DNA of 53,860 bases from positions 1 through 53,860 of the forward strand of contig WTGI01000051.1 of assembly GCA_011523635.1 (NCBI GenBank). The letters are read 5' to 3'. Below the pieces are notes generated by a model. That model did no database searches and was not told where the DNA came from. It was given only the letters and a program-made list of their open reading frames with translations. Each line of letters opens with the position of its first letter. The first letter of the stretch is position 1. The position numbers and the translations under genes were made by a program. This DNA comes from Acidimicrobiia bacterium (GTDB lineage Bacteria > Actinomycetota > Acidimicrobiia > Spongiisociales > Spongiisociaceae). Below are positions 1 through 53,860 of the stretch, piece after piece.

Positions 1-3000
1 TGGATCAGGACCCGTTCGCCCGCTTCCAACCCCGAGTAATGGAACGAGAGGGCGGCCGACACGAAGGCGCTGGGAACGGTGGCCAGGGCGGAGGGGGACA
101 CCCCTTCGGGCGCCGGCGCCACCAGCTCCTCGTGCGTGACCATCTCGGGGGCGAAGGCGCCGAACCCGAGCCCCACCACGTGGTCACCGATGCTGACATT
201 GGAGACGTCGGCCCCGGTGTCGACCACGTAGCCGCACAATTCCCGGCCCAGATCCCCCTCCTCGATGAAGCCGAGCGAACGGAAGACATCCCAGAAGTTG
301 AGACCGGAGGCTTCGACCGCCACCCGGACCTCCCGGGGCGCCAGGGGGCGCGTCGGCAACAGCTTGATCTGCGGTCTGTCGAACACGCCGTCCCGGTCCG
401 GCTCCAGCACCCAGTTCGGCTCCTCGGGCAGGGCCAGCCGCCCGGCCACGGTGTCAGGCCGCACCAGGCGCGCCGCCAGGCGGCGTCCCGACCGGTGGGC
501 GATGTGGTTCTCGTGGTCGGGATACAGCAGTTCGTCAACGAGGTCGGACAGCGGGTCCGTGAGGTCGGGATCCAGATCGATCATGCGCGGCTGCAGGTGG
601 GCGGCTTCCAGGGTGACCACCTTGCCCAGACCCCACAGGATCGAGCCGGACAGCTCCCCGAGCCGCTCCCGCTCCAGCACCTGCGCCCCGCGGGTGATGA
701 ACCACACACCGTTGGACGGGGTCGTATCGGAGTCGGCCAGACCCTGCACCAGTGCCAGCGCGCTCGCCCCGGCCTGCCGTACAGCCTCCGCCATCTCGGA
801 GGTGGTTGCCTCCGGCCCGCACCCTGCGAGGCCACGAAGGTGGACCACCCCGGTGAAGGGCACATCTCCGGGTAGGTCATCGATGAGCGATCGCCACGAA
901 TCCCGGCACTCCGGATCGAGGGCCTTCCTGATGACCGTGGGCCCGGCGGCCGACTCCTCGCTCTCCCGCAGCCGGCCTCCCGCCAGGACGACGGTCTGGT
1001 TCCTCGCCGCCAACTCCTGCGCGAGCTCCTCTCCGGCGCCGTTGCCGCCGGAGGTCACTACCCAGACTCCAGGAGGCTCGTCCACCTGCGCCGGGCCCTG
1101 CGCCACGATCACGCCCTTGTCGAGCATCTCGAACGAGAAGGAGTCGTCGACCCCCAGGACCTCGACCCCCTCGAAGCCGACATCCCCGAGGGCGCGGCGC
1201 CACACGTCGGGCGTGGCGAGGGCGTGGTGGGGGCGGTAGTGCTCGTCGGCGAACCGCCACCAGCCGTCCAGCTGGCCGAAGGTGAGGTCCATCCAGCCCA
1301 GGCCGCGCAGGTTCTCGAGCGCCACCAGCTGACCAGATGGGGCGAGAAGGGTCCGGCAATGGCCCAGCGTCTCCTCGAGGAAACGCGTGGCGTGCAGGAC
1401 GTTGGAGGCGATGATCAGGTCGTAGCCGTGGGGAACGAAACCCTGGGCGACGGGATCCTTCTCGATGTCCAGCGGGCGGTACTCGATGCATCCGTCTCCG
1501 TCGCCGAACCTTTCCTCCGCTTCGGCGAAGAACCCGGCCGAGATGTCCGTGTAGGCGTAGTCGAAGCGCCCGGCGGGAAGCTCCGGCAACACCGACGCGG
1601 TGGCCGAGCCGGTGCCGGCTCCGACCTCGATCACCCGAAGCCTCCGTCCCTCCGGGAGCCGGGCCAGGAGCGCCCGGACCGCGTCCCGCAACAAGGCATT
1701 GGCAGCGCGGGCCACCGGCGCCTTGAGATAGAGGTCGGCCGCGGTGGGTTCTCCGCTGCTGAAGAGGAGGGTGAGCGGATCGGCCTGGCCGCGCAGCGCA
1801 TCGGCCAGAGCGCCGCCGGAGCGGTGGAACAACCCGACCTCGGTGAGGCCGTGCGAGTACAGCCCCGCCATGTGCTCGGCGAACGCCTCGGGATCGGGGG
1901 GCAGTTCCTCCGGCAGCGGATCGTCGGGTCCCAGCACCACCTCGAACCCAGCGCCCGTCTCGGCCAGGATCCCGGACTTGGCCAGCATCTCGAGCATCCG
2001 GAGGAACAGGCGCCGGTGTTCGGGGATCACCTCAAGGCGACGTCTCAGCTCGTCGGGGTCGACCACCTCACCCGGTGTCCGGTGCCAGCCCAGCTTCTCC
2101 AGGTTGAAGAGCGCATAGGCGCGTGACCACCGCTCCAGGTCCGCCAGCAGGCCGTTCCTACTCTCGGGATCGACTCCGGCCGACGAAAGGTACTCCGGGA
2201 ACAACTCCGTTCCGACCGCCACCTCGGCAGGGGTGGGGAAGAAGTCGGCCGGCTGCAATCCCGACTCGAGGGAGCGATCGCGCCAGACGACCTCGTAGAG
2301 CAGGTCCTCCACGCCCTCGAACGCCGACAGCAACGCGGCTTTGGTGGCGCGCTTCACGGCGTAGCCGTCCAACCTCCCGATGAGAGCGCCGCTCGGGTCG
2401 TAGATGCTCATCTCCCCGCTGAGGACCTCCGGTTGCTTGGCCGGCTCCGTCTCGGCACCCGGCGGGGCCTCGTTCATGCGTACGTGGCAGAACACCCGGT
2501 CGGGAAGTGCCCCGGCCAGCCACAGCCCGTCCCATCCGAACGGCAGGTAGGTCGCCTCCTCCGGGCCGCCGACCATGTTGCGGGCTATGCCCACCACCTG
2601 GAAGCAGCCGTCCAGCACCAGCGGATGCACGTCCAGGCGGTTGCGGCCCAGCGTCTCCGGCAGGAGCACTTCGCCGACCGCCTCGCCGGGACCGGACCAG
2701 ACCCTCCCCAGCGTCCGGAACGACGGACCGAGGTCGATCCCGGTATCGGACTTGGCGCGGTAGTAGGCAGGGACGTCAGCGGGCGCCAGGCGGGCTGCCA
2801 CCTCGTCCAGATCGATCCACTGGCCCGCCTCCGGCATCGGGGCGCCTGCCGACATCCGACCCTCGACATGTAGCGTCCAATCCGGCTCGGCTCCCCTGCT
2901 GTAGATCTGGACACGGCGCGACGCGGATTGGTCGGGGTCGTCCAGCACGACCTGCATCGTGCGCCCTTCCTCGCCGGTGCCGTTCCCGGAAGCCGGCTCC

Positions 3001-6000
3001 GGAAACACCAGCGGGTTGTGGAGCTGCAGGTCCTCCATGACCACCGAGCCGCTCCCCTCGGTAAGGGACGCGGTGGCAGCCATGGCGCCGTACAGCGCGC
3101 CCGGCGCCACGAGGCGGCCGAAGACCCGGTGGTCCTCCAGCCAGGCCGGGTCCGACGGGAACACCTCCGTCTCGAAGGTGACCTCGCCTCGCGCCGACTC
3201 GTACCGCACGCCCAGCAGGGGGTGACCGGCCTCAGTGCGCCGCCGCTTCGCCGGATCCAGCCAGTAGCGTTCGCGCTGGAAGGGGTAACCGGGCAGGGAG
3301 ATCCGGCGGCGCGTCTCCCCGGCGAACAATCCCTCGAAGGAGATCTCCAGCCCGGCTGCGTAGGCTTCCGCCACCGCATCGACGAAGCCGGTGGCAGGAT
3401 CGGGCGATGAACCGTTCCGGCGCGGCCGCCGCATGCTGGCCAACACGACCGGAGCCCCCGGGGCGTTCCGCTCGCCCGCCCGGTCGGGCCACGCCAGCGT
3501 CACCATCGGACCCAGCACCGCGTGCGGGCCCACCTCCACCACCAGGTCCACGCCGAGATCCCCCAGGGCCCGGACGCCCCCGGCGAACGCCACCGCCTCC
3601 CGGGCATGGCGCCTCCAGTAGGAACCGTCAAGCGCCATACCGGGCTCGACCGGTCCGCCCGTGAGGTTGCTGATCACCGTGACGGCCGGGGACTGTATCC
3701 GCACGCCGTCCAGCGCGGCCTCCAGATCGTCAAGAGCCGGCTCCACGAGGGCACTGTGGAAAGCCCTGGTGGTGTTGAGCCGTCTGGCCCGGATTCCCTC
3801 CGATTCCAGACGGTCCAGCAAGGCATCGATCCCCGAAGCCGGACCGCTGACCACCTGGTGGGCGCCGTTGTAGGCCGAGAGGTTCACTCCGGCGCCGTTC
3901 GGCGACCCGTCGAGGCTTCCGACCACCGACTCGACCCGCTCGGCCGGGGCGAAGACCGCGGCCATGGCGCCGGGACTGGTCCCGGACAGCAGGGAGCCCC
4001 GCGCCGCGGCGAACCTCATCCCGTCCTCCAGGGTGAATACCCCGGCTGCCTGGGCCGCGGCCAGTTCCCCCACGCTATGCCCCATCACCACGCTCGGGCG
4101 GACGCCGGCGCAGGCCCAGAGCGCTGTGAGGGCGCACTCCAGCGCGTAGAGGGCGGGCTGCTCCCACGCCGTGTCGCCCAGGTCCCCCTCCGCCGACGGT
4201 CGACCGAACATCACGTCGAGCAGCGAGGTACCCCTCGCCTCGCGGAAGACCTCCTCGCAGCGGTCCAGCACCGCCCTCGCCACCGGCTCGCGCTCGTACA
4301 GGTCCCGGCCCATACCGGCCCACTGGCTCCCCTGCCCGGTATAGACGAAGGCCACCCGGGTGGCAGCCCGGGGCTCCGGGCCCTCGCCGTCCTCCGTCAG
4401 GGCGGCCAGCCCGGCCCGCAAGGAGTCGACATCCGTGAAGGCGAGGCCGGCCCGGTGGTCGAAGTGGCTGCGGCCGATACCCGCCGTCCAGGCCATATCG
4501 GCCAGGCCCGACTCCGTGCGGCGATCATCTAGCCAGGACAGGTACCGCCCTGCCAGCTCGCCGAGTGCAATCCCGGACTTGGCCGACAGCGGCAGGAGAC
4601 GTGTCCGGCGACCATCGAGGCTCTCCGCCGGCAACGGGACGCCGCCCATCAGTGGCGGCAGCGATACCGGCACGGCCTGCGCGGCGCCCGCTGTCCGGGG
4701 TTCCCGGCCGCCTGCGCCATCGGGGTCGCGGTGCTCCTCTACCACGAGGTGGGCGTTCGTCCCGGAAATCCCGAAGGAGTTCACCCCGGCCATCCGCGGC
4801 CCCGGGTAGTCGCTCGGCCAATCCATTTGGGAGGAGGTGACCTTGATCGGTAGCCGGTCCCAGTCGACACCCGGGTGGGGATCGTGGAAATGCAGGTGCT
4901 TGGGGATCACGCCCCGGTTCACCACCAGCGCCGCCTTGATCAATCCGGCGATGCCCGCGGCCGACTCGAGATGGCCGATGTTGGTCTTGACAGAACCGAT
5001 GAGCAGGGGCCGGCCGGGCCGGCGTTCCGCTGCGAAGACGTTGGCCACGGCATCGATCTCGATCGGATCGCCCACCGAGGTCCCGGTCCCGTGAGCCTCC
5101 AGGTAGTCGATCTCCGACGAACGGACGCCAGCATCCGACAGGGCTGTCTCCATCACCTGTTCGAGGGCGGGCGTGTGGGGGACGGTGAGACCGGTGCTGG
5201 CGCCTCCGTGGTTCACCGCCGCACCCCGGATGACCGCCCAGACCCGGTCGCCGTCGGCCACCGCCTCGCTCAGCCGCTTCAGGACGACGACGCCGCAACC
5301 CTCACCCCGCACGTAGCCGTTGGCGGAGGCGTCGAAGGTCTTGCACTGCCCGTCGGGGGACAGCATCATCGCGTCCGCCCTCAGCTCGTAGATCCGGGTG
5401 TTGAGGATGGCCTGGACGCCGCCCACGATGGCCAGATCCGCCTTGCCCTGCTGGAGGTCCGCCACCGCGTCGTGCGCCGCCACCAGGGAAGACGCGCAGG
5501 CCGCGTCCACCGCCTTGGCCGGTCCCATCAGTCCCAGGACGTAGGAGACCCGCCCGCTGGCGCCGTTCAGGTTGGTGCCGCTGAGGGCGTAGAGGCATCC
5601 GGCCGCCTCGCTGGGCTTGAGCGAGTCCACGACCATCATCCGGTACTCGTCGTTGCTGATCCCGGTGTAGACACCGGTGCGGGTCCCGCTCAGCCGGGCC
5701 GGGTCGATTCCGGCGTCCTCGAGAGCCTGCCAGCTCACCTCCAGCATCATGCGCTGCTGCGGGTCCAGGAGTTCCGCCTCGACCGGAGAGATGCGGAAGA
5801 AGGCGGCGTCGAACCGGTCGATCCCCTCGACGAAGGCGCCGAAGCGGCACGCCTCGTTCTGATCGGGATCGTCGAACAGGTCGGCGAGGCGTTCTCCACC
5901 CGAGCCGGGGATGCCCTCGGTCACGGTGTTACGGCCCTCGGCCAGTACCTGCCAGAAGGACTCCAGGCTGTTGGCGCCGGGGAACCGGCACGCCATGCCC

Positions 6001-6101
6001 ACGATCGCGATCGGCTGCCCGGCCGGGAACGCTTCCCGTTCCCCGACCACGGATGGGGCAGGTGCTTGTGTCGATGGGCCGGTGAGGTCCTTCAATGTCA
6101 T
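1..6101 (-). CDS. Type I polyketide synthase, KS-AT-DH-MT-pseudoKR-ER (C-terminus beyond window)
   Basis: One reading frame stays open from an ATG at 6101 to the left edge (2033 codons, no stop). The start is preceded by AGGAG at six bases. Domains in order: ketosynthase about residues 28-455 with Cys202 in DAACASS and the HGTGT and GHLES motifs; acyltransferase about 585-880 with Ser676 in GHSVGE and an RAFHS motif typical of malonyl-CoA selection; dehydratase about 958-1240 with His991 in HxxxGxxxxP and Asp1164/Gln1168 in DxxxQ; C-methyltransferase about 1330-1690 with EVGAGTGS at Glu1492; a structural pseudo-ketoreductase region about 1700-1880; and an MDR-type enoylreductase from about 1890, cut by the edge. 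A catalytic KR and an ACP would be expected beyond the window. Malonyl selection plus an internal methyltransferase predicts alpha-methyl-branched, highly reduced chains. Whether it acts iteratively is inference. Confidence 0.95.
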   Translation of the reverse strand, partial: MTLKDLTGPSTQAPAPSVVGEREAFPAGQPIAIVGMACRFPGANSLESFWQVLAEGRNTVTEGIPGSGGERLADLFDDPDQNEACRFGAFVEGIDRFDAAFFRISPVEAELLDPQQRMMLEVSWQALEDAGIDPARLSGTRTGVYTGISNDEYRMMVVDSLKPSEAAGCLYALSGTNLNGASGRVSYVLGLMGPAKAVDAACASSLVAAHDAVADLQQGKADLAIVGGVQAILNTRIYELRADAMMLSPDGQCKTFDASANGYVRGEGCGVVVLKRLSEAVADGDRVWAVIRGAAVNHGGASTGLTVPHTPALEQVMETALSDAGVRSSEIDYLEAHGTGTSVGDPIEIDAVANVFAAERRPGRPLLIGSVKTNIGHLESAAGIAGLIKAALVVNRGVIPKHLHFHDPHPGVDWDRLPIKVTSSQMDWPSDYPGPRMAGVNSFGISGTNAHLVVEEHRDPDGAGGREPRTAGAAQAVPVSLPPLMGGVPLPAESLDGRRTRLLPLSAKSGIALGELAGRYLSWLDDRRTESGLADMAWTAGIGRSHFDHRAGLAFTDVDSLRAGLAALTEDGEGPEPRAATRVAFVYTGQGSQWAGMGRDLYEREPVARAVLDRCEEVFREARGTSLLDVMFGRPSAEGDLGDTAWEQPALYALECALTALWACAGVRPSVVMGHSVGELAAAQAAGVFTLEDGMRFAAARGSLLSGTSPGAMAAVFAPAERVESVVGSLDGSPNGAGVNLSAYNGAHQVVSGPASGIDALLDRLESEGIRARRLNTTRAFHSALVEPALDDLEAALDGVRIQSPAVTVISNLTGGPVEPGMALDGSYWRRHAREAVAFAGGVRALGDLGVDLVVEVGPHAVLGPMVTLAWPDRAGERNAPGAPVVLASMRRPRRNGSSPDPATGFVDAVAEAYAAGLEISFEGLFAGETRRRISLPGYPFQRERYWLDPAKRRRTEAGHPLLGVRYESARGEVTFETEVFPSDPAWLEDHRVFGRLVAPGALYGAMAATASLTEGSGSVVMEDLQLHNPLVFPEPASGNGTGEEGRTMQVVLDDPDQSASRRVQIYSRGAEPDWTLHVEGRMSAGAPMPEAGQWIDLDEVAARLAPADVPAYYRAKSDTGIDLGPSFRTLGRVWSGPGEAVGEVLLPETLGRNRLDVHPLVLDGCFQVVGIARNMVGGPEEATYLPFGWDGLWLAGALPDRVFCHVRMNEAPPGAETEPAKQPEVLSGEMSIYDPSGALIGRLDGYAVKRATKAALLSAFEGVEDLLYEVVWRDRSLESGLQPADFFPTPAEVAVGTELFPEYLSSAGVDPESRNGLLADLERWSRAYALFNLEKLGWHRTPGEVVDPDELRRRLEVIPEHRRLFLRMLEMLAKSGILAETGAGFEVVLGPDDPLPEELPPDPEAFAEHMAGLYSHGLTEVGLFHRSGGALADALRGQADPLTLLFSSGEPTAADLYLKAPVARAANALLRDAVRALLARLPEGRRLRVIEVGAGTGSATASVLPELPAGRFDYAYTDISAGFFAEAEERFGDGDGCIEYRPLDIEKDPVAQGFVPHGYDLIIASNVLHATRFLEETLGHCRTLLAPSGQLVALENLRGLGWMDLTFGQLDGWWRFADEHYRPHHALATPDVWRRALGDVGFEGVEVLGVDDSFSFEMLDKGVIVAQGPAQVDEPPGVWVVTSGGNGAGEELAQELAARNQTVVLAGGRLRESEESAAGPTVIRKALDPECRDSWRSLIDDLPGDVPFTGVVHLRGLAGCGPEATTSEMAEAVRQAGASALALVQGLADSDTTPSNGVWFITRGAQVLERERLGELSGSILWGLGKVVTLEAAHLQPRMIDLDPDLTDPLSDLVDELLYPDHENHIAHRSGRRLAARLVRPDTVAGRLALPEEPNWVLEPDRDGVFDRPQIKLLPTRPLAPREVRVAVEASGLNFWDVFRSLGFIEEGDLGRELCGYVVDTGADVSNVSIGDHVVGLGFGAFAPEMVTHEELVAPAPEGVSPSALATVPSAFVSAALSFHYSGLEAGERVLI

Positions 6102-6147
6102 GGGGCTCTCCTGAACCGAGGCGGCGCCCGGAGGGACCGTTCAGTGC

Positions 6148-6175
6148 ATTATCGCCAGTGGCCGCTCCATGGCAA
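6148..6175 (-). promoter_or_regulatory. Putative sigma-70-like promoter for the PKS gene
   Basis: On the minus strand TTGCCA (6175-6170) and GATAAT (6153-6148) are separated by 16 bases. Transcription would begin near 6141 and leave a leader of about 40 bases before the PKS ATG at 6101. This suggests the PKS can be transcribed independently of the GAPDH genes just upstream on the same strand. Read by eye; no start site is known. Confidence 0.45.
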
Positions 6176-6228
6176 AGCGTCGTGCCCGGTTAATGCCATT
6201 GGAGAGGAGCAGGGCTGGAGGAGACCTC

Positions 6229-7248
6229 CTAGGCCGGCGGGGGCATCGAGCCCAGGAGTTCGATCAGGTCGACCACCCGGCTCGAGTATCCCCACTCGTT
6301 GTCGTACCACGCCACCACCTTGACGAGCCGGTCACCCAGCACCTCCGTCCCGCCGGCGTCGAAGATGCTGGAGTGGTCGTTCCCGATGATGTCGGATGAC
6401 ACCAGCGGTTCCTCCGAATACTGCAACACGCTTCTCATCGGCCCCCGGGCGGCGCTCCGCAGCGCTCCGTTCACGGCCTCGGCGTCCACGTCGGTGGACA
6501 GTTCGGCTACCAGCTCCACGAGGGACCCGTCGGGCACCGGCACCCGCATGGCCATCCCGTCCAGCTTTCCGGCGAGGGCCGGCAGGACCGTCCCGACCGC
6601 CCGGGCGGCGCCGGTGGAGGTCGGGATGATGTTCTCGGTGGCCGCTCTCGAACGGCGCAGGTCCTTGTGGGGCACGTCGGCCAGCCGCTGGTCGTTCGTG
6701 TAAGCGTGGACGGTGGTCATCACGCCCCGCACGATGCCGAACGCGTCATCGAGCACCTTGGCGACCGGGGCCAGGCAGTTGGTGGTGCAGGAGGCGTTCG
6801 AGATGATCCGGTCCGTGGCCTCGACATCGCCCTCGTTGACCCCGAGCACGACGGTGGAATCGATGCCGTCCTTGGCGGGCACCGTGAGCAGGACCCGTCC
6901 GGCGCCGGCTTCCAGGTGCTGTTGGAGCAGGTCCCGGGTACGGAAGGCCCCGGTGGATTCGATCACGACGTCCACGCCGAGCTCGCGCCAGGGCAGAGCT
7001 GATGGCGAGGACTCCCGCACCATCAGGATGTGGTGACCTCCGACGGTCATCCTCCCGTCCCGCACCGTCACCCTCTTTTCCAGCGTGCCCATCACCGAGT
7101 CGCGCCGGAGCAGGTAGGCGAGGACCTCATGGTCGGCCAGATCGTTGATCGCCACCACTTCGATGGGGGAGGAGGGGCGGTCGAGGATGATCCTCAGGAC
7201 CGCCCTCCCGATCCGTCCGAAGCCGTTTATGGCGACCCTCGTGGTCAT
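6229..7248 (-). CDS. gap: Type I glyceraldehyde-3-phosphate dehydrogenase, canonical active site
   Basis: A 339-residue NAD(P)-dependent GAPDH that would convert glyceraldehyde-3-phosphate, phosphate and NAD(P)+ to 1,3-bisphosphoglycerate. The N-terminus has the Rossmann motif INGFGRIGR. The catalytic Cys154 sits in SNASCTTNC, His181 is in TTVHAYTN, the phosphate-site Arg is kept in AMRVPVPDGS, and the nicotinamide-site Asn is kept in YDNEWGYS. The ATG at 7248 overlaps the stop of the upstream GAPDH paralogue (ATGA), so the two are probably translationally coupled. A longer frame upstream only adds out-of-register sequence from the paralogue and was not used. No pgk or tpi lies nearby, so this may not be the housekeeping glycolytic copy. 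It precedes the PKS gene by 127 bases. Confidence 0.95.
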   Translation of the reverse strand: MTTRVAINGFGRIGRAVLRIILDRPSSPIEVVAINDLADHEVLAYLLRRDSVMGTLEKRVTVRDGRMTVGGHHILMVRESSPSALPWRELGVDVVIESTGAFRTRDLLQQHLEAGAGRVLLTVPAKDGIDSTVVLGVNEGDVEATDRIISNASCTTNCLAPVAKVLDDAFGIVRGVMTTVHAYTNDQRLADVPHKDLRRSRAATENIIPTSTGAARAVGTVLPALAGKLDGMAMRVPVPDGSLVELVAELSTDVDAEAVNGALRSAARGPMRSVLQYSEEPLVSSDIIGNDHSSIFDAGGTEVLGDRLVKVVAWYDNEWGYSSRVVDLIELLGSMPPPA

Positions 7249-8249
7249 GTCACTCCTTGCGAGTGGTACCGGCGGAGCAGCTCGACGATGCGGGCCGAGT
7301 AGCCCCAGCCGGTGTCGAACCAGACGATCGTCTTGAGGAGGTTTCCTCCGATCACCATTGTGGACAGGCAGTCGAATATGCCCGAGAAGGTCGAGCCTCG
7401 CACGTCGCTCGAGACGATCGGGTCGTCGGTGAAGCCGAAGACACCCGGATAGCCGCGGCATGCCTCCCGCACCGCCTCGTTCACCTCGCTCACGGTGGTC
7501 TCGGTCCGGAGACGGGTCACCGCGTCGACGGTCGATCCGTCATCGACGGGAACGTTGAGGGCTTTGGACGAGATCCGCCCCGCCAGGTGAGGAAACACGC
7601 CGGAGAGGATGTCATCGGTGTTGCTGGTGACCGGGATGATGTTCTCGCCCGCCGCCCTGCTGGCCCTGAAACCACCGCTGGGCACGTCGCCCAGCCGGGC
7701 GCGGTTCGTATAGGCGTGGATGGTGGTGAAGAACATCTGGTCGATCCCGAAGTGCCGGTCGAGGACCTGGATCAGGGGGGCTATGGCGTTCGAGGTGTTG
7801 GAGCCCGTGGCCACGATCGGCGGGTTGCCGTCGAGCACGCGGTCCGTCACCCCGCTCAGCAGGAGCGGGAGGTCGCCGGGATCCTCCGGCGTCGAGGCCA
7901 GGATCACCCTCTTCGCGCCGGCGCTCAGATGGCGGCTGCACCACTCGGCCGTCCGGTACTTGCCGGTGGCCTGCACCACCGTCTCCACCCCGAGAGCCGC
8001 CCAGTCCACGTCTCCCGGCTCGACCCCTTTGATGAGGGGGATGCGGGAAGCTCCGACCACCAGGATGCCGTCCTCGAGCGACACCGGCTCCGGGAAGGGG
8101 CCGTAGATCGAGTCGTACTGGAGGAGGTACGCCAGGGCTTCCGGGTCGGCGATATCGGTGATCGCGGCCACGCGTGTCTCCTCGTCGTCGCCGATCTGGC
8201 GGAACACGTTGCGGCCGATCCGGCCGAAGCCCATCAGACCGATCGTCAC
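7245..8249 (-). CDS. GAPDH paralogue lacking the catalytic cysteine (probable pseudoenzyme)
   Basis: About 334 residues, with full-length GAPDH architecture and the N-terminal motif MGFGRIGRN. Aligned without gaps against the neighbouring canonical enzyme, the catalytic Cys is Asn151 (GSNTSN in place of ASCTTN) and the second Cys is Ala. The phosphate-binding Arg is Asn (ALNVPVDDGS) and the nicotinamide-site Asn is Thr (FDTGWGYS). The active-site His178 is kept in TTIHAYTN. Loss of the nucleophile should abolish classical activity; a regulatory, structural or altered role is inference. GTG at 8249 is chosen because GAGGT lies five bases upstream; a TTG at 8252 is the alternative. The stop overlaps the start of the canonical gene (ATGA). 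The frame is intact, so it is a maintained gene rather than a decayed one. Confidence 0.9.
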   Translation of the reverse strand: MTIGLMGFGRIGRNVFRQIGDDEETRVAAITDIADPEALAYLLQYDSIYGPFPEPVSLEDGILVVGASRIPLIKGVEPGDVDWAALGVETVVQATGKYRTAEWCSRHLSAGAKRVILASTPEDPGDLPLLLSGVTDRVLDGNPPIVATGSNTSNAIAPLIQVLDRHFGIDQMFFTTIHAYTNRARLGDVPSGGFRASRAAGENIIPVTSNTDDILSGVFPHLAGRISSKALNVPVDDGSTVDAVTRLRTETTVSEVNEAVREACRGYPGVFGFTDDPIVSSDVRGSTFSGIFDCLSTMVIGGNLLKTIVWFDTGWGYSARIVELLRRYHSQGVT

Positions 8250-8319
8250 CAACTACCTCATCTTCCCCGGGAAGCTGGGGAGTCTACAGGTTCCGAGACG
8301 CCCGATCCGTACCCGGCCT

Positions 8320-9363
8320 TCAGGCCGGTCTGATCGCCCGGCCCCGGCGGGCGGACTCGTAGAGGGCTTCCATCACCGCGGTGGTGCGGCGGCCCTCCCG
8401 GCCGTCCACCAGCGGCGGGCGGCGCTCGGCGACTGCCGCCACGAAGTCCTCCATCTGGCGGTGATGCAGGCTGGAGTCGGCGTAGCCGGCCTGGGTGAGG
8501 GTGTCGCCCCTATCGACCGGCCCGGCGTTCATCAGCTCGTCGATCTCGGGAGAGGGACCGCCGGGCACCTCCCATTGCGACAGCCGGTCATCGACCATGC
8601 CCACCGTCCCGTCCGTGCCGCGGATGGTGATGGTCCGGGGTTCAGGAGGCACGGCGGCGGTGGTGCTCAGCAGGGTGGCCAGCGCGCCGCTGGCGAACCG
8701 GAGCAGGCCCACGGTGATGTCCTCCACCTCGATGCGGTGGAGGGGCGAGGTGCTGTAGAGGGCGACCGCCTCCTCCACGTCGCCCAGCATCCACAGCATC
8801 AGGTCCAGGGTGTGGCTGGTCTGGGTCACCAGCGACCCGCCCCCCTCGGACGCCCACTTGCCCCGCCATTCACCGGAGTCGTAGTAGGGCTGGTCGCGGT
8901 AGAACAGCCCGGTGCACTCCGCCATGAGCGGCCGTCCGATCAGGCCACCGGCGATCGCTTCCTTCATCCGGAGGGCGGTCTCCAGGAAGCGGTACATGTA
9001 GATGCAACCCAGTGTCACACCTGCCTCGTCGCAGGCCTCGATCATCAGGTCGGCGTCGGCCACGGAGGCGGCGATGGGCTTCTCGGTGAGGACATGGAGG
9101 CCCTCGGCGGCGGCCGCGATGGTCATCCGGGCGTGGTCGCCGGTCGGCGACGCCACGCACACGGCGTCAATGTCCGACCGGATCAGGTCGCCCCAGTCGG
9201 TGTGGACCTCGGTCACTCCGTATCCGGCGCCGAAATCGGTGGCCCGCTGCCGGTTGCGGGAGCAGACCGACACCAGGTGGGCACCGCCGGGGCGTCCGGC
9301 CAGGGCGCCGGCGAAGAGATGGCCGCCTCCCCCGGTACCGATCAGGCCGAAGCGGAGGCTCAT
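8320..9363 (-). CDS. Gfo/Idh/MocA family oxidoreductase
   Basis: A 347-residue NAD(P)-dependent dehydrogenase of the glucose-fructose oxidoreductase/inositol dehydrogenase type. The Rossmann motif LIGTGGGGH is at the N-terminus. The family signature EKPIA (canonical EKP lysine) follows near residue 105, and the C-terminal alpha/beta domain carries the conserved histidine region GGSLVTQTSHTLDL. Members oxidise sugars or cyclitols; the substrate here cannot be read. The ATG at 9363 begins at the Rossmann strand, and a longer frame upstream has no family similarity. No strong Shine-Dalgarno is visible. It is divergent from the gene at 9454 and lies 70 bases upstream of the GAPDH pair on the same strand, possibly in one transcript. 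Confidence 0.9.
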   Translation of the reverse strand: MSLRFGLIGTGGGGHLFAGALAGRPGGAHLVSVCSRNRQRATDFGAGYGVTEVHTDWGDLIRSDIDAVCVASPTGDHARMTIAAAAEGLHVLTEKPIAASVADADLMIEACDEAGVTLGCIYMYRFLETALRMKEAIAGGLIGRPLMAECTGLFYRDQPYYDSGEWRGKWASEGGGSLVTQTSHTLDLMLWMLGDVEEAVALYSTSPLHRIEVEDITVGLLRFASGALATLLSTTAAVPPEPRTITIRGTDGTVGMVDDRLSQWEVPGGPSPEIDELMNAGPVDRGDTLTQAGYADSSLHHRQMEDFVAAVAERRPPLVDGREGRRTTAVMEALYESARRGRAIRPA

Positions 9364-9453
9364 ACCAGGGGAAGGGAGGAGGTGGGGCGAAGGAGGGAGG
9401 CCCTCAACATCGGCCGTAGTATACGCCCGCAGTAGTCCCCGGAAGGAAGTCCC

Positions 9454-10503
9454 ATGCGCCGAGTTCCTACCACTGCCGCGGCCGGCGCGGAGCTGGTCCC
9501 GCTCTTCCGGGACCACCTGGAATTGTGCAACGTGCAGCCGGGCGAGACGGTGCTCGGGTTCACCGACACCATGAGCAACCAGGTGTACAACATCGCGCTG
9601 GCGGCGGCGGCGCGGGTGCTGGGCGCCGACTACTTCGAGATCACGGTGGCCGCCGACGAGAGCTGGATGAAGTCCCAGGCCATCGTCGATGCCTGGAAGG
9701 GATCCGACCTGGTGGTGGCAACGCCCACCACGGAGTGGATCTACAGCGACGCCCACAACGCCGCCCTCGACGCCGGGGCGCGCACCCTGATGCTCCTGGA
9801 ACCCGAGGACATGCTCCGCCGGATGTTCCCGATCCCCGAGATACGGCGCCGGGCAGAGGTAAGCGAAGCCCTGCTGGCGGCCGGTAGCACCTTGCACATC
9901 GAGTCCGAGGCGGGGACCGATCTCACCCTCAGCTACGAGGGGCGCCCGGTCATGACCCAGTACGGGTACACGGATACGCCCGGACGCTGGGACCACTGGC
10001 CGTCAGGCCAGGTCGTAGTGGCGCCGCTGGAGCATTCGGCGGAGGGCACCCTGGTGCTGGACGAGGGTGACTGCCTGCTCAACCTGGGTCGCTACGTGAT
10101 GTCTCCCGTCCGGATGGAACTCAGGGAGGGGAGCATCGTCTCCATCGAGGGGGGAACCGACGCCCAGCTGGCGCGGGATCACTTCGAGGCGCCCCGCGAC
10201 AAGCGTTCCTACGGTGTGTCCCACATCGGGTGGGGATACGAGCACCGGGCCAACTGGAACGCGCTGGGCCTTCGCTTCTGGGAGTCGGGTGGCGTGATGG
10301 ATACCGAGAGCTACTACGGCAACATGCTGATCGCGTTCGGCGCCAATTTCGTGCGTCTCCTCAAGGGAGAGAACCGGGCCCCGTTCCACTTTGACATCCC
10401 GACCCGCAACCACTCCATCTGGGTGGACGATCGCCAGATCATCGACAGGGGTAACTTCGTCATCCCCGAGCTGCAGCTCGACTACCAGGAAGGAAACGAA
10501 TGA
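9454..10503 (+). CDS. M29 aminopeptidase/2,5-dihydroxypyridine dioxygenase (NicX)-like metalloprotein
   Basis: 349 residues. The fold and motifs resemble the M29 leucyl aminopeptidase/NicX group. The C-terminal part has HIGWGYEHRANW and, further on, PFHFDIPTRNHS, in which an H-x-D pair matches the metal ligands of that group. The 2,5-dihydroxypyridine 5,6-dioxygenases use two histidines and an aspartate to hold Fe(II). The sequence cannot settle whether this copy is a peptidase or a ring-opening dioxygenase. The ATG at 9454 follows GGAAGGAAG. Its stop overlaps the ATG of the amidohydrolase at 10500 (ATGA), so the two are co-translated and probably act in one degradative route. Confidence 0.75.
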   Translation: MRRVPTTAAAGAELVPLFRDHLELCNVQPGETVLGFTDTMSNQVYNIALAAAARVLGADYFEITVAADESWMKSQAIVDAWKGSDLVVATPTTEWIYSDAHNAALDAGARTLMLLEPEDMLRRMFPIPEIRRRAEVSEALLAAGSTLHIESEAGTDLTLSYEGRPVMTQYGYTDTPGRWDHWPSGQVVVAPLEHSAEGTLVLDEGDCLLNLGRYVMSPVRMELREGSIVSIEGGTDAQLARDHFEAPRDKRSYGVSHIGWGYEHRANWNALGLRFWESGGVMDTESYYGNMLIAFGANFVRLLKGENRAPFHFDIPTRNHSIWVDDRQIIDRGNFVIPELQLDYQEGNE

Positions 10504-11741
10504 CCAGCCTCGTAATCCGCAACGCCGAATTGCTGGACTGCACCGGCGCCGACCCGCGGTCTGGCATGGACGTGGCCGTGTCGGGGTCCCTGATCAGCGG
10601 GGTCGGACCCGGAGCGGGAAGCTCGCCGGACCAGGTCATCGACGCCACCGGACTGACCCTCATGCCGGGTCTCACCGATGCCCATGTCCACATGGGACTG
10701 GTGTCGTCGGCGGGCGACGTGGGTGACCTGCCCTGGATCGACTACGTGTTCACCGTGCGGGGGGTCATCGAGAACACCCTCCAAGAGGGCTTCACCACCG
10801 TCCGGGACGCCGGGGGTTTGGACCCGCGGTGGGCTCGGCTGGTGGAAATGGGCGTTATCGACGGGCCCCGCATCCTCCCGTCGGGGTCGGTGCTCTCCCA
10901 GACCGGCGGCCACGGCGACCTGAGGCATGCCCATCACCACGCCCACCCCCAGGGGAGTATCCCGGGACTGTCGGCCACTCCCGAGGTGGTGGACGGTCCG
11001 GATGAGGTGCGCAGGGCGGCCCGCGAGCAGCTTCGCAAGGGCGCCACCCAGGTGAAGGTGTTCGGCTCTGGCGGTGTCCTCTCGCCGACCGACCCCTTCG
11101 ACAGCCTCCAGTTCAGCCATGAGGAGCTGCGCGCCGCGGTGGAGGCGGCCGGCGACTGGCACACCTACGTGCTGGCCCACTGCCACACCTCTGACGCCAT
11201 CCGCCGGGCTCTGGCGGCTGGCGTGCGGTCTATCGAGCACGCCAGCATCCTGGACGAGGATGCGGCCACGCAGATCGTGGACTCCGACGCCTTCGCAGTG
11301 GTGACGCTGGCGGTCAAGTACGACCTGCTGGAGAATCCGGAGCGGGCCGGCCTCACCCCTTCCCAGCTCTCCAAGCTCCAGGCTGTGGAGTCGGAAGTGG
11401 GGCGCAGCATCGAGATCATGGGGGAGACCGGGGTGAGGGTCGGTTCGGGCTCCGACATCGTCGGTCCGCTCCAGGACCGGCGGGGCCGGGAGTTGCCCAA
11501 CAAGGCCCGGTACATGGGCGCGGCGGAAGCCATCAACACGGCGACCAAGGTGAACGCCCGGATCTTCTACATGGAGGACCGGATCGGCACCGTGGAGGTC
11601 GGCAAGGAGGCGGACCTGATCCTGGTGGACGGCCGACCGCTCGACGAGATCGGAGCGCTCGCCGACCCCGACCGGATCGTGGCGGTCATCAAGGGAGGCC
11701 GCGTCTACAAGGACACCGAGGGACGCTGCTCGTCCAGTTAG
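10500..11741 (+). CDS. Metal-dependent amidohydrolase (imidazolonepropionase-like)
   Basis: 413 residues of the amidohydrolase superfamily. The short N-terminal beta domain is followed by the TIM-barrel metal site: HVH in LTDAHVHMG near residue 60, a candidate carboxylated lysine in TQVKVFGSGG, histidines in LAHCHTSDA and RSIEHASI, and the catalytic Asp in GSGSDIVGP. The C-terminal region ADLILVDGRPLDEI is typical of the imidazolonepropionase/aryldialkylphosphatase-like clade. It hydrolyses C-N or related bonds in an unknown substrate. It is translationally coupled to the upstream M29/NicX-like gene. Confidence 0.9.
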   Translation: MTSLVIRNAELLDCTGADPRSGMDVAVSGSLISGVGPGAGSSPDQVIDATGLTLMPGLTDAHVHMGLVSSAGDVGDLPWIDYVFTVRGVIENTLQEGFTTVRDAGGLDPRWARLVEMGVIDGPRILPSGSVLSQTGGHGDLRHAHHHAHPQGSIPGLSATPEVVDGPDEVRRAAREQLRKGATQVKVFGSGGVLSPTDPFDSLQFSHEELRAAVEAAGDWHTYVLAHCHTSDAIRRALAAGVRSIEHASILDEDAATQIVDSDAFAVVTLAVKYDLLENPERAGLTPSQLSKLQAVESEVGRSIEIMGETGVRVGSGSDIVGPLQDRRGRELPNKARYMGAAEAINTATKVNARIFYMEDRIGTVEVGKEADLILVDGRPLDEIGALADPDRIVAVIKGGRVYKDTEGRCSSS

Positions 11742-11771
11742 CTTCCGGGCGAGCGGGCACCCGCCGGTGAC

Positions 11772-12692
11772 ATGACAGCGCTAGCTGATCGACGGCAGGT
11801 CCGGATCCCCGGCGGGGAGTTCCTGATGGGCTCCGACCGCCACTACCCCGAGGAACGTCCGGTCCGCAAGGTGCGGGTGGACCCGTTCCGGATCGATGCC
11901 TACCCGGTCACCAACCGCCGGTTCATGGAATTCGTCACCGACACCGGCTACGTGACCTTCGCCGAGCGACCCCCCGACCCGAGTCTCTACCCGGGGGCTC
12001 GACCGCCGGACCTGGTGCCGGGTTCGCTGGTGTTCGGAATGACGGACGGGCCCGTGGACCTGGGGGACTTCCGCAACTGGTGGTCCTGGACGCCGGGCGC
12101 CGACTGGCGCCGGCCGCTGGGGTCCGGTTCGTGCTTGGACGGCCTGGAGGATCATCCCGTGGTCCACGTTGCCTACCCCGACGCGGTGGCCTTCGCCCGC
12201 TGGGCCGGCATGCGCCTTCCTACGGAGACCCAGTGGGAGTACGCCGCCCGGGGCGGTCTGGAGGGCGCCGAGTTCGCCTGGGGAGACCAGGACTGCCAGG
12301 AAACAATGCCTCGGGCCAACACATGGCAGGGAGCGTTCCCCTACGAGAACACGGAACTGGACGGCTGGACCAGGACCAGCCCGGCCGGTTTCTACGCCCC
12401 CAACGGCTACGGCCTGTACGACATGATCGGCAACGTCTGGGAGTGGACCTCCACCCGGTACCGGGAGGCACCACCGATGGCCGGTTCCCGGTGCTGCGGC
12501 CCGCCAAGGAGCGAGCAACTTGCCCCGATCCGGCAACCTGGCCCCTTCCCCTCCCGCACCATCAAGGGCGGTTCGCACCTATGCACGATCCAGTACTGCT
12601 TCCGCTACCGGCCCGCCGCCCGCCAAGCGCAGACGCTCGACACCTCGGCGTCCCACATCGGATTCCGCTGCGTATCACCAGACCGCCCCTGA
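11772..12692 (+). CDS. Formylglycine-generating enzyme (SUMF1/EgtB/PvdO family)
   Basis: 306 residues. The enzyme converts a cysteine in a CxPxR sulfatase motif to C-alpha-formylglycine. Family features run from the N-terminal IPGGEFLMGS through PVTNRRFMEF, RLPTETQWEYAARGG and GNVWEWTS to KGGSHLC. Cys271 and Cys276 form the C-x4-C copper and substrate site that distinguishes true formylglycine-generating enzymes, followed by RYRPAARQ and GFRC. All key residues are present, so activity is likely. It starts 30 bases after the amidohydrolase on the same strand, with only a weak Shine-Dalgarno. No sulfatase lies in the window, so its client is unknown. Confidence 0.92.
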   Translation: MTALADRRQVRIPGGEFLMGSDRHYPEERPVRKVRVDPFRIDAYPVTNRRFMEFVTDTGYVTFAERPPDPSLYPGARPPDLVPGSLVFGMTDGPVDLGDFRNWWSWTPGADWRRPLGSGSCLDGLEDHPVVHVAYPDAVAFARWAGMRLPTETQWEYAARGGLEGAEFAWGDQDCQETMPRANTWQGAFPYENTELDGWTRTSPAGFYAPNGYGLYDMIGNVWEWTSTRYREAPPMAGSRCCGPPRSEQLAPIRQPGPFPSRTIKGGSHLCTIQYCFRYRPAARQAQTLDTSASHIGFRCVSPDRP

Positions 12693-12705
12693 CCCCCGCG
12701 GGGTC
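12691..12705 (+). terminator. GC hairpin overlapping the stop codon of the FGE gene
   Basis: GACCCC (12691-12696), loop CGC, GGGGTC (12700-12705) forms a perfect six-base-pair stem that starts within the TGA of the upstream gene. No T-tract follows, so intrinsic termination is uncertain. Confidence 0.3.
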
Positions 12706-12740
12706 CATGGGAGGCCACCCCATTCGCGCCGCGCCGCGGC

Positions 12741-12883
12741 GAACCTCAGGTTCAGGGCGTCATGGGTGGTGCCCTGTGCCTCAAGTTCGTGGACCCCACC
12801 ATTCTCGATGCACAGGGCGTCACCGGTGGTGCGGTGTTCCTGAGGTTCAGGGCGTCACATATGACGCCCTCTGCCTCAAGAAC
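12741..12883. repeat. Pair of related imperfect palindromes (REP-like)
   Basis: Element A (12741-12788) has outer arms GAACCTCAGG and CCTCAAGTTC and inner arms CAGGGC and GCCCTG around a 12-base loop. Element B (12836-12883) has outer arms GTTCCTGAGG and CCTCAAGAAC and inner arms AGGGCGTCA and TGACGCCCT around the loop CATA. The inner arms of B pair perfectly over nine bases. The outer arms of B pair at nine of ten positions, and the tenth becomes a G-U wobble in RNA made from the minus strand. A partial third copy (CAGGGCGTCA then GGTGGTGC) lies at 12812-12832. The arrangement resembles REP/BIME elements or tandem RNA hairpins in the trailer of the minus-strand operon. Confidence 0.7.
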
Positions 12884-12896
12884 GCTCCGAAGCCCC

Positions 12897-12931
12897 CGAA
12901 CTCGCGAAAAAGGGACTCGAACTCGCGAAAA
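12897..12931. repeat. Direct repeat of CGAACTCGCGAAAA at 21-base spacing
   Basis: The 14-mer occurs exactly at 12897-12910 and 12918-12931. Each copy contains the palindrome TCGCGA. The 21-base period equals two helical turns, which would place two protein-binding sites on the same DNA face. A partial look-alike, GAACGCGAAAAAAA, occurs at 13153-13166. Function is unknown. Confidence 0.6.
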
Positions 12932-12949
12932 TCCGGTGCTCCGCACCGG
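12926..12949 (-). terminator. Hairpin followed by ATTTT on the minus strand
   Basis: Read on the minus strand, CCGGTGC, loop GGA and GCACCGG (12949-12933) form a perfect seven-base-pair stem followed by ATTTT. It lies about 265 bases downstream of the minus-strand flavoprotein gene, so it would be a secondary terminator for that operon. Confidence 0.4.
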
Positions 12950-13159
12950 GCCCCTCCCCCGCCACCACCCATCCTGTTGGAGCGTGGTCGGCCATGCCCG
13001 GCTGGATGCCGGGGAATCGGCGGTCGCTCCATAAGGCTCGTATGTTCCCTCGGGCCGGCCGTTCCGATCGGTCTCACCTCATCGGCCGGTGTAGGTGCTT
13101 GGCGATAGGCAACGTATATCGGGGGTGTGACAAGTCCGACCCTTGTCGGCGAGAACGCG

Positions 13160-13179
13160 AAAAAAACGGTTGCCGGTTT
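13160..13179 (-). terminator. Candidate intrinsic terminator of the flavoprotein operon
   Basis: On the minus strand, AAACCGG and CCGTTT (13179-13164) can pair with one bulged base around the loop CAA and merge into a run of seven T residues (13166-13160). It begins 35 bases after the stop codon at 13214. The stem is short, so strength is uncertain. Confidence 0.4.
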
Positions 13180-13213
13180 GCGAAGGGACGATCGCCGGGA
13201 CCGGCGCCCTGGC

Positions 13214-15211
13214 TCAGCCGAGGGCGGGGGGAGTGGCGAGGGTGGAGCGCAGAGTGCCGGCACGTGCGGCCAGGTCGATGCGCTCGGCTACGTCGGCGGC
13301 TTCCTGGCCGGCGGCGTAAAGGTCTCGCGGCCGCACCGCATCGCCGATGGTGTAGATCTCGGCCCGTAACCCGGACCGCCTCAACTCGTCCGGGAGATCC
13401 GAGCCGGGGCGCCGGCCGCCGATCACTACCGATCCCACGTCCAACCGGCTTTCCTTGCCCCGGGTCTGTATCACCACGCCATCGCCGGTGATCAACTCCG
13501 TGGTGGCTTCCCGATGGATGGTGACCCCCTTGTCCGCCTCCAGTTCCAACTCGGCCAGCAGACCGGTGAAGGCGCCGTCCGCGGCAAGGGACGCGCCGGC
13601 TTCGACGATGTGGATCCGTACGCCGGAGCGGCGGAGGTGCTGCGCCACCCGGCAGGCTACGAAGTCACCGCCGATCACGGCCACGTCCGACTCCCACTCG
13701 TCCGGCGGCCGTTCCAGCCCGGAGAAAACGTCGAAGATGGGGACGGTGGGTTCCTGGGTGGCGGCCCACAGGTAGCCTCCCCGCGCTCCGGTCGCCACCA
13801 CCGCCGCATCGGGGTCGGCCTCGGAGATCTCGGGGACCCCGACCCGGCGGCCGGTCTCGATCCTCACCCCGAGCTCATCGAGCTCCCGCGCCAGCCAGTC
13901 GACCAGCGCCCCGTACTCGGGCAGGGCTCGGCGCAGGTAATACAACTGGCCGCCGAGCCGCTCGGTCGCCTCGCAAAGCAGGACCTCGTGCCCGCGGAGG
14001 CCGAGGAACCGGGCGGCGTGCATGCCCGCCACCCCGCCGCCGACGACCAATGCGCGCACTCGCTCCGGTGACGGGCGATAGCTGTCCCGGGAGAGCTCGA
14101 AGGCGCTGGCGGGGTTGGCGGCGCAACCGGCGGGAATACGGGCCACCGTCAGGTTGGCGCAGGTGTTGCAACCTATGCAGGGCAGTATCCGGTCGGCACG
14201 GCCCTCGGTCAGCCTGCGCACGTAGTCGGGATCGGCGTGGAAGGCGCGAGCCAGGGTGACGTACTCGAACCCCTCCCGTTCCATCACCCGGTCGGCGAAC
14301 ACGGGGTCGTTCATGCGCTGCGCCACGCTCACCGGGACCCGGTCGCCCACCGCCCGGCGGATGGCCGCGGCCTCCTCGACGAAGCCGCCCTTGCGCGCCT
14401 CAGGCCCCTGGAAGATCATCGACATCGACTCGTAGGTGCCTCCGGCCACGTCGATCAGGTCGATCCCCGCATCGGCGAGCATGACCGCGAAGCGGGCCGA
14501 CTCGTCCGCCTCCAGACCACCCTCCACATACTCGGCCGCCGATATCCGGTAGCCGATCGGGCAATCGGGCCCCACCACCTGCCGGACCGCGGCGAGAACC
14601 TCCAGGGGGAAGCGGGCCCGGTTGGCCAGGGACCCTCCGTAGCCGTCGGTACGACGGTTCGACTGCGGCGACAGGAACTGGCCGAGCAGGTAACCGTGCG
14701 CGCCATGCAGGTGGATCATGTCGACACCCGCCGCCAGGCATCGTTCGGCGGCCCTGGCGAAGTCTCCGATCACCCGGCGGATGTCGGCCGGCGTCATCTC
14801 GCGGGGAACCGTCCCCGGATCCATCATGGCGGACGGGATCGCAGACGGGGCGATGGGATGGCGGTGGTGGGCCGCAACGGATGCCTGGCGGCCCCCGTGG
14901 TGGAGTTCCATGGCCAGCTTGGCGCCGTGCGCGTGGATCTCTGTGGCCATCCGGGTGAGGGCCGGGATGACATGGTCCCCGTGGCAACCCACCTGGTACG
15001 GGTTCCCCCGACCCTCCGGCGATACGTAGGTCGACTCGAGCTGGATAAGCGCCGCCCCGCCCATGGCACGCCGCCGGGCGTAGGCGATGTAGCGCTCGTT
15101 CAGCGATCCGTCGAGGTTGGCCAGCGACTTCTCCATGGGACCGACGATGATCCGGTTGCGCATGTACATCCGGTTGATGTATCCGGGACGCAGCAGGTTC
15201 TCGAAGCTCAT
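13214..15211 (-). CDS. FMN/FAD/Fe-S oxidoreductase of the NADH:flavin oxidoreductase/2,4-dienoyl-CoA reductase type
   Basis: 665 residues. The N-terminal Old Yellow Enzyme barrel (about 1-340) shows IIVGPMEKS, ELHHGGRQA, MIHLHGAHGYLLGQFLSP and the signature YGGSLANRARF. An iron-sulfur segment has Cys345, Cys348, Cys351 and Cys363 (CIGCNTC then GCAANP). A C-terminal FAD/NAD(P) module begins with VVGGGVAGMHAARFL. Relatives reduce activated C=C bonds or demethylate amines. The second Cys spacing is two residues rather than the three usual in 2,4-dienoyl-CoA reductase. GGGAGGT lies five bases before the ATG at 15211. It is the last gene of a four-gene minus-strand operon, 22 bases after the Tm-1-like gene. 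Confidence 0.92.
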   Translation of the reverse strand: MSFENLLRPGYINRMYMRNRIIVGPMEKSLANLDGSLNERYIAYARRRAMGGAALIQLESTYVSPEGRGNPYQVGCHGDHVIPALTRMATEIHAHGAKLAMELHHGGRQASVAAHHRHPIAPSAIPSAMMDPGTVPREMTPADIRRVIGDFARAAERCLAAGVDMIHLHGAHGYLLGQFLSPQSNRRTDGYGGSLANRARFPLEVLAAVRQVVGPDCPIGYRISAAEYVEGGLEADESARFAVMLADAGIDLIDVAGGTYESMSMIFQGPEARKGGFVEEAAAIRRAVGDRVPVSVAQRMNDPVFADRVMEREGFEYVTLARAFHADPDYVRRLTEGRADRILPCIGCNTCANLTVARIPAGCAANPASAFELSRDSYRPSPERVRALVVGGGVAGMHAARFLGLRGHEVLLCEATERLGGQLYYLRRALPEYGALVDWLARELDELGVRIETGRRVGVPEISEADPDAAVVATGARGGYLWAATQEPTVPIFDVFSGLERPPDEWESDVAVIGGDFVACRVAQHLRRSGVRIHIVEAGASLAADGAFTGLLAELELEADKGVTIHREATTELITGDGVVIQTRGKESRLDVGSVVIGGRRPGSDLPDELRRSGLRAEIYTIGDAVRPRDLYAAGQEAADVAERIDLAARAGTLRSTLATPPALG

Positions 15212-15233
15212 GGGAGACCTCCCTCGGACCCGA

Positions 15234-16460
15234 CTATCCCGGGTCCGGGCATTGAACCGGTGCCGGATCGACCGCCGCGACCAGCGCCTCGGCGAATTCC
15301 CGGTCGTTGATGTGGAGGTCCATCCTCACCAACGATACGGGGGAGTGGGGCGGGAGCGCCGACCCGACACCATCGGCGAAGGCTTCCACCGATCCGGGGT
15401 CGTGGAACGGGCCTCCCTCGACGTCGAGCTGGGAGACGCCCCACATCGGTACCAGCACCGAGGTGGCGGCTCCAGGGGACCCGAGGCGTTCCGCCACCGT
15501 CCGGCCGAGCCGGTAGTTCTCCTCCGGGGTGGTGCGGACGAGGGTGACCAGGTCGTTGTGGGCCACGTGGGGCCGGTTCCGGAAGCGCTCCGGCAGGTCT
15601 GCCATCGGCCCCAGGCAGATCATGTCGATCGCTCCCGGGGCGATGACCTGCGGGACGGCGGAGAGGGATGCCCCGGTGAGGCGGTCGGATCCCGCCGGCC
15701 ACAGACCCCCGAACAGTTCGTCGGCCACCTCGCTGATGGTCACGTCGATGGCGGACGCCACCAGGCCCTGGCTCACGAACGACTCGAAGGACCGGCCTCC
15801 GGTGCCGTTGGCGTGGAACACCAGCGGCTCGAGGCCCCGATCCGCCAGGAGCTCCCGGCAATGGGCCACGCAAGGGTTGGTGACGCCGTACATGGTCAGG
15901 GCGACCGCGGTCCCGGGTACGCTCAACGGGAGCGCACCGCCCGCCCGCAGCAGCGCCGCCGACACGTGGGCCAGCCGGCCGATCATGGTCCGCAGGATCC
16001 GGTTGTCGCCCTCGATGTCGAGGATGGGGTAGAGCATGGTCACGTCACCGCCGTTGACCAGCGCCCTGGTCTCACCGGCCACCGAGGTCGCCATCAGGAT
16101 CTTCGGGACGCCGATCGGAACGATGGGCGCCAGCACCGAGAAGACCGCGGCCGCGTTGGAGCCGCCCATGCAGACCAGCGCTCCCACCTCGCCTCCGTCC
16201 ACCAGTTGCCGGAGGATGCGGGCCGCGCCCCTGGTCATGGCCGATACCGCCCCCGCCCTGCCCAGCGGGGGGAGCTCTTCGAGGGAGTATCCGGCGGCTT
16301 CGGCCACGGCCTCCGCGGGGTGGTCGCAGCCGTGATCGCCACCGAAGACGCCGGTGTCGATGGTGATAGGAGGTGCGTCGAGGCTGCGAAGTTCCTCCGC
16401 CAGCAACTCGAGCGGCTCGGCCTTGGTGTCGAAGGCGCCGGCGACCACGACCCTGCTCAT
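15234..16460 (-). CDS. Tm-1-like ATP-binding domain protein (UPF0261)
   Basis: 408 residues matching the N-terminal domain of the plant Tm-1 family. It shows the opening VVAGAFDTKAEPLELL, the nucleotide-binding-like CMGGSNAAAVF near residue 95 and LMATSVAGETRALV. The biochemical reaction of bacterial members is not established. In plant Tm-1 this domain is fused to a TIM-barrel domain; here the partner is the separate gene immediately upstream at 16509-17339, 48 bases away. That pairing supports a joint function. Neighbouring SDR and flavoprotein genes suggest a catabolic setting. Confidence 0.88.
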   Translation of the reverse strand: MSRVVVAGAFDTKAEPLELLAEELRSLDAPPITIDTGVFGGDHGCDHPAEAVAEAAGYSLEELPPLGRAGAVSAMTRGAARILRQLVDGGEVGALVCMGGSNAAAVFSVLAPIVPIGVPKILMATSVAGETRALVNGGDVTMLYPILDIEGDNRILRTMIGRLAHVSAALLRAGGALPLSVPGTAVALTMYGVTNPCVAHCRELLADRGLEPLVFHANGTGGRSFESFVSQGLVASAIDVTISEVADELFGGLWPAGSDRLTGASLSAVPQVIAPGAIDMICLGPMADLPERFRNRPHVAHNDLVTLVRTTPEENYRLGRTVAERLGSPGAATSVLVPMWGVSQLDVEGGPFHDPGSVEAFADGVGSALPPHSPVSLVRMDLHINDREFAEALVAAVDPAPVQCPDPG

Positions 16461-16508
16461 GGCCTTGTGTACACGATCATCGCGCTTCGGGCGGGGCCGG
16501 GCAGGTGC

Positions 16509-17339
16509 TCAGATGGTCACGCTCTTGAATGAGCGGACAGTGCTCTCGATGGCCACCTCGGTCGGCAGGCGTTCCATCGTGGAGGCGCCGACGAACCCGT
16601 AGCAGCCCGAACCACGCATCACCGTCCCGACCTCTTCGGGACCCTCCAGCGGTCCTCCGTGGAGCACCACGATGATGTCGGGATTGATCGCCTCGGAGAT
16701 CTCCCGGGTCTCGATGGCCTGCTCGACACAGGCGTCGAGGGACATCGTGAAGGAGTCGGTGGCGCCGATACTGCCGCCGGTCGTGAGGCCGAGGTGGGCG
16801 ACCATCACGTCCACTCCCGCCTCGGCGAACGCGGCCGCTTCATGAGCCTCGTAGCAGTAGGACATGGTGAACAGGCCGAGCTCTGAAGCGGTCCGAAGCA
16901 TCTCGACCTCCCGGTTCAGGCCGAATCCGGTGGCCTCCAGGCTCTCCCTCCAGCGCCCGTCCGTGTAGCCGATGGACGGGAAGTTGATCACGCCGGAGAA
17001 GCCCATCGTCTCGAGCCCGCCCAGGAACCGGTCCATGACCCGGGTGGGGTCGGTGCCGTTGACTCCCGCGATCACCGGTGTGTCCTTGACCACCGGCAGC
17101 ACTTCCCGCTCGCCCATCTCCACGACGATGGCGTTGGCGTCCCCGATCGGCAGCAGACCGGCGTTGGACCCGTGACCGGCCATCCGGTACTTACCGGAGT
17201 TGTAGATGAGGATCAGGTCGGCGCCTCCCGCCTCGGCGAACTTGGCCGATATTCCGGTACCGGCGCCGGCTCCGATGATCGGGCTCCCGCTCGCCAGGCT
17301 CGCCCGGAGCCGCTCCAGGACCTGATCTCTTGTGAACAT
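16509..17339 (-). CDS. Phosphoenolpyruvate hydrolase-like TIM-barrel protein (Tm-1 C-terminal domain family)
   Basis: 276 residues of the PEP-hydrolase/TIM-barrel signal transduction family. It shows IIGAGAGTGISAKFAEAGG near the N-terminus, YNSGKYRMAGHGS, a central GVNGTDP and VVLHGGPLEGPEEV near the end. These proteins belong to the isocitrate-lyase/PEP-mutase-like barrels; substrate and reaction are uncertain. It is the counterpart of the C-terminal half of plant Tm-1, encoded separately from the ATP-binding half. A CGGAG element lies upstream of the ATG at 17339. It sits 29 bases downstream of the SDR gene. Confidence 0.85.
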   Translation of the reverse strand: MFTRDQVLERLRASLASGSPIIGAGAGTGISAKFAEAGGADLILIYNSGKYRMAGHGSNAGLLPIGDANAIVVEMGEREVLPVVKDTPVIAGVNGTDPTRVMDRFLGGLETMGFSGVINFPSIGYTDGRWRESLEATGFGLNREVEMLRTASELGLFTMSYCYEAHEAAAFAEAGVDVMVAHLGLTTGGSIGATDSFTMSLDACVEQAIETREISEAINPDIIVVLHGGPLEGPEEVGTVMRGSGCYGFVGASTMERLPTEVAIESTVRSFKSVTI

Positions 17340-17368
17340 AGGGTCTCCGCTCCTCTCAGGATCCGCGG

Positions 17369-18163
17369 TCAGTCGACCATCAGCAGGCCGCCGTTGACAT
17401 GGATGGTCTGGCCGGTGACGTACGCCCCGGCATCCGATGCCAGGAAGATGGCGGGACCCACCAGGTCCTCGGCCACTTCCATCCGGCCCAGCGGGATGTA
17501 CTTCTCGTACTCGAACAGGTAGTCGCGGTGGTGGGCGTGCATGGGCGTGTCGACCGCGCCGGGGGCGATCGCATTCACGCGGACGCCGTGCGGCGCCACG
17601 TCCTGGGCGGCCGCCCGGCTCAACGACTGCAGGGCGGCCTTGGCCGAGCAGTAGTCGACACCCCCGCCATCCTGGTTGAACACCGATGCCCTGGACGACC
17701 AGGAACTACCGATGTTGATAACGCTGCCCCGGCCGGCGTCCACCATCTCCTGGAGCACCGCCCGCATGATCCGCATGGGGGCCTTCAGGTTGATCCCGTA
17801 CATCCGGTCCCACTGCTCGTCGGTGACCCCGATTATGTCGGCGTAGCCCATGATCCCGGCGTTGTTGACCAGCACGTCGATCCGCCCGCTCAGGTCCATG
17901 GCCGCGGCGACGATGCGCTCGGGGGTGTCGGGTGCGGTGACATCGGCCACGACGGTCGCCACCCCGTGACCGATCTTCCCGATCTCGGCGGTGGTCTCCT
18001 CCAGGACGGCGCCGTTGAGATCCACCAGCACCAGGTCGCTGCCGGCGTGCGCGAGGCCGGTGGCCAGCGCCTTGCCGATACCCTGGCCGGCCCCGGTGAC
18101 GATGCTGCAATAGCCGCTCAGGTCGAAGAGGTTCCTGGTGATGTCGGGAAACGGGAGACTCAT
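17369..18163 (-). CDS. Short-chain dehydrogenase/reductase (classical SDR)
   Basis: 264 residues. The cofactor loop is GAGQGIGKALA, the structural motif is NNAGIMG, the active-site serine is in GSSWSS and the catalytic pair is in YCSAK. The C-terminal PLGRMEVAEDLVGPAIFLASD and TGQTIHVNGG are typical of 3-oxoacyl-ACP reductase and sugar-alcohol dehydrogenase-like members. The loop just before the catalytic Tyr has a short glycine-rich insertion. It is the first gene of the minus-strand operon reading SDR, PEP-hydrolase-like, Tm-1-like, flavoprotein, and is divergent from ptsH. It oxidises or reduces an unknown alcohol or ketone. Confidence 0.92.
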   Translation of the reverse strand: MSLPFPDITRNLFDLSGYCSIVTGAGQGIGKALATGLAHAGSDLVLVDLNGAVLEETTAEIGKIGHGVATVVADVTAPDTPERIVAAAMDLSGRIDVLVNNAGIMGYADIIGVTDEQWDRMYGINLKAPMRIMRAVLQEMVDAGRGSVINIGSSWSSRASVFNQDGGGVDYCSAKAALQSLSRAAAQDVAPHGVRVNAIAPGAVDTPMHAHHRDYLFEYEKYIPLGRMEVAEDLVGPAIFLASDAGAYVTGQTIHVNGGLLMVD

Positions 18164-18571
18164 ACTGCGCGGCCCTTCGTCACACGGCTAGGGGTTCCGG
18201 GGATGCGGCGCAATCCTAGTGCCCCGAGTCCATGGTTCTCCGTGCTCGTGCCCACGGGGTGCCCTTTCCGGTGGGACGTACTTGAGTCTCGATGTCTCGC
18301 CATCCGGTCGGGGGTTGACGGTGTCACAGTCCCGGCGTATGTTAATGAATAACCGTAACCACCAGCAGTCTGCGTGCGACGTCGAGCGGACTGACGGAGG
18401 GATCAAATCGTCTGAGGCGGCCCCATTCCGGGGTAGGGCGGGACGCGCCTCGGACCCAAGGTGGTGGCGGTGGGGGTGGGCCCAGCGGGCGACGGCGTTT
18501 CGCCGCGGTTTTCGCATTCTTCCGGATTCCGATTGCTAGGGTTCGTTGCCCGCTCAGATCGGATTAGCAGG
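18164..18571. other. 408-base divergent intergenic region upstream of ptsH
   Basis: The only clear signal is the plus-strand promoter-like pair at 18315-18343. Its use would give ptsH a leader of about 220 bases. A small frame starting at ATG 18345 runs to a stop near 18539 but has no recognisable protein feature and is probably not a gene. No obvious promoter was seen for the divergent SDR gene. Confidence 0.5.
18315..18343 (+). promoter_or_regulatory. Putative sigma-70-like promoter for ptsH
   Basis: TTGACG (18315-18320) and TATGTT (18338-18343) are separated by exactly 17 bases. Transcription would start near 18350, about 220 bases before the HPr start codon. The leader is long enough to hold a regulatory RNA element, but no known riboswitch pattern was recognised. 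Confidence 0.5.
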
Positions 18572-18826
18572 ATGAGAGAAGAGATCACCATCACCAACCC
18601 GGCGGGTCTCCACGCCCGTCCGGCCGCCGAGTTCGTGAAGCGGGCCAAGGCGTCGCCCTCGAACATATCCGTGACCGCCAACGACAAGACCGTCAACGCC
18701 AAGAGCATGCTGGGGATCCTCAAGCTGGGAGCCACGCTGGGCACCACGGTCGCGATCGAGGTGGATGGCGACGATGCCGGCGAGGTTCTGGAGGACTTCA
18801 GGGAGTTGCTGTCCGAAGAGGGCTGA
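18572..18826 (+). CDS. ptsH: Phosphocarrier protein HPr
   Basis: 84 residues, the usual HPr length. His14 in NPAGLHARPA is the residue phosphorylated by Enzyme I. Ser45 in KSMLGILKLGA is in the position of the regulatory serine used by HPr kinase in Firmicutes; no such kinase is in the window. The ATG at 18572 matches the family N-terminus; a longer upstream frame does not. It would carry phosphate from Enzyme I to the mannitol EIIA. Unlike the common ptsHI operon it converges on ptsI, with 30 bases between the two stops. Confidence 0.96.
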   Translation: MREEITITNPAGLHARPAAEFVKRAKASPSNISVTANDKTVNAKSMLGILKLGATLGTTVAIEVDGDDAGEVLEDFRELLSEEG

Positions 18827-18856
18827 CCTAAGGCCGCAGGCCACCGTTTACTGAGT

Positions 18857-20548
18857 TCACGCCCCTTCGAGTATCCGCCTCACCTCGGCGCCGTCGGCCG
18901 CCTGCAGGCATCGGGCAGCTAGCTCCCGGCACTCCTCGAGCTGGAGGTCCCGGACCCGTTCCTTGATGGTGGGCACCGAAGGGATGGCCACCGACAGTTC
19001 CTTGACGCCCAGCCCGATCAGGATCGGGGTGGCAACGGGATCCCCCGCCATCTCGCCGCACACACCCACCCAGGGCCCGGCCGCGGCGGCCGAGGTGGTC
19101 TCGTTGATCAGCCTCAGGACGGCCGGATCGAGATGGTCGGCCCGGTCGGCGACCTCCCGGTTGGTCCGATCCACCGCCAGCGTGTACTGGGTGAGGTCGT
19201 TGGTGCCGATGGAGAAGAAGTCGACGTGGGGCGCGAGCCGGGAGGCGATCAGGGCGGCGGACGGTATCTCGATCATGATCCCGACCTGGTAGTCCGAGGT
19301 GAACGGCAGACCGTCGGCGGCCAGCGACCGCTCCGCCTCGGCCAGCGCCGCACGGAAAGCCATGAGGTCGGCAATGCCCGACACCATGGGCGCCATGATG
19401 GCCAGCCGGCCCTCGGTCCCCGCTCTGAGCAGCGCCCGCAACTGGGCTTGCATCATGTCGGGGCGGGCCAGCGTGAGCCGGATACCCCGTAGTCCCAGGA
19501 ACGGGTTGAGCTCCTCCCCGATCTCGATTCCGGGAACTTGCTTGTCCCCTCCCACATCGAGGGTGCGAACCACCACGAGATGGTCTCCGAAGGCGCCCAG
19601 TACCGTCCGGTAGGCCTCGTACTGCTCTTCCTCGGAGATCGGACGGGTGCGGTCGAGGAACAGGAACTCGGTCCGGAACAGGCCCACGCCCTCGGCGCCC
19701 GCTTCCACGGCCCGGGCGGCGTCCGTGTCCGATCCGATGTTGGCCGCCACCTCGATCCGGGTGCCGTCCCTGGTCAGGGCCGGTTGTTGCGACCGGTCCG
19801 CGGCGCTCGCTCTGGCCCTCCGCTGCTCCTCCTGGCGTTCCCGGAGCGTCCGGATCACGCTCTCGGTGGGATCGACGTAGACCTGCCCCGTCTCGCCGTC
19901 CAAGGCGATCAGCGTTCCGGGTTCGGTGGCCGGCATGTCAACCCCCACCACCGCCGGAAGCCCCATTCCCCTGGCGAAGACCGCGATGTGGGAGGTGGCG
20001 CTCCCCTCCTCCGTACACAGGCCGAGGGCCATCCCCGCAGGGATGGTGGCAGTCTCCGAGGGGAAGAAGTCCTGTGCGACCAGCACCGACGGGACTTCCA
20101 GGGCCTCCCAGGTCTCGAGGGGCAGTCCCAGCACGGACCTGAGGAGCTGCGTGCCGACGTCACGAACGTCAGCGCCGCGGGCGGCCAGGTACTCGTCGTC
20201 GAGCGACTCCAGCATGGCTGCCGACTCCTCGGTCACCTCGGATACGGCCGCCTCGGCGCACACCGACTCGGACTCGATGCGGTCGCGGATCTCGCCGGTG
20301 AACTCGGGGTCATCCAGCAACAGGAGGTGCGCCCCGATGACCTCCGCCTCATCCGAACCCTCGCCGTGGGTCGCCGCCAGGTCGGACAGCCTGGTCCGTA
20401 CGGAGGCTACGGCGCCGAGGAGCCGTTCCACTTCGGGGGCGTGGTCCTCCACCCGGCGACGGGTGACGTCGGGCAGCTGCGCAACATGGAGGTAGGCGGG
20501 GCCGATCGCGACGCCCGGCGAGGCCCCGATCCCGGTCCGCTCGATCAA
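18857..20548 (-). CDS. ptsI: PTS Enzyme I (phosphoenolpyruvate-protein phosphotransferase)
   Basis: 563 residues, typical of Enzyme I. The N-terminal phosphohistidine domain carries His187 in GSATSHIAVFAR, where most Enzyme I proteins have GGRTSH. The C-terminal PEP-binding barrel has GVGLFRTEFLFL, FLGLRGIRL, GIMIEIPSAA, FSIGTNDLTQYTLA and GVCGEMAGDP. It transfers phosphate from PEP to HPr in the cytoplasm. Translation appears to start at TTG 20548 with GGAG eight bases upstream. It is the last gene of the mannitol operon, 39 bases after the inositol-monophosphatase-family gene. Confidence 0.95.
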   Translation of the reverse strand: MIERTGIGASPGVAIGPAYLHVAQLPDVTRRRVEDHAPEVERLLGAVASVRTRLSDLAATHGEGSDEAEVIGAHLLLLDDPEFTGEIRDRIESESVCAEAAVSEVTEESAAMLESLDDEYLAARGADVRDVGTQLLRSVLGLPLETWEALEVPSVLVAQDFFPSETATIPAGMALGLCTEEGSATSHIAVFARGMGLPAVVGVDMPATEPGTLIALDGETGQVYVDPTESVIRTLRERQEEQRRARASAADRSQQPALTRDGTRIEVAANIGSDTDAARAVEAGAEGVGLFRTEFLFLDRTRPISEEEQYEAYRTVLGAFGDHLVVVRTLDVGGDKQVPGIEIGEELNPFLGLRGIRLTLARPDMMQAQLRALLRAGTEGRLAIMAPMVSGIADLMAFRAALAEAERSLAADGLPFTSDYQVGIMIEIPSAALIASRLAPHVDFFSIGTNDLTQYTLAVDRTNREVADRADHLDPAVLRLINETTSAAAAGPWVGVCGEMAGDPVATPILIGLGVKELSVAIPSVPTIKERVRDLQLEECRELAARCLQAADGAEVRRILEGA

Positions 20549-20587
20549 GGCAACAGCTCCGAGGTGCTCACCTGTTCCATACGCCGC

Positions 20588-21385
20588 TCACGGTAGCCGT
20601 TCGGAGGGACTCGGCTCGCCCAGCGTGTCCAGAAACTGCTGGTGGATGCGTCCGTTGCTGGCGACCACGAACCCGCCGGCGGGACCGACCGGCCCGCCGG
20701 ATCGATTGCTCACCGTTCCGCCGGCCTCCATGACGAGGAGGGCGCCGGCACCCATGTCCCAGGGCGGCAGGTCCTCCTCCCAGTAGCCGTCCATCCGCCC
20801 GCACGCCACCATGCACATGTCGAGGGAGGCGGCACCCAGGCGCCGGACGCCCTGGGCCGCACCCAGCACCCGGCGGAACCGGGTATCGCAGACCTCGATC
20901 CGTTGCCGCCGTTCGTAGGGAAAACCCGTGACGATCAAGGCCTCGCCGAAGTCCTCCAGCGAGCTCACATGGATGGGCGATCCGTTGGCGCGGGCGCCGG
21001 ACCCGGCTACCGCCGTGTACTCGTCTCCGGTGTTCACGTCCACCACAACGCCGACCGCGGGGGCGTTATCGATCCAGAGCGCCACCGAAACGCTGATCCA
21101 GGGGAAGCCGTGGACGAAGTTGGTGGTGCCGTCCAAAGGGTCGACCAGCCAGACCCGTCCTTCCTCGGGGAGGCGGCCGCCCCGTTCCTCGCCCACCACC
21201 GGATCTCGAGGCCGGCGCCGGGAGATCACGTCGAGGACGGCCGTCTCGGAGCGATGATCCACTTCGGTGACGGGATCGGCGTCGGCCTTGAACCGGACCT
21301 CCACCCGCCGGTGGGTACCGGATGCCACCTCCGCCGCCCCGGCACGGGCCGCCTCCTGGGCTACCTGCAGATCGGCCTTGGACAA
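20588..21385 (-). CDS. Inositol monophosphatase family protein
   Basis: 265 residues. The magnesium-site motifs are present: GEERGG (first acidic motif), VDPLDGTTNFVHG (the DPLDGTTN signature), and a later WDMGAGALLVMEAGG carrying the third metal ligand. Family members dephosphorylate inositol phosphates, histidinol phosphate, fructose-1,6-bisphosphate or 3',5'-bisphosphoadenosine. Substrate is not deducible, but its place between mtlD and ptsI suggests a sugar or polyol phosphate. The start is TTG at 21385, 16 bases after the small upstream gene; no strong Shine-Dalgarno is visible. Confidence 0.9.
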   Translation of the reverse strand: MSKADLQVAQEAARAGAAEVASGTHRRVEVRFKADADPVTEVDHRSETAVLDVISRRRPRDPVVGEERGGRLPEEGRVWLVDPLDGTTNFVHGFPWISVSVALWIDNAPAVGVVVDVNTGDEYTAVAGSGARANGSPIHVSSLEDFGEALIVTGFPYERRQRIEVCDTRFRRVLGAAQGVRRLGAASLDMCMVACGRMDGYWEEDLPPWDMGAGALLVMEAGGTVSNRSGGPVGPAGGFVVASNGRIHQQFLDTLGEPSPSERLP

Positions 21386-21401
21386 CGGGTTCGGGGGGCG
21401 G

Positions 21402-21707
21402 CTAACGACGGCGGGGGATGTCGGCGGCCTTCAGGAGGGCGCCGTTCTCGTCGAGGATGCCGATCTTGGTGCCGATGGTGGCCGGATTGGCCGCGAAGAG
21501 GTCCCCGCGGTTGATCACCAGGAACCGGTAGTCGTCGATAGAACGCAGCCGCTTGACGGTCTTCTTGATCTGCTTCCGGTCGGCGGCGATCCCGAGAGCG
21601 CCCTTGGAACAGATCAGGTCGGCCTGGCCGGACGGGTCCGGCTCCGCGGCGAACTTGCTGACCATCGCCTGGCTTAGCTGTTCGTGGTTCATGGGGGCCA
21701 TGTTCAT
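21402..21707 (-). CDS. Small uncharacterised protein in the mannitol PTS operon
   Basis: 101 residues, no recognised family. It is basic in its centre (KQIKKTVKRLRS) and has no signal peptide or membrane segment. Its C-terminal half contains a beta-rich stretch (DYRFLVINRGDLFA, TKIGILDENGALL). It sits between mtlD (40 bases upstream) and the phosphatase gene (16 bases downstream) on the same strand, so it is almost certainly co-transcribed. The frame has the codon usage of its neighbours. A regulatory or adaptor role is only a guess. Confidence 0.75.
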   Translation of the reverse strand: MNMAPMNHEQLSQAMVSKFAAEPDPSGQADLICSKGALGIAADRKQIKKTVKRLRSIDDYRFLVINRGDLFAANPATIGTKIGILDENGALLKAADIPRRR

Positions 21708-21747
21708 CCTTGCCGGTCGCGTAACGAATATAGACCGTAGCTCCGGT

Positions 21748-22863
21748 TCATCCGCCCATACGCTCCTCGATCATGCTTCGGAGCACTCCGTCCTCGGGGT
21801 CGAGACCGACCACGGACCGCCATCCGTCACCGGCAAGGGCATCCCGCAGGTCATCGATCCCGGGCACGCCGGGGTCGTCCAGCGAGAGCCCGGCGGCGAT
21901 GGCGTCGCACAGAGCGCCGGTGGGAAGACCCATCAGCGCCGCTTCCCGGGCCGGGCCTACCACGCGCTCGTCGGGCCCCAGCTTCCGGAGGGGGTGGCGC
22001 GCCACGCGGCGTACCGGGTCCGTGAGGGCACCGACGGCGAACCGATCCAGGTTGGACCGTCCGTAGCCAACCAACTCGGCGCCGCTGCGATGGCCGAACT
22101 CGGCTGCCAGCACCCCGGCCATTGTTTGGACCATCTCGTCGAGACGGTTCCGGATGGCGGGGTCGGAGACGGCCTCGGCGATCGAGTCGTGCCCGGCTCG
22201 CAGGCCTAGGAAGGCGGCCGCGGCATGGAGCCCGTTCACCAGCCAGAGCTTCTTCTTCCGGTGGAGCACCAGGTCGGGCACCAGCTCGAACCCTTCGACC
22301 GCGGGCGGCTCACCGACCCAGCCTTCCATAGCGATCTTGAAGTCGAACCCGGACTCCACCTCGACGGCCAGCCCATCGCCGGCGGAGCCGGGCACCAGCC
22401 GGTCCACCATGGTCTCCGGGAAGCCCACTCCGGCCGGGATGGCGCTCGATCCCCTCGACATGTGGTCCCGGAGCAGCGCGGTGTTGGGGTCGGCGTTCTC
22501 GCAGGCCAGCACGTTGCCGACCCTGCTGCCGTCCTGCGCGAGAGCGGCGGTGATGACGGGAGCGACCTTGCCGAGCGCTCCGACACCCACGGCCGTGCAG
22601 ACCACATCGGCCGAGGCGGTGGCGCTCACGGCCCGAGCGGTGTCGGTACCGATGACCGAGCTCACCCGGTCGATTGTCACCGTGGAGCGCCCGGCCTGAC
22701 CCACCTCCACGACCCGGTACGAACCCTCACTGTTCAGGAGATCGACCAGCCCCGGAAAGATGTCCACGAAGACCACTTCCCAGCCGGCCCGTCCGAACAG
22801 CCATCCGATCAGGCCTCGGCCGATGTTGCCGGCGCCGAATACCGTGACCCGCGGTCCGGTCAT
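21748..22863 (-). CDS. mtlD: Mannitol-1-phosphate 5-dehydrogenase
   Basis: 371 residues, close to the usual length for polyol-specific long-chain dehydrogenases. The N-terminal NAD site is VFGAGNIGRGLIGWLF and the family motif CENADPNT follows near residue 120. The C-terminal catalytic domain includes KKLWLVNGLHAAAAFLG (the K-x5-N-x2-H pattern of the family). It oxidises mannitol-1-phosphate to fructose-6-phosphate. Its ATG overlaps the stop of the EIIA gene (ATGA), matching the coupling expected for enzyme and transporter. Confidence 0.93.
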   Translation of the reverse strand: MTGPRVTVFGAGNIGRGLIGWLFGRAGWEVVFVDIFPGLVDLLNSEGSYRVVEVGQAGRSTVTIDRVSSVIGTDTARAVSATASADVVCTAVGVGALGKVAPVITAALAQDGSRVGNVLACENADPNTALLRDHMSRGSSAIPAGVGFPETMVDRLVPGSAGDGLAVEVESGFDFKIAMEGWVGEPPAVEGFELVPDLVLHRKKKLWLVNGLHAAAAFLGLRAGHDSIAEAVSDPAIRNRLDEMVQTMAGVLAAEFGHRSGAELVGYGRSNLDRFAVGALTDPVRRVARHPLRKLGPDERVVGPAREAALMGLPTGALCDAIAAGLSLDDPGVPGIDDLRDALAGDGWRSVVGLDPEDGVLRSMIEERMGG

Positions 22864-23300
22864 TCTGTAGGTGCGGCCAGGGTCTCCCGGACGAATGCTT
22901 CATCGGTGGTGACCGCCAGCCGGTCGCATAACTCCTCGTCGTCTAGAACCTCGGCAAGGTGCGACATGACGGCCAGATGCTCGTCGCCGACCGCCGCCAG
23001 CCCGAACACGAGGTAGGCGACATCTTCCTCGTCGCCCCATGGCACGCCGTCCGGGTACTGGGCGAGAACCAGGGCGGTCCGCTTGATGAGGCCCCGGTCC
23101 TCGTAGGTGCAGTGGGGGAGCGCGATCCCGTTGCCCAGGTAAGTCGAGATCACGCCTTCTCGGGCGAGCATCGACTCCCCGTACCCGGCCTCCACGGCGC
23201 CCAGGTCGAACAACATTCCCGACACCCGCTCGATGGCCCGTTCACGGGTGTTTTCCCGCTCGCCGAGGGTGATCCCCTCGACGGTCGTCACGGACTCCAT
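22860..23300 (-). CDS. mtlF: PTS mannitol-type EIIA component
   Basis: 146 residues of the fructose/mannitol EIIA fold. His63 in GIALPHCTYEDR is the phosphoacceptor, in the same place as in enterobacterial mannitol EIIA. It receives phosphate from HPr and gives it to EIIB. It lies 19 bases after the EIIB gene, and its stop overlaps mtlD. The N-terminus (TTVEGITLGERENTRE) agrees with the start at 23300. Confidence 0.92.
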   Translation of the reverse strand: MESVTTVEGITLGERENTRERAIERVSGMLFDLGAVEAGYGESMLAREGVISTYLGNGIALPHCTYEDRGLIKRTALVLAQYPDGVPWGDEEDVAYLVFGLAAVGDEHLAVMSHLAEVLDDEELCDRLAVTTDEAFVRETLAAPTE

Positions 23301-23319
23301 ACGCGCCTCCGTCCCTCTC

Positions 23320-23643
23320 TCAGACCCCTTCGACGTCCGCGCCCGCGGACAGATCGGCGACCAGTTTGACCAGAGCGGGGTCGTTCAGGAACGAACGGAA
23401 CGGAACCACAGCCGCGCCGGGTGCGACCTGCTTGACACGATCGGCCAGCCCGGCGTGGGTGACCACCACGTCGGCACCGGCTGGGATGTCGTGGACCGGC
23501 GAGTGGGTGACCTTGATCCCGAGCTTGGCCTTCTTGACCTTCTTCTTGAGGAAGTTCGTCACCATGAGGCTCGAACCCATTCCGGCCTCGCACGCCAGGA
23601 CGATCCAGCGGACATCGGCGGCCGCTTTCGTTACAGAACTCAT
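23320..23643 (-). CDS. PTS mannitol-type EIIB component
   Basis: 107 residues. Cys18 in LACEAGMGSSLMVTNF is the phosphocysteine P-loop of mannitol EIIB proteins. In Escherichia coli this domain is part of the three-domain MtlA; here EIIA, EIIB and EIIC are three separate genes. AAAGGAT lies seven bases before the ATG at 23643. A strong hairpin lies in the 79 bases between the EIIC gene and this one. Confidence 0.93.
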   Translation of the reverse strand: MSSVTKAAADVRWIVLACEAGMGSSLMVTNFLKKKVKKAKLGIKVTHSPVHDIPAGADVVVTHAGLADRVKQVAPGAAVVPFRSFLNDPALVKLVADLSAGADVEGV

Positions 23644-23668
23644 GTTTGATGATCCTTTGGTTGGAGAA

Positions 23669-23698
23669 GGGAAGAGCCTCCCTGAGGAGGCTCTTCCC
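23669..23698 (-). promoter_or_regulatory. Perfect 13-bp intercistronic hairpin between EIIC and EIIB genes
   Basis: GGGAAGAGCCTCC (23669-23681) and GGAGGCTCTTCCC (23686-23698) pair perfectly around a four-base loop. On the transcribed minus strand no T-tract follows; the EIIB Shine-Dalgarno comes next. An mRNA-stabilising or processing element that sets different EIIC and EIIB/EIIA amounts, or partial attenuation, is more likely than a true terminator. Confidence 0.65.
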
Positions 23699-23722
23699 GC
23701 TCTAGGGCGTTACTTAGGCTGT

Positions 23723-24817
23723 TCAGCCGGTGGGAATACCCGGCATGGTGCCGATCATGTCGTCGGTTCCCTCTTTCTCCTTGACCGGGGATACCCGCAG
23801 CAGGAGCGTTCCTACCACGAAGGCGGCAGCCGCTGCGGCCAACACCCCTAAGAGGACCCCGACGTGCTGTCCTCTCGGTATCACCGCCAGGTAGGCGAAG
23901 ATCGAACCAGGTGAGGGTGTTGCGGTCAGCCCCGCGTCGAATATCACGAAGATGATGTCGGCGAGGATGCCTCCGGCCCACACGGACAGGATCATGATCG
24001 GGTGCATGAGGATGTACGGGAAGTAGACCTCATGGATTCCACCGAAGAAGTGGATGACGATCGCGCCCGGCGCCGACAGCTTGGCCAGGCCCTTGCCGGC
24101 GAACCAGTAGGCCAGTAGCAATCCCAGGCCGGGTCCGGGGTTCGTCTCGAGGAGGAAGTAGATCGAGCGCCCGGTTTCCGCGGCATCCTCGACGCCCAGC
24201 GGGCCCAGGACTCCGTGGTTGATGGCATTGTTCAGGAACAACACCTTCCCGACTTCGATTGGGATGTCCGCCAGCGGCAGCAATCCGACGTCCGTGAACC
24301 ACTCGGCCGCGTTCCCGAACACGGTGGCGATAGCGGCCATGATCGGACCGATGATCACCTTGCCGAGGATGGCCAGGATGAAGCCCAGGATTCCGGCCGA
24401 GAAGTTGTTGTACAGCATCTCGAACCCGACCGCGACCTTGTCCGAGAAGGACTCGTCGATCTTCATGATGATCCAGGCCGCCAGGGGTCCGACCAGCATG
24501 GCGCCCAGGAACTGGGGCGGATCGCCCGTGGCGCCGCTCGCCAGCTCGAAGTCTGCGCCGATGACGATTCCCATCGTGGCGATGGCGCCCATCACGCCTC
24601 CGCGATGGCCGTAGACCATCTTGCCGCCTGTGAACCCGATCAATACGGGCAGCAGGTAGACGATGATGGGATCTACCAGTTCGGAGAGACTCTCGTTGGG
24701 TATCCAGCCGGTGGGAATGAAAAAGGCGGTGATCAGTCCCCACGCGAGAATCGCGCCAATGTTGGGAATGACCATGCCCGCCATGAAACCACCGAATTTC
24801 TGTAGCTGTGTAAGCAT
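23723..24817 (-). CDS. mtlA: PTS mannitol-specific EIIC membrane component
   Basis: 364 residues, a multi-pass permease. Its N-terminus (QKFGGFMAGMVIPNIGAILA) and the motifs NNAINHGVLGPLG and GGIHEVYFPYILMHP are those of mannitol EIIC, including the conserved GxHE substrate-site region. It binds mannitol and passes it inward for phosphorylation by EIIB. The C-terminal tail ends soon after the last hydrophobic stretch, with no fused EIIB. GAGGAGG lies four bases before the ATG. It is the first gene of the mannitol operon, with a promoter-like sequence just upstream. The symbol is used for the EIIC part only. Confidence 0.94.
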   Translation of the reverse strand: MLTQLQKFGGFMAGMVIPNIGAILAWGLITAFFIPTGWIPNESLSELVDPIIVYLLPVLIGFTGGKMVYGHRGGVMGAIATMGIVIGADFELASGATGDPPQFLGAMLVGPLAAWIIMKIDESFSDKVAVGFEMLYNNFSAGILGFILAILGKVIIGPIMAAIATVFGNAAEWFTDVGLLPLADIPIEVGKVLFLNNAINHGVLGPLGVEDAAETGRSIYFLLETNPGPGLGLLLAYWFAGKGLAKLSAPGAIVIHFFGGIHEVYFPYILMHPIMILSVWAGGILADIIFVIFDAGLTATPSPGSIFAYLAVIPRGQHVGVLLGVLAAAAAAFVVGTLLLRVSPVKEKEGTDDMIGTMPGIPTG

Positions 24818-24851
24818 CCGGCCTCCTCGGATCTAGCTGGCTACTCCAGCC

Positions 24852-24880
24852 ATCCTAGAGAACGGCCATCGCGCTGACAA
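24852..24880 (-). promoter_or_regulatory. Putative promoter of the mannitol PTS operon
   Basis: On the minus strand TTGTCA (24880-24875) and TAGGAT (24857-24852) are 17 bases apart. Transcription would begin near 24845, about 28 bases before the EIIC start. A small imperfect palindrome near 24837-24853 around the expected start could be an operator. No regulator gene is adjacent. Confidence 0.5.
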
Positions 24881-24959
24881 ACGTTTCCGACTCGGAGTCA
24901 ACATCGCTACAAGCGCTCCATATTTCGGATGGGTTGGGGTGTCCCCAAACCTTCCCGTA

Positions 24960-25661
24960 TCAGCTGTTAGCGAGTTCCCGGTACGCGGCTGCCACCGATG
25001 TGAAGCTGATGGCCAACGCCGGTGTACCGAGGATCCAAAGAGCGATACTGCCAGCCAGCCCTTGTCCTCCGCCGTTGAGGGTCCCCGTCCAGTAGAGGGC
25101 CGCCATCCCGGGGACGAACAGCATGGCGCAAACGAATACGACTCCGAGGAGCCGGATACGGTTGCCGCTGGTCATCTCCGCGCTTCGTGCCAGGGCCTGG
25201 AACCCGGTCGCCCTTCGTTCCACTATCAGGAACGCGTAAAGGCTATAGATCATCAGCACCATGATGCCGGGCACGATGAAGAACAGGGTTCCCACCGCGA
25301 CGGTCAGGAAGAACACCGCCGAGGACCTCACGAAGCCGTCGCGCACCCACCAGTCTTCCGGCGGCGGCTCGGTCCGGGCGCGAGGCGAGACGGCAGCGAG
25401 AGCAGTCCGGGAGACGGGCCAGGCGGCGTAACCGGCCACTACCAGCGCCAGGATCCAGAGGGCGAGGTTTGTCCAGTAGTTGCCGGTGGCCAGCGAGACC
25501 AGGCGCACGGCCGTGGGTACGGCCATCAGGACCGCTGCGCTGGCCAACAGGGCGCCGCCGCCGGCGCGGAAACCGGCCAGACCACTTCTGAGCACCCTTC
25601 CGACGGGCAGCGGGGGAATGTTGGACGAGCGCACGTTTCCTATCGAGCCGGGGTACCGCAC
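24960..25661 (-). CDS. Multi-pass membrane protein (GPDP-membrane-domain/YciC-like)
   Basis: 233 residues with about five hydrophobic segments. A central FFIVPGIMVLMIYSLYAFLIVERRATGFQALARSAEMTSGN resembles, in pieces, the VPGI and S-x-x-x-T-x-G-N patterns of membrane proteins annotated as glycerophosphoryl-diester-phosphodiesterase membrane domain or UPF0259. Function is unknown. The start is read as GTG at 25661. The heptamer repeat array begins only ten bases upstream of it, which is unusual for a promoter or leader. It lies downstream of hyuB on the same strand and upstream of the mannitol operon. Confidence 0.75.
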   Translation of the reverse strand: MRYPGSIGNVRSSNIPPLPVGRVLRSGLAGFRAGGGALLASAAVLMAVPTAVRLVSLATGNYWTNLALWILALVVAGYAAWPVSRTALAAVSPRARTEPPPEDWWVRDGFVRSSAVFFLTVAVGTLFFIVPGIMVLMIYSLYAFLIVERRATGFQALARSAEMTSGNRIRLLGVVFVCAMLFVPGMAALYWTGTLNGGGQGLAGSIALWILGTPALAISFTSVAAAYRELANS

Positions 25662-25671
25662 CAGGCTAGCC

Positions 25672-25720
25672 GTGGTCAGTGGTCAGTGGTCAGTGGTCAG
25701 TGGTCAGTGGTCAGTGGTCA
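25672..25720. repeat. Seven tandem copies of the heptamer GTGGTCA
   Basis: The 7-base unit is repeated exactly seven times (49 bases) and then breaks into GTAAAC. It lies between hyuB (ends at 25752, minus) and the start of the membrane-protein gene (25661, minus). On the minus strand the unit reads TGACCAC and gives TGA stops in every frame, so it is not coding. Short heptameric arrays of this type are prone to slipped-strand copy changes. Confidence 0.95.
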
Positions 25721-25751
25721 GTAAACAACGAATAGTATAGATTACTAGCAA

Positions 25752-27461
25752 CTAGAAACGCTTCCCGACCGGAGTGGCGGTCCCGTCTGCCGCCACCCTC
25801 ACGCCGTAGACCTTCTCGGCCTGCTCCCTTGACACGTACCCGTCGAGGACGTCCTCCCGCACCAGTTCGATGGGTCGATCGAGGGGGTTCCCCCAGCCTC
25901 CCCCACCCGCCGAGAAGTTGCGGAACCGGTCACCGGGCTGCATGGTGAACCTCTCCATCCGCGCCCGGTGGGCACGGTCGGTGTCGGGCCATACGATCAT
26001 GGCGTTGGTCTCCGGCTCGTGCCCGCCCCGCAGCGCCCAGGGCTTGGTCTTGGTCTTCTTCTTCATCGACAGCATCTCTCCGGTGGCCAGGAACCTCACC
26101 TCGCGGCAGATGCCCAGACCTCCCCGCCACTTGCCTGCGCCAGCCGAGTCCTGGCGCAGTTCGAGGCGCTCGTGGAAGATGGGCGACTTGTGCTCAAGAA
26201 CCTCCATCGAGGTGTTCCGCACCGCCGTGGTGGAGGGATGCTGCAGGGCGGTGGCCCCGTCGTAATCGGGCGTGGCGCCCCAGCCGATCCCCTCGTTGTT
26301 GCTGACCGCGTACATCTCCCCGGTCTCGGGATGGGTTCCCACCGCCATGAAGCCCGGCTCGTCCGAGCCTGAGGAGGCGTTGATCTCGTCCATCCCCTGC
26401 GCCAGGGCCTTGTTGATCAGTTCGAAGGCCGCCATTCCTGTCCAGAGCGTGAAGGTGGCCGACGGGTAAACGGCATGGAAGAGGTTCCCGGGCGGGCAGG
26501 CGACGGTCAAGGGTTCGAAGTGGCCGTGGTTGGCGGGGGTGTCGGGCGTGGTGAGGGACTTGAACACCGACTTGGCCAGGCTCGAGGTCTTGCCGAACGG
26601 CATGTTCACCGGCCCCGGGACCGCGTCGTCGGAGTCGCCGTAGTCGACGATGAACCGCTCACCATCGATGGTGACCGTCACCGCCATCCGGATGAGGTCG
26701 TGGGAGATGCCGTCGTCGTCCAGCCAGTCATGGGCCGACCACTGCCCGTCGGGCATGGCCCGCACCGCTTCGGCGGCGGTCTGCGCGCCGTGCTCGATGA
26801 TGCGGTCGATCGCCGCGTCGACGTTTGCCAGGCCGAACTTCTCCCAGATCTGGTGCAGGCGGCGCTCTCCCACCCTGATGGCGGAGATCTGGGCATGGAA
26901 GTCCCCGATGATGGTCTCGGGCATCCGGGAGTTGTACCGCAGGATGGCCATGATCTGCTCATTGATCTCTCCGCGGCGGATCAGCTTCACGCCAGGCATG
27001 ATCAGGCCCTCCTGGTGCATGGAGGTGGAGTCGAGGACGTAGCCGGGATCCTTGGCGCCCAGGTCCATCCAGTGAGCTCGCACCGCCAGGTATGCGTCGG
27101 GAAGGTCGCTTCCCTCGCAGAAGACCGGGGCGAAGAGCATGGCGTCGGACACGTGGGCCCCGCTCCAGTAGGGGTAGTTGATCATCACCACGTCGCCGGG
27201 GTGGAGGTTCTCGACCCCTACCTTCTCCACGCCCTTGTGGATGGCGTAGTCGTTGGCGCCCAGGAAGGTGAGTATCCCCGTCGACTCGGAGATCAGACGG
27301 CGGTGGCGGTCGTACATGGAGATGCCGAAGTCCAGGACCTCGTAGATCACCGGGTTGAAGGCGGTCCGAACCAGGGTGCGCCGCATCTGCTCGGAGGTGG
27401 AGTTCAGGTAGTGGCGGATCACCTCCACGGTGGCGCCGTCTAGGGCCGCTCCGTTACTCAT
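25752..27461 (-). CDS. hyuB: Hydantoinase B/oxoprolinase family protein
   Basis: 569 residues of the HyuB family. Recognisable segments are the N-terminal EVIRHYLNSTSEQMRRTL, the metal-region-like GDVVMINYPYWSGAHVSD, and GGGGWGNPLDRP near the C-terminus, which is typical of the family. With HyuA it forms an ATP-dependent hydrolase acting on hydantoins, 5-oxoproline or N-methylhydantoin, or a carboxylase of acetophenone/acetone type. Substrate is not readable. Its ATG overlaps the hyuA stop (ATGA). Confidence 0.93.
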   Translation of the reverse strand: MSNGAALDGATVEVIRHYLNSTSEQMRRTLVRTAFNPVIYEVLDFGISMYDRHRRLISESTGILTFLGANDYAIHKGVEKVGVENLHPGDVVMINYPYWSGAHVSDAMLFAPVFCEGSDLPDAYLAVRAHWMDLGAKDPGYVLDSTSMHQEGLIMPGVKLIRRGEINEQIMAILRYNSRMPETIIGDFHAQISAIRVGERRLHQIWEKFGLANVDAAIDRIIEHGAQTAAEAVRAMPDGQWSAHDWLDDDGISHDLIRMAVTVTIDGERFIVDYGDSDDAVPGPVNMPFGKTSSLAKSVFKSLTTPDTPANHGHFEPLTVACPPGNLFHAVYPSATFTLWTGMAAFELINKALAQGMDEINASSGSDEPGFMAVGTHPETGEMYAVSNNEGIGWGATPDYDGATALQHPSTTAVRNTSMEVLEHKSPIFHERLELRQDSAGAGKWRGGLGICREVRFLATGEMLSMKKKTKTKPWALRGGHEPETNAMIVWPDTDRAHRARMERFTMQPGDRFRNFSAGGGGWGNPLDRPIELVREDVLDGYVSREQAEKVYGVRVAADGTATPVGKRF

Positions 27462-29518
27462 CGGACCGCGCTGTTCTGTAGACGGACCACTAAGTTGCCG
27501 GAGCCGTCGGGGACCGCGGTCTGGTCGCCGTGGATGACCGTGACCGAGGTGGGCTCGCGGATGATGGCCGGACCACCGATCTCCACGCCCGCCTCCAGCA
27601 GGCTCCGCTCGTAGATGGGGAACGGGCGGCTCAGCCGGGTGGCGAAGTCGAAGGCGTGACGCTCCCCGACCCGGCTCTCCACGCCATCCGTCTGCGCGTC
27701 CTGGCTCCCACCGAGGAGAGCGGACGGCTTCTCCAGGCGACCGATCGCCCTGACCCGGGCGGTGAGGATCTGGACTTCCTCCGTCAGGCTGTGCCCGTAG
27801 CGCTCAACGTGGCGGCGATGGAACCGGTCGACCACAGAGTCCGTGTCGTCTGCCTCCCGCAGCTCGACCGACAGGGTGTGCTCCTGGCCGTTGTAGCGCA
27901 GGTCGAGGCGTCGCAGCAGCACCCGGTTTACGGGGGGCACCGATTGGGCGGCGAGCACCTGGTCGGCCTCGCTCTCGAGTTGCGCGAACACCCCTTCGAT
28001 CTGGGCGAGGGCCGCGTCGTCGAGCATCGTGAGCACCGTCTGGCCCAGGTCGTACTCCAGGTCCGACATGAGCATCCCCCACGCGGAGAACACGGCCGGC
28101 GCGGCCGGGACCACCACCTCGGGCAGGTCCATCTCCCTGGCCAGCAGCGGCGCCAGCATCGGTCCCGCCCCGCCGAAGGCAACCAACGAGAACTCCCTGG
28201 GGTCGAGACCTCTCTCCACCGTGATCTCCCGGATGGCGCCCACGGTGCGGGCCAGCAGCACGTCGAAGACCGAGGCGGCGGCCCGCTCGGTGGACATGCC
28301 GAGCGGCTCGGCCAGCTTCTCGGTCACGCCCCGGACCGCGGCGGCCTCGTCGAGGCTCATCTCGCCTCCCAGGAACTCGTCGGCCGCCAGGTATCCCAGG
28401 CAGAGGGAGGCGTCGGTCACGGTCGGCTCGGTGTTACCCCGGCCGTAGCAGATCGGTCCGGGGACCGCGCCGGCGCTCCGGGGGCCGACTCTCAGGAGCC
28501 CCTTGTCCATCCAGGCGATCGACCCGCCCCCGGCCCCGATGGTGCGGATGTCGAACACCGGGATCCGGATCGGCAGGCTCTCGATCTCGGCTTCGTAGAC
28601 CTCGGTGGGCGCTCCGTCGACGATTACGCAGGCGTCGAGGCTGGTTCCCCCCACGTCGAAGGAGATGAGCGACGAGCGGCCGGTGGCCTCCCCCAGGCTG
28701 ATCGTCCCGGCGATGCCGCCCGCCGGGCCGGAGAAGACGGTCAGGAGCGGCGACACCCGGGCGACTTCCGAGGTCATCGCTCCGCCCGCCGAACGCATGA
28801 TCAGGAAGGAGCCGTCGAACCCTCCCTCACGGAGCCGGTCCTCGAGGTCGGTGAGGTACCTGCCCAGGATGGGACGGATGTAGGCGTCGGTCACCGCGGT
28901 GGAGGTCCGCTCGTACTCTCGGTACTCCCTCACCAGGTCGACCGAGACTGAGACCGACAGGTCCGGGAAGGCCTTGGTCAGGATGCTCTTGGCCGCCTTC
29001 TCGTGCTCGCTGTTGGCGTACGAGTGCAGGAAGCAGACCGCCACCGACTCCACGCCCCACTCTGACAGGAGCCGGCCCGCCTCGATCACCGCATCGTGGT
29101 CGAGTTCCTCCACCACCTTGCCGCGGTGGTCGATTCGCCCCGGAACGCCCACCGTGTGGCGGCGCTTGACCAGCAACTCCGGCCGCCGGTAGCGGAAGTC
29201 GTACATGGAGCCTCGGGGCAGGTCGCCCCGGGCGATCTCGAAGATGTCCCGGAACCCGGCGTTGGTGATGATGCCGGTCACCGAGCCCCTGCGCTCCAGG
29301 ATGGCGTTGAGCCCCAGCGTGGTGCCGTGGGTGTACACCGAGGCCTCCTCGAGTGAGGCGCCGGTGGCTCTGGTGGCGGTGATCACGCCGTCCGCAGGAG
29401 CGGCGGGGGTGGTGGGGGATTTCCGCACCGTGATCTTCCCGCTCTGCTCGTCGTAGGCGATGGCGTCGACGAAGGTCCCGCCGATGTCTACGGCCAGGCG
29501 GTATCTGCGTTCGGTCAT
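27458..29518 (-). CDS. hyuA: Hydantoinase A/oxoprolinase family protein
   Basis: 686 residues. The N-terminal ASKHA-type nucleotide-binding motif is VDIGGTFVDAIAYDE, with a second phosphate loop in SFDVGGTSLDACVI and the adenosine motif GAGGGSIAWMDKG. ATP hydrolysis by this subunit drives ring opening or carboxylation with HyuB. The ATG at 29518 begins the family N-terminus; a TTG two codons earlier is possible. It lies 27 bases after an amidohydrolase gene and overlaps hyuB, forming a three-gene minus-strand unit for a cyclic amide or related substrate. Confidence 0.93.
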   Translation of the reverse strand: MTERRYRLAVDIGGTFVDAIAYDEQSGKITVRKSPTTPAAPADGVITATRATGASLEEASVYTHGTTLGLNAILERRGSVTGIITNAGFRDIFEIARGDLPRGSMYDFRYRRPELLVKRRHTVGVPGRIDHRGKVVEELDHDAVIEAGRLLSEWGVESVAVCFLHSYANSEHEKAAKSILTKAFPDLSVSVSVDLVREYREYERTSTAVTDAYIRPILGRYLTDLEDRLREGGFDGSFLIMRSAGGAMTSEVARVSPLLTVFSGPAGGIAGTISLGEATGRSSLISFDVGGTSLDACVIVDGAPTEVYEAEIESLPIRIPVFDIRTIGAGGGSIAWMDKGLLRVGPRSAGAVPGPICYGRGNTEPTVTDASLCLGYLAADEFLGGEMSLDEAAAVRGVTEKLAEPLGMSTERAAASVFDVLLARTVGAIREITVERGLDPREFSLVAFGGAGPMLAPLLAREMDLPEVVVPAAPAVFSAWGMLMSDLEYDLGQTVLTMLDDAALAQIEGVFAQLESEADQVLAAQSVPPVNRVLLRRLDLRYNGQEHTLSVELREADDTDSVVDRFHRRHVERYGHSLTEEVQILTARVRAIGRLEKPSALLGGSQDAQTDGVESRVGERHAFDFATRLSRPFPIYERSLLEAGVEIGGPAIIREPTSVTVIHGDQTAVPDGSGNLVVRLQNSAVR

Positions 29519-29545
29519 GCTCAACTTCGAGAGGAGGCGTTGCGG

Positions 29546-30727
29546 TCAGGCGCCCGGCCGGTCGTCGCGCACCACGCGCCCGGACTGCATGACGAAGGAG
29601 ATGTCTCGCATCGCTGCCACGTCGGCCAGCGGGTTTTCTTCAACGGCGACCAGGTCGGCGACCTTACCCTCCTCAACAGTACCGATTTCCGACTCCATTC
29701 CCAAGAGGCGGGCGGCGTTGGACGTGGCGCCGGCAAGGGCCAGTTGCGGGCTCAGCCCGGCGCCCTCCATGAGCCCCATCTCATGCACAGTCACAGACGT
29801 GTCGTCGATGGGGTCGCCCGGCGGGTAGTCGGTTCCATTGACCATCGTCACCCCCGCGGCCACGGCGCGGCGGATACTGGCCAGGTGGGAGGGGTGTACC
29901 TCGAGAGACTTCTCGATCTGGAATTCCTCGAACCCCCTCCAGCGCATCCACTCCTGCGAACTGGTCACGCACAGGGTGGGGGTGAGGAACACGCCCTCCG
30001 CCGCCATCCGGCCGGCCGTCTCCTCGTCCAGGTCGTAGGCGTGCTCGAAGGAGCGGATACCGGCGTCGAGCCCCCAGTTGATGGCGAGGGACGAGGCGGC
30101 GTGGGCCACCACGTAGGTGTCGCGCTCGGCCGCGGCGTCGACAGTGGCCCGCATCTCGGCCTCGGTCATCTCCGGCTCATCGAATGTCTCGCCCAGGTTG
30201 GCGATACCGCCGGTAATGAACAGCTTGATGTGGGCACAGCCGGCGTCCAACTCGGCCAGGGCCGCCTCCCGGAAGGCGTCCGGTCCTTCGGCGAACACGC
30301 TGCCGACGCCTTCCCCATGTCCGCCCGGCGCACCGAGCGCCCGGCCGGCGCCGACGATCCTCGGCACGTCAGCCCATCCCGCCCGGGCCGCTTCGGCGAG
30401 CAGCAGGTCGGCCCGGTTCAGCTCATGGACGCAGCGGATGGTGGTGACGCCCGCCCGGAGCGCATCCTGCGCCCGCCCGTAGGCCCGGAGCACGGTGAGG
30501 CCCGGGTTCTCGTTCTCGTCGGTGGCCGAGAACGGGTACACGACCGACAGGTGGGTGTGAACGGAGATCAGTCCCGGAACGAGGTAGCGCCCGCCGAGGC
30601 TCATCCGCTCTCCGGCGCCCGGCTGTCGGCTGATGGCACCGATCCTCCCATCCGATACCTCGACGCTGACCCCGTCCTGTATCTCGCCGGTGACGACATC
30701 AACCACCCGCGCATCGGTCAACCACAT
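29546..30727 (-). CDS. Metal-dependent amidohydrolase upstream of hyuAB
   Basis: 393 residues. The first metal motif is HTHL in LISVHTHLSV, a candidate bridging lysine is in AHIKLFITGG, histidines follow in VVAHAASS and RSFEHAYDL, and the catalytic aspartate is in VNGTDYPPGD. The start is the ATG at 30727, where AGGAGG lies six bases upstream; the longer frame to 30802 crosses this ribosome-binding site and was rejected. It is only distantly similar to the amidohydrolase at 10500. Location suggests it acts before or after HyuAB on an imide or lactam. Confidence 0.9.
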   Translation of the reverse strand: MWLTDARVVDVVTGEIQDGVSVEVSDGRIGAISRQPGAGERMSLGGRYLVPGLISVHTHLSVVYPFSATDENENPGLTVLRAYGRAQDALRAGVTTIRCVHELNRADLLLAEAARAGWADVPRIVGAGRALGAPGGHGEGVGSVFAEGPDAFREAALAELDAGCAHIKLFITGGIANLGETFDEPEMTEAEMRATVDAAAERDTYVVAHAASSLAINWGLDAGIRSFEHAYDLDEETAGRMAAEGVFLTPTLCVTSSQEWMRWRGFEEFQIEKSLEVHPSHLASIRRAVAAGVTMVNGTDYPPGDPIDDTSVTVHEMGLMEGAGLSPQLALAGATSNAARLLGMESEIGTVEEGKVADLVAVEENPLADVAAMRDISFVMQSGRVVRDDRPGA

Positions 30728-30896
30728 CTTCGGCCTCCTGTTCTGCTCCTCCTGCAACGGTACGCGCGCCCCAGCGAGTCCGGAGCCACCCCGACGGGCC
30801 ACCCGGTCACTTCCTCATTCGTTCCCGAGGAGAACTGTGGCTTGATCGAGGAACGGTAGTGCTAGCGGCACGAGCAGCCGGGTAGCGTCGGGCTCG

Positions 30897-31967
30897 ATGC
30901 GGGTGCTGCTCATCACCAACGACTATCCACCCCGGCCGGGTGGGATCCAGCAGTACCTGTCCAACCTGGTAAGGCACTCCTCGGCCTGTATCCGGGTGCT
31001 GGCCCCGGCTCACGCAGAGTCGCCCGAAGAACCCCATGTGGTCCGGTCCGGCTGGAAGTTCATGTGGCCCACCTCTCGGGTCCGGGAATGGATCGGCCGG
31101 AGGATCGGGGAGTTCGAGCCTGATGTACTGCTCTTCGGCGCGCCCCATCCGCTCGCCCAGCTCGGTCCTCGTCTCAGCCGGACGTTCGGGCTTCCCTACG
31201 TTGTGATGGCACACGGTGCGGAGGTGACCCTGCCGGGAGCTGTACCCGGTCTCCGCCACCTCTTGGGCCGGACCTTTCGCCGGGCCGCCGTGGTCTTCGC
31301 GGTCTCCCGGTACACGGCGCGCCGGGTGGAGCGGATGGGTGCAGCCCGGACCACGGTGCTGGGGGCGGGGGTGGATCTGGACATCTTCCGTCCGAGGGCA
31401 CCCACATCGGGCCGTGACCGGCCCGTGATCGGGTGCATATCGCGCCTGGTGCCTCGCAAGGGCCATCTGCGGGTGCTGGCGGCGGCCGAGCGGCTCAGCG
31501 CTGCCGGTACACCCGTGTCGGTGCTTCTGGCCGGGCAGGGACGGCTCGAAGGCCGGATCCGCAACCGTGCCGCCCGGGCCACGGTTCCCGTAGAGGTCGT
31601 GACCGATGCCGCCTGGGACGAGCTTCCCGGTCTCTACCGGTCGTGCGACGTGTTCGTTATGCCGGCCCGATCGCGGTGGCTCGGCCTGGAGGTCGAAGGC
31701 CTGGGCATCGTCTACCTGGAGGCCTCCGCCTCCGGGCTCCCGGTGATCGCGGGCAGGTCGGGCGGTGCTCCCGAGACGGTGGTGCCGGGCGTGACCGGTT
31801 ACGCGGCCGTCACCACCGGCCAGATCGTCGAGGCGGTCGGATTGGCCCTCGAACGGCGTCCGGAGATGGGGGCGGCGGCCCGCGCCCGCGCCGAGCGGCA
31901 TTTCTCGTGGGAATCGGTGGCCGGGCGTCTCGACTCCGCCCTACGCCAGGCAATGGAAGGTCCCTGA
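30897..31967 (+). CDS. GT4 glycosyltransferase, PimB-like
   Basis: 356 residues. The opening LLITNDYPPRPGGIQQYL is nearly that of actinobacterial PimB' mannosyltransferases, which add the second mannose to phosphatidylinositol monomannoside using GDP-mannose. The donor-site E-x7-E is in EGLGIVYLEASASGLPVIAG and a GISRLVPRKGH-like strand (CISRLVPRKGH) precedes it. A cytoplasmic-face membrane-associated enzyme is expected. Other lipid or polysaccharide mannosylations are possible. The ATG at 30897 matches the family N-terminus. It is divergent from the amidohydrolase. Confidence 0.87.
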   Translation: MRVLLITNDYPPRPGGIQQYLSNLVRHSSACIRVLAPAHAESPEEPHVVRSGWKFMWPTSRVREWIGRRIGEFEPDVLLFGAPHPLAQLGPRLSRTFGLPYVVMAHGAEVTLPGAVPGLRHLLGRTFRRAAVVFAVSRYTARRVERMGAARTTVLGAGVDLDIFRPRAPTSGRDRPVIGCISRLVPRKGHLRVLAAAERLSAAGTPVSVLLAGQGRLEGRIRNRAARATVPVEVVTDAAWDELPGLYRSCDVFVMPARSRWLGLEVEGLGIVYLEASASGLPVIAGRSGGAPETVVPGVTGYAAVTTGQIVEAVGLALERRPEMGAAARARAERHFSWESVAGRLDSALRQAMEGP

Positions 31968-32045
31968 TCCAGGCACATACCGCGCCCGGATGGGACCGTT
32001 GACTACCGTCTGTCACCAACCGTAAGGCAGGGGAGGGAAGTATCG

Positions 32046-33011
32046 ATGCGGGCCATAGTGATGTCCGAACTGGGCGGTCCCGAGGTACTGGAGTTGGAGG
32101 AGATCGACGACCCGGTACCAGGCCCGAAGGACGCTGTGGTCGAGGTGGCTGCGGCCGGGCTGAACTTCATTGACACCTATCACCGCAGCGGGCTCTATCC
32201 CGTCGAGCTTCCCTTCACACCCGGTCTCGAAGCCGCCGGTACGGTCACCGCGGTCGGCCGGGACGTCACCGAGGTGGCGGTGGGTGACCGGGTGGCGTGG
32301 GGAACCGTGGCGGGTGCGTACGCGGAACGAGCCAGGGTGCCCGCCGGCCAACTGGTTCCGGTTCCCGAGGGCGTGTCTCCGGACCAAGCCGCGGCGCTGA
32401 TGATCCAGGGTCTTACCGCCCACTACCTGGCGGTCGATACCTACCCCCTCGAGCCAGGATCGGCCTGCCTCATCCATGCCGGCGCAGGCGGGGTCGGGCT
32501 GCTGCTCACCCAGATCGCCAAGCGGCTGGGCGCCACGGTCTACACGACGGTGGGAACCGAGGCCAAGGCCGAACTATCCAGGGCGGCCGGCGCCGACCAT
32601 GTGATCGTGTACACGCAGGAGGACTTCGCGCAACGGGTGGAGGAGATAGGCGGCGCCAGGCCGCTCGATGTCGTCTACGACGGCGTCGGGAAGGCGACGG
32701 TCCCGGCAGGGCTGGGCCTGCTCCGTCCGTTCGGGCTGATGGTCGCGTTCGGCAACGCCTCGGGCGCGGTGGATCCCATCGATCCGCTCGATCTCACCGC
32801 CAACGGTTCGATCTTCTTCACCAGGCCGACCTTGTTCCATCATGTCGCCACACGCCGGGCTCTGCTGTCCCGGAGCCAGGACCTGTTCGACTGGGTGGCC
32901 GGCGGGATGGACGTCCGGATCGGGGCACGGTACCCGCTCGCGTCGGCCGCCGACGCCCACCGCGCACTCGAAGGGCGCGCCACCACCGGCAAGGTGCTCA
33001 TCGAGCCATGA
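32046..33011 (+). CDS. Zinc-independent quinone oxidoreductase (MDR family)
   Basis: 321 residues of the NADPH:quinone reductase type. It shows AAGLNFIDTYHRSGLYP near residue 37, ALMIQGLTAHYL, and the NADPH site HAGAGGVGLLLTQIAKRLGA. No catalytic or structural zinc cysteines are present. It would reduce quinones or enones with NADPH. GGGAGGGAAG lies upstream of the ATG at 32046. Its stop overlaps the start of the deacetylase gene (ATGA). Confidence 0.93.
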   Translation: MRAIVMSELGGPEVLELEEIDDPVPGPKDAVVEVAAAGLNFIDTYHRSGLYPVELPFTPGLEAAGTVTAVGRDVTEVAVGDRVAWGTVAGAYAERARVPAGQLVPVPEGVSPDQAAALMIQGLTAHYLAVDTYPLEPGSACLIHAGAGGVGLLLTQIAKRLGATVYTTVGTEAKAELSRAAGADHVIVYTQEDFAQRVEEIGGARPLDVVYDGVGKATVPAGLGLLRPFGLMVAFGNASGAVDPIDPLDLTANGSIFFTRPTLFHHVATRRALLSRSQDLFDWVAGGMDVRIGARYPLASAADAHRALEGRATTGKVLIEP

Positions 33012-34324
33012 AGCGCGGCTGGGGGCGGGCGCGACGGGCGACTATCGGCCTGGTGCTGGCCGGACTGGTTGCCGGGTGCTCGACCCCCCCGCCTGCAGTG
33101 GGGCCGGATACTCCGTCTCCTTCCGGCTCCGAGCCGGCCGTTCCATCCACCCGACCTGCGGACCCCGAGCCGGTTCCTGTCTCATCTCCGCCTTCTACTT
33201 CGGCCGCTCCGGCCGCCGCTGAACCGGTCGTAGCGGAGGAGCAACCGCCGGCACCCGAACCGGTTGCCGAGGAGTTGGAGGTTGTCGAATCCGAGCCCGT
33301 CACCGAGGACGCGTTGGTCCCGCTGGAACCGGAGACCGGCGGGGAGGTCCAGGCGACGCCTGAGGAGACCGGGCCCGTTACCGAGGACGAACCCGCGCCC
33401 GCGGCCGTGGAGGTTTCTGAGCCCGAGGATCCGGCGCCAACGCCGACCGGTACGACCATCGAGTTCCCCCCCGGCGTCAACCTGATCACCATCTCCGGTA
33501 CGGTCGCGCCCGGCGACCGCCAGGCATACGTGATCGATGCGCTGGCCGACGTCCAGTACACGTTCACGCTCGGGGCGCCCGACGGCGTGTGGCTGGACGC
33601 CGGGCTGGGTGGGGAATTTGCCGGCCTGCCCGGAGAGAGGCCGAGACGGGCATCTCTTGTCCTGCCGGCGAACGCGACCTGGCTGCTGGAGGTGGTCTCG
33701 ACCGCCGAGCAGCCTGCCCAGTACGAGATCACCGCCACGATCCGCGCCCTCGACCTCGGTCCGCCCTCCGGTCCGGTGGTCTACCTGACCTTCGACGACG
33801 GTCCCCATCCGGTGCACACCGCCGAGGTGCTCGACCTGCTGCGGCGATACGGGGCACGAGCCACCTTCTTCGTGGTCGGGTCGATGGTCGAGCGCTTCCC
33901 CCACCTGCTGAACAGGATCCTGCTCGAGGGCCACACGGTGGCCAACCACACCTGGTACCACGAGAACCTGACGAAGCTTTCGGGCGAGGCCATAGACCGG
34001 ACCCTCGAACGGACCCAGGAGCTCCTCGGCGCCAACGCCACCGCGTGCATGCGCCCTCCCTACGGGGCGCTTGACGATCTCGCCCGCCAGAGAGCCGAGG
34101 AGCACGGCCTGGATGTGATCATGTGGAGCGCCAGCGCCAACGACTGGCTCGACCTGACCCCGGAGAGGATCGCCGAACGCATCGTGGCGGGTTCGGTGGA
34201 CGGCGGGATAATTCTCATGCACGACGGGGGCGGCGACCGTTCCCGCACCGTGCAGGGACTGGACCTGGCCTTCCAGCAGATGTCGGATCAAGGCATGCGC
34301 TTCGAGCCCATCTGCACCCGGTGA
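33008..34324 (+). CDS. Lipoprotein polysaccharide deacetylase with Pro/Glu-rich stalk
   Basis: 438 residues. A signal peptide ends in the lipobox LVAGC (Cys24), so the protein is probably lipid-anchored outside the membrane. Residues about 25-155 are a low-complexity region rich in Pro, Glu, Ala and Val that looks like a wall-spanning linker. A beta-rich segment about 155-255 resembles a pre-peptidase or carbohydrate-binding region. The NodB domain begins near 257 with TFDDGPHP; the metal site continues in NHTWYH, RPPYGA is present, and the end carries ILMHDGGG. It would deacetylate peptidoglycan or another N-acetylated glycan. It is coupled to the quinone oxidoreductase gene, an odd pairing. 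Confidence 0.92.
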   Translation: MKRGWGRARRATIGLVLAGLVAGCSTPPPAVGPDTPSPSGSEPAVPSTRPADPEPVPVSSPPSTSAAPAAAEPVVAEEQPPAPEPVAEELEVVESEPVTEDALVPLEPETGGEVQATPEETGPVTEDEPAPAAVEVSEPEDPAPTPTGTTIEFPPGVNLITISGTVAPGDRQAYVIDALADVQYTFTLGAPDGVWLDAGLGGEFAGLPGERPRRASLVLPANATWLLEVVSTAEQPAQYEITATIRALDLGPPSGPVVYLTFDDGPHPVHTAEVLDLLRRYGARATFFVVGSMVERFPHLLNRILLEGHTVANHTWYHENLTKLSGEAIDRTLERTQELLGANATACMRPPYGALDDLARQRAEEHGLDVIMWSASANDWLDLTPERIAERIVAGSVDGGIILMHDGGGDRSRTVQGLDLAFQQMSDQGMRFEPICTR

Positions 34325-34333
34325 TCGATCCTT

Positions 34334-35455
34334 CTAGCTCGCCGCAGCTACCAGCAGGGGGATCCTGACCTCGCGGGGGTCCAGGCCGCCGTGATACCCC
34401 ACCATGCGCCTGTCCATGTGACCGGGAAGCAATACCCGGCCGGCGTCCGCCAGGAAGGCACCGTCCGGTCTCGGGCCCAGGGCGGATTCCTCCGCAGGAG
34501 TACCGGACTGTCCCCACCACGACTCGATCTGCCTATACGGGTACCAGGTCGCCGGTACCTCGGTTCCCAGGGCTGCGATCCGATCGGAGGGGCCCCGGAC
34601 GTAGAGGGAGCGGGGATCGCCGTAAAGCACCAGGTCAGGATGATGACGCCTCCGGATCCGGTGCTTGCCGGCATTCTCGATGGAGACCAGCCCGTGATCC
34701 GCAGTTCCCACCATCCCGACATGGGCAGGGAGCAGGGCGGAGAGGTGATCCCAGGCGGCGGATATCCCGGAGAGTGCCTGAGCGTAGGCCGGGCTACCGA
34801 AACCGTGCACGTGGGCGGAGATGTCCACGTCCGGGAAGTAGGCGAACACCAGGCGCCCGGGCACCCGGGCCAGGTCCACCACCGCCCGGACGAAATCGAT
34901 CATGCCGTCCACTCCTTCGAAGCGGCAACCCCGGTACAGGACACGGGTAAGGGGAGTGTCCGAGTAGCCGCGTGGTTGCACGGTGATGGGCTCGATGCCT
35001 GCGGACACTAGGCGTTCCCACAGGTTGGGGCTCGGAATCATGGGGCGCCGGTCCGGGATGGGGCGGCCGGTGCTGTCCACCCACCGGAGCACGTTGACCG
35101 GATGGGGGTGCCCTTCCAGCAGCATGAAGTGCCCGATCACGCCGTGCCGGCTCGGAGGGAGCCCGCTCGCCACCGTGGCGAGGCTGACCGTGGTGGTGGT
35201 AGGGAAGGGGGCGTCGAGCGTGCCCTGCCGGGCTGCCGCCAGGGACGAGGCCATGCGGTGGTCTAGCTGGTGGTCTCCGAGCCCGTCGATCATCAGTAGC
35301 ACGTAGCTGGCCGCTTCGGGGATCCGGACGGACAGGTCGGGATGGAGCCGGGCGGAGATCGCCGACCCGGTCAGCCGCCACTCCAACTCGGCGACGAGGT
35401 TGGGCAGGGATCCTCCGGCGTAGTCCGGGATCCGGAGCGGGGCGGTCTCGGTCAC
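34334..35455 (-). CDS. Alkaline-phosphatase-superfamily phosphodiesterase/nucleotide pyrophosphatase
   Basis: 373 residues. The metal ligand Asp is in LLMIDGLGDHQL near residue 55. The nucleophilic threonine region is FPTTTTVSLATVASGLPPSRHG, further ligands are in DVDISAHVHG and GTADHGLV, and a late histidine is in GYHGG. This is the pattern of type I phosphodiesterase/nucleotide pyrophosphatases. No signal peptide is evident. The start is GTG at 35455, overlapping the stop of the small membrane-protein gene by GTGA, which indicates coupling. Substrate unknown. Confidence 0.9.
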   Translation of the reverse strand: MTETAPLRIPDYAGGSLPNLVAELEWRLTGSAISARLHPDLSVRIPEAASYVLLMIDGLGDHQLDHRMASSLAAARQGTLDAPFPTTTTVSLATVASGLPPSRHGVIGHFMLLEGHPHPVNVLRWVDSTGRPIPDRRPMIPSPNLWERLVSAGIEPITVQPRGYSDTPLTRVLYRGCRFEGVDGMIDFVRAVVDLARVPGRLVFAYFPDVDISAHVHGFGSPAYAQALSGISAAWDHLSALLPAHVGMVGTADHGLVSIENAGKHRIRRRHHPDLVLYGDPRSLYVRGPSDRIAALGTEVPATWYPYRQIESWWGQSGTPAEESALGPRPDGAFLADAGRVLLPGHMDRRMVGYHGGLDPREVRIPLLVAAAS

Positions 35456-35871
35456 CCCCGAACGTTACGCCAGAGGTGGGCACCCTCCACTGCGAACAGG
35501 ATCGGTAGCGAGGTGTTTATGGCGTACCAGACCAGCCCGACCTCGCCTTGCTCGGCGAACACGGCGACCCAGTTGGGCGCGAACGCCAGCGTCAAAGCGA
35601 CCGCGGCATAGAACTTGACGCTCGCTCCCACCCACCGGCGGAGGTCGGGCGATGCCTCGGCATCGAGCCGCCGCTTCTCGCGGTAGGTGGTGTACAGCAT
35701 GGCAGCCAATCCCAGGGCGAGGAACCAGTTGATCACATGCCAAACTGCGGCCGCGCCACTGGCGGCCGTGCCGTCGGGCTCGTATCCGTATGCCGGGTAA
35801 ATCACGGCCTGTGCCGCGGTCACCAGGGCGACCAGTGTCAGGTAGATACCGATGACTCGATCGGTTTGCAC
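35452..35871 (-). CDS. Small four-helix membrane protein of unknown function
   Basis: 139 residues with four predicted hydrophobic segments (about 6-25, 44-61, 88-105 and 113-130). No family is recognised. The start is GTG at 35871 with a very good Shine-Dalgarno, AAGGAGG, five bases upstream. It is coupled to the downstream phosphodiesterase gene and divergent from the nuo operon. Confidence 0.78.
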
Positions 35872-36027
35872 TCGGGCCTCCTTCTTTCAATGGCCGGGAA
35901 AGGAGAACGGTGCTCGGCACCGCCATATTGCCGTGTAGCCAATCTTAGGTTTCCCGGCCGGCGCGGTAGATCGGCGTTGCAGGCAGGCCACGAGCCGGGT
36001 GGAATTCAATCGACGGGGCCATGGGCG

Positions 36028-36049
36028 TATACTCGGACGGCCTCCGAGT
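36028..36049 (+). promoter_or_regulatory. -10-like TATACT overlapping an operator-like palindrome ahead of nuoA
   Basis: TATACT (36028-36033) overlaps the left arm of a perfect inverted repeat, ACTCGGA (36031-36037) and TCCGAGT (36043-36049), separated by five bases. A further ACTCGGAGT occurs at 36073-36081. No good -35 box is seen. A repressor or regulator bound here would cover the likely transcription start of the nuo operon, leaving a leader of about 105 bases. Confidence 0.45.
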
Positions 36050-36145
36050 GGGTGACGGCTTGGCCTTCCTTAACTCGGAGTACGAGGGCGATACCGGACC
36101 CCAACTGGCCGGAACAGGGCGACCAAGGCGACGGGTGGAACTACC

Positions 36146-36511
36146 GTGAGCGAATACTTCCAGGACTACGTCGCGGTGGCCGCCTTCGCCGCATTCGGTG
36201 TCCTGCTGGTGGCCCTCACGTTGGGGATCACCTACCTGGTCAGGCCCTCCAATCCCACCCGAGAAAAGGTCGCCACCTACGAGTGCGGGGTCGACGCAGT
36301 CGGGGAGGGTTGGAACCAGACCTTCGTCCGTTACTACATCTTCGGCCTGCTGTTCGTGGTATTCGACGTGGAGGCGGTCTTCATCTTCCCGTGGGCGGTG
36401 GTGTCCGAGGACCTCGGCCTGCCGGGGGTGATAGCCATCGTCGTCTTCATCCTGACGCTCCTCGAAGGACTCCTGTACGCGGTGCGCAAAGGGGTGCTCC
36501 GGTGGGAGTAG
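36146..36511 (+). CDS. nuoA: NADH-quinone oxidoreductase subunit A
   Basis: 121 residues with three transmembrane helices. The conserved [20 protein letters not shown] loop and [13 protein letters not shown] helix are diagnostic of NuoA. It belongs to the membrane arm of complex I near the quinone site. It starts with GTG at 36146 after GGTGGA and is the first gene of the nuo operon. It ends with TAG at 36511, showing that TAG is a normal stop in this genome. Confidence 0.96.
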
Positions 36512-37002
36512 TCGCCGATCGCTTCGGGGGCCTGAAGCCGGTTTCGTGGCTGCTCAACTGGTCCCGCCGCTACTCCCTCTGGCTGTTCCAGTTCGGCCTG
36601 GCCTGCTGCGCCATCGAGATGATGGCCGCCTCCGGACCACGCTACGACTTCATGCGCTTCGGGATCATCCCCCTGCCGGCCTCGCCTCGGCAGGCCGACC
36701 TGATGGTGGTGGCCGGGACGGTGACCGACAAGATGGCCCCGGCCATCAAACGCCTCTACGAGCAGATGCCCGAGCCCAAGTACGTGATATCGATGGGATC
36801 GTGCTCCAACTGCGGCGGCCCCTACTGGGACTCCTACTCGGTCACCAAGGGGGTGGATCAGATCATCCCGGTGGACGTGTATGTGCCCGGGTGCCCGCCA
36901 CGGCCGGAGGCCCTGATGGACGGGATCGTCCTCCTGCAGAAGAAGATCAAGGACGAGGACGTGCGCGACAAGTGGAAGCAGCGTGACCGCCAGCCCGTCT
37001 GA
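36502..37002 (+). CDS. nuoB: NADH-quinone oxidoreductase subunit B
   Basis: 166 residues. The N2 iron-sulfur ligands are present: adjacent cysteines in LACCAIEMM, Cys in [12 protein letters not shown] and Cys in [10 protein letters not shown]. It passes electrons from the cluster to quinone. GTG at 36502 is used as start; it overlaps the nuoA end by ten bases and a longer upstream frame is only nuoA shadow. The 3' end overlaps nuoC. Confidence 0.95.
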
Positions 37003-37582
37003 GAGCACCGTCTCCGAGACAGCCTCCGCGCTTGAGGAGTTCGCCGAGCGGGTGGCCGCAGCCGTGGGCGGCCGGGCCGAGGTGGCCCACGGAACCGTCA
37101 AGGTGCGGGTGGCGCCCTCGGCCTGGAAGGAGGCGCTTACCGTCGCCTCCGGCGACCTGGGTCTGGTGTTCCTGTCCTGGCTGTCCGCCATCGATTGGAC
37201 CAACGAGGTGGCGGTGGGGGATGAGCCCGACGAACCGGTCGATGAGCGCTACGAACTGCTGTGCGCGGTCTCGGACCTGTCGGACGGCAACCTGGCCATA
37301 ATCTCGACCGACCTCGACCACGAGTCCCCGTCTATAGCGAGCGTGGCCGATATCTATCCGGGAGCCAACTGGCACGAGCGGGAGGCCGCCGAGATGTTCG
37401 GCATCGACTTCGCCGGCCATCCGGACCTCACCAAGCTCTACCTGCCCGACTCCTTCGAGGGCTACCCGCTCCGCAAGGACTTCCCGCTGCTGAGCCGGGA
37501 GGTGAAGCCCTGGCCCGGCAAGGTCGATGTCGAGGACATGCCCGAGAACGGCAGCCCGTCAACCGAGAACCCCGGTTCCTGA
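36983..37582 (+). CDS. nuoC: NADH-quinone oxidoreductase subunit C
   Basis: 199 residues, the separate (unfused) 30-kDa-type subunit. The signature is [20 protein letters not shown], followed by [18 protein letters not shown]. It forms part of the hydrophilic connecting module with NuoB, D and I. The start is GTG at 36983 within the nuoB end. The stop overlaps the nuoD ATG (TGATG). Confidence 0.95.
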
Positions 37583-38766
37583 TGCAAGGTACTTTCGCCC
37601 ATCACCTGTCGGAGGCGGCCGTCTCGGTCGAGCTGGAGACCGAGGGCATGACCCTCAACATCGGTCCCCAGCATCCCTCCACCCACGGCGTGCTGCGCCT
37701 GGTAGCGACCGTCGACGGCGAGCGGGCCACCAACGTCCGCCCGGTCATCGGGTACATGCACCGGGGCTACGAGAAACTGTCGGAGGTCCGCACCTACCCC
37801 CAGATCATCACCATCATCAACCGGATCGACTGGGTTTCGGGGTTCGCCAACGAGGTCCCGTTCGTGGTGGCGGCCGAGCGCCTGATGGGTGTGGAGGCCC
37901 CGCCCCGTGCGCAGTGGATCAGGCTGGTGCTGACCGAGATGGCGCGGATCTCCTCCCACCTGGTGTTCATGGCCTCCTACCCGCTGGAACTGGGCGCCGC
38001 CACGCCGCTCTTCTTCGCCCTCCGGGAACGCGAGAGGGTGCTGGACCTGCTGGAGTCGGTCACCGGAGGCCGCTTCCACCCCAACTTCAACCGGCTCGGG
38101 GGGGTCAAGCCCGTCTACGCGGCCGGCCCGGTCACCAAGAAGGCCGGCATGGACATACCTTCCGGCTTCCTGGCCGAGACCAGGGATGCCATGACGAAGG
38201 TGCTCGCCACGTGCGACGAGATCGAGAACCTGGTGGCGGGCAACGAGGTGTTCCTGGCGCGCACCAAGGATGTCGGGGTCCTACCAGTCGACATCGCGGC
38301 CTCCTACGGGGTCTCCGGACCCAACCTGCGGGCCTCGGGCGCCGGGTTCGACCTGAGAAAGGTGTCGGACTACCTGCCCTACGCCGACTTCGACTTCGAT
38401 GTCCCGGTGGGTCGCAACGGTGACTGCTGGGACCGGTGGTGGGTGCGCCTCCAGGAGATCCGCCAGTCGGCCCGCATAATCACCCAGGCCATCGACGGCC
38501 TGCCGTCGAGCCCGCTCCAGGCCAAGGTACCCCGCATCATCAAGGTCCCGGCCGGCGAGACCTACGTGCGGGCCGAGAACCCGAAGGGCGAGATGGGTTA
38601 TCACCTGGTGTCCCTCGGTGGTCTGGGGCCCTACCGCCTCAAGATCCGCTCGGCCTCGTTCTCCAACCTCTCGATCCTGCCGTGGATCCTGGAGGAGGCT
38701 TTGGTCCCCGACTTCATCGCCATCATGGGGTCGCTCGACTTCGTTCTCGGAGACGTCGACAGATGA
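37582..38766 (+). CDS. nuoD: NADH-quinone oxidoreductase subunit D
   Basis: 394 residues of the 49-kDa subunit family. It shows NIGPQHPSTHGVLRLV at the N-terminus, with the quinone-site His region, then YMHRGYEKLSE, INRIDWVSGFANE and, near the C-terminus, GEMGYHLVSLGGLGPYRLKIR. It forms the quinone-binding cavity with NuoB and NuoH. The ATG at 37582 overlaps the nuoC stop; the frame upstream is antisense noise. It is followed directly by nuoH rather than nuoE, F, G. Confidence 0.96.
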   Translation: MQGTFAHHLSEAAVSVELETEGMTLNIGPQHPSTHGVLRLVATVDGERATNVRPVIGYMHRGYEKLSEVRTYPQIITIINRIDWVSGFANEVPFVVAAERLMGVEAPPRAQWIRLVLTEMARISSHLVFMASYPLELGAATPLFFALRERERVLDLLESVTGGRFHPNFNRLGGVKPVYAAGPVTKKAGMDIPSGFLAETRDAMTKVLATCDEIENLVAGNEVFLARTKDVGVLPVDIAASYGVSGPNLRASGAGFDLRKVSDYLPYADFDFDVPVGRNGDCWDRWWVRLQEIRQSARIITQAIDGLPSSPLQAKVPRIIKVPAGETYVRAENPKGEMGYHLVSLGGLGPYRLKIRSASFSNLSILPWILEEALVPDFIAIMGSLDFVLGDVDR

Positions 38767-39758
38767 GCCTGGAGCTGACCTTCTGGTGGTTGCTGGCCAT
38801 CAAGCTGGCGGTAGCGGCGGCGGTGGTCCCGGTGATCGGCATGGTGATCGGCTACGCCGAGATGAAGCTCTCCGCGCACATGCAGAGCCGGTTGGGTCCC
38901 TACTTCGCGGGCGGGCGGTTCGGGTAGGCCCAGCTCATCGCCGACGGGGTGAAGTTCCTCCAGAAGGAGGACATCATCCCCGAGGAGGCGGACCGCCCCG
39001 TCTTCAAGTGGGCGCCCGCCCTGGTGATGCTCGGGACGATGGCGTTGCTGGTGATCGTGCCTGTCCACCCTTCGCCCAGGTACGGGATCGTGCGCGACCT
39101 GGAGGTCGGGATCTTCTACGCCCTGGCCATCTCGTCGGTCAGCACCATCGGCGTGCTCATGGCCGGATGGTCATCGGCCAACAAGTACTCGATGATCGGA
39201 GGGCTCCGGGCCGCCGGCCAGTTGATCGCCTACGAGCTGCCGCTGGTGCTCGCCACGGTCGGGGTGGTGATCCAGGCCGGAACGATGTCGATGCAAGGCA
39301 TCGTGTCCGCGCAGGTGGCCCAAGGTTGGCCGTTCCTCCTGACCCAGTTCATCGGCTTCGCGATCTTCATGATCGCCACCCTCGCCGAGCTGACCCGCCT
39401 CCCGTTCGACATGCCGATCGCCGAGTCGGAGTTGGTGATGGGCTACGTCACCGAGTACTCGGGGTTCCGGTTCCTGTTCTTCTTCCTGGCCGAGTTCGCC
39501 AACATGTTCTCGATGTCGGTGATCGCTGCCACGCTGTTCCTGGGTGGCTACGGCTTGTGGGGCATCAACCCCGAGACCCTCTTCTCGCCGATCATCCTGT
39601 TCGCCAAGGTCGGGATTCTGATCTTCCTGATGATCTGGCTGAGGTGGACCCTTCCCAGGCTGAGGGAGGATCAGCTCCAGACCCTGGCCTGGAAGTGGTT
39701 GATTCCGATAGCGATCGTGAACATCATCGCGACCGCGGTACTGAAGGTGGTGCTATAG
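38763..39758 (+). pseudogene. nuoH: NADH-quinone oxidoreductase subunit H interrupted by an in-frame TAG at codon 55
   Basis: The frame opens at ATG 38763 (overlapping the nuoD stop, ATGA) and runs to TAG 39756-39758, 331 codons, the normal NuoH size. Codon 55 (38925-38927) is TAG. It falls in the highly conserved loop between MQSRLGPYFAGGRFG and AQLIADGVKFLQKED. The downstream part is intact: ELTRLPFDMPIAESELV with the conserved E/R region and later helices. A tryptophan codon changed by one base is the simplest ancestor. The closest restart is GTG 38949 without a clear ribosome-binding site, and it would lose the first helix and quinone-site loop. TAG ends other genes here, so codon reassignment is not supported. 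A sequencing error is possible. Confidence 0.9.
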
Positions 39759-40280
39759 ATGAAACTCCCCCGGCTGCCCTCCCTCACCAAGGTGCCCAAA
39801 CTCGGCATGCTGGCCGGCCTGCGCGTCACCTTCACCACCATGCTCCGGACCTGGGCGTTCAACCTGTCTGGCGGGCGAGTGGGCCTGCGGTCCACCGTCA
39901 ACTACCCCAAGGTCAAGGAGACCCCCGTTCCCCGGGCACGGGGGGTCATAGCCCTCGAGCAGGAAGCCTGCACGGTGTGCATGCTGTGCGCCCGGTCCTG
40001 CCCCGACTGGTGCATCTACATCGAGGGCCACAAGGAGATCAAGCCACCGACCCGTCCCGGCGGGAGGCCTCGGGCCCGGGCCACCCTGGACCGCTTCGAC
40101 ATCGACTACGCCCTCTGCATGTACTGCGGTATCTGCGTGGAGGTCTGCCCCTTCGACGCGCTGTTCTGGACTCCCGAGTACGAGTACTCGGAGTACGACA
40201 TGGGACCGATGATGCACGACATGGATCGCCTCCAGGACTGGATGGAGACGGTCCCCAAGGGCCTGGGGGCCCAATCGTGA
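39759..40280 (+). CDS. nuoI: NADH-quinone oxidoreductase subunit I
   Basis: 173 residues. Two 4Fe-4S motifs are complete: CTVCMLCARSCP and CMYCGICVEVCP, which hold clusters N6a and N6b. It links the peripheral arm chain to N2 in NuoB. The ATG follows the nuoH stop immediately, with AAGGTGG in the nuoH end serving as ribosome-binding site. Confidence 0.96.
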   Translation: MKLPRLPSLTKVPKLGMLAGLRVTFTTMLRTWAFNLSGGRVGLRSTVNYPKVKETPVPRARGVIALEQEACTVCMLCARSCPDWCIYIEGHKEIKPPTRPGGRPRARATLDRFDIDYALCMYCGICVEVCPFDALFWTPEYEYSEYDMGPMMHDMDRLQDWMETVPKGLGAQS

Positions 40281-40323
40281 CCGCGGCGCCGGTCCGTCGT
40301 AGCCAACCGGCAGGACGGATCGG

Positions 40324-40890
40324 ATGACCTTCTCCGAGTGGATCGCCGAACCCGTCAACTGGGCATTCCTGGCCATGGCGATCCCCATGGTGTTAGCTGC
40401 GCTACGGGTCGTCACCAGCCGCAACGTGGTCCACGCCGCCCTGTTCCTGGTCCTGGCCCTGGCCGCCTCGGCCGGGCTGTTCATCCTCCTGTCAGCCGAG
40501 TTCGTGGCCTGGGTGCTGGTCCTGGTCTACATCGGCGCGGTGGTGGTGCTCTTCCTGTTCGGCATCATGATCACCCGAGCCCCGATCGGCCGGGAGACCA
40601 ACCTCAGCCACGACACCCGCTGGCCTGCCGCGGTCGCCGCGCTCGGGGTGTTCGCGGTGACCTTCTGGCTCATCAACGCGGTCGCCGCGCAGATGGGCGG
40701 CTTCAGCGACCCGCTCCCTGCGGTGGGCCGGGCCACCGCCACCGGGATCCTGGGCGAAGGGTTCATCAACCGCTACCTGATCCCGTTCGAGGCGGTCGGC
40801 TTCGTCCTCCTGGCGGCCCTGATCGGAGGGATCACCCTGGCCCGCAAGGACCTCACCCCCGCCGAGGAGGAGGAGGGAGCCCGGGTATGA
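40324..40890 (+). CDS. nuoJ: NADH-quinone oxidoreductase subunit J
   Basis: 188 residues with five hydrophobic segments. The family stretch VVTSRNVVHAALFLVLALAA is followed by LSAEFVAWVLVLVYIGAVVVLFLFGIM in pieces, including the conserved YIGAVVVLFLF. It is part of the membrane arm next to NuoA and NuoK. It is 43 bases downstream of nuoI. Confidence 0.94.
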   Translation: MTFSEWIAEPVNWAFLAMAIPMVLAALRVVTSRNVVHAALFLVLALAASAGLFILLSAEFVAWVLVLVYIGAVVVLFLFGIMITRAPIGRETNLSHDTRWPAAVAALGVFAVTFWLINAVAAQMGGFSDPLPAVGRATATGILGEGFINRYLIPFEAVGFVLLAALIGGITLARKDLTPAEEEEGARV

Positions 40891-40912
40891 CCCCGATCCG
40901 CCGGAGCCCGGC

Positions 40913-41218
40913 ATGGTCCTGACCCAGTTCCTGATCCTGGGGGCGCTCCTGTTCTCCATCGGGGTGTACGGCCTGCTGTCGCGCCGCAACGCCGTCACGG
41001 TCCTACTGGCGGTCGAACTCATGCTGGCCGCGGTGAACATCAACCTGATCGCGTTCGAGGCGTTCTGGAACACGGCTGCCGCCCACGGCCAGATCTTCGC
41101 CATCTTCGTCATCACCATCGCCGCCGCCGAGGTCGGGATCGGCCTGGCCATCATCCTCCTGGTGTTCCGTAACCGCGCCTCGGGCAACATCGACCAGTTG
41201 GACCTGATGCGATGGTGA
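40913..41218 (+). CDS. nuoK: NADH-quinone oxidoreductase subunit K
   Basis: 101 residues and three helices. The conserved glutamates lie in LLAVELMLAAVNINL and AAAEVGIGLAIIL, both required for proton translocation in the family. Its end overlaps the nuoL start by seven bases. Confidence 0.95.
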   Translation: MVLTQFLILGALLFSIGVYGLLSRRNAVTVLLAVELMLAAVNINLIAFEAFWNTAAAHGQIFAIFVITIAAAEVGIGLAIILLVFRNRASGNIDQLDLMRW

Positions 41219-43278
41219 GCACAGCGGCCTCGGCACCCCTGATCCTGGCCGCCGGGGACGGCGGAGCCGCCGACCTGTCGTCCGGCGGTTTCTTCGCCGA
41301 GACCGCCTGGATCATGCTGGTGCTGCCCTTCGCGGCCTTCCTGGCCATCATCCTGGTGGGCAAGCGCATGAAGGGCCTCGGCGCCGAGCTGGCCATCGGC
41401 GCCATGGGGGTCAACCTGTTGTGGGCCAGCGTCCTGTTCGTCCAGAACATGGCCGGAGGCATCTACCGCGAGGTGAACCTCACCATCGCGGAGATCGGCA
41501 CCCTCGGGATCACCGACCGCAACCTGTCCTTCGAGCTCGGGTTCGTGGTGGACGGCCTATCGATCATGATGTACTGGGTGGTTGCCTTCGTGGGCTTCCT
41601 GGTCTTCGTCTACGCCCACGGTTACATGAAGGGCGACATCCGGGTGCCGTGGTTCTTCGCCTCCCTGTCGCTGTTCGCCGGCTCGATGCTGGTCCTGGTG
41701 GGAGCGCCCAACCTGATCCAGCTCATCATCGGCTGGGAGGGGGTCGGTCTGGCCAGCTACCTGCTGATCGGCCACTACTGGGAGGAGAAGGAGAACAGCG
41801 ACGCGGCGGTCAAGGCCTTCCTGACCAACAAGGTGGCAGATGTCGGCCTGATCCTCGGGACGATCCTCCTGGTGCCTGCGCTCGGTACGTTCCGCTTCTC
41901 GGCCCTCAGCGCGGCGGCCGACGCGCACAGCGACCTGCTGGGAGGGGTGGCGGTGGCCGGCGCCCTGCTGCTCTTCTTCGGGGCCATGGGCAAGTCCGCC
42001 CAGTTCCCCCTGCATGTCTGGCTGCCGGACGCCATGGCAGGTCCTACCCCGGTCTCGGCGCTGATGCACGCCGCCACCATGGTCACCGCCGGCATCTACT
42101 TGATGGCCCGGACCTTCCCCCTCTACCAGCAGATGGCCACCGAGGCCCGGCCGTGGATGGTGACGATCGCGGTGATCACCCTGTTCGTGCTCGGCTTCCT
42201 GGCGCTGGTGGCCGACGACCTGAAGCGGGTGCTGGCCTATTCCACCGTCTCCCAGCTCGGATACATGATGGCGGCGGTGGCGGTCGGCGGGTACACGGCC
42301 GGCTTGTTCCACCTGTTCACCCATGCATTCTTCAAGGCGTTGCTCTTCCTGGGGGCCGGGTCGGTCATCCACGCGGTCCACTCCAACAACATGAGCGACA
42401 TGGGGGGATTGCGCAAGGAGATGCCGGTCACCTTCTGGACGTTCGTGGTGGGCTCGCTGTCCCTGGCCGGCGTGATCCCGCTGGCCGGTTTCTGGTCGAA
42501 GGACGAGATCCTGGCCACCCTGGGCCACGAGGGATACACGGCGTTCATGTGGGTGGCGATCCTGGGAGCGTTCGTGACCGCCTTCTACATGACCCGCGCC
42601 GTCGCCCTGACCTTCTTCGGCACCTACAAGGGCCACGGCCATCCCCACGAGTCCCCCCGGGTCATGACCGCCCCGCTGGTGGCCCTGGCGGTTCCCAGCG
42701 TCATCGCCGGCCTGCTCAACATACCCGGCGTGTCATGGGGCCCGATCCGTAACTTCACGGACTGGGTAGGCGCCCGCATCGTCCCGATGGGGGACTACCA
42801 CCCCAAGGCCATCGAATGGGATCTGGCCGCCTACGGTCTGATCGCGGCGGTGGCCGGCATAGCCCTCGGCTGGAGGCTGTTCGCTCCGGACGCGGAGACC
42901 CAGCAGGCGCGGGACCGGCTCCGGATCCCGGTGCTGTACCCGCTCCTCCACAACAAGTACTACATCGACGACCTTTACATGAAGGGCGTGGTCAACCCGA
43001 TCAAGGGTCCCCTGGCCCGGGCCGTCGACTGGGTGAACGGCTACGTCATCGACGCGGTCATCAACGGCGCCGGCGCGGTCACCGCCTGGCTGGGAGGGCT
43101 GGTCTACGGCCGCCTGGACCAGCAGGGCATCGACCTGTTGCTGAACGCCGCTGCGGGCGGTACGGGAGGTGCCGGCGGGAAGCTGCGGCTCCTCCAGAGC
43201 GGCAAGGTGCAGCAATACGCAGGCGCCTTCGTGGTGGGCGCCCTCCTGCTGGTAGTGGCATTCGTGCTGGTCACCTAG
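41212..43278 (+). CDS. nuoL: NADH-quinone oxidoreductase subunit L
   Basis: 688 residues, the largest antiporter-like subunit with the long C-terminal lateral helix. Motifs include IGWEGVGLASYLLIGHYW (conserved Glu), LPDAMAGPTPVSALMHAATM and HAFFKALLFLGAGSVIHA. It pumps protons at the distal membrane arm. The N-terminus has an extra hydrophilic stretch of about 25 residues before the first helix. The ATG at 41212 overlaps the end of nuoK. Confidence 0.96.
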   Translation: MVSTAASAPLILAAGDGGAADLSSGGFFAETAWIMLVLPFAAFLAIILVGKRMKGLGAELAIGAMGVNLLWASVLFVQNMAGGIYREVNLTIAEIGTLGITDRNLSFELGFVVDGLSIMMYWVVAFVGFLVFVYAHGYMKGDIRVPWFFASLSLFAGSMLVLVGAPNLIQLIIGWEGVGLASYLLIGHYWEEKENSDAAVKAFLTNKVADVGLILGTILLVPALGTFRFSALSAAADAHSDLLGGVAVAGALLLFFGAMGKSAQFPLHVWLPDAMAGPTPVSALMHAATMVTAGIYLMARTFPLYQQMATEARPWMVTIAVITLFVLGFLALVADDLKRVLAYSTVSQLGYMMAAVAVGGYTAGLFHLFTHAFFKALLFLGAGSVIHAVHSNNMSDMGGLRKEMPVTFWTFVVGSLSLAGVIPLAGFWSKDEILATLGHEGYTAFMWVAILGAFVTAFYMTRAVALTFFGTYKGHGHPHESPRVMTAPLVALAVPSVIAGLLNIPGVSWGPIRNFTDWVGARIVPMGDYHPKAIEWDLAAYGLIAAVAGIALGWRLFAPDAETQQARDRLRIPVLYPLLHNKYYIDDLYMKGVVNPIKGPLARAVDWVNGYVIDAVINGAGAVTAWLGGLVYGRLDQQGIDLLLNAAAGGTGGAGGKLRLLQSGKVQQYAGAFVVGALLLVVAFVLVT

Positions 43279-43328
43279 AACCGCATCCGACAAGGAACCC
43301 GAGAGAAGAAACAGGAAGGACGAGCGAC

Positions 43329-44912
43329 ATGGACTGGTTCGAATCCGCGGGGCTCAGCCTCATCGTGTTCCTGCCCGCTGCGGGCGCGCTAGCCCTGTTC
43401 GCCGTGCCGAAAGCCCGGGAGGATCTCCAGAAGTGGTTGGCGCTGCTCACCACCGGCCTGACCGCGGTGCTGGCCGTCGCGGTGGCCGCCAGATTCAACT
43501 ACGGAGGGTCGGAGAAGTTCCAGTTCGAGGTTTCGGAGAGCTGGATCCCGGCCATCGGCGCCCGGTACCACATCGGGGTCGACGGTATCAGCCTGCCGCT
43601 GCTCGTCCTGTCGGCGGTGGTGACCGTGCTGGCCGTCATCTACTCGTGGGACCACTGGGACGAGCCCCGCAACGTCCGGGGCTTCCTCGCCCTGATGCTG
43701 CTCCTGGCCACCGGCATGAACGGTACGTTCGTGGCGCTCGATCTGGTGCTCTTCTTCATCTTCTTCGAGTTGGTTCTGCTGCCCATGTACTTCATGATCG
43801 GGATCTGGGGGGACAGCGCCAAGCGCCGCATCCCGGTGCTGGACCGGACGGTGACGATGCGGCTCTACGCGGCCATCAAGTTCTTCATCTTCACCCTGTT
43901 CGGTTCGGCCTTCATGCTGCTCGGCTTCCTCGCTCTCTATTTCCGGTCCGGCGACTTTCTCGGGGAGAACACGTTCGACATCCCGACCCTGATCGCCCTC
44001 GGGTCGCAGAACGCGTTCGGGAGCGGCACGTTCGCCTTCCTGGTGTTCGGGGCGATGTTCCTGGGCTTCGCGGTGAAGGTGCCCATGTGGCCCTTCCACA
44101 CCTGGCTTCCCGACGCTCACACGGCCGCGCCGACGGTCGGCTCGGTGCTCCTAGCGGCGATCCTGCTGAAGCTCGGTTCCTACGCCTTCCTGCGGATCAG
44201 CATCCCGATCCTTCCCGACATGGCCCGGGAATGGGCGCCCTTCATCGGCCTGCTGGCGGTGATCGGCATCATCTACGGTTCCCTGGCCTGCCTGGCCCAG
44301 ACCGATGTGAAGCGCCTGATCGCCTTCTCCTCGGTGGGGCACATGGGCTTCGTCATGCTCGGCATCGCCACCATGACCGACGTGGGCTTCAACGCCTCGC
44401 TCATCGGCATGGTCGCCCATGGCCTGATCACCGGCCTGCTCTTCTTCCTGGCCGGCTCGATGCATCACCGCTACCACACCCGTGAGATCGCCCGCCTGGG
44501 GGGCAACCAGAAGCTCATGCCCTGGATGGGGGGCATCTTCGCCTTCACGGCCATGGCCTCCCTGGGGCTGCCCGGCCTGGCCGGGTTCTGGGGCGAGTTC
44601 ATGTCGCTCCTGGGCGCCTACCGCCCCCTGGCCGGCCTCAGCCTCAGCCAGTTCCAGACCTACATGGTGATCGGCGCCGTCGGGACCGTCCTCACCGCCG
44701 GGTACATGCTGTGGATGCTCCAGCGGGTCAACCTGGGAGAGCCCAAGGCCGAGTGGTCCGACCACGAGTTCCACGATGTGGGGCCCACCGAGTGGCTGGC
44801 CTGGGCGCCGCTGATCGTGGCCATCGTGGCCATCGGCGTCTACCCGCGGATCGTCCTGGGGGCCACGACCGACGCGGTGGTCAACCTGGCCCGGACCGCC
44901 TTCGGAGGCTGA
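43329..44912 (+). CDS. nuoM: NADH-quinone oxidoreductase subunit M
   Basis: 527 residues, an antiporter-like membrane subunit. Diagnostic parts are HIGVDGISLPLLVLSA, FELVLLPMYFMIGIWG (conserved Glu), VPMWPFHTWLPDAHTAAPTVGS and SSVGHMGFVMLG. The start at 43329 follows AGGAAGGA. A 50-base gap separates it from nuoL. Confidence 0.96.
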   Translation: MDWFESAGLSLIVFLPAAGALALFAVPKAREDLQKWLALLTTGLTAVLAVAVAARFNYGGSEKFQFEVSESWIPAIGARYHIGVDGISLPLLVLSAVVTVLAVIYSWDHWDEPRNVRGFLALMLLLATGMNGTFVALDLVLFFIFFELVLLPMYFMIGIWGDSAKRRIPVLDRTVTMRLYAAIKFFIFTLFGSAFMLLGFLALYFRSGDFLGENTFDIPTLIALGSQNAFGSGTFAFLVFGAMFLGFAVKVPMWPFHTWLPDAHTAAPTVGSVLLAAILLKLGSYAFLRISIPILPDMAREWAPFIGLLAVIGIIYGSLACLAQTDVKRLIAFSSVGHMGFVMLGIATMTDVGFNASLIGMVAHGLITGLLFFLAGSMHHRYHTREIARLGGNQKLMPWMGGIFAFTAMASLGLPGLAGFWGEFMSLLGAYRPLAGLSLSQFQTYMVIGAVGTVLTAGYMLWMLQRVNLGEPKAEWSDHEFHDVGPTEWLAWAPLIVAIVAIGVYPRIVLGATTDAVVNLARTAFGG

Positions 44913-44915
44913 TGG

Positions 44916-46406
44916 ATGGATCTCGACTACCACGCGCTCGCGCCTGAACTGGTCGTAGCCGCCACCATCCTGGTGGTGCTGGGGCTGGATGTGGCGTTGC
45001 CGCGTCCCCGCAAGTACTGGACCGCCTTCGCCGCGGTACTGGGCTTGGCGGTGGCGGCGGTGCCGCTCCTGACGCTGGCGTTCGGTGACGGCCCCGAGAC
45101 CAGGTCCATGCTGGGCGGACTCTACGTGGTGGACGGCTTCTCCCTGGTCCTCAAGGCGGTGTTCATCGTGGGGGGCTACCTGGTGCTGCTGATGTCGGTG
45201 TCCTACATCGAGAGCGATCGCTACTACCAGGGCGAGTACTACCTGCTGATGCTCACGTCGATCCTGGGCTCGCTGGTGATGGCATCGTCCCGGGACCTGA
45301 TCACCCTGTTCGTCGGCCTCGAGCTGGTCACCGGGCCCCTGTTCCTGCTGGCCGGATGGCGGAAGGGCGACGCCAAGTCCAACGAGGCCTCCCTGAAGTT
45401 CTTCATCCTCGGCGTGCTGTCCACCGCCATCCTGCTGTACGGCATGTCGTTCCTCTACGGACTGACCGGCTCGGTGACCTTCGAGGGCATCCGGGAGGCC
45501 GGGGCCGACCTGCTCGACAGCGGGGCCTTCCGGCTGGCGGTGCTCTTCACCCTGGTGGGGTTCGGCTTCAAGGTGACGGCGGTGCCCTTCCATTTCTGGG
45601 CGCCGGATACCTACGAGGGCGCCCCCACGCCCGTCACCGCCTACCTGTCGGTGGGCTCGAAGGCGGCCGGCTTCGTGGGGCTGTTGTTGCTCTGCTACAA
45701 GGCGCTGCCGTCGGTGACCGAGATCTGGGGTCCGGCGCTGTGGGTGCTGGCCGCGTTGTCGATGACGCTGGGCAACCTGACCGCCCTGCGCCAGGACAAC
45801 GTAGTGCGCATGCTGGCCTACTCCTCGATCGCCCAGGGGGGCTTCATCCTGGTCCCGTTCGCGGCCGCCGCGGTGAGCAACGATCCGGCGGTGATCCAGG
45901 AGGCGGCGTCGGCGACCATCGTCTACGTGATCATCTACGCCTTCATGAACCTGGGGGCCTTCGGGGTGGTGATCGCGGGCGCCCGCCGGACCGGCAGCAC
46001 CATGATCGACGACTGGGCCGGGATGTGGCGCTACGCCCCCCGGCTCGCCGTGCTGGGCGCCATGTTCTTCTTCTCGCTGGCCGGTATCCCGCCCCTGGCC
46101 GGCTGGTACGCCAAGTTCGCCATGTTCCTCGCCATCCTGCGCCCCGGCAACGCCTGGGCCACCGCCCTGGCGGTGATCGCGGCGGTCAACGCGGTGATAG
46201 CGCTGGTCTACTACGCCCGGATCGGCAAGACCATGTGGATGGATCACGTGCCCGAGGGCACCGACACAACCGCCCGCCCGCTGAGCGGTTCCCTGGCCCT
46301 GGCCCTGGGCATCTCGGCGATCTTCGTGGTGGTGGCCGGCATCCTCCCGTTCGAGTTCGCCGGAGTCTTCGCCGACCTGGCCAAGGTGGTGACCACCGGC
46401 ATCTGA
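44916..46406 (+). CDS. nuoN: NADH-quinone oxidoreductase subunit N
   Basis: 496 residues, the third antiporter-like subunit. It has FVGLELVTGPLFLLAG, VPFHFWAPDTYEGAPTPVTA, MLAYSSIAQGGFILVP and GIPPLAGWYAKF. It starts four bases after the nuoM stop and is the last nuo gene here. Confidence 0.96.
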   Translation: MDLDYHALAPELVVAATILVVLGLDVALPRPRKYWTAFAAVLGLAVAAVPLLTLAFGDGPETRSMLGGLYVVDGFSLVLKAVFIVGGYLVLLMSVSYIESDRYYQGEYYLLMLTSILGSLVMASSRDLITLFVGLELVTGPLFLLAGWRKGDAKSNEASLKFFILGVLSTAILLYGMSFLYGLTGSVTFEGIREAGADLLDSGAFRLAVLFTLVGFGFKVTAVPFHFWAPDTYEGAPTPVTAYLSVGSKAAGFVGLLLLCYKALPSVTEIWGPALWVLAALSMTLGNLTALRQDNVVRMLAYSSIAQGGFILVPFAAAAVSNDPAVIQEAASATIVYVIIYAFMNLGAFGVVIAGARRTGSTMIDDWAGMWRYAPRLAVLGAMFFFSLAGIPPLAGWYAKFAMFLAILRPGNAWATALAVIAAVNAVIALVYYARIGKTMWMDHVPEGTDTTARPLSGSLALALGISAIFVVVAGILPFEFAGVFADLAKVVTTGI

Positions 46407-46456
46407 TGCGCCCGCGGCTGCGGCGCCGTGCCGTGATGGTTACGCCCTCGATGCTT

Positions 46457-46485
46457 GAATAGGACTACGGAGGAGGCGCCTATTC
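46457..46485. other. Inverted repeat between nuoN and the SLC13 gene
   Basis: GAATAGG (46457-46463) and CCTATTC (46479-46485) form perfect seven-base arms around 15 bases. There is no T-tract, so an operator for the downstream transporter or a weak nuo terminator are both possible. Confidence 0.3.
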
Positions 46486-46547
46486 CCACTCTTGATCCGC
46501 CCGGTTTCAGTGATCCTCTGTAACGATGCCGGATGCAGCTCGCGTGG

Positions 46548-46577
46548 TTGACGGAACCGCGTCAAATCCTCTATCCC
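46548..46577 (+). promoter_or_regulatory. Putative promoter of the SLC13/RCK transporter gene
   Basis: TTGACG (46548-46553) and TATCCC (46572-46577) are separated by 18 bases. The leader would be only about 14 bases. The -10 match is poor. Confidence 0.3.
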
Positions 46578-46597
46578 GTTTCCGGTGATGGGCTGAC

Positions 46598-48364
46598 ATG
46601 ACCCCCGAAGGCATCCTGGTGGTGGTCATCCTCGTCGGGATCGTGGTGCTGTTTATCTCCGAGAAGTACCCCCTGGACATCGTGGCCATGCTGGGGCTGG
46701 GCGTGCTGCTGGTCCTCGGTCTGGTGACGCTCCAGGAGGGATTCTCCGGTTTCAGCAACCCGGCGACCCTGACGGTGGCCTGCATGTTCGTCCTGGGCGC
46801 CGGGGTGCAGAAAACGGGCGCCACCGCAGCGGTGGGACGGCTCATGGTGCGTTTCAGCCGGAACCACTACACGGCCCTGGTGGTCATCATGGTGACGATC
46901 ACCATCATGTCGGCCTTCGTGAACAACACGGCCGCGGTGGCGGTGTTCATACCCCTGGTGACCCTCCTCGCCAACCGCCGGCGGCTGTCAGCCTCCAAGC
47001 TCCTCATACCTCTCTCGTACGCCTCCCAGTTCGGCGGGGTGTGCACCCTGATCGGTACTTCCACCAATCTCCTGGTCAGTTCGATCTCCGATCAGGCCGG
47101 GTACGGATCGTTCAGCATGTTCGAGTTCACCCGGATGGGGCTGATCCTCTTCGTGGCGGGGGTTGCCTTCTTCCTGATCTTCGGGCGGTGGCTGCTGCCC
47201 GACCGCCAGGTGAAGGAACTGGCGGCCACGTATCACCTGGGCGAGTACGTGACGGAACTGAGGGTCCGCAGCGGGTCGCCGCTGGTGGGCAAGTCGGTGC
47301 TCGACAGCCGCCTCGGAGAGGACCACGACATTACGGTCCTGCGGGTCCTCGATGCGGGCGAGGAGGGATGGGCTCCACTTCGTCGGGTCATCCAGCCCGA
47401 GGACGTGCTGCTCGTGCATTGTTCCCTGCCGGACCTGATACGCCTCCGCGGCACGATGGGGCTCCGGATAGACGCCGACTTCACGTTGCGCGACGAGACC
47501 CTCCAGACCGAGGACCTGCGCCTCGTCCAAGTCCTGGTAGCGCCTGATTCAGCGCTGATAGGGCGCACGCTCAAGGACCTGGACTTCCGGAGCCGCTACA
47601 GGGCGCTGGTGCTGGCCATGCAGCGCAGGGGCGAGACCATCAACGACAAGCTCAGATCGATCAAACTCGACGTGGGCGATTCCCTGCTCGTACAGGCGCA
47701 GGAGACGTCCATTCGGGACATGCGCGACAGCAGCGACTTCATCGTTCTCAACGAGGTGCCCGGCTCGGTCCTGCGGCGCAAGGCCCCGCTGGCCATCGGC
47801 ATACTCGTGGCGGTCGTGGGTCTGGCGGCGTTCGACGTCCTCCCGATCCTGGCCGCCGCCCTGCTCGGCTGTGTCGCCCTGGTGATGACCCGCATTCTCC
47901 GCCCGGAGGAGGTCTACCACGCCATCAACTGGCAGGTCATCTTCCTCCTGGCCGGTGTTCTCCCCTTAGGCATAGCCATGAACACCAGCGGGGTCGCCGG
48001 TGTCATGGCCGAATATGCAGTCGGGCTGGTGGGGGACATGGGACCCGTGGCGGTCCTGGCGGCCATCTACCTGCTGGCGGCCCTCATGACCGAAACCATG
48101 AGCAATGCGGCGGCGGCGGTGCTACTGGCCCCGATCGCCATCTCCACCGCGGAGCAGATCGGAGTGGATCCCCGGCCGTTCCTCATGGCCATCACGTTTG
48201 CCGCCTCCACCGGGTTCTCCACGCCGGTCGGCTACCAGACCAACACCATGATCTACAACCCCGGGGGATACAAGTACACCGACTTCCTGCGCGCCGGGAT
48301 GCCGCTCAACATCCTCTTCTGGATCCTGTCCAGCATCTTCATCCCCCGTCTCTGGGCGTTCTGA
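46598..48364 (+). CDS. SLC13-family permease with two internal RCK C-terminal (TrkA-C) domains
   Basis: 588 residues. Membrane halves (about 1-205 and 395-588) flank a soluble insert. The first half has the SNPATLTVACMFVLGAG and SAFVNNTAAVAVFIPLV segments and the family NT-type motif LIGTSTNLLVSS. The insert contains two TrkA-C-like repeats, about 215-290 (VRSGSPLVGKSVLDSRLG) and about 310-385 (VAPDSALIGRTLKDLDFR). The second half carries TMSNAAAAVLLAPIA and VGYQTNTMIYNPGGY. Such proteins export or import anions (sulfate, dicarboxylates) with sodium; the RCK domains probably sense a ligand. Confidence 0.9.
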   Translation: MTPEGILVVVILVGIVVLFISEKYPLDIVAMLGLGVLLVLGLVTLQEGFSGFSNPATLTVACMFVLGAGVQKTGATAAVGRLMVRFSRNHYTALVVIMVTITIMSAFVNNTAAVAVFIPLVTLLANRRRLSASKLLIPLSYASQFGGVCTLIGTSTNLLVSSISDQAGYGSFSMFEFTRMGLILFVAGVAFFLIFGRWLLPDRQVKELAATYHLGEYVTELRVRSGSPLVGKSVLDSRLGEDHDITVLRVLDAGEEGWAPLRRVIQPEDVLLVHCSLPDLIRLRGTMGLRIDADFTLRDETLQTEDLRLVQVLVAPDSALIGRTLKDLDFRSRYRALVLAMQRRGETINDKLRSIKLDVGDSLLVQAQETSIRDMRDSSDFIVLNEVPGSVLRRKAPLAIGILVAVVGLAAFDVLPILAAALLGCVALVMTRILRPEEVYHAINWQVIFLLAGVLPLGIAMNTSGVAGVMAEYAVGLVGDMGPVAVLAAIYLLAALMTETMSNAAAAVLLAPIAISTAEQIGVDPRPFLMAITFAASTGFSTPVGYQTNTMIYNPGGYKYTDFLRAGMPLNILFWILSSIFIPRLWAF

Positions 48365-48379
48365 CCGGCCCCGGGCCGG
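48365..48379 (+). terminator. GC hairpin just after the SLC13 gene
   Basis: CCGGCC (48365-48370), loop CCG, GGCCGG (48374-48379) begins right after the TGA at 48362-48364. No T-tract follows. It lies between convergent genes and could end either transcript weakly. Confidence 0.3.
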
Positions 48380-48488
48380 CGAGGGTGGACTCGCGATCCG
48401 TCAGACTCCCCCTGCTCCAACCTGAGACCGGCCACCGGCGCGAGGTAGCGTCGACTTTCAAGAGATCGAAACGGCAAGGCGGTTGCTA

Positions 48489-49316
48489 CTACCCCGATGC
48501 TGGTAGCGACCTCCAATGAGCGTTGATCTCCTCCCCGTTCGCGATCCATGCATCCTTCTCGCGGGCGAGCTTGATGGTTCGCCGCAACGTGTCGAGCCGG
48601 TATGGACGGCCTGTGACCTGGGGATGGTTGACGAGCGTGAACAGTCCACCCACCTCCCGGATACCTTCGAACTCGGACGACCACACGGACACGACGTGGT
48701 CATTGGTCGTGACCGGATTGACGTGCGGTGCGGGGTAGGCATTGGGTGAGACCATCGCGAATCCCCAGTCGTCGGCTGCCCAGTGCATCGGCAGCTCGAG
48801 AAGCGAGAGGCCGTCGAGATCATGGAAGTACGGATGCACAGAGTCCATGAAGGTCGACGTGTACTCGACACCCCTCTCGGCGAGGATGCGGTTGGTGGCC
48901 GGGCTGATCTCTGCCACGGGGGCGCGGTGGCCGATGGGCGCTCGGCCCGACATCTCCGTGAGGATCCGGATGCTGAGCTCCACGACCTCGATCTCCTCCT
49001 CCTCGGACAGGAGGTCCGGGCGCTCGTGCATGTGGCCGTGCAAGCCGAGTTCGTGGCCCCCGGAGAGGATCGCCTCGACCGCACCCGGATGGCGCTCGGC
49101 CACCCATGTGGGCACGAAGAAGGTGGACGGGATTTCGAATTCGGCCAGGACGTCGAGGATGCGGTAGACGCCGACCTTGGGGCCGTACGCGGCCTGCGAC
49201 ATGGTGATCGGGAGGTCGGCGTTGCGCCGGTCAACCGAGAGCAGCCAAGACTCACCGTCGAGGTCGAACGAGAAGAAGGCGGCCACAGCCTTGCCATCGG
49301 GCCATTTCGGGTCCAT
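48489..49316 (-). CDS. Cytoplasmic-type polysaccharide deacetylase family protein
   Basis: 275 residues with a NodB-like fold and no signal peptide. Motif 1 is FFSFDLDGES, motif 2 is HELGLHGHMHERP and motif 3 is IGHRAPVAE; a late HP pair is in VNHPQVTG. The pattern is closer to the PuuE/allantoinase-type or HpPgdA-type cytoplasmic members than to peptidoglycan deacetylases. The ATG at 49316 has GGAGG five bases upstream; the longer frame to 49466 lacks such a site. It is convergent with the SLC13 gene. Confidence 0.9.
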   Translation of the reverse strand: MDPKWPDGKAVAAFFSFDLDGESWLLSVDRRNADLPITMSQAAYGPKVGVYRILDVLAEFEIPSTFFVPTWVAERHPGAVEAILSGGHELGLHGHMHERPDLLSEEEEIEVVELSIRILTEMSGRAPIGHRAPVAEISPATNRILAERGVEYTSTFMDSVHPYFHDLDGLSLLELPMHWAADDWGFAMVSPNAYPAPHVNPVTTNDHVVSVWSSEFEGIREVGGLFTLVNHPQVTGRPYRLDTLRRTIKLAREKDAWIANGEEINAHWRSLPASG

Positions 49317-49534
49317 CCTCTCCTCCTTCACGTTTGCTGATTCACGGGCGCTGACCGTCAGCAAACCGACGCGGATCCCCTGCCGGCCATGTCTCGATTC
49401 TATGCCCGGTAGGCCCGGTCGCGCCTCGAAGTTCGCGAGGTGGCACGGCCGGGCGTGGTGGTTCACGGCCAGAGTGGCGCCTATCGTTTACAGGACAGGG
49501 GCAGGTTCAAGACTTGCCTGCAAGAGGTGGTCAA

Positions 49535-49897
49535 GTGAGGGTCGTTGGAATCTACAACGCGGACGGTGGGCTGTCGGGTGAGCTGCGTTACGCCGTGGAC
49601 AAGGTCATGGGCCGGAGTGACTGCGGTCTGTGCGAGCTGACCCACGGATGGAATCCCCTCGGCAAGCGATCGTGGAGCGAGGCCTGCCGGGCGAGCGCCG
49701 TGCCGATCGAGTTGATCCACCGGGACATGGCGACCGAGTCGCAGCTGGCCGCGGCCGGGTCCCTACCGGCGGTGCTGGTGGGGGACGAGGGAGCCTGGCG
49801 CGTGGCGGCGGACAGGGAGTTGATCGCCTCCCTGCGCAAGGATCCTGCCGGGTTCCTGGACCACCTCGAGCGAGAACTCCGCGGCGATACGGGGTAG
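49535..49897 (+). CDS. Small uncharacterised protein with a CxxC motif
   Basis: 120 residues. It opens with a hydrophobic strand, VRVVGIYNADGG, and has Cys-Gly-Leu-Cys (CGLCELTHG) near residue 33 and a further cysteine near 51. The C-terminal half (LPAVLVGDEGAWRVAADREL) resembles the beta-beta-alpha end of a thioredoxin-like fold, with Pro in the cis-Pro position. A thiol-redox or metal-binding role is inference. The GTG at 49535 has AGAGG seven bases upstream. It is convergent with the methyltransferase gene. Confidence 0.75.
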   Translation: MRVVGIYNADGGLSGELRYAVDKVMGRSDCGLCELTHGWNPLGKRSWSEACRASAVPIELIHRDMATESQLAAAGSLPAVLVGDEGAWRVAADRELIASLRKDPAGFLDHLERELRGDTG

Positions 49898-49929
49898 GAA
49901 AGTCCGGATCCGGCCCTACAAGAGGATGA

Positions 49930-50745
49930 TCACGGGTTGACCGCCAGCACCTCGGCGTGGAGGAAAGCCCAGAAGGCGTCGGGTCGGCTGGTCCAGCGCC
50001 GGAAGGCGGCGGATATCTCGACCAGTTCGGCGCGCGTCGCCAACCCGTTCCTGGTTGCGTGCTCGGCGAAGTCGCTCTCGATGATCCGAACCTCCCACAG
50101 ACCGCCCCAGGCGATGCGTTCGTCAGGCGTGGCGTAGGTCGTGGTCCGCGTCGTCACGACCGGATCGGCGAACCCCGCGCTCATGACCCAGGACAGCAGG
50201 AAGCGCCCGGCGTCGGCCTCGCCCCCGTTGGCCGCGGTGACCTGGTGGTACAGCTCGCGCCACCGGATGAGAGCCGGATCGGTGGGGGCATGGACCATCG
50301 TCCCGTAGTCGGCCTCGCGTACCGCCAGCAGGCCACCTGGCTTGAGGACCCGCCGGGCTTCTCGCAAGGCCCGGACGGGATCGGCCAGATGTTGGAGCAA
50401 CTGGTGGGAGTAGACCACGTCGAAGTAGCCGTTCCCCCAAGGGAGGTCATAGGCGGAGCCGAGCCGGAAGGTGGCATTGTCGATCCCTCGGTCCTTCACC
50501 AGGCTGCGACCCGCCTCCACCATCTCCTCGGAGGCGTCCAAGCCGATCACCCGGCCTACCCGTCGGGCCAGCCCGGCGGTTATCGTCCCCGGTCCCGAAC
50601 CCATGTCGAGCACCACTGCGCCGGCACGCAGGTGGGGCAGCAGGAAGGCGGCGCACTCCTCGGCCGTGCGCTGCGCAAAGGTGCTGACAATGGCCTCGTG
50701 GTACCCGTGGGTATAGAGCTCGTTCTCGGGCCGCTCGATCGTCAT
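49930..50745 (-). CDS. Class I SAM-dependent methyltransferase
   Basis: 271 residues. Motif I is VVLDMGSGPGTITAGLA near residue 45, followed by VIGLDASEEMVEAG (motif post-I), FDVVYSHQLLQHLADP (motif II) and a VLKPGGLLAVREADYG strand. It is a UbiE/COQ5-like small-molecule methyltransferase with an added C-terminal helical region. Substrate unknown. It lies 44 bases downstream of the acyl carrier protein gene on the same strand and could be co-transcribed, which hints at a biosynthetic role. Confidence 0.9.
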   Translation of the reverse strand: MTIERPENELYTHGYHEAIVSTFAQRTAEECAAFLLPHLRAGAVVLDMGSGPGTITAGLARRVGRVIGLDASEEMVEAGRSLVKDRGIDNATFRLGSAYDLPWGNGYFDVVYSHQLLQHLADPVRALREARRVLKPGGLLAVREADYGTMVHAPTDPALIRWRELYHQVTAANGGEADAGRFLLSWVMSAGFADPVVTTRTTTYATPDERIAWGGLWEVRIIESDFAEHATRNGLATRAELVEISAAFRRWTSRPDAFWAFLHAEVLAVNP

Positions 50746-50789
50746 CTCCCGGTTGACCCTCGCCCCATGACCCCCTACAAGAGCGAGGA

Positions 50790-51050
50790 TTACGGACTTG
50801 TGGCTGAGGCCGCCTTGCTGTCAAGGAAGTCCACAACCTCTCTCAGCGTCTTGAGCGAGACGCACTCCTCAACGGTGAAGTCAACGTTGAACTCCAGGGA
50901 GACAAGTTGGGCCAGAGCGATGATATCCATCGACGATACGCCGGCATTCACAAGGCTGACTTTCAGGTCGGCTGGAATGTCAAGGGCTTGGCCGTCCACT
51001 TCTATGTTATTGTTTACGAGGCTTATAAGCCGTGTTTCAGTATCACCCAT
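50790..51050 (-). CDS. Stand-alone acyl carrier protein
   Basis: 86 residues. Helical acyl/peptidyl-carrier pattern with Ser40 in NAGVSSMDIIAL as the 4'-phosphopantetheine site, then LEFNVDFTVEECVSLKTLREVVDFLD. It shuttles an acyl group for a synthase not present beside it. The start at 51050 is preferred over ATG 51080 because the promoter-like sequence at 51092-51120 would put the transcription start near 51085, and GGAAGG lies nine bases before 51050. The first part of the gene and its leader are clearly more AT-rich (about 37 percent GC in 51001-51060) than the surroundings, suggesting a different origin. Not a housekeeping ACP by context, since no fab genes are near. Confidence 0.9.
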   Translation of the reverse strand: MGDTETRLISLVNNNIEVDGQALDIPADLKVSLVNAGVSSMDIIALAQLVSLEFNVDFTVEECVSLKTLREVVDFLDSKAASATSP

Positions 51051-51091
51051 TGATAATGACCTTCCAGGCGGGTTTGCCATTGGACGTGATG

Positions 51092-51120
51092 ACCGTAGCC
51101 GTGTGGCAAATCTGTGTCAA
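51092..51120 (-). promoter_or_regulatory. Strong promoter-like sequence for the acyl carrier protein gene
   Basis: On the minus strand TTGACA (51120-51115), an exact consensus -35 box, is 17 bases from TACGGT (51097-51092). Transcription would begin near 51085, leaving a leader of about 35 bases. The 245 bases between this gene and the binding-protein gene hold no other recognisable feature. Confidence 0.55.
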
Positions 51121-51295
51121 CGAGCAGGGAGCGACCGTCTGATGTGCGGCCCGTCGAGGGGACCACTGTCCGTATCCTGTGAGGAGAAGGGATCGAGCGT
51201 AGGGCAGCAGGTCAGCCGCCCAGCATCCCCAAGGATCAGGGGCCTTGGTTGTGTGCCCACGATGACTTTCCGTCAGGAGTGTCGGAGTCTCGCCG

Positions 51296-52438
51296 TCAGC
51301 GGGCGGGCGGTGCGTAGATCAGGCCACCCTCGGTCCACCGGGCATTGATCGAACCGGCTCGGGTGATGCCCAGGGGCCCCAGGTTCCGCACATGGATCTC
51401 GTCGTAGTTGCCGACCGCTCTAATGGCCTGCGCGAAGGCGTCGGCCGGAAGCCCCATCTTGGTCTGCAGCTCGTCCTCGCCCACGCCGAGCAGGCGGCCC
51501 GCCTCCGGATCGGGCGGGTTCGCCACCATCTCGTCGACGTTGGCGGAGGTGATGCCCTTCTCGTCGGCGATCACCAGCGCGTACACCGTCCAGTTGATGA
51601 TGTCCGCCCACTGGCTGTCGTTCTGGCGGTACATGGGACCGAGGGGTTCCTTCGAGATCGGGGACCTCGGGAAGATGATCCATTCGCCCTCGCTGATCTC
51701 CCCGTTCGCTACGGCCGAGAAGCGCTCACCGAACAGCCGTGACCCGTCAGAGGTGATGAGGTCGCACGAACCTGCACGGAACAGCTCCATCGCCTCGGGA
51801 GTGCCTTCGGTGGTCACCAGTTCGATCTCGGCGCCGGCCACCCGGGCGCCCTCGGTGATGTTCTTCTCGGTCGTCGTACCGGCGTTGGCACAGATCCGGG
51901 CGCCGTCCACGTCAGCCACCGTCGATGCGTCGGTGAACCCGAGTTCGGCCTTGCCCATGATCCGCTGGCCGTCGTAGAAGGTGGTGGGGCCGAAGTCTCC
52001 GCCCAGTTCCGTGTCCCTGCTCTGGGTCCAGGTGGTGGTACGGAACAGCACGTCGACCCCGCCGGCGGCCAGCACGGTGAACCGCTCGGCGGAGGTGGTG
52101 CCCACGAACTCCACGGCGTCGGCGTCACCGAATATCGCGGCGGCTACCGCACGGCAGAAATCGGCGTCAAAGCCGATGTACGAGCCGTCCTCCTGGGGCT
52201 CGGCGAAACCGATCGCGCTGTCGCCAACCCCGCAACGCAAGGCGCCGCGGTTCTGAACCCGGGCCAGGGTGCCTCCGGTGGGCGGTGTTGCCACGGTCAC
52301 CTCCGCGACCGTTGTCGCCACCTCTCCCGCGGACGTGGCTGTGGTCTCGGCCGGCGTCGTGGTGGCTTCCCCGTCGCCTGAGCAAGCAAGGACCGCCAGT
52401 ACCAGCACGCTGAGGAGTGGGATAGCTCGCTTCATCAT
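51296..52438 (-). CDS. Amino-acid ABC transporter substrate-binding lipoprotein
   Basis: 380 residues. The signal peptide ends in the lipobox VLAC (Cys19), followed by a Thr/Ala-rich linker to about residue 55. The mature SBP_bac_3 domain begins VQNRGALRCGVG, with IGFDADFCRAVAAAIFGD and YDGQRIMGK typical of general L-amino-acid binding proteins (AapJ/BztA-like). It captures an amino acid outside the cell for an ABC permease. No permease or ATPase gene is adjacent, so it may serve a transporter encoded elsewhere. Either ATG 52438 or 52435 could be the start. Confidence 0.93.
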   Translation of the reverse strand: MMKRAIPLLSVLVLAVLACSGDGEATTTPAETTATSAGEVATTVAEVTVATPPTGGTLARVQNRGALRCGVGDSAIGFAEPQEDGSYIGFDADFCRAVAAAIFGDADAVEFVGTTSAERFTVLAAGGVDVLFRTTTWTQSRDTELGGDFGPTTFYDGQRIMGKAELGFTDASTVADVDGARICANAGTTTEKNITEGARVAGAEIELVTTEGTPEAMELFRAGSCDLITSDGSRLFGERFSAVANGEISEGEWIIFPRSPISKEPLGPMYRQNDSQWADIINWTVYALVIADEKGITSANVDEMVANPPDPEAGRLLGVGEDELQTKMGLPADAFAQAIRAVGNYDEIHVRNLGPLGITRAGSINARWTEGGLIYAPPAR

Positions 52439-52587
52439 GGTGGTGACTCTTCCCCTCCACGAGGTCGATCTCGAAACCTGAGCCGTAGGCCATTCTAAGG
52501 ACGGGACGCGCGGCCTCAGACCCCGGCAAGGTAGCCGCTGCCGGGAGCGCGGGTACGCTGGGCTGATCGCAACGCACGGGATGATCT

Positions 52588-53860
52588 ATGAGCCTGCCTA
52601 TCGCTGACGGATTGTTGGTGGTGGTCAAGGATGACTGCGAGACCTGCCATCTGGTGGTACCCGTGCTGGCCGAAATCGCCGGGCGGGAGGACGGCGTGGT
52701 GATCGTCTCCCAGGATCAAGCCGGCTTTCCCGAGGGTTTCGAGGTGGTCCACGACGGGGAGTTGGACATCTCGTGGCGTCTCGATACCGAGACGACCCCC
52801 ACCGTGTACCGGATCGAGGACGGTGAGGTGGCCGACGAGCAGGCCGGGTGGTACCGCTCCGGATGGGAACGCGTGACCGGAGCGACCGGCCTGGGGGCCG
52901 GACTTCCGGAACAGCGGCCTGGATGCGGCTCGGACACGATGCTGCCCGACAACTACCAGAGGCTTCTCCGGCGCCATTCGCCCCATGCCATGTTGTCGCA
53001 GCGCATCGAACTCGGGACTGCCGAGGATCCCGTGGAGGCCGCCTTCGCCCGGGGGTGGACGGATGGTCTTCCCGTCGTTCCTCCGACCGAGGAACGGGTG
53101 GCGCGGATGCTGGAGGGCACCGATCTTCCTCCCGACCAGGTGCTATGCACCCTCCCACCCGATCTGGCCGAATGCACGGTGGAGAAGGTGGCGATCAACG
53201 CGGTGATGGCCGGCTGCCGACCCGAGTACCTGCCGGTGGTGCTGGCCGCGGTGGAGGCGGCGGCCGGGCCCGGTTTCAATATCCACGGGGTGTCCGCCAC
53301 CACCTATTTCTCAGGGCCGGTACTGATCGTCAACGGGCCGGTGCGGCGGCGCATCGGGATGAACTCGGGTGTCAACGTGCTCGGCCAGGGCAACCGGGCC
53401 AACCTCACCATCGGCCGGGCCCTAAACCTGGTGGTCCGCAACGTCGGCGGCGCTCGCCCCGGGGGCGTCGATCAGGCGACTTTCGGCAGCCCGAGCAAGC
53501 TCGCGTTCTGCTTCCCGGAGGATGAGGAAGGCTCCCCCTGGGAGTCTCTGGCCACCGAAAGGGGCTTTGGGCCCGAGGAGTCCACGGTGACGCTCTTCGC
53601 CGCGCATGGACCGATCGAGGTGGTCGACCAGAAGTCGCGCACACCCGAGTCGCTCGCCAGGACCCTGGCTTTGCAGCTGCGGATGGTCGCGCACCCGAAG
53701 CTGGCCGGAATGTCAGAAGCGATTGTGGTCGTCTCTCCCGAACATGCCCGGCTCTTCCGAGAGGCCGGATGGACGAAGGCCCGTCTGGGCGAGGAGCCGA
53801 CCGCTCTCATCTTGGCGGGATTGGACGATGGCCCCCTGCTCTGGCAACAGCAGAGCGATG
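52588..53860 (+). CDS. Thioredoxin-like domain fused to a large uncharacterised domain (C-terminus beyond window)
   Basis: The frame is open from ATG 52588 to the right edge (424 codons). Residues 1-85 look like a thioredoxin fold: VVVKDDCETCHLVV with Cys17 and Cys20, and a cis-Pro region ETTPTVYRIEDGE near residue 71. Another cysteine sits in RPGCGSD near 113. From about residue 150 a second domain begins with RGWTDGLPVVPPTEERV, continues through GFNIHGVSATTYFSGP and a glycine-rich GVNVLGQGNRANLTIGRAL, and is still open. I do not know an established reaction for it. A redox enzyme with a dithiol relay is a reasonable inference. No strong Shine-Dalgarno is visible; an ATG at 52581 is out of frame. 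Confidence 0.8.
   Translation, partial: MSLPIADGLLVVVKDDCETCHLVVPVLAEIAGREDGVVIVSQDQAGFPEGFEVVHDGELDISWRLDTETTPTVYRIEDGEVADEQAGWYRSGWERVTGATGLGAGLPEQRPGCGSDTMLPDNYQRLLRRHSPHAMLSQRIELGTAEDPVEAAFARGWTDGLPVVPPTEERVARMLEGTDLPPDQVLCTLPPDLAECTVEKVAINAVMAGCRPEYLPVVLAAVEAAAGPGFNIHGVSATTYFSGPVLIVNGPVRRRIGMNSGVNVLGQGNRANLTIGRALNLVVRNVGGARPGGVDQATFGSPSKLAFCFPEDEEGSPWESLATERGFGPEESTVTLFAAHGPIEVVDQKSRTPESLARTLALQLRMVAHPKLAGMSEAIVVVSPEHARLFREAGWTKARLGEEPTALILAGLDDGPLLWQQQSD

Follow-up and report, generated by a model that had tools for sequence, protein, structure and literature searches.

A tandem palindromic repeat adjoining a multicopy, probably transposon-borne structured-RNA candidate in Acidimicrobiia

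The window, by which we mean the whole 53,860-nucleotide stretch of DNA analysed here, contains a gap flanked by convergent genes that holds two hairpins, A and B, and beside them a larger structure that we refer to as the C element (Table 1). The C element comprises a promoter-like region, a predicted structured RNA and a terminator-like tail, all on the minus strand, while a second, divergent member of the same RNA family is found on the plus strand. The promoter match of this second member is better than that of the copy at 12919-13163.

Table 1. Features of the window, with the evidence on which each assignment is based.
Feature	Position	Strand	Basis or remark
FGE-sulfatase-type gene	ends 12692		convergent neighbour of the array
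Hairpin A, palindromic unit	12744-12785 (earlier limits 12741-12788)	.	nhmmer family match, 44.1 bits; fold
Third palindromic unit	12804-12845	.	nhmmer, 32.0 bits; fold; pairs with A in the 143-nt fold
Hairpin B, palindromic unit adjoining the RNA element tail	12839-12880 (hairpin 12836-12883)	.	nhmmer; fold
Tail duplicate TTTTCGCGAGTTCG	12897-12910 (other copy 12918-12931)	-	direct repeat
Whole C element, from promoter-like region through predicted RNA to terminator-like tail	12919-13163	-	245-column profile match to L046:1536-1780
Predicted RNA, 192 nt, three-way junction	12919-13110	-	alignment and pair counts; R1 model match, 214 bits (window copy among the model's source sequences)
Terminator-like hairpin CCGGTGC-GGA-GCACCGG, then ATTTTCGCG	12924-12949	-	92.4% of cells paired; stricter scan silent
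G-rich tract GGGTGGTGGCGGGGGAGGGGCCC	12948-12970	-	alignments A1, A3 and A4: many invariant G, variable single bases between
P0 closing helix, 3' strand GGTGGTGGC	12961-12969	-	within the G-rich tract
Hairpin P2, GGAGCG..CGCTCC, inner CCCGGC..GCCGGG	12979-13030	-	pair counts, helices 3-5
Junction motif GAGGGAACA, conserved	13043-13051	-	alignment A1
Hairpin P1	13055-13089	-	6/6 pairs with double changes
Self-complementary apical loop CCGATCGG, candidate loop-loop dimer site	13064-13071	-	43/44 self-complementary; two double changes
P0 closing helix, 5' strand GCCAAGCACC	13094-13103	-	97.0% of cells paired
Promoter-like region	13111-13139	-	subfamily I consensus TTGAA-N17-TAYGTT with TGTCACA in spacer; window copy TCGGAC-N17-TACGTT
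NADH:flavin oxidoreductase-type gene	ends 13214		convergent neighbour on the element side
TAGTGCCCCGAGTC, a degenerate terminal inverted repeat on the 5' side of the second RNA-family member	18217-18230	+	sequence
Promoter-like TTGACG-N17-TATGTT of the second member, TGTCACA in spacer	18315-18343	+	read from sequence
Second, divergent RNA-family member, subfamily III	18353-18518	+	34 bits with R1; 90.9 bits with R2 (R2 built with it); upstream of HPr gene

Hairpins A and B were found where the first-pass annotation had placed them, and they are real and non-random: relative to shuffled sequences, the folding z of the RNA was -3.2 on the plus strand and -5.2 on the minus strand for A, and -7.5 and -7.6, respectively, for B. 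The claim that the single mismatch in the outer arms of B becomes a wobble in minus-strand RNA also held, giving an outer helix of 10 unbroken pairs. A third unit, between the two hairpins described earlier, had been overlooked. This unit shares 7 bp with B and is partly complementary to A, and the 143-nt stretch is therefore able to fold as a single long hairpin. Judged by sequence similarity, all three (A, B and the intervening unit) belong to a lineage-specific, near-palindromic tandem repeat of 42 bp, whose consensus is approximately CCTNAGGNNCAGGGCGTCA-n4-TGACGCCCTGNGCCTCAAG.

The first-pass annotation had named the joint absence of further copies and of conservation in close relatives as evidence against its reading, and both were found. 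The region 12741-12883 gave 42 similarity matches in the source genome (3.15 Mb, 91 contigs), and nhmmer located 73 unit sites in the stretches of that genome that were fetched, with partial matches extended to 42 bp and one N-bearing site dropped from the pair counts. Unit starts are most often spaced by 35 bp (24 times) or 60 bp (22 times), and several arrays sit at contig ends or contain runs of N. The repeat is present in 9 of 21 genomes searched, all belonging to one genus (9/10 of the genus); none was found in G009, the tenth genome of the genus, nor in 11 genomes outside it. G013, a sister-genus genome that lay outside this search, has at least one array (L084). The description of the hairpins as repetitive intergenic palindromes is borne out by this copy number and by the recurrence in close relatives. 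Taken by themselves, the hairpins would represent a new family within a known kind of repeat.

The proposal that the outer arms covary, with pairing preserved while the sequence changes, stands only in part. The arms of A and B do differ in this way (GAAC..GTTC versus GTTC..GAAC), but compensation does not extend across the family: among the 73 sites, pairing combinations are seen at 10 (GAA..TTC at 7, GTT..AAC at 3) versus non-pairing combinations at 23 (GTT..TTC at 14, GAA..AAC at 9), and the remaining 40 have other letters on at least one side. Since outer-arm covariation fails across the 73 sites, we read the units as DNA palindromes first. In units adjoining an element, the strand antisense to the element has 126 G-T against 93 A-C combinations, a weak signal drawn from units that are not independent of each other. 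The earlier suggestion that A and B form a structured RNA trailer thus gains no support from covariation and little from strand-specific wobble, and the candidate for a structured RNA is instead the neighbouring element.

Arrays and C elements are closely associated. Of 21 array clusters in the source genome, 16 are found no more than 60 bp from the 3' end of a C element match, four of these abutting partial matches; none lies on the 5' side, and five are elsewhere, two of them at contig ends. Conversely, an array accompanies 16 of the 37 element matches in this genome and is missing from the other 21. The position of unit B behind the tail is kept in the four orthologous loci that were compared, while the distal units differ, and on visual inspection 19 of 22 listed copies from relatives have a unit behind the tail.

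The C element has 37 DNA matches in its own genome. Subfamily I members share a conserved TTGAA-N17-TANNTT and a terminator helix, yet a strict consensus scan of 12600-13300 reported neither a promoter nor a terminator at the window copy, whose -35 is weak (TCGGAC). In 44 subfamily I members (L061 excluded), the TA of the -10 is conserved as T in 100% and A in 98%, and the TGTCACA motif lies 22 bases from the RNA start in 42 and 24 bases in 2; as TGTCACA was picked as the best match with up to two changes allowed, its conservation arises partly by construction. From 5' to 3', the predicted RNA consists of P0 (GCCAAGCACC/GGTGGTGGC), P1, the junction motif GAGGGAACA, P2, the G-rich tract, the terminator-like hairpin and the TTTTCGCG tail. 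In the tract GGTGGNGGNGGGGGNGGG (12948-12970, minus strand), G residues that are mostly invariant are separated by variable single bases, as would be expected of a two-layer G-quadruplex, and bases of the tract also form P0.

Support for this fold came mainly from alignment A1, which comprises 45 of 50 reference sequences (L093, L100, L073, L099 and L074 excluded). Here, 95.0% of pair cells are standard, and double changes occur in 11 of 37 pairs versus 2.3 in shuffled alignments, none of 500 shuffles reaching 11; sliding the partners lowers pairing to 28-44%. The two outermost P0 pairs vary between CG and UG (33 and 12 sequences) and between GC and GU (34 and 10). Since these variants pair only on the predicted RNA strand of the element (minus in the window), one strand is favoured. 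One inner P0 pair is non-standard in 10 of 45 sequences, and the predicted RNA is not more stable than shuffled sequence (z -0.79 for the window copy, +1.75 for a divergent copy).

Outside A1, the covariation signal is weaker. In genus g34, P0 and P1 pair in 89% of cells with no double changes, and automatic consensus folding picks partly different pairs. Alignment A3 holds 28 of 30 sequences (L064 and L255 excluded), and A4 holds 41 (L271, L272, L283 and L289 were unparsed by the anchors; L224, L235, L251, L255 and three G011 loci were excluded). Pairs with double changes are no more numerous in A4 than in shuffled alignments (4 versus 3.1; 174/500), nor are further pair types (394/500), although 18 cells have double changes versus 6.4 in shuffles (0/500). 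Pairing in A4 is lowered because the rows of subfamily II are out of register in P1.

The apical loop of P1 is CCGATCGG in 39 of the 45 A1 sequences. Its octamer is self-complementary in 43 of the 44 sequences that have letters at this position, double changes giving TCGATCGA and CCAATTGG, and the next best octamer window reaches 36%. Among 41 members of other subfamilies, the loop pair that varies is AU in 19, GU in 15 and GC in 7, and A-C was never observed; the hypergeometric chance of zero A-C is 0.008 over the full set of 41 and 0.065 when only the 31 rows from g34 are counted, values that are uncorrected for relatedness.

Searches against Rfam 15 returned no match at the gathering threshold in the whole window and none at E<=0.5 in eight loci. 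Within 12600-13300, there were six matches by E-value. All of them fall in the hairpin array, with scores well short of the gathering thresholds, the best being mir-BART3 (29.3 versus 70 bits), with Xoo8 at 17.7 versus 90. We therefore rejected a known riboswitch, ribozyme or small RNA. A leader or attenuator of the downstream gene was likewise rejected: a simple gene caller was applied to the 28 loci of the source genome that match the profile strongly, and the neighbouring gene on the 3' side was convergent in 17, on the same strand in 6 and not called in 5. The second member in the window does precede a gene on the same strand.

To gauge the size of the family we used two models, R1 and R2, the latter built from other subfamilies; their match lists overlap. 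R1 matched 42 times in the source genome, 43 in G009, 20 in G221, 11 in G158, 7 in G013 and 5 in G011. R2 gave at least 51 matches in the source genome, 25 in G009, 48 in G221, 17 in G011 and 136 in G013, counts that may include false matches among the weakest and may register a copy at contig ends twice, the G013 assembly being in 270 contigs with 8% contamination. The tail pattern TTTTCGCGWKNT occurs at 71 sites in the source genome versus 0 for a backward control. Of 20 further stretches inspected by eye, the first ten of them chosen as R1 matches, 13 hold more divergent members, two are cut by contig ends and five have none.

Among 296 genomes of the class, R1 matched 16: the source genome, eight others of its genus, one from another genus of the same family and six from one genus in another family of the order. 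R2, run with stricter filters over 396 genomes of the phylum, an even sample without any other known carrier among those listed, matched the source genome only among the matches listed. A conserved 23-base pattern from the element was found in 81 stretches of named genomes; of the 80 listed, 64 are titled as Acidimicrobiia MAGs (e.g. VXMM01, VXRE01 and WTGW01), 15 are titled 'bacterium' (JAPPGU01) and one is titled Acidobacteria (JAPOVI01). The last of these (L150, JAPOVI010000128.1) holds the exact element core and may be an Acidimicrobiia contig that was misbinned. Sponge association is presumed for some of the MAG sets.

Signs of mobility are clearest in G013, where members lie within elements of 332-349 bp that have inverted ends, CTAGTGTCC.../...GGACACTAG. 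Among 20 copies fetched, four were measured end to end, seven had a false inner left end picked by the pattern and nine had no pair, some being cut by contig ends. In G013, the family thus has the terminal inverted repeats of a miniature transposon (MITE) and, at this length and with at least 136 R2 matches, some possibly double-counted, its short, dispersed and multicopy character. CTAG is found at both ends of the G013 elements and may belong to the repeat itself. The sequences CTCAGCACCCTC and GAGGGTGCTGAG, or near variants, border inverted-repeat elements on one or both sides at six G013 loci (L298, L299, L301, L307, L310 and L323), and are either the outer part of the repeat or another repeat that served as a landing site. 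In 392,043 bases of G013, we found ten inverted-end pairs, five of 334-339 bp and five that are longer and imperfect. Four of the five shorter pairs carry the G-rich tract on either strand, and the fifth overlaps an R2 match. No autonomous element was found in these bases, and no transposase family (Pfam) was detected in the 20 frames scanned of the 33 of at least 150 codons within the longer pairs. Single-end matches numbered 54 in real G013 DNA versus 73-89 in shuffled sequence, so single ends mean little. In the source genome, degenerate single ends lie near some members only, and no inverted repeat was recognised at the window copy (12919-13163).

Many copies nonetheless hold their places between related genomes. 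For 16 of 30 loci in the source genome, loci from relatives match both flanks (46 in total, some representing the same place twice), and the element is present in each, a result that is biased because the loci were mostly fetched for holding the element. With an unbiased 12.5-kb query spanning two copies, both proved collinear in 4 of 9 relatives, and for the second copy the surrounding alignment is continuous in 8 of 9. A counterpart of the first copy is missing from G004, G002 and G009, the latter two also lacking the preceding gene, and in G003 and G006 its position coincides with contig breaks. At the locus where the element is absent in G004, a clean duplication was not seen; a clean empty insertion site was rejected there, as the intergenic DNA is unrelated.

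As an explanation of the whole, we think it reasonably probable that a palindromic repeat has grown behind a multicopy RNA gene whose family spread as the cargo of a MITE. In this model, the RNA gene at 12919-13163 would use its sigma-70-like promoter to produce a three-way-junction RNA of ~190 nt, self-complementary in its apical loop and G-rich towards its 3' side, that would end at the hairpin resembling an intrinsic terminator. The gene family would have spread within a small transposon without a transposase, whose terminal inverted repeats are close to CTAGTGTCCYGAGTC. Many copies in this genus have no recognisable inverted repeats and are found again at matching positions in related species. 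Directly behind RNA gene copies, the 42-bp palindrome would multiply in tandem in steps of 35 and 60 bp, forming DNA hairpins at the gene tails and growing by slippage or unequal recombination, and it would probably help to limit read-through between the RNA gene and its convergent neighbour. The sequences themselves establish the repeat family, its adjacency to the element, the conservation of the promoter-like region, structure and tail, the inverted repeats in one relative, the numbers of matches and the synteny; from these patterns, we infer transcription, RNA dimerisation, transposition, array growth and damping of read-through.

A more ambitious form of this proposal is possible, and we put it forward only tentatively. 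The transposon-borne RNA gene, at dozens to more than 100 copies per genome in this group of Acidimicrobiia, may have been selected as RNAs that pair through their apical loops (GACGTC, GGCGTC, GGCGCC, CGATCG and CAATTG), forming a genome-wide network of homo- and heterodimers with an exposed G-rich tract.

We consider it rather unlikely that the element acts only as DNA, that is, as a MITE whose palindromes serve transposition or are homogenised and which makes no functional RNA, its promoter- and terminator-like parts being hitchhikers. The terminal inverted repeats and the copy number, up to at least 136 model matches, would suit such an element, as would an RNA folding energy no better than that of shuffled sequence, and a MITE can carry sigma-70 promoters, as described for one case in PMC5896051. 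Against this, one strand is favoured by the G-U variants at two pairs of P0; conservation of the promoter-like region, the junction motif and the tail extends to copies in which no inverted repeats are recognisable, and to two families of the order; and orthologous copies persist across the genus.

It is unlikely that A and B belong to a transcript, either as a read-through trailer of the RNA gene or as the 3' UTR of the convergent mRNA, in which they would protect or process the 3' end. The constant place of unit B near the tail among the orthologues compared, the variability of the distal units, the restriction of adjacent arrays to the 3' side and the excess of wobble over A-C mismatch on the strand antisense to the element (126 versus 93) all fit this role. 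However, the outer arms lack family-wide compensation, the scan of 12600-13300 reported no terminator-like site and 21 of 37 element matches have no array.

A little more doubtful still is the idea that the units are sites for a DNA-binding protein, for instance a nucleoid or recombination protein, which the motif pattern of a 42-bp dyad with CCTNAGG borders and a GGCGTCA-n4-TGACGCC middle might suggest. Units such as B have a near-perfect dyad and the phasing is regular, but many units depart from the dyad.

The weakest alternative, that the units are classical REP/BIME sequences mobilised by a RAYT transposase, is highly improbable, and a RAYT-driven REP was rejected. Like REP/BIME as described in PMC3733652 and PMC2817692, the units are short, clustered, intergenic palindromes in many copies, the window copies lying between two genes. 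According to PMC3733652, a REP is defined by a terminal tag, GTAG or CGTC, that is not part of the stem, and CGTC REPs are said to have no dedicated transposase. Our units have no unpaired GTAG or CGTC tag, CGTC being located within the stem, and they differ further from the REP/BIME described in these two sources in their longer stem and their 35/60-bp phasing. RAYT (Y1_Tnp, PF01797) was detected in 0 of 10 genomes of the genus, with a control that was positive in 5 of 14 known genomes. The REP/BIME-like label given by the first-pass annotation does not, therefore, apply in the strict sense, and the units represent a regularly phased class of palindromic repeat for which the RAYT model of REPs does not account.

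Within the Actinomycetota, mycobacterial MIRU are tandem intergenic repeats of similar period. The likeness is one of description only, and the unit reported here differs in being a palindrome tied to an RNA element. A search of the open-licence literature found no paper on this RNA or repeat family. The closest precedent is offered by MITEs that bear small RNAs. As described in PMC5896051, QMITE1 and QMITE2 of Coxiella burnetii are MITEs of 300-400 bp with sigma-70 promoters and ~50 copies that are sources of the small RNAs CbsR3, CbsR13 and CbsR16 and are conserved between strains; the Coxiella elements are also covered in the review PMC10969869. The C element resembles them as a short, MITE-like element with a promoter-like region, dozens of copies and a possible role as an RNA source, and differs, as far as descriptions can be compared, in its phylum, in an RNA architecture common to two families and in the palindromic array at its tail (PMC5896051). 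BrickBuilt of Porphyromonas gingivalis, described as an intergenic MITE with a minisatellite and promoter activity, likewise joins a mobile-type element with a tandem repeat, but its 23-bp repeat lies within the element, whereas the 42-bp palindromes lie behind the RNA tail (PMC4596501). The bprJ repeat of Bordetella is described as having mobile-element features and as being overlapped by a small RNA; on description alone, this differs from the C element in being a repeat of ~90 bp from another phylum (PMC3110155).

If the RNA is transcribed and selected, it would in our judgement constitute an unusually large paralogous family of structured RNAs for one bacterial genome, and a case of a small transposon turned RNA gene family. 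Because some copies are orthologous, some have an array and others none, and some are bounded by inverted repeats, the step from mobile element to RNA gene should be traceable.

Two minor features of the window copy were also observed. The ten bases ATGGGTGGTG occur twice, once at 12963-12972 (minus), where they belong to the element's RNA strand, and once at 12762-12771 (plus), within hairpin A; being on opposite strands, they could allow a read-through transcript to pair with the RNA, possibly by chance. The tail, CGAACTCGCGAAAA on the plus strand, is doubled at 12897-12910 and 12918-12931, and similar doubled tails are found at C50:6335-6367 and C53:21011-21041.
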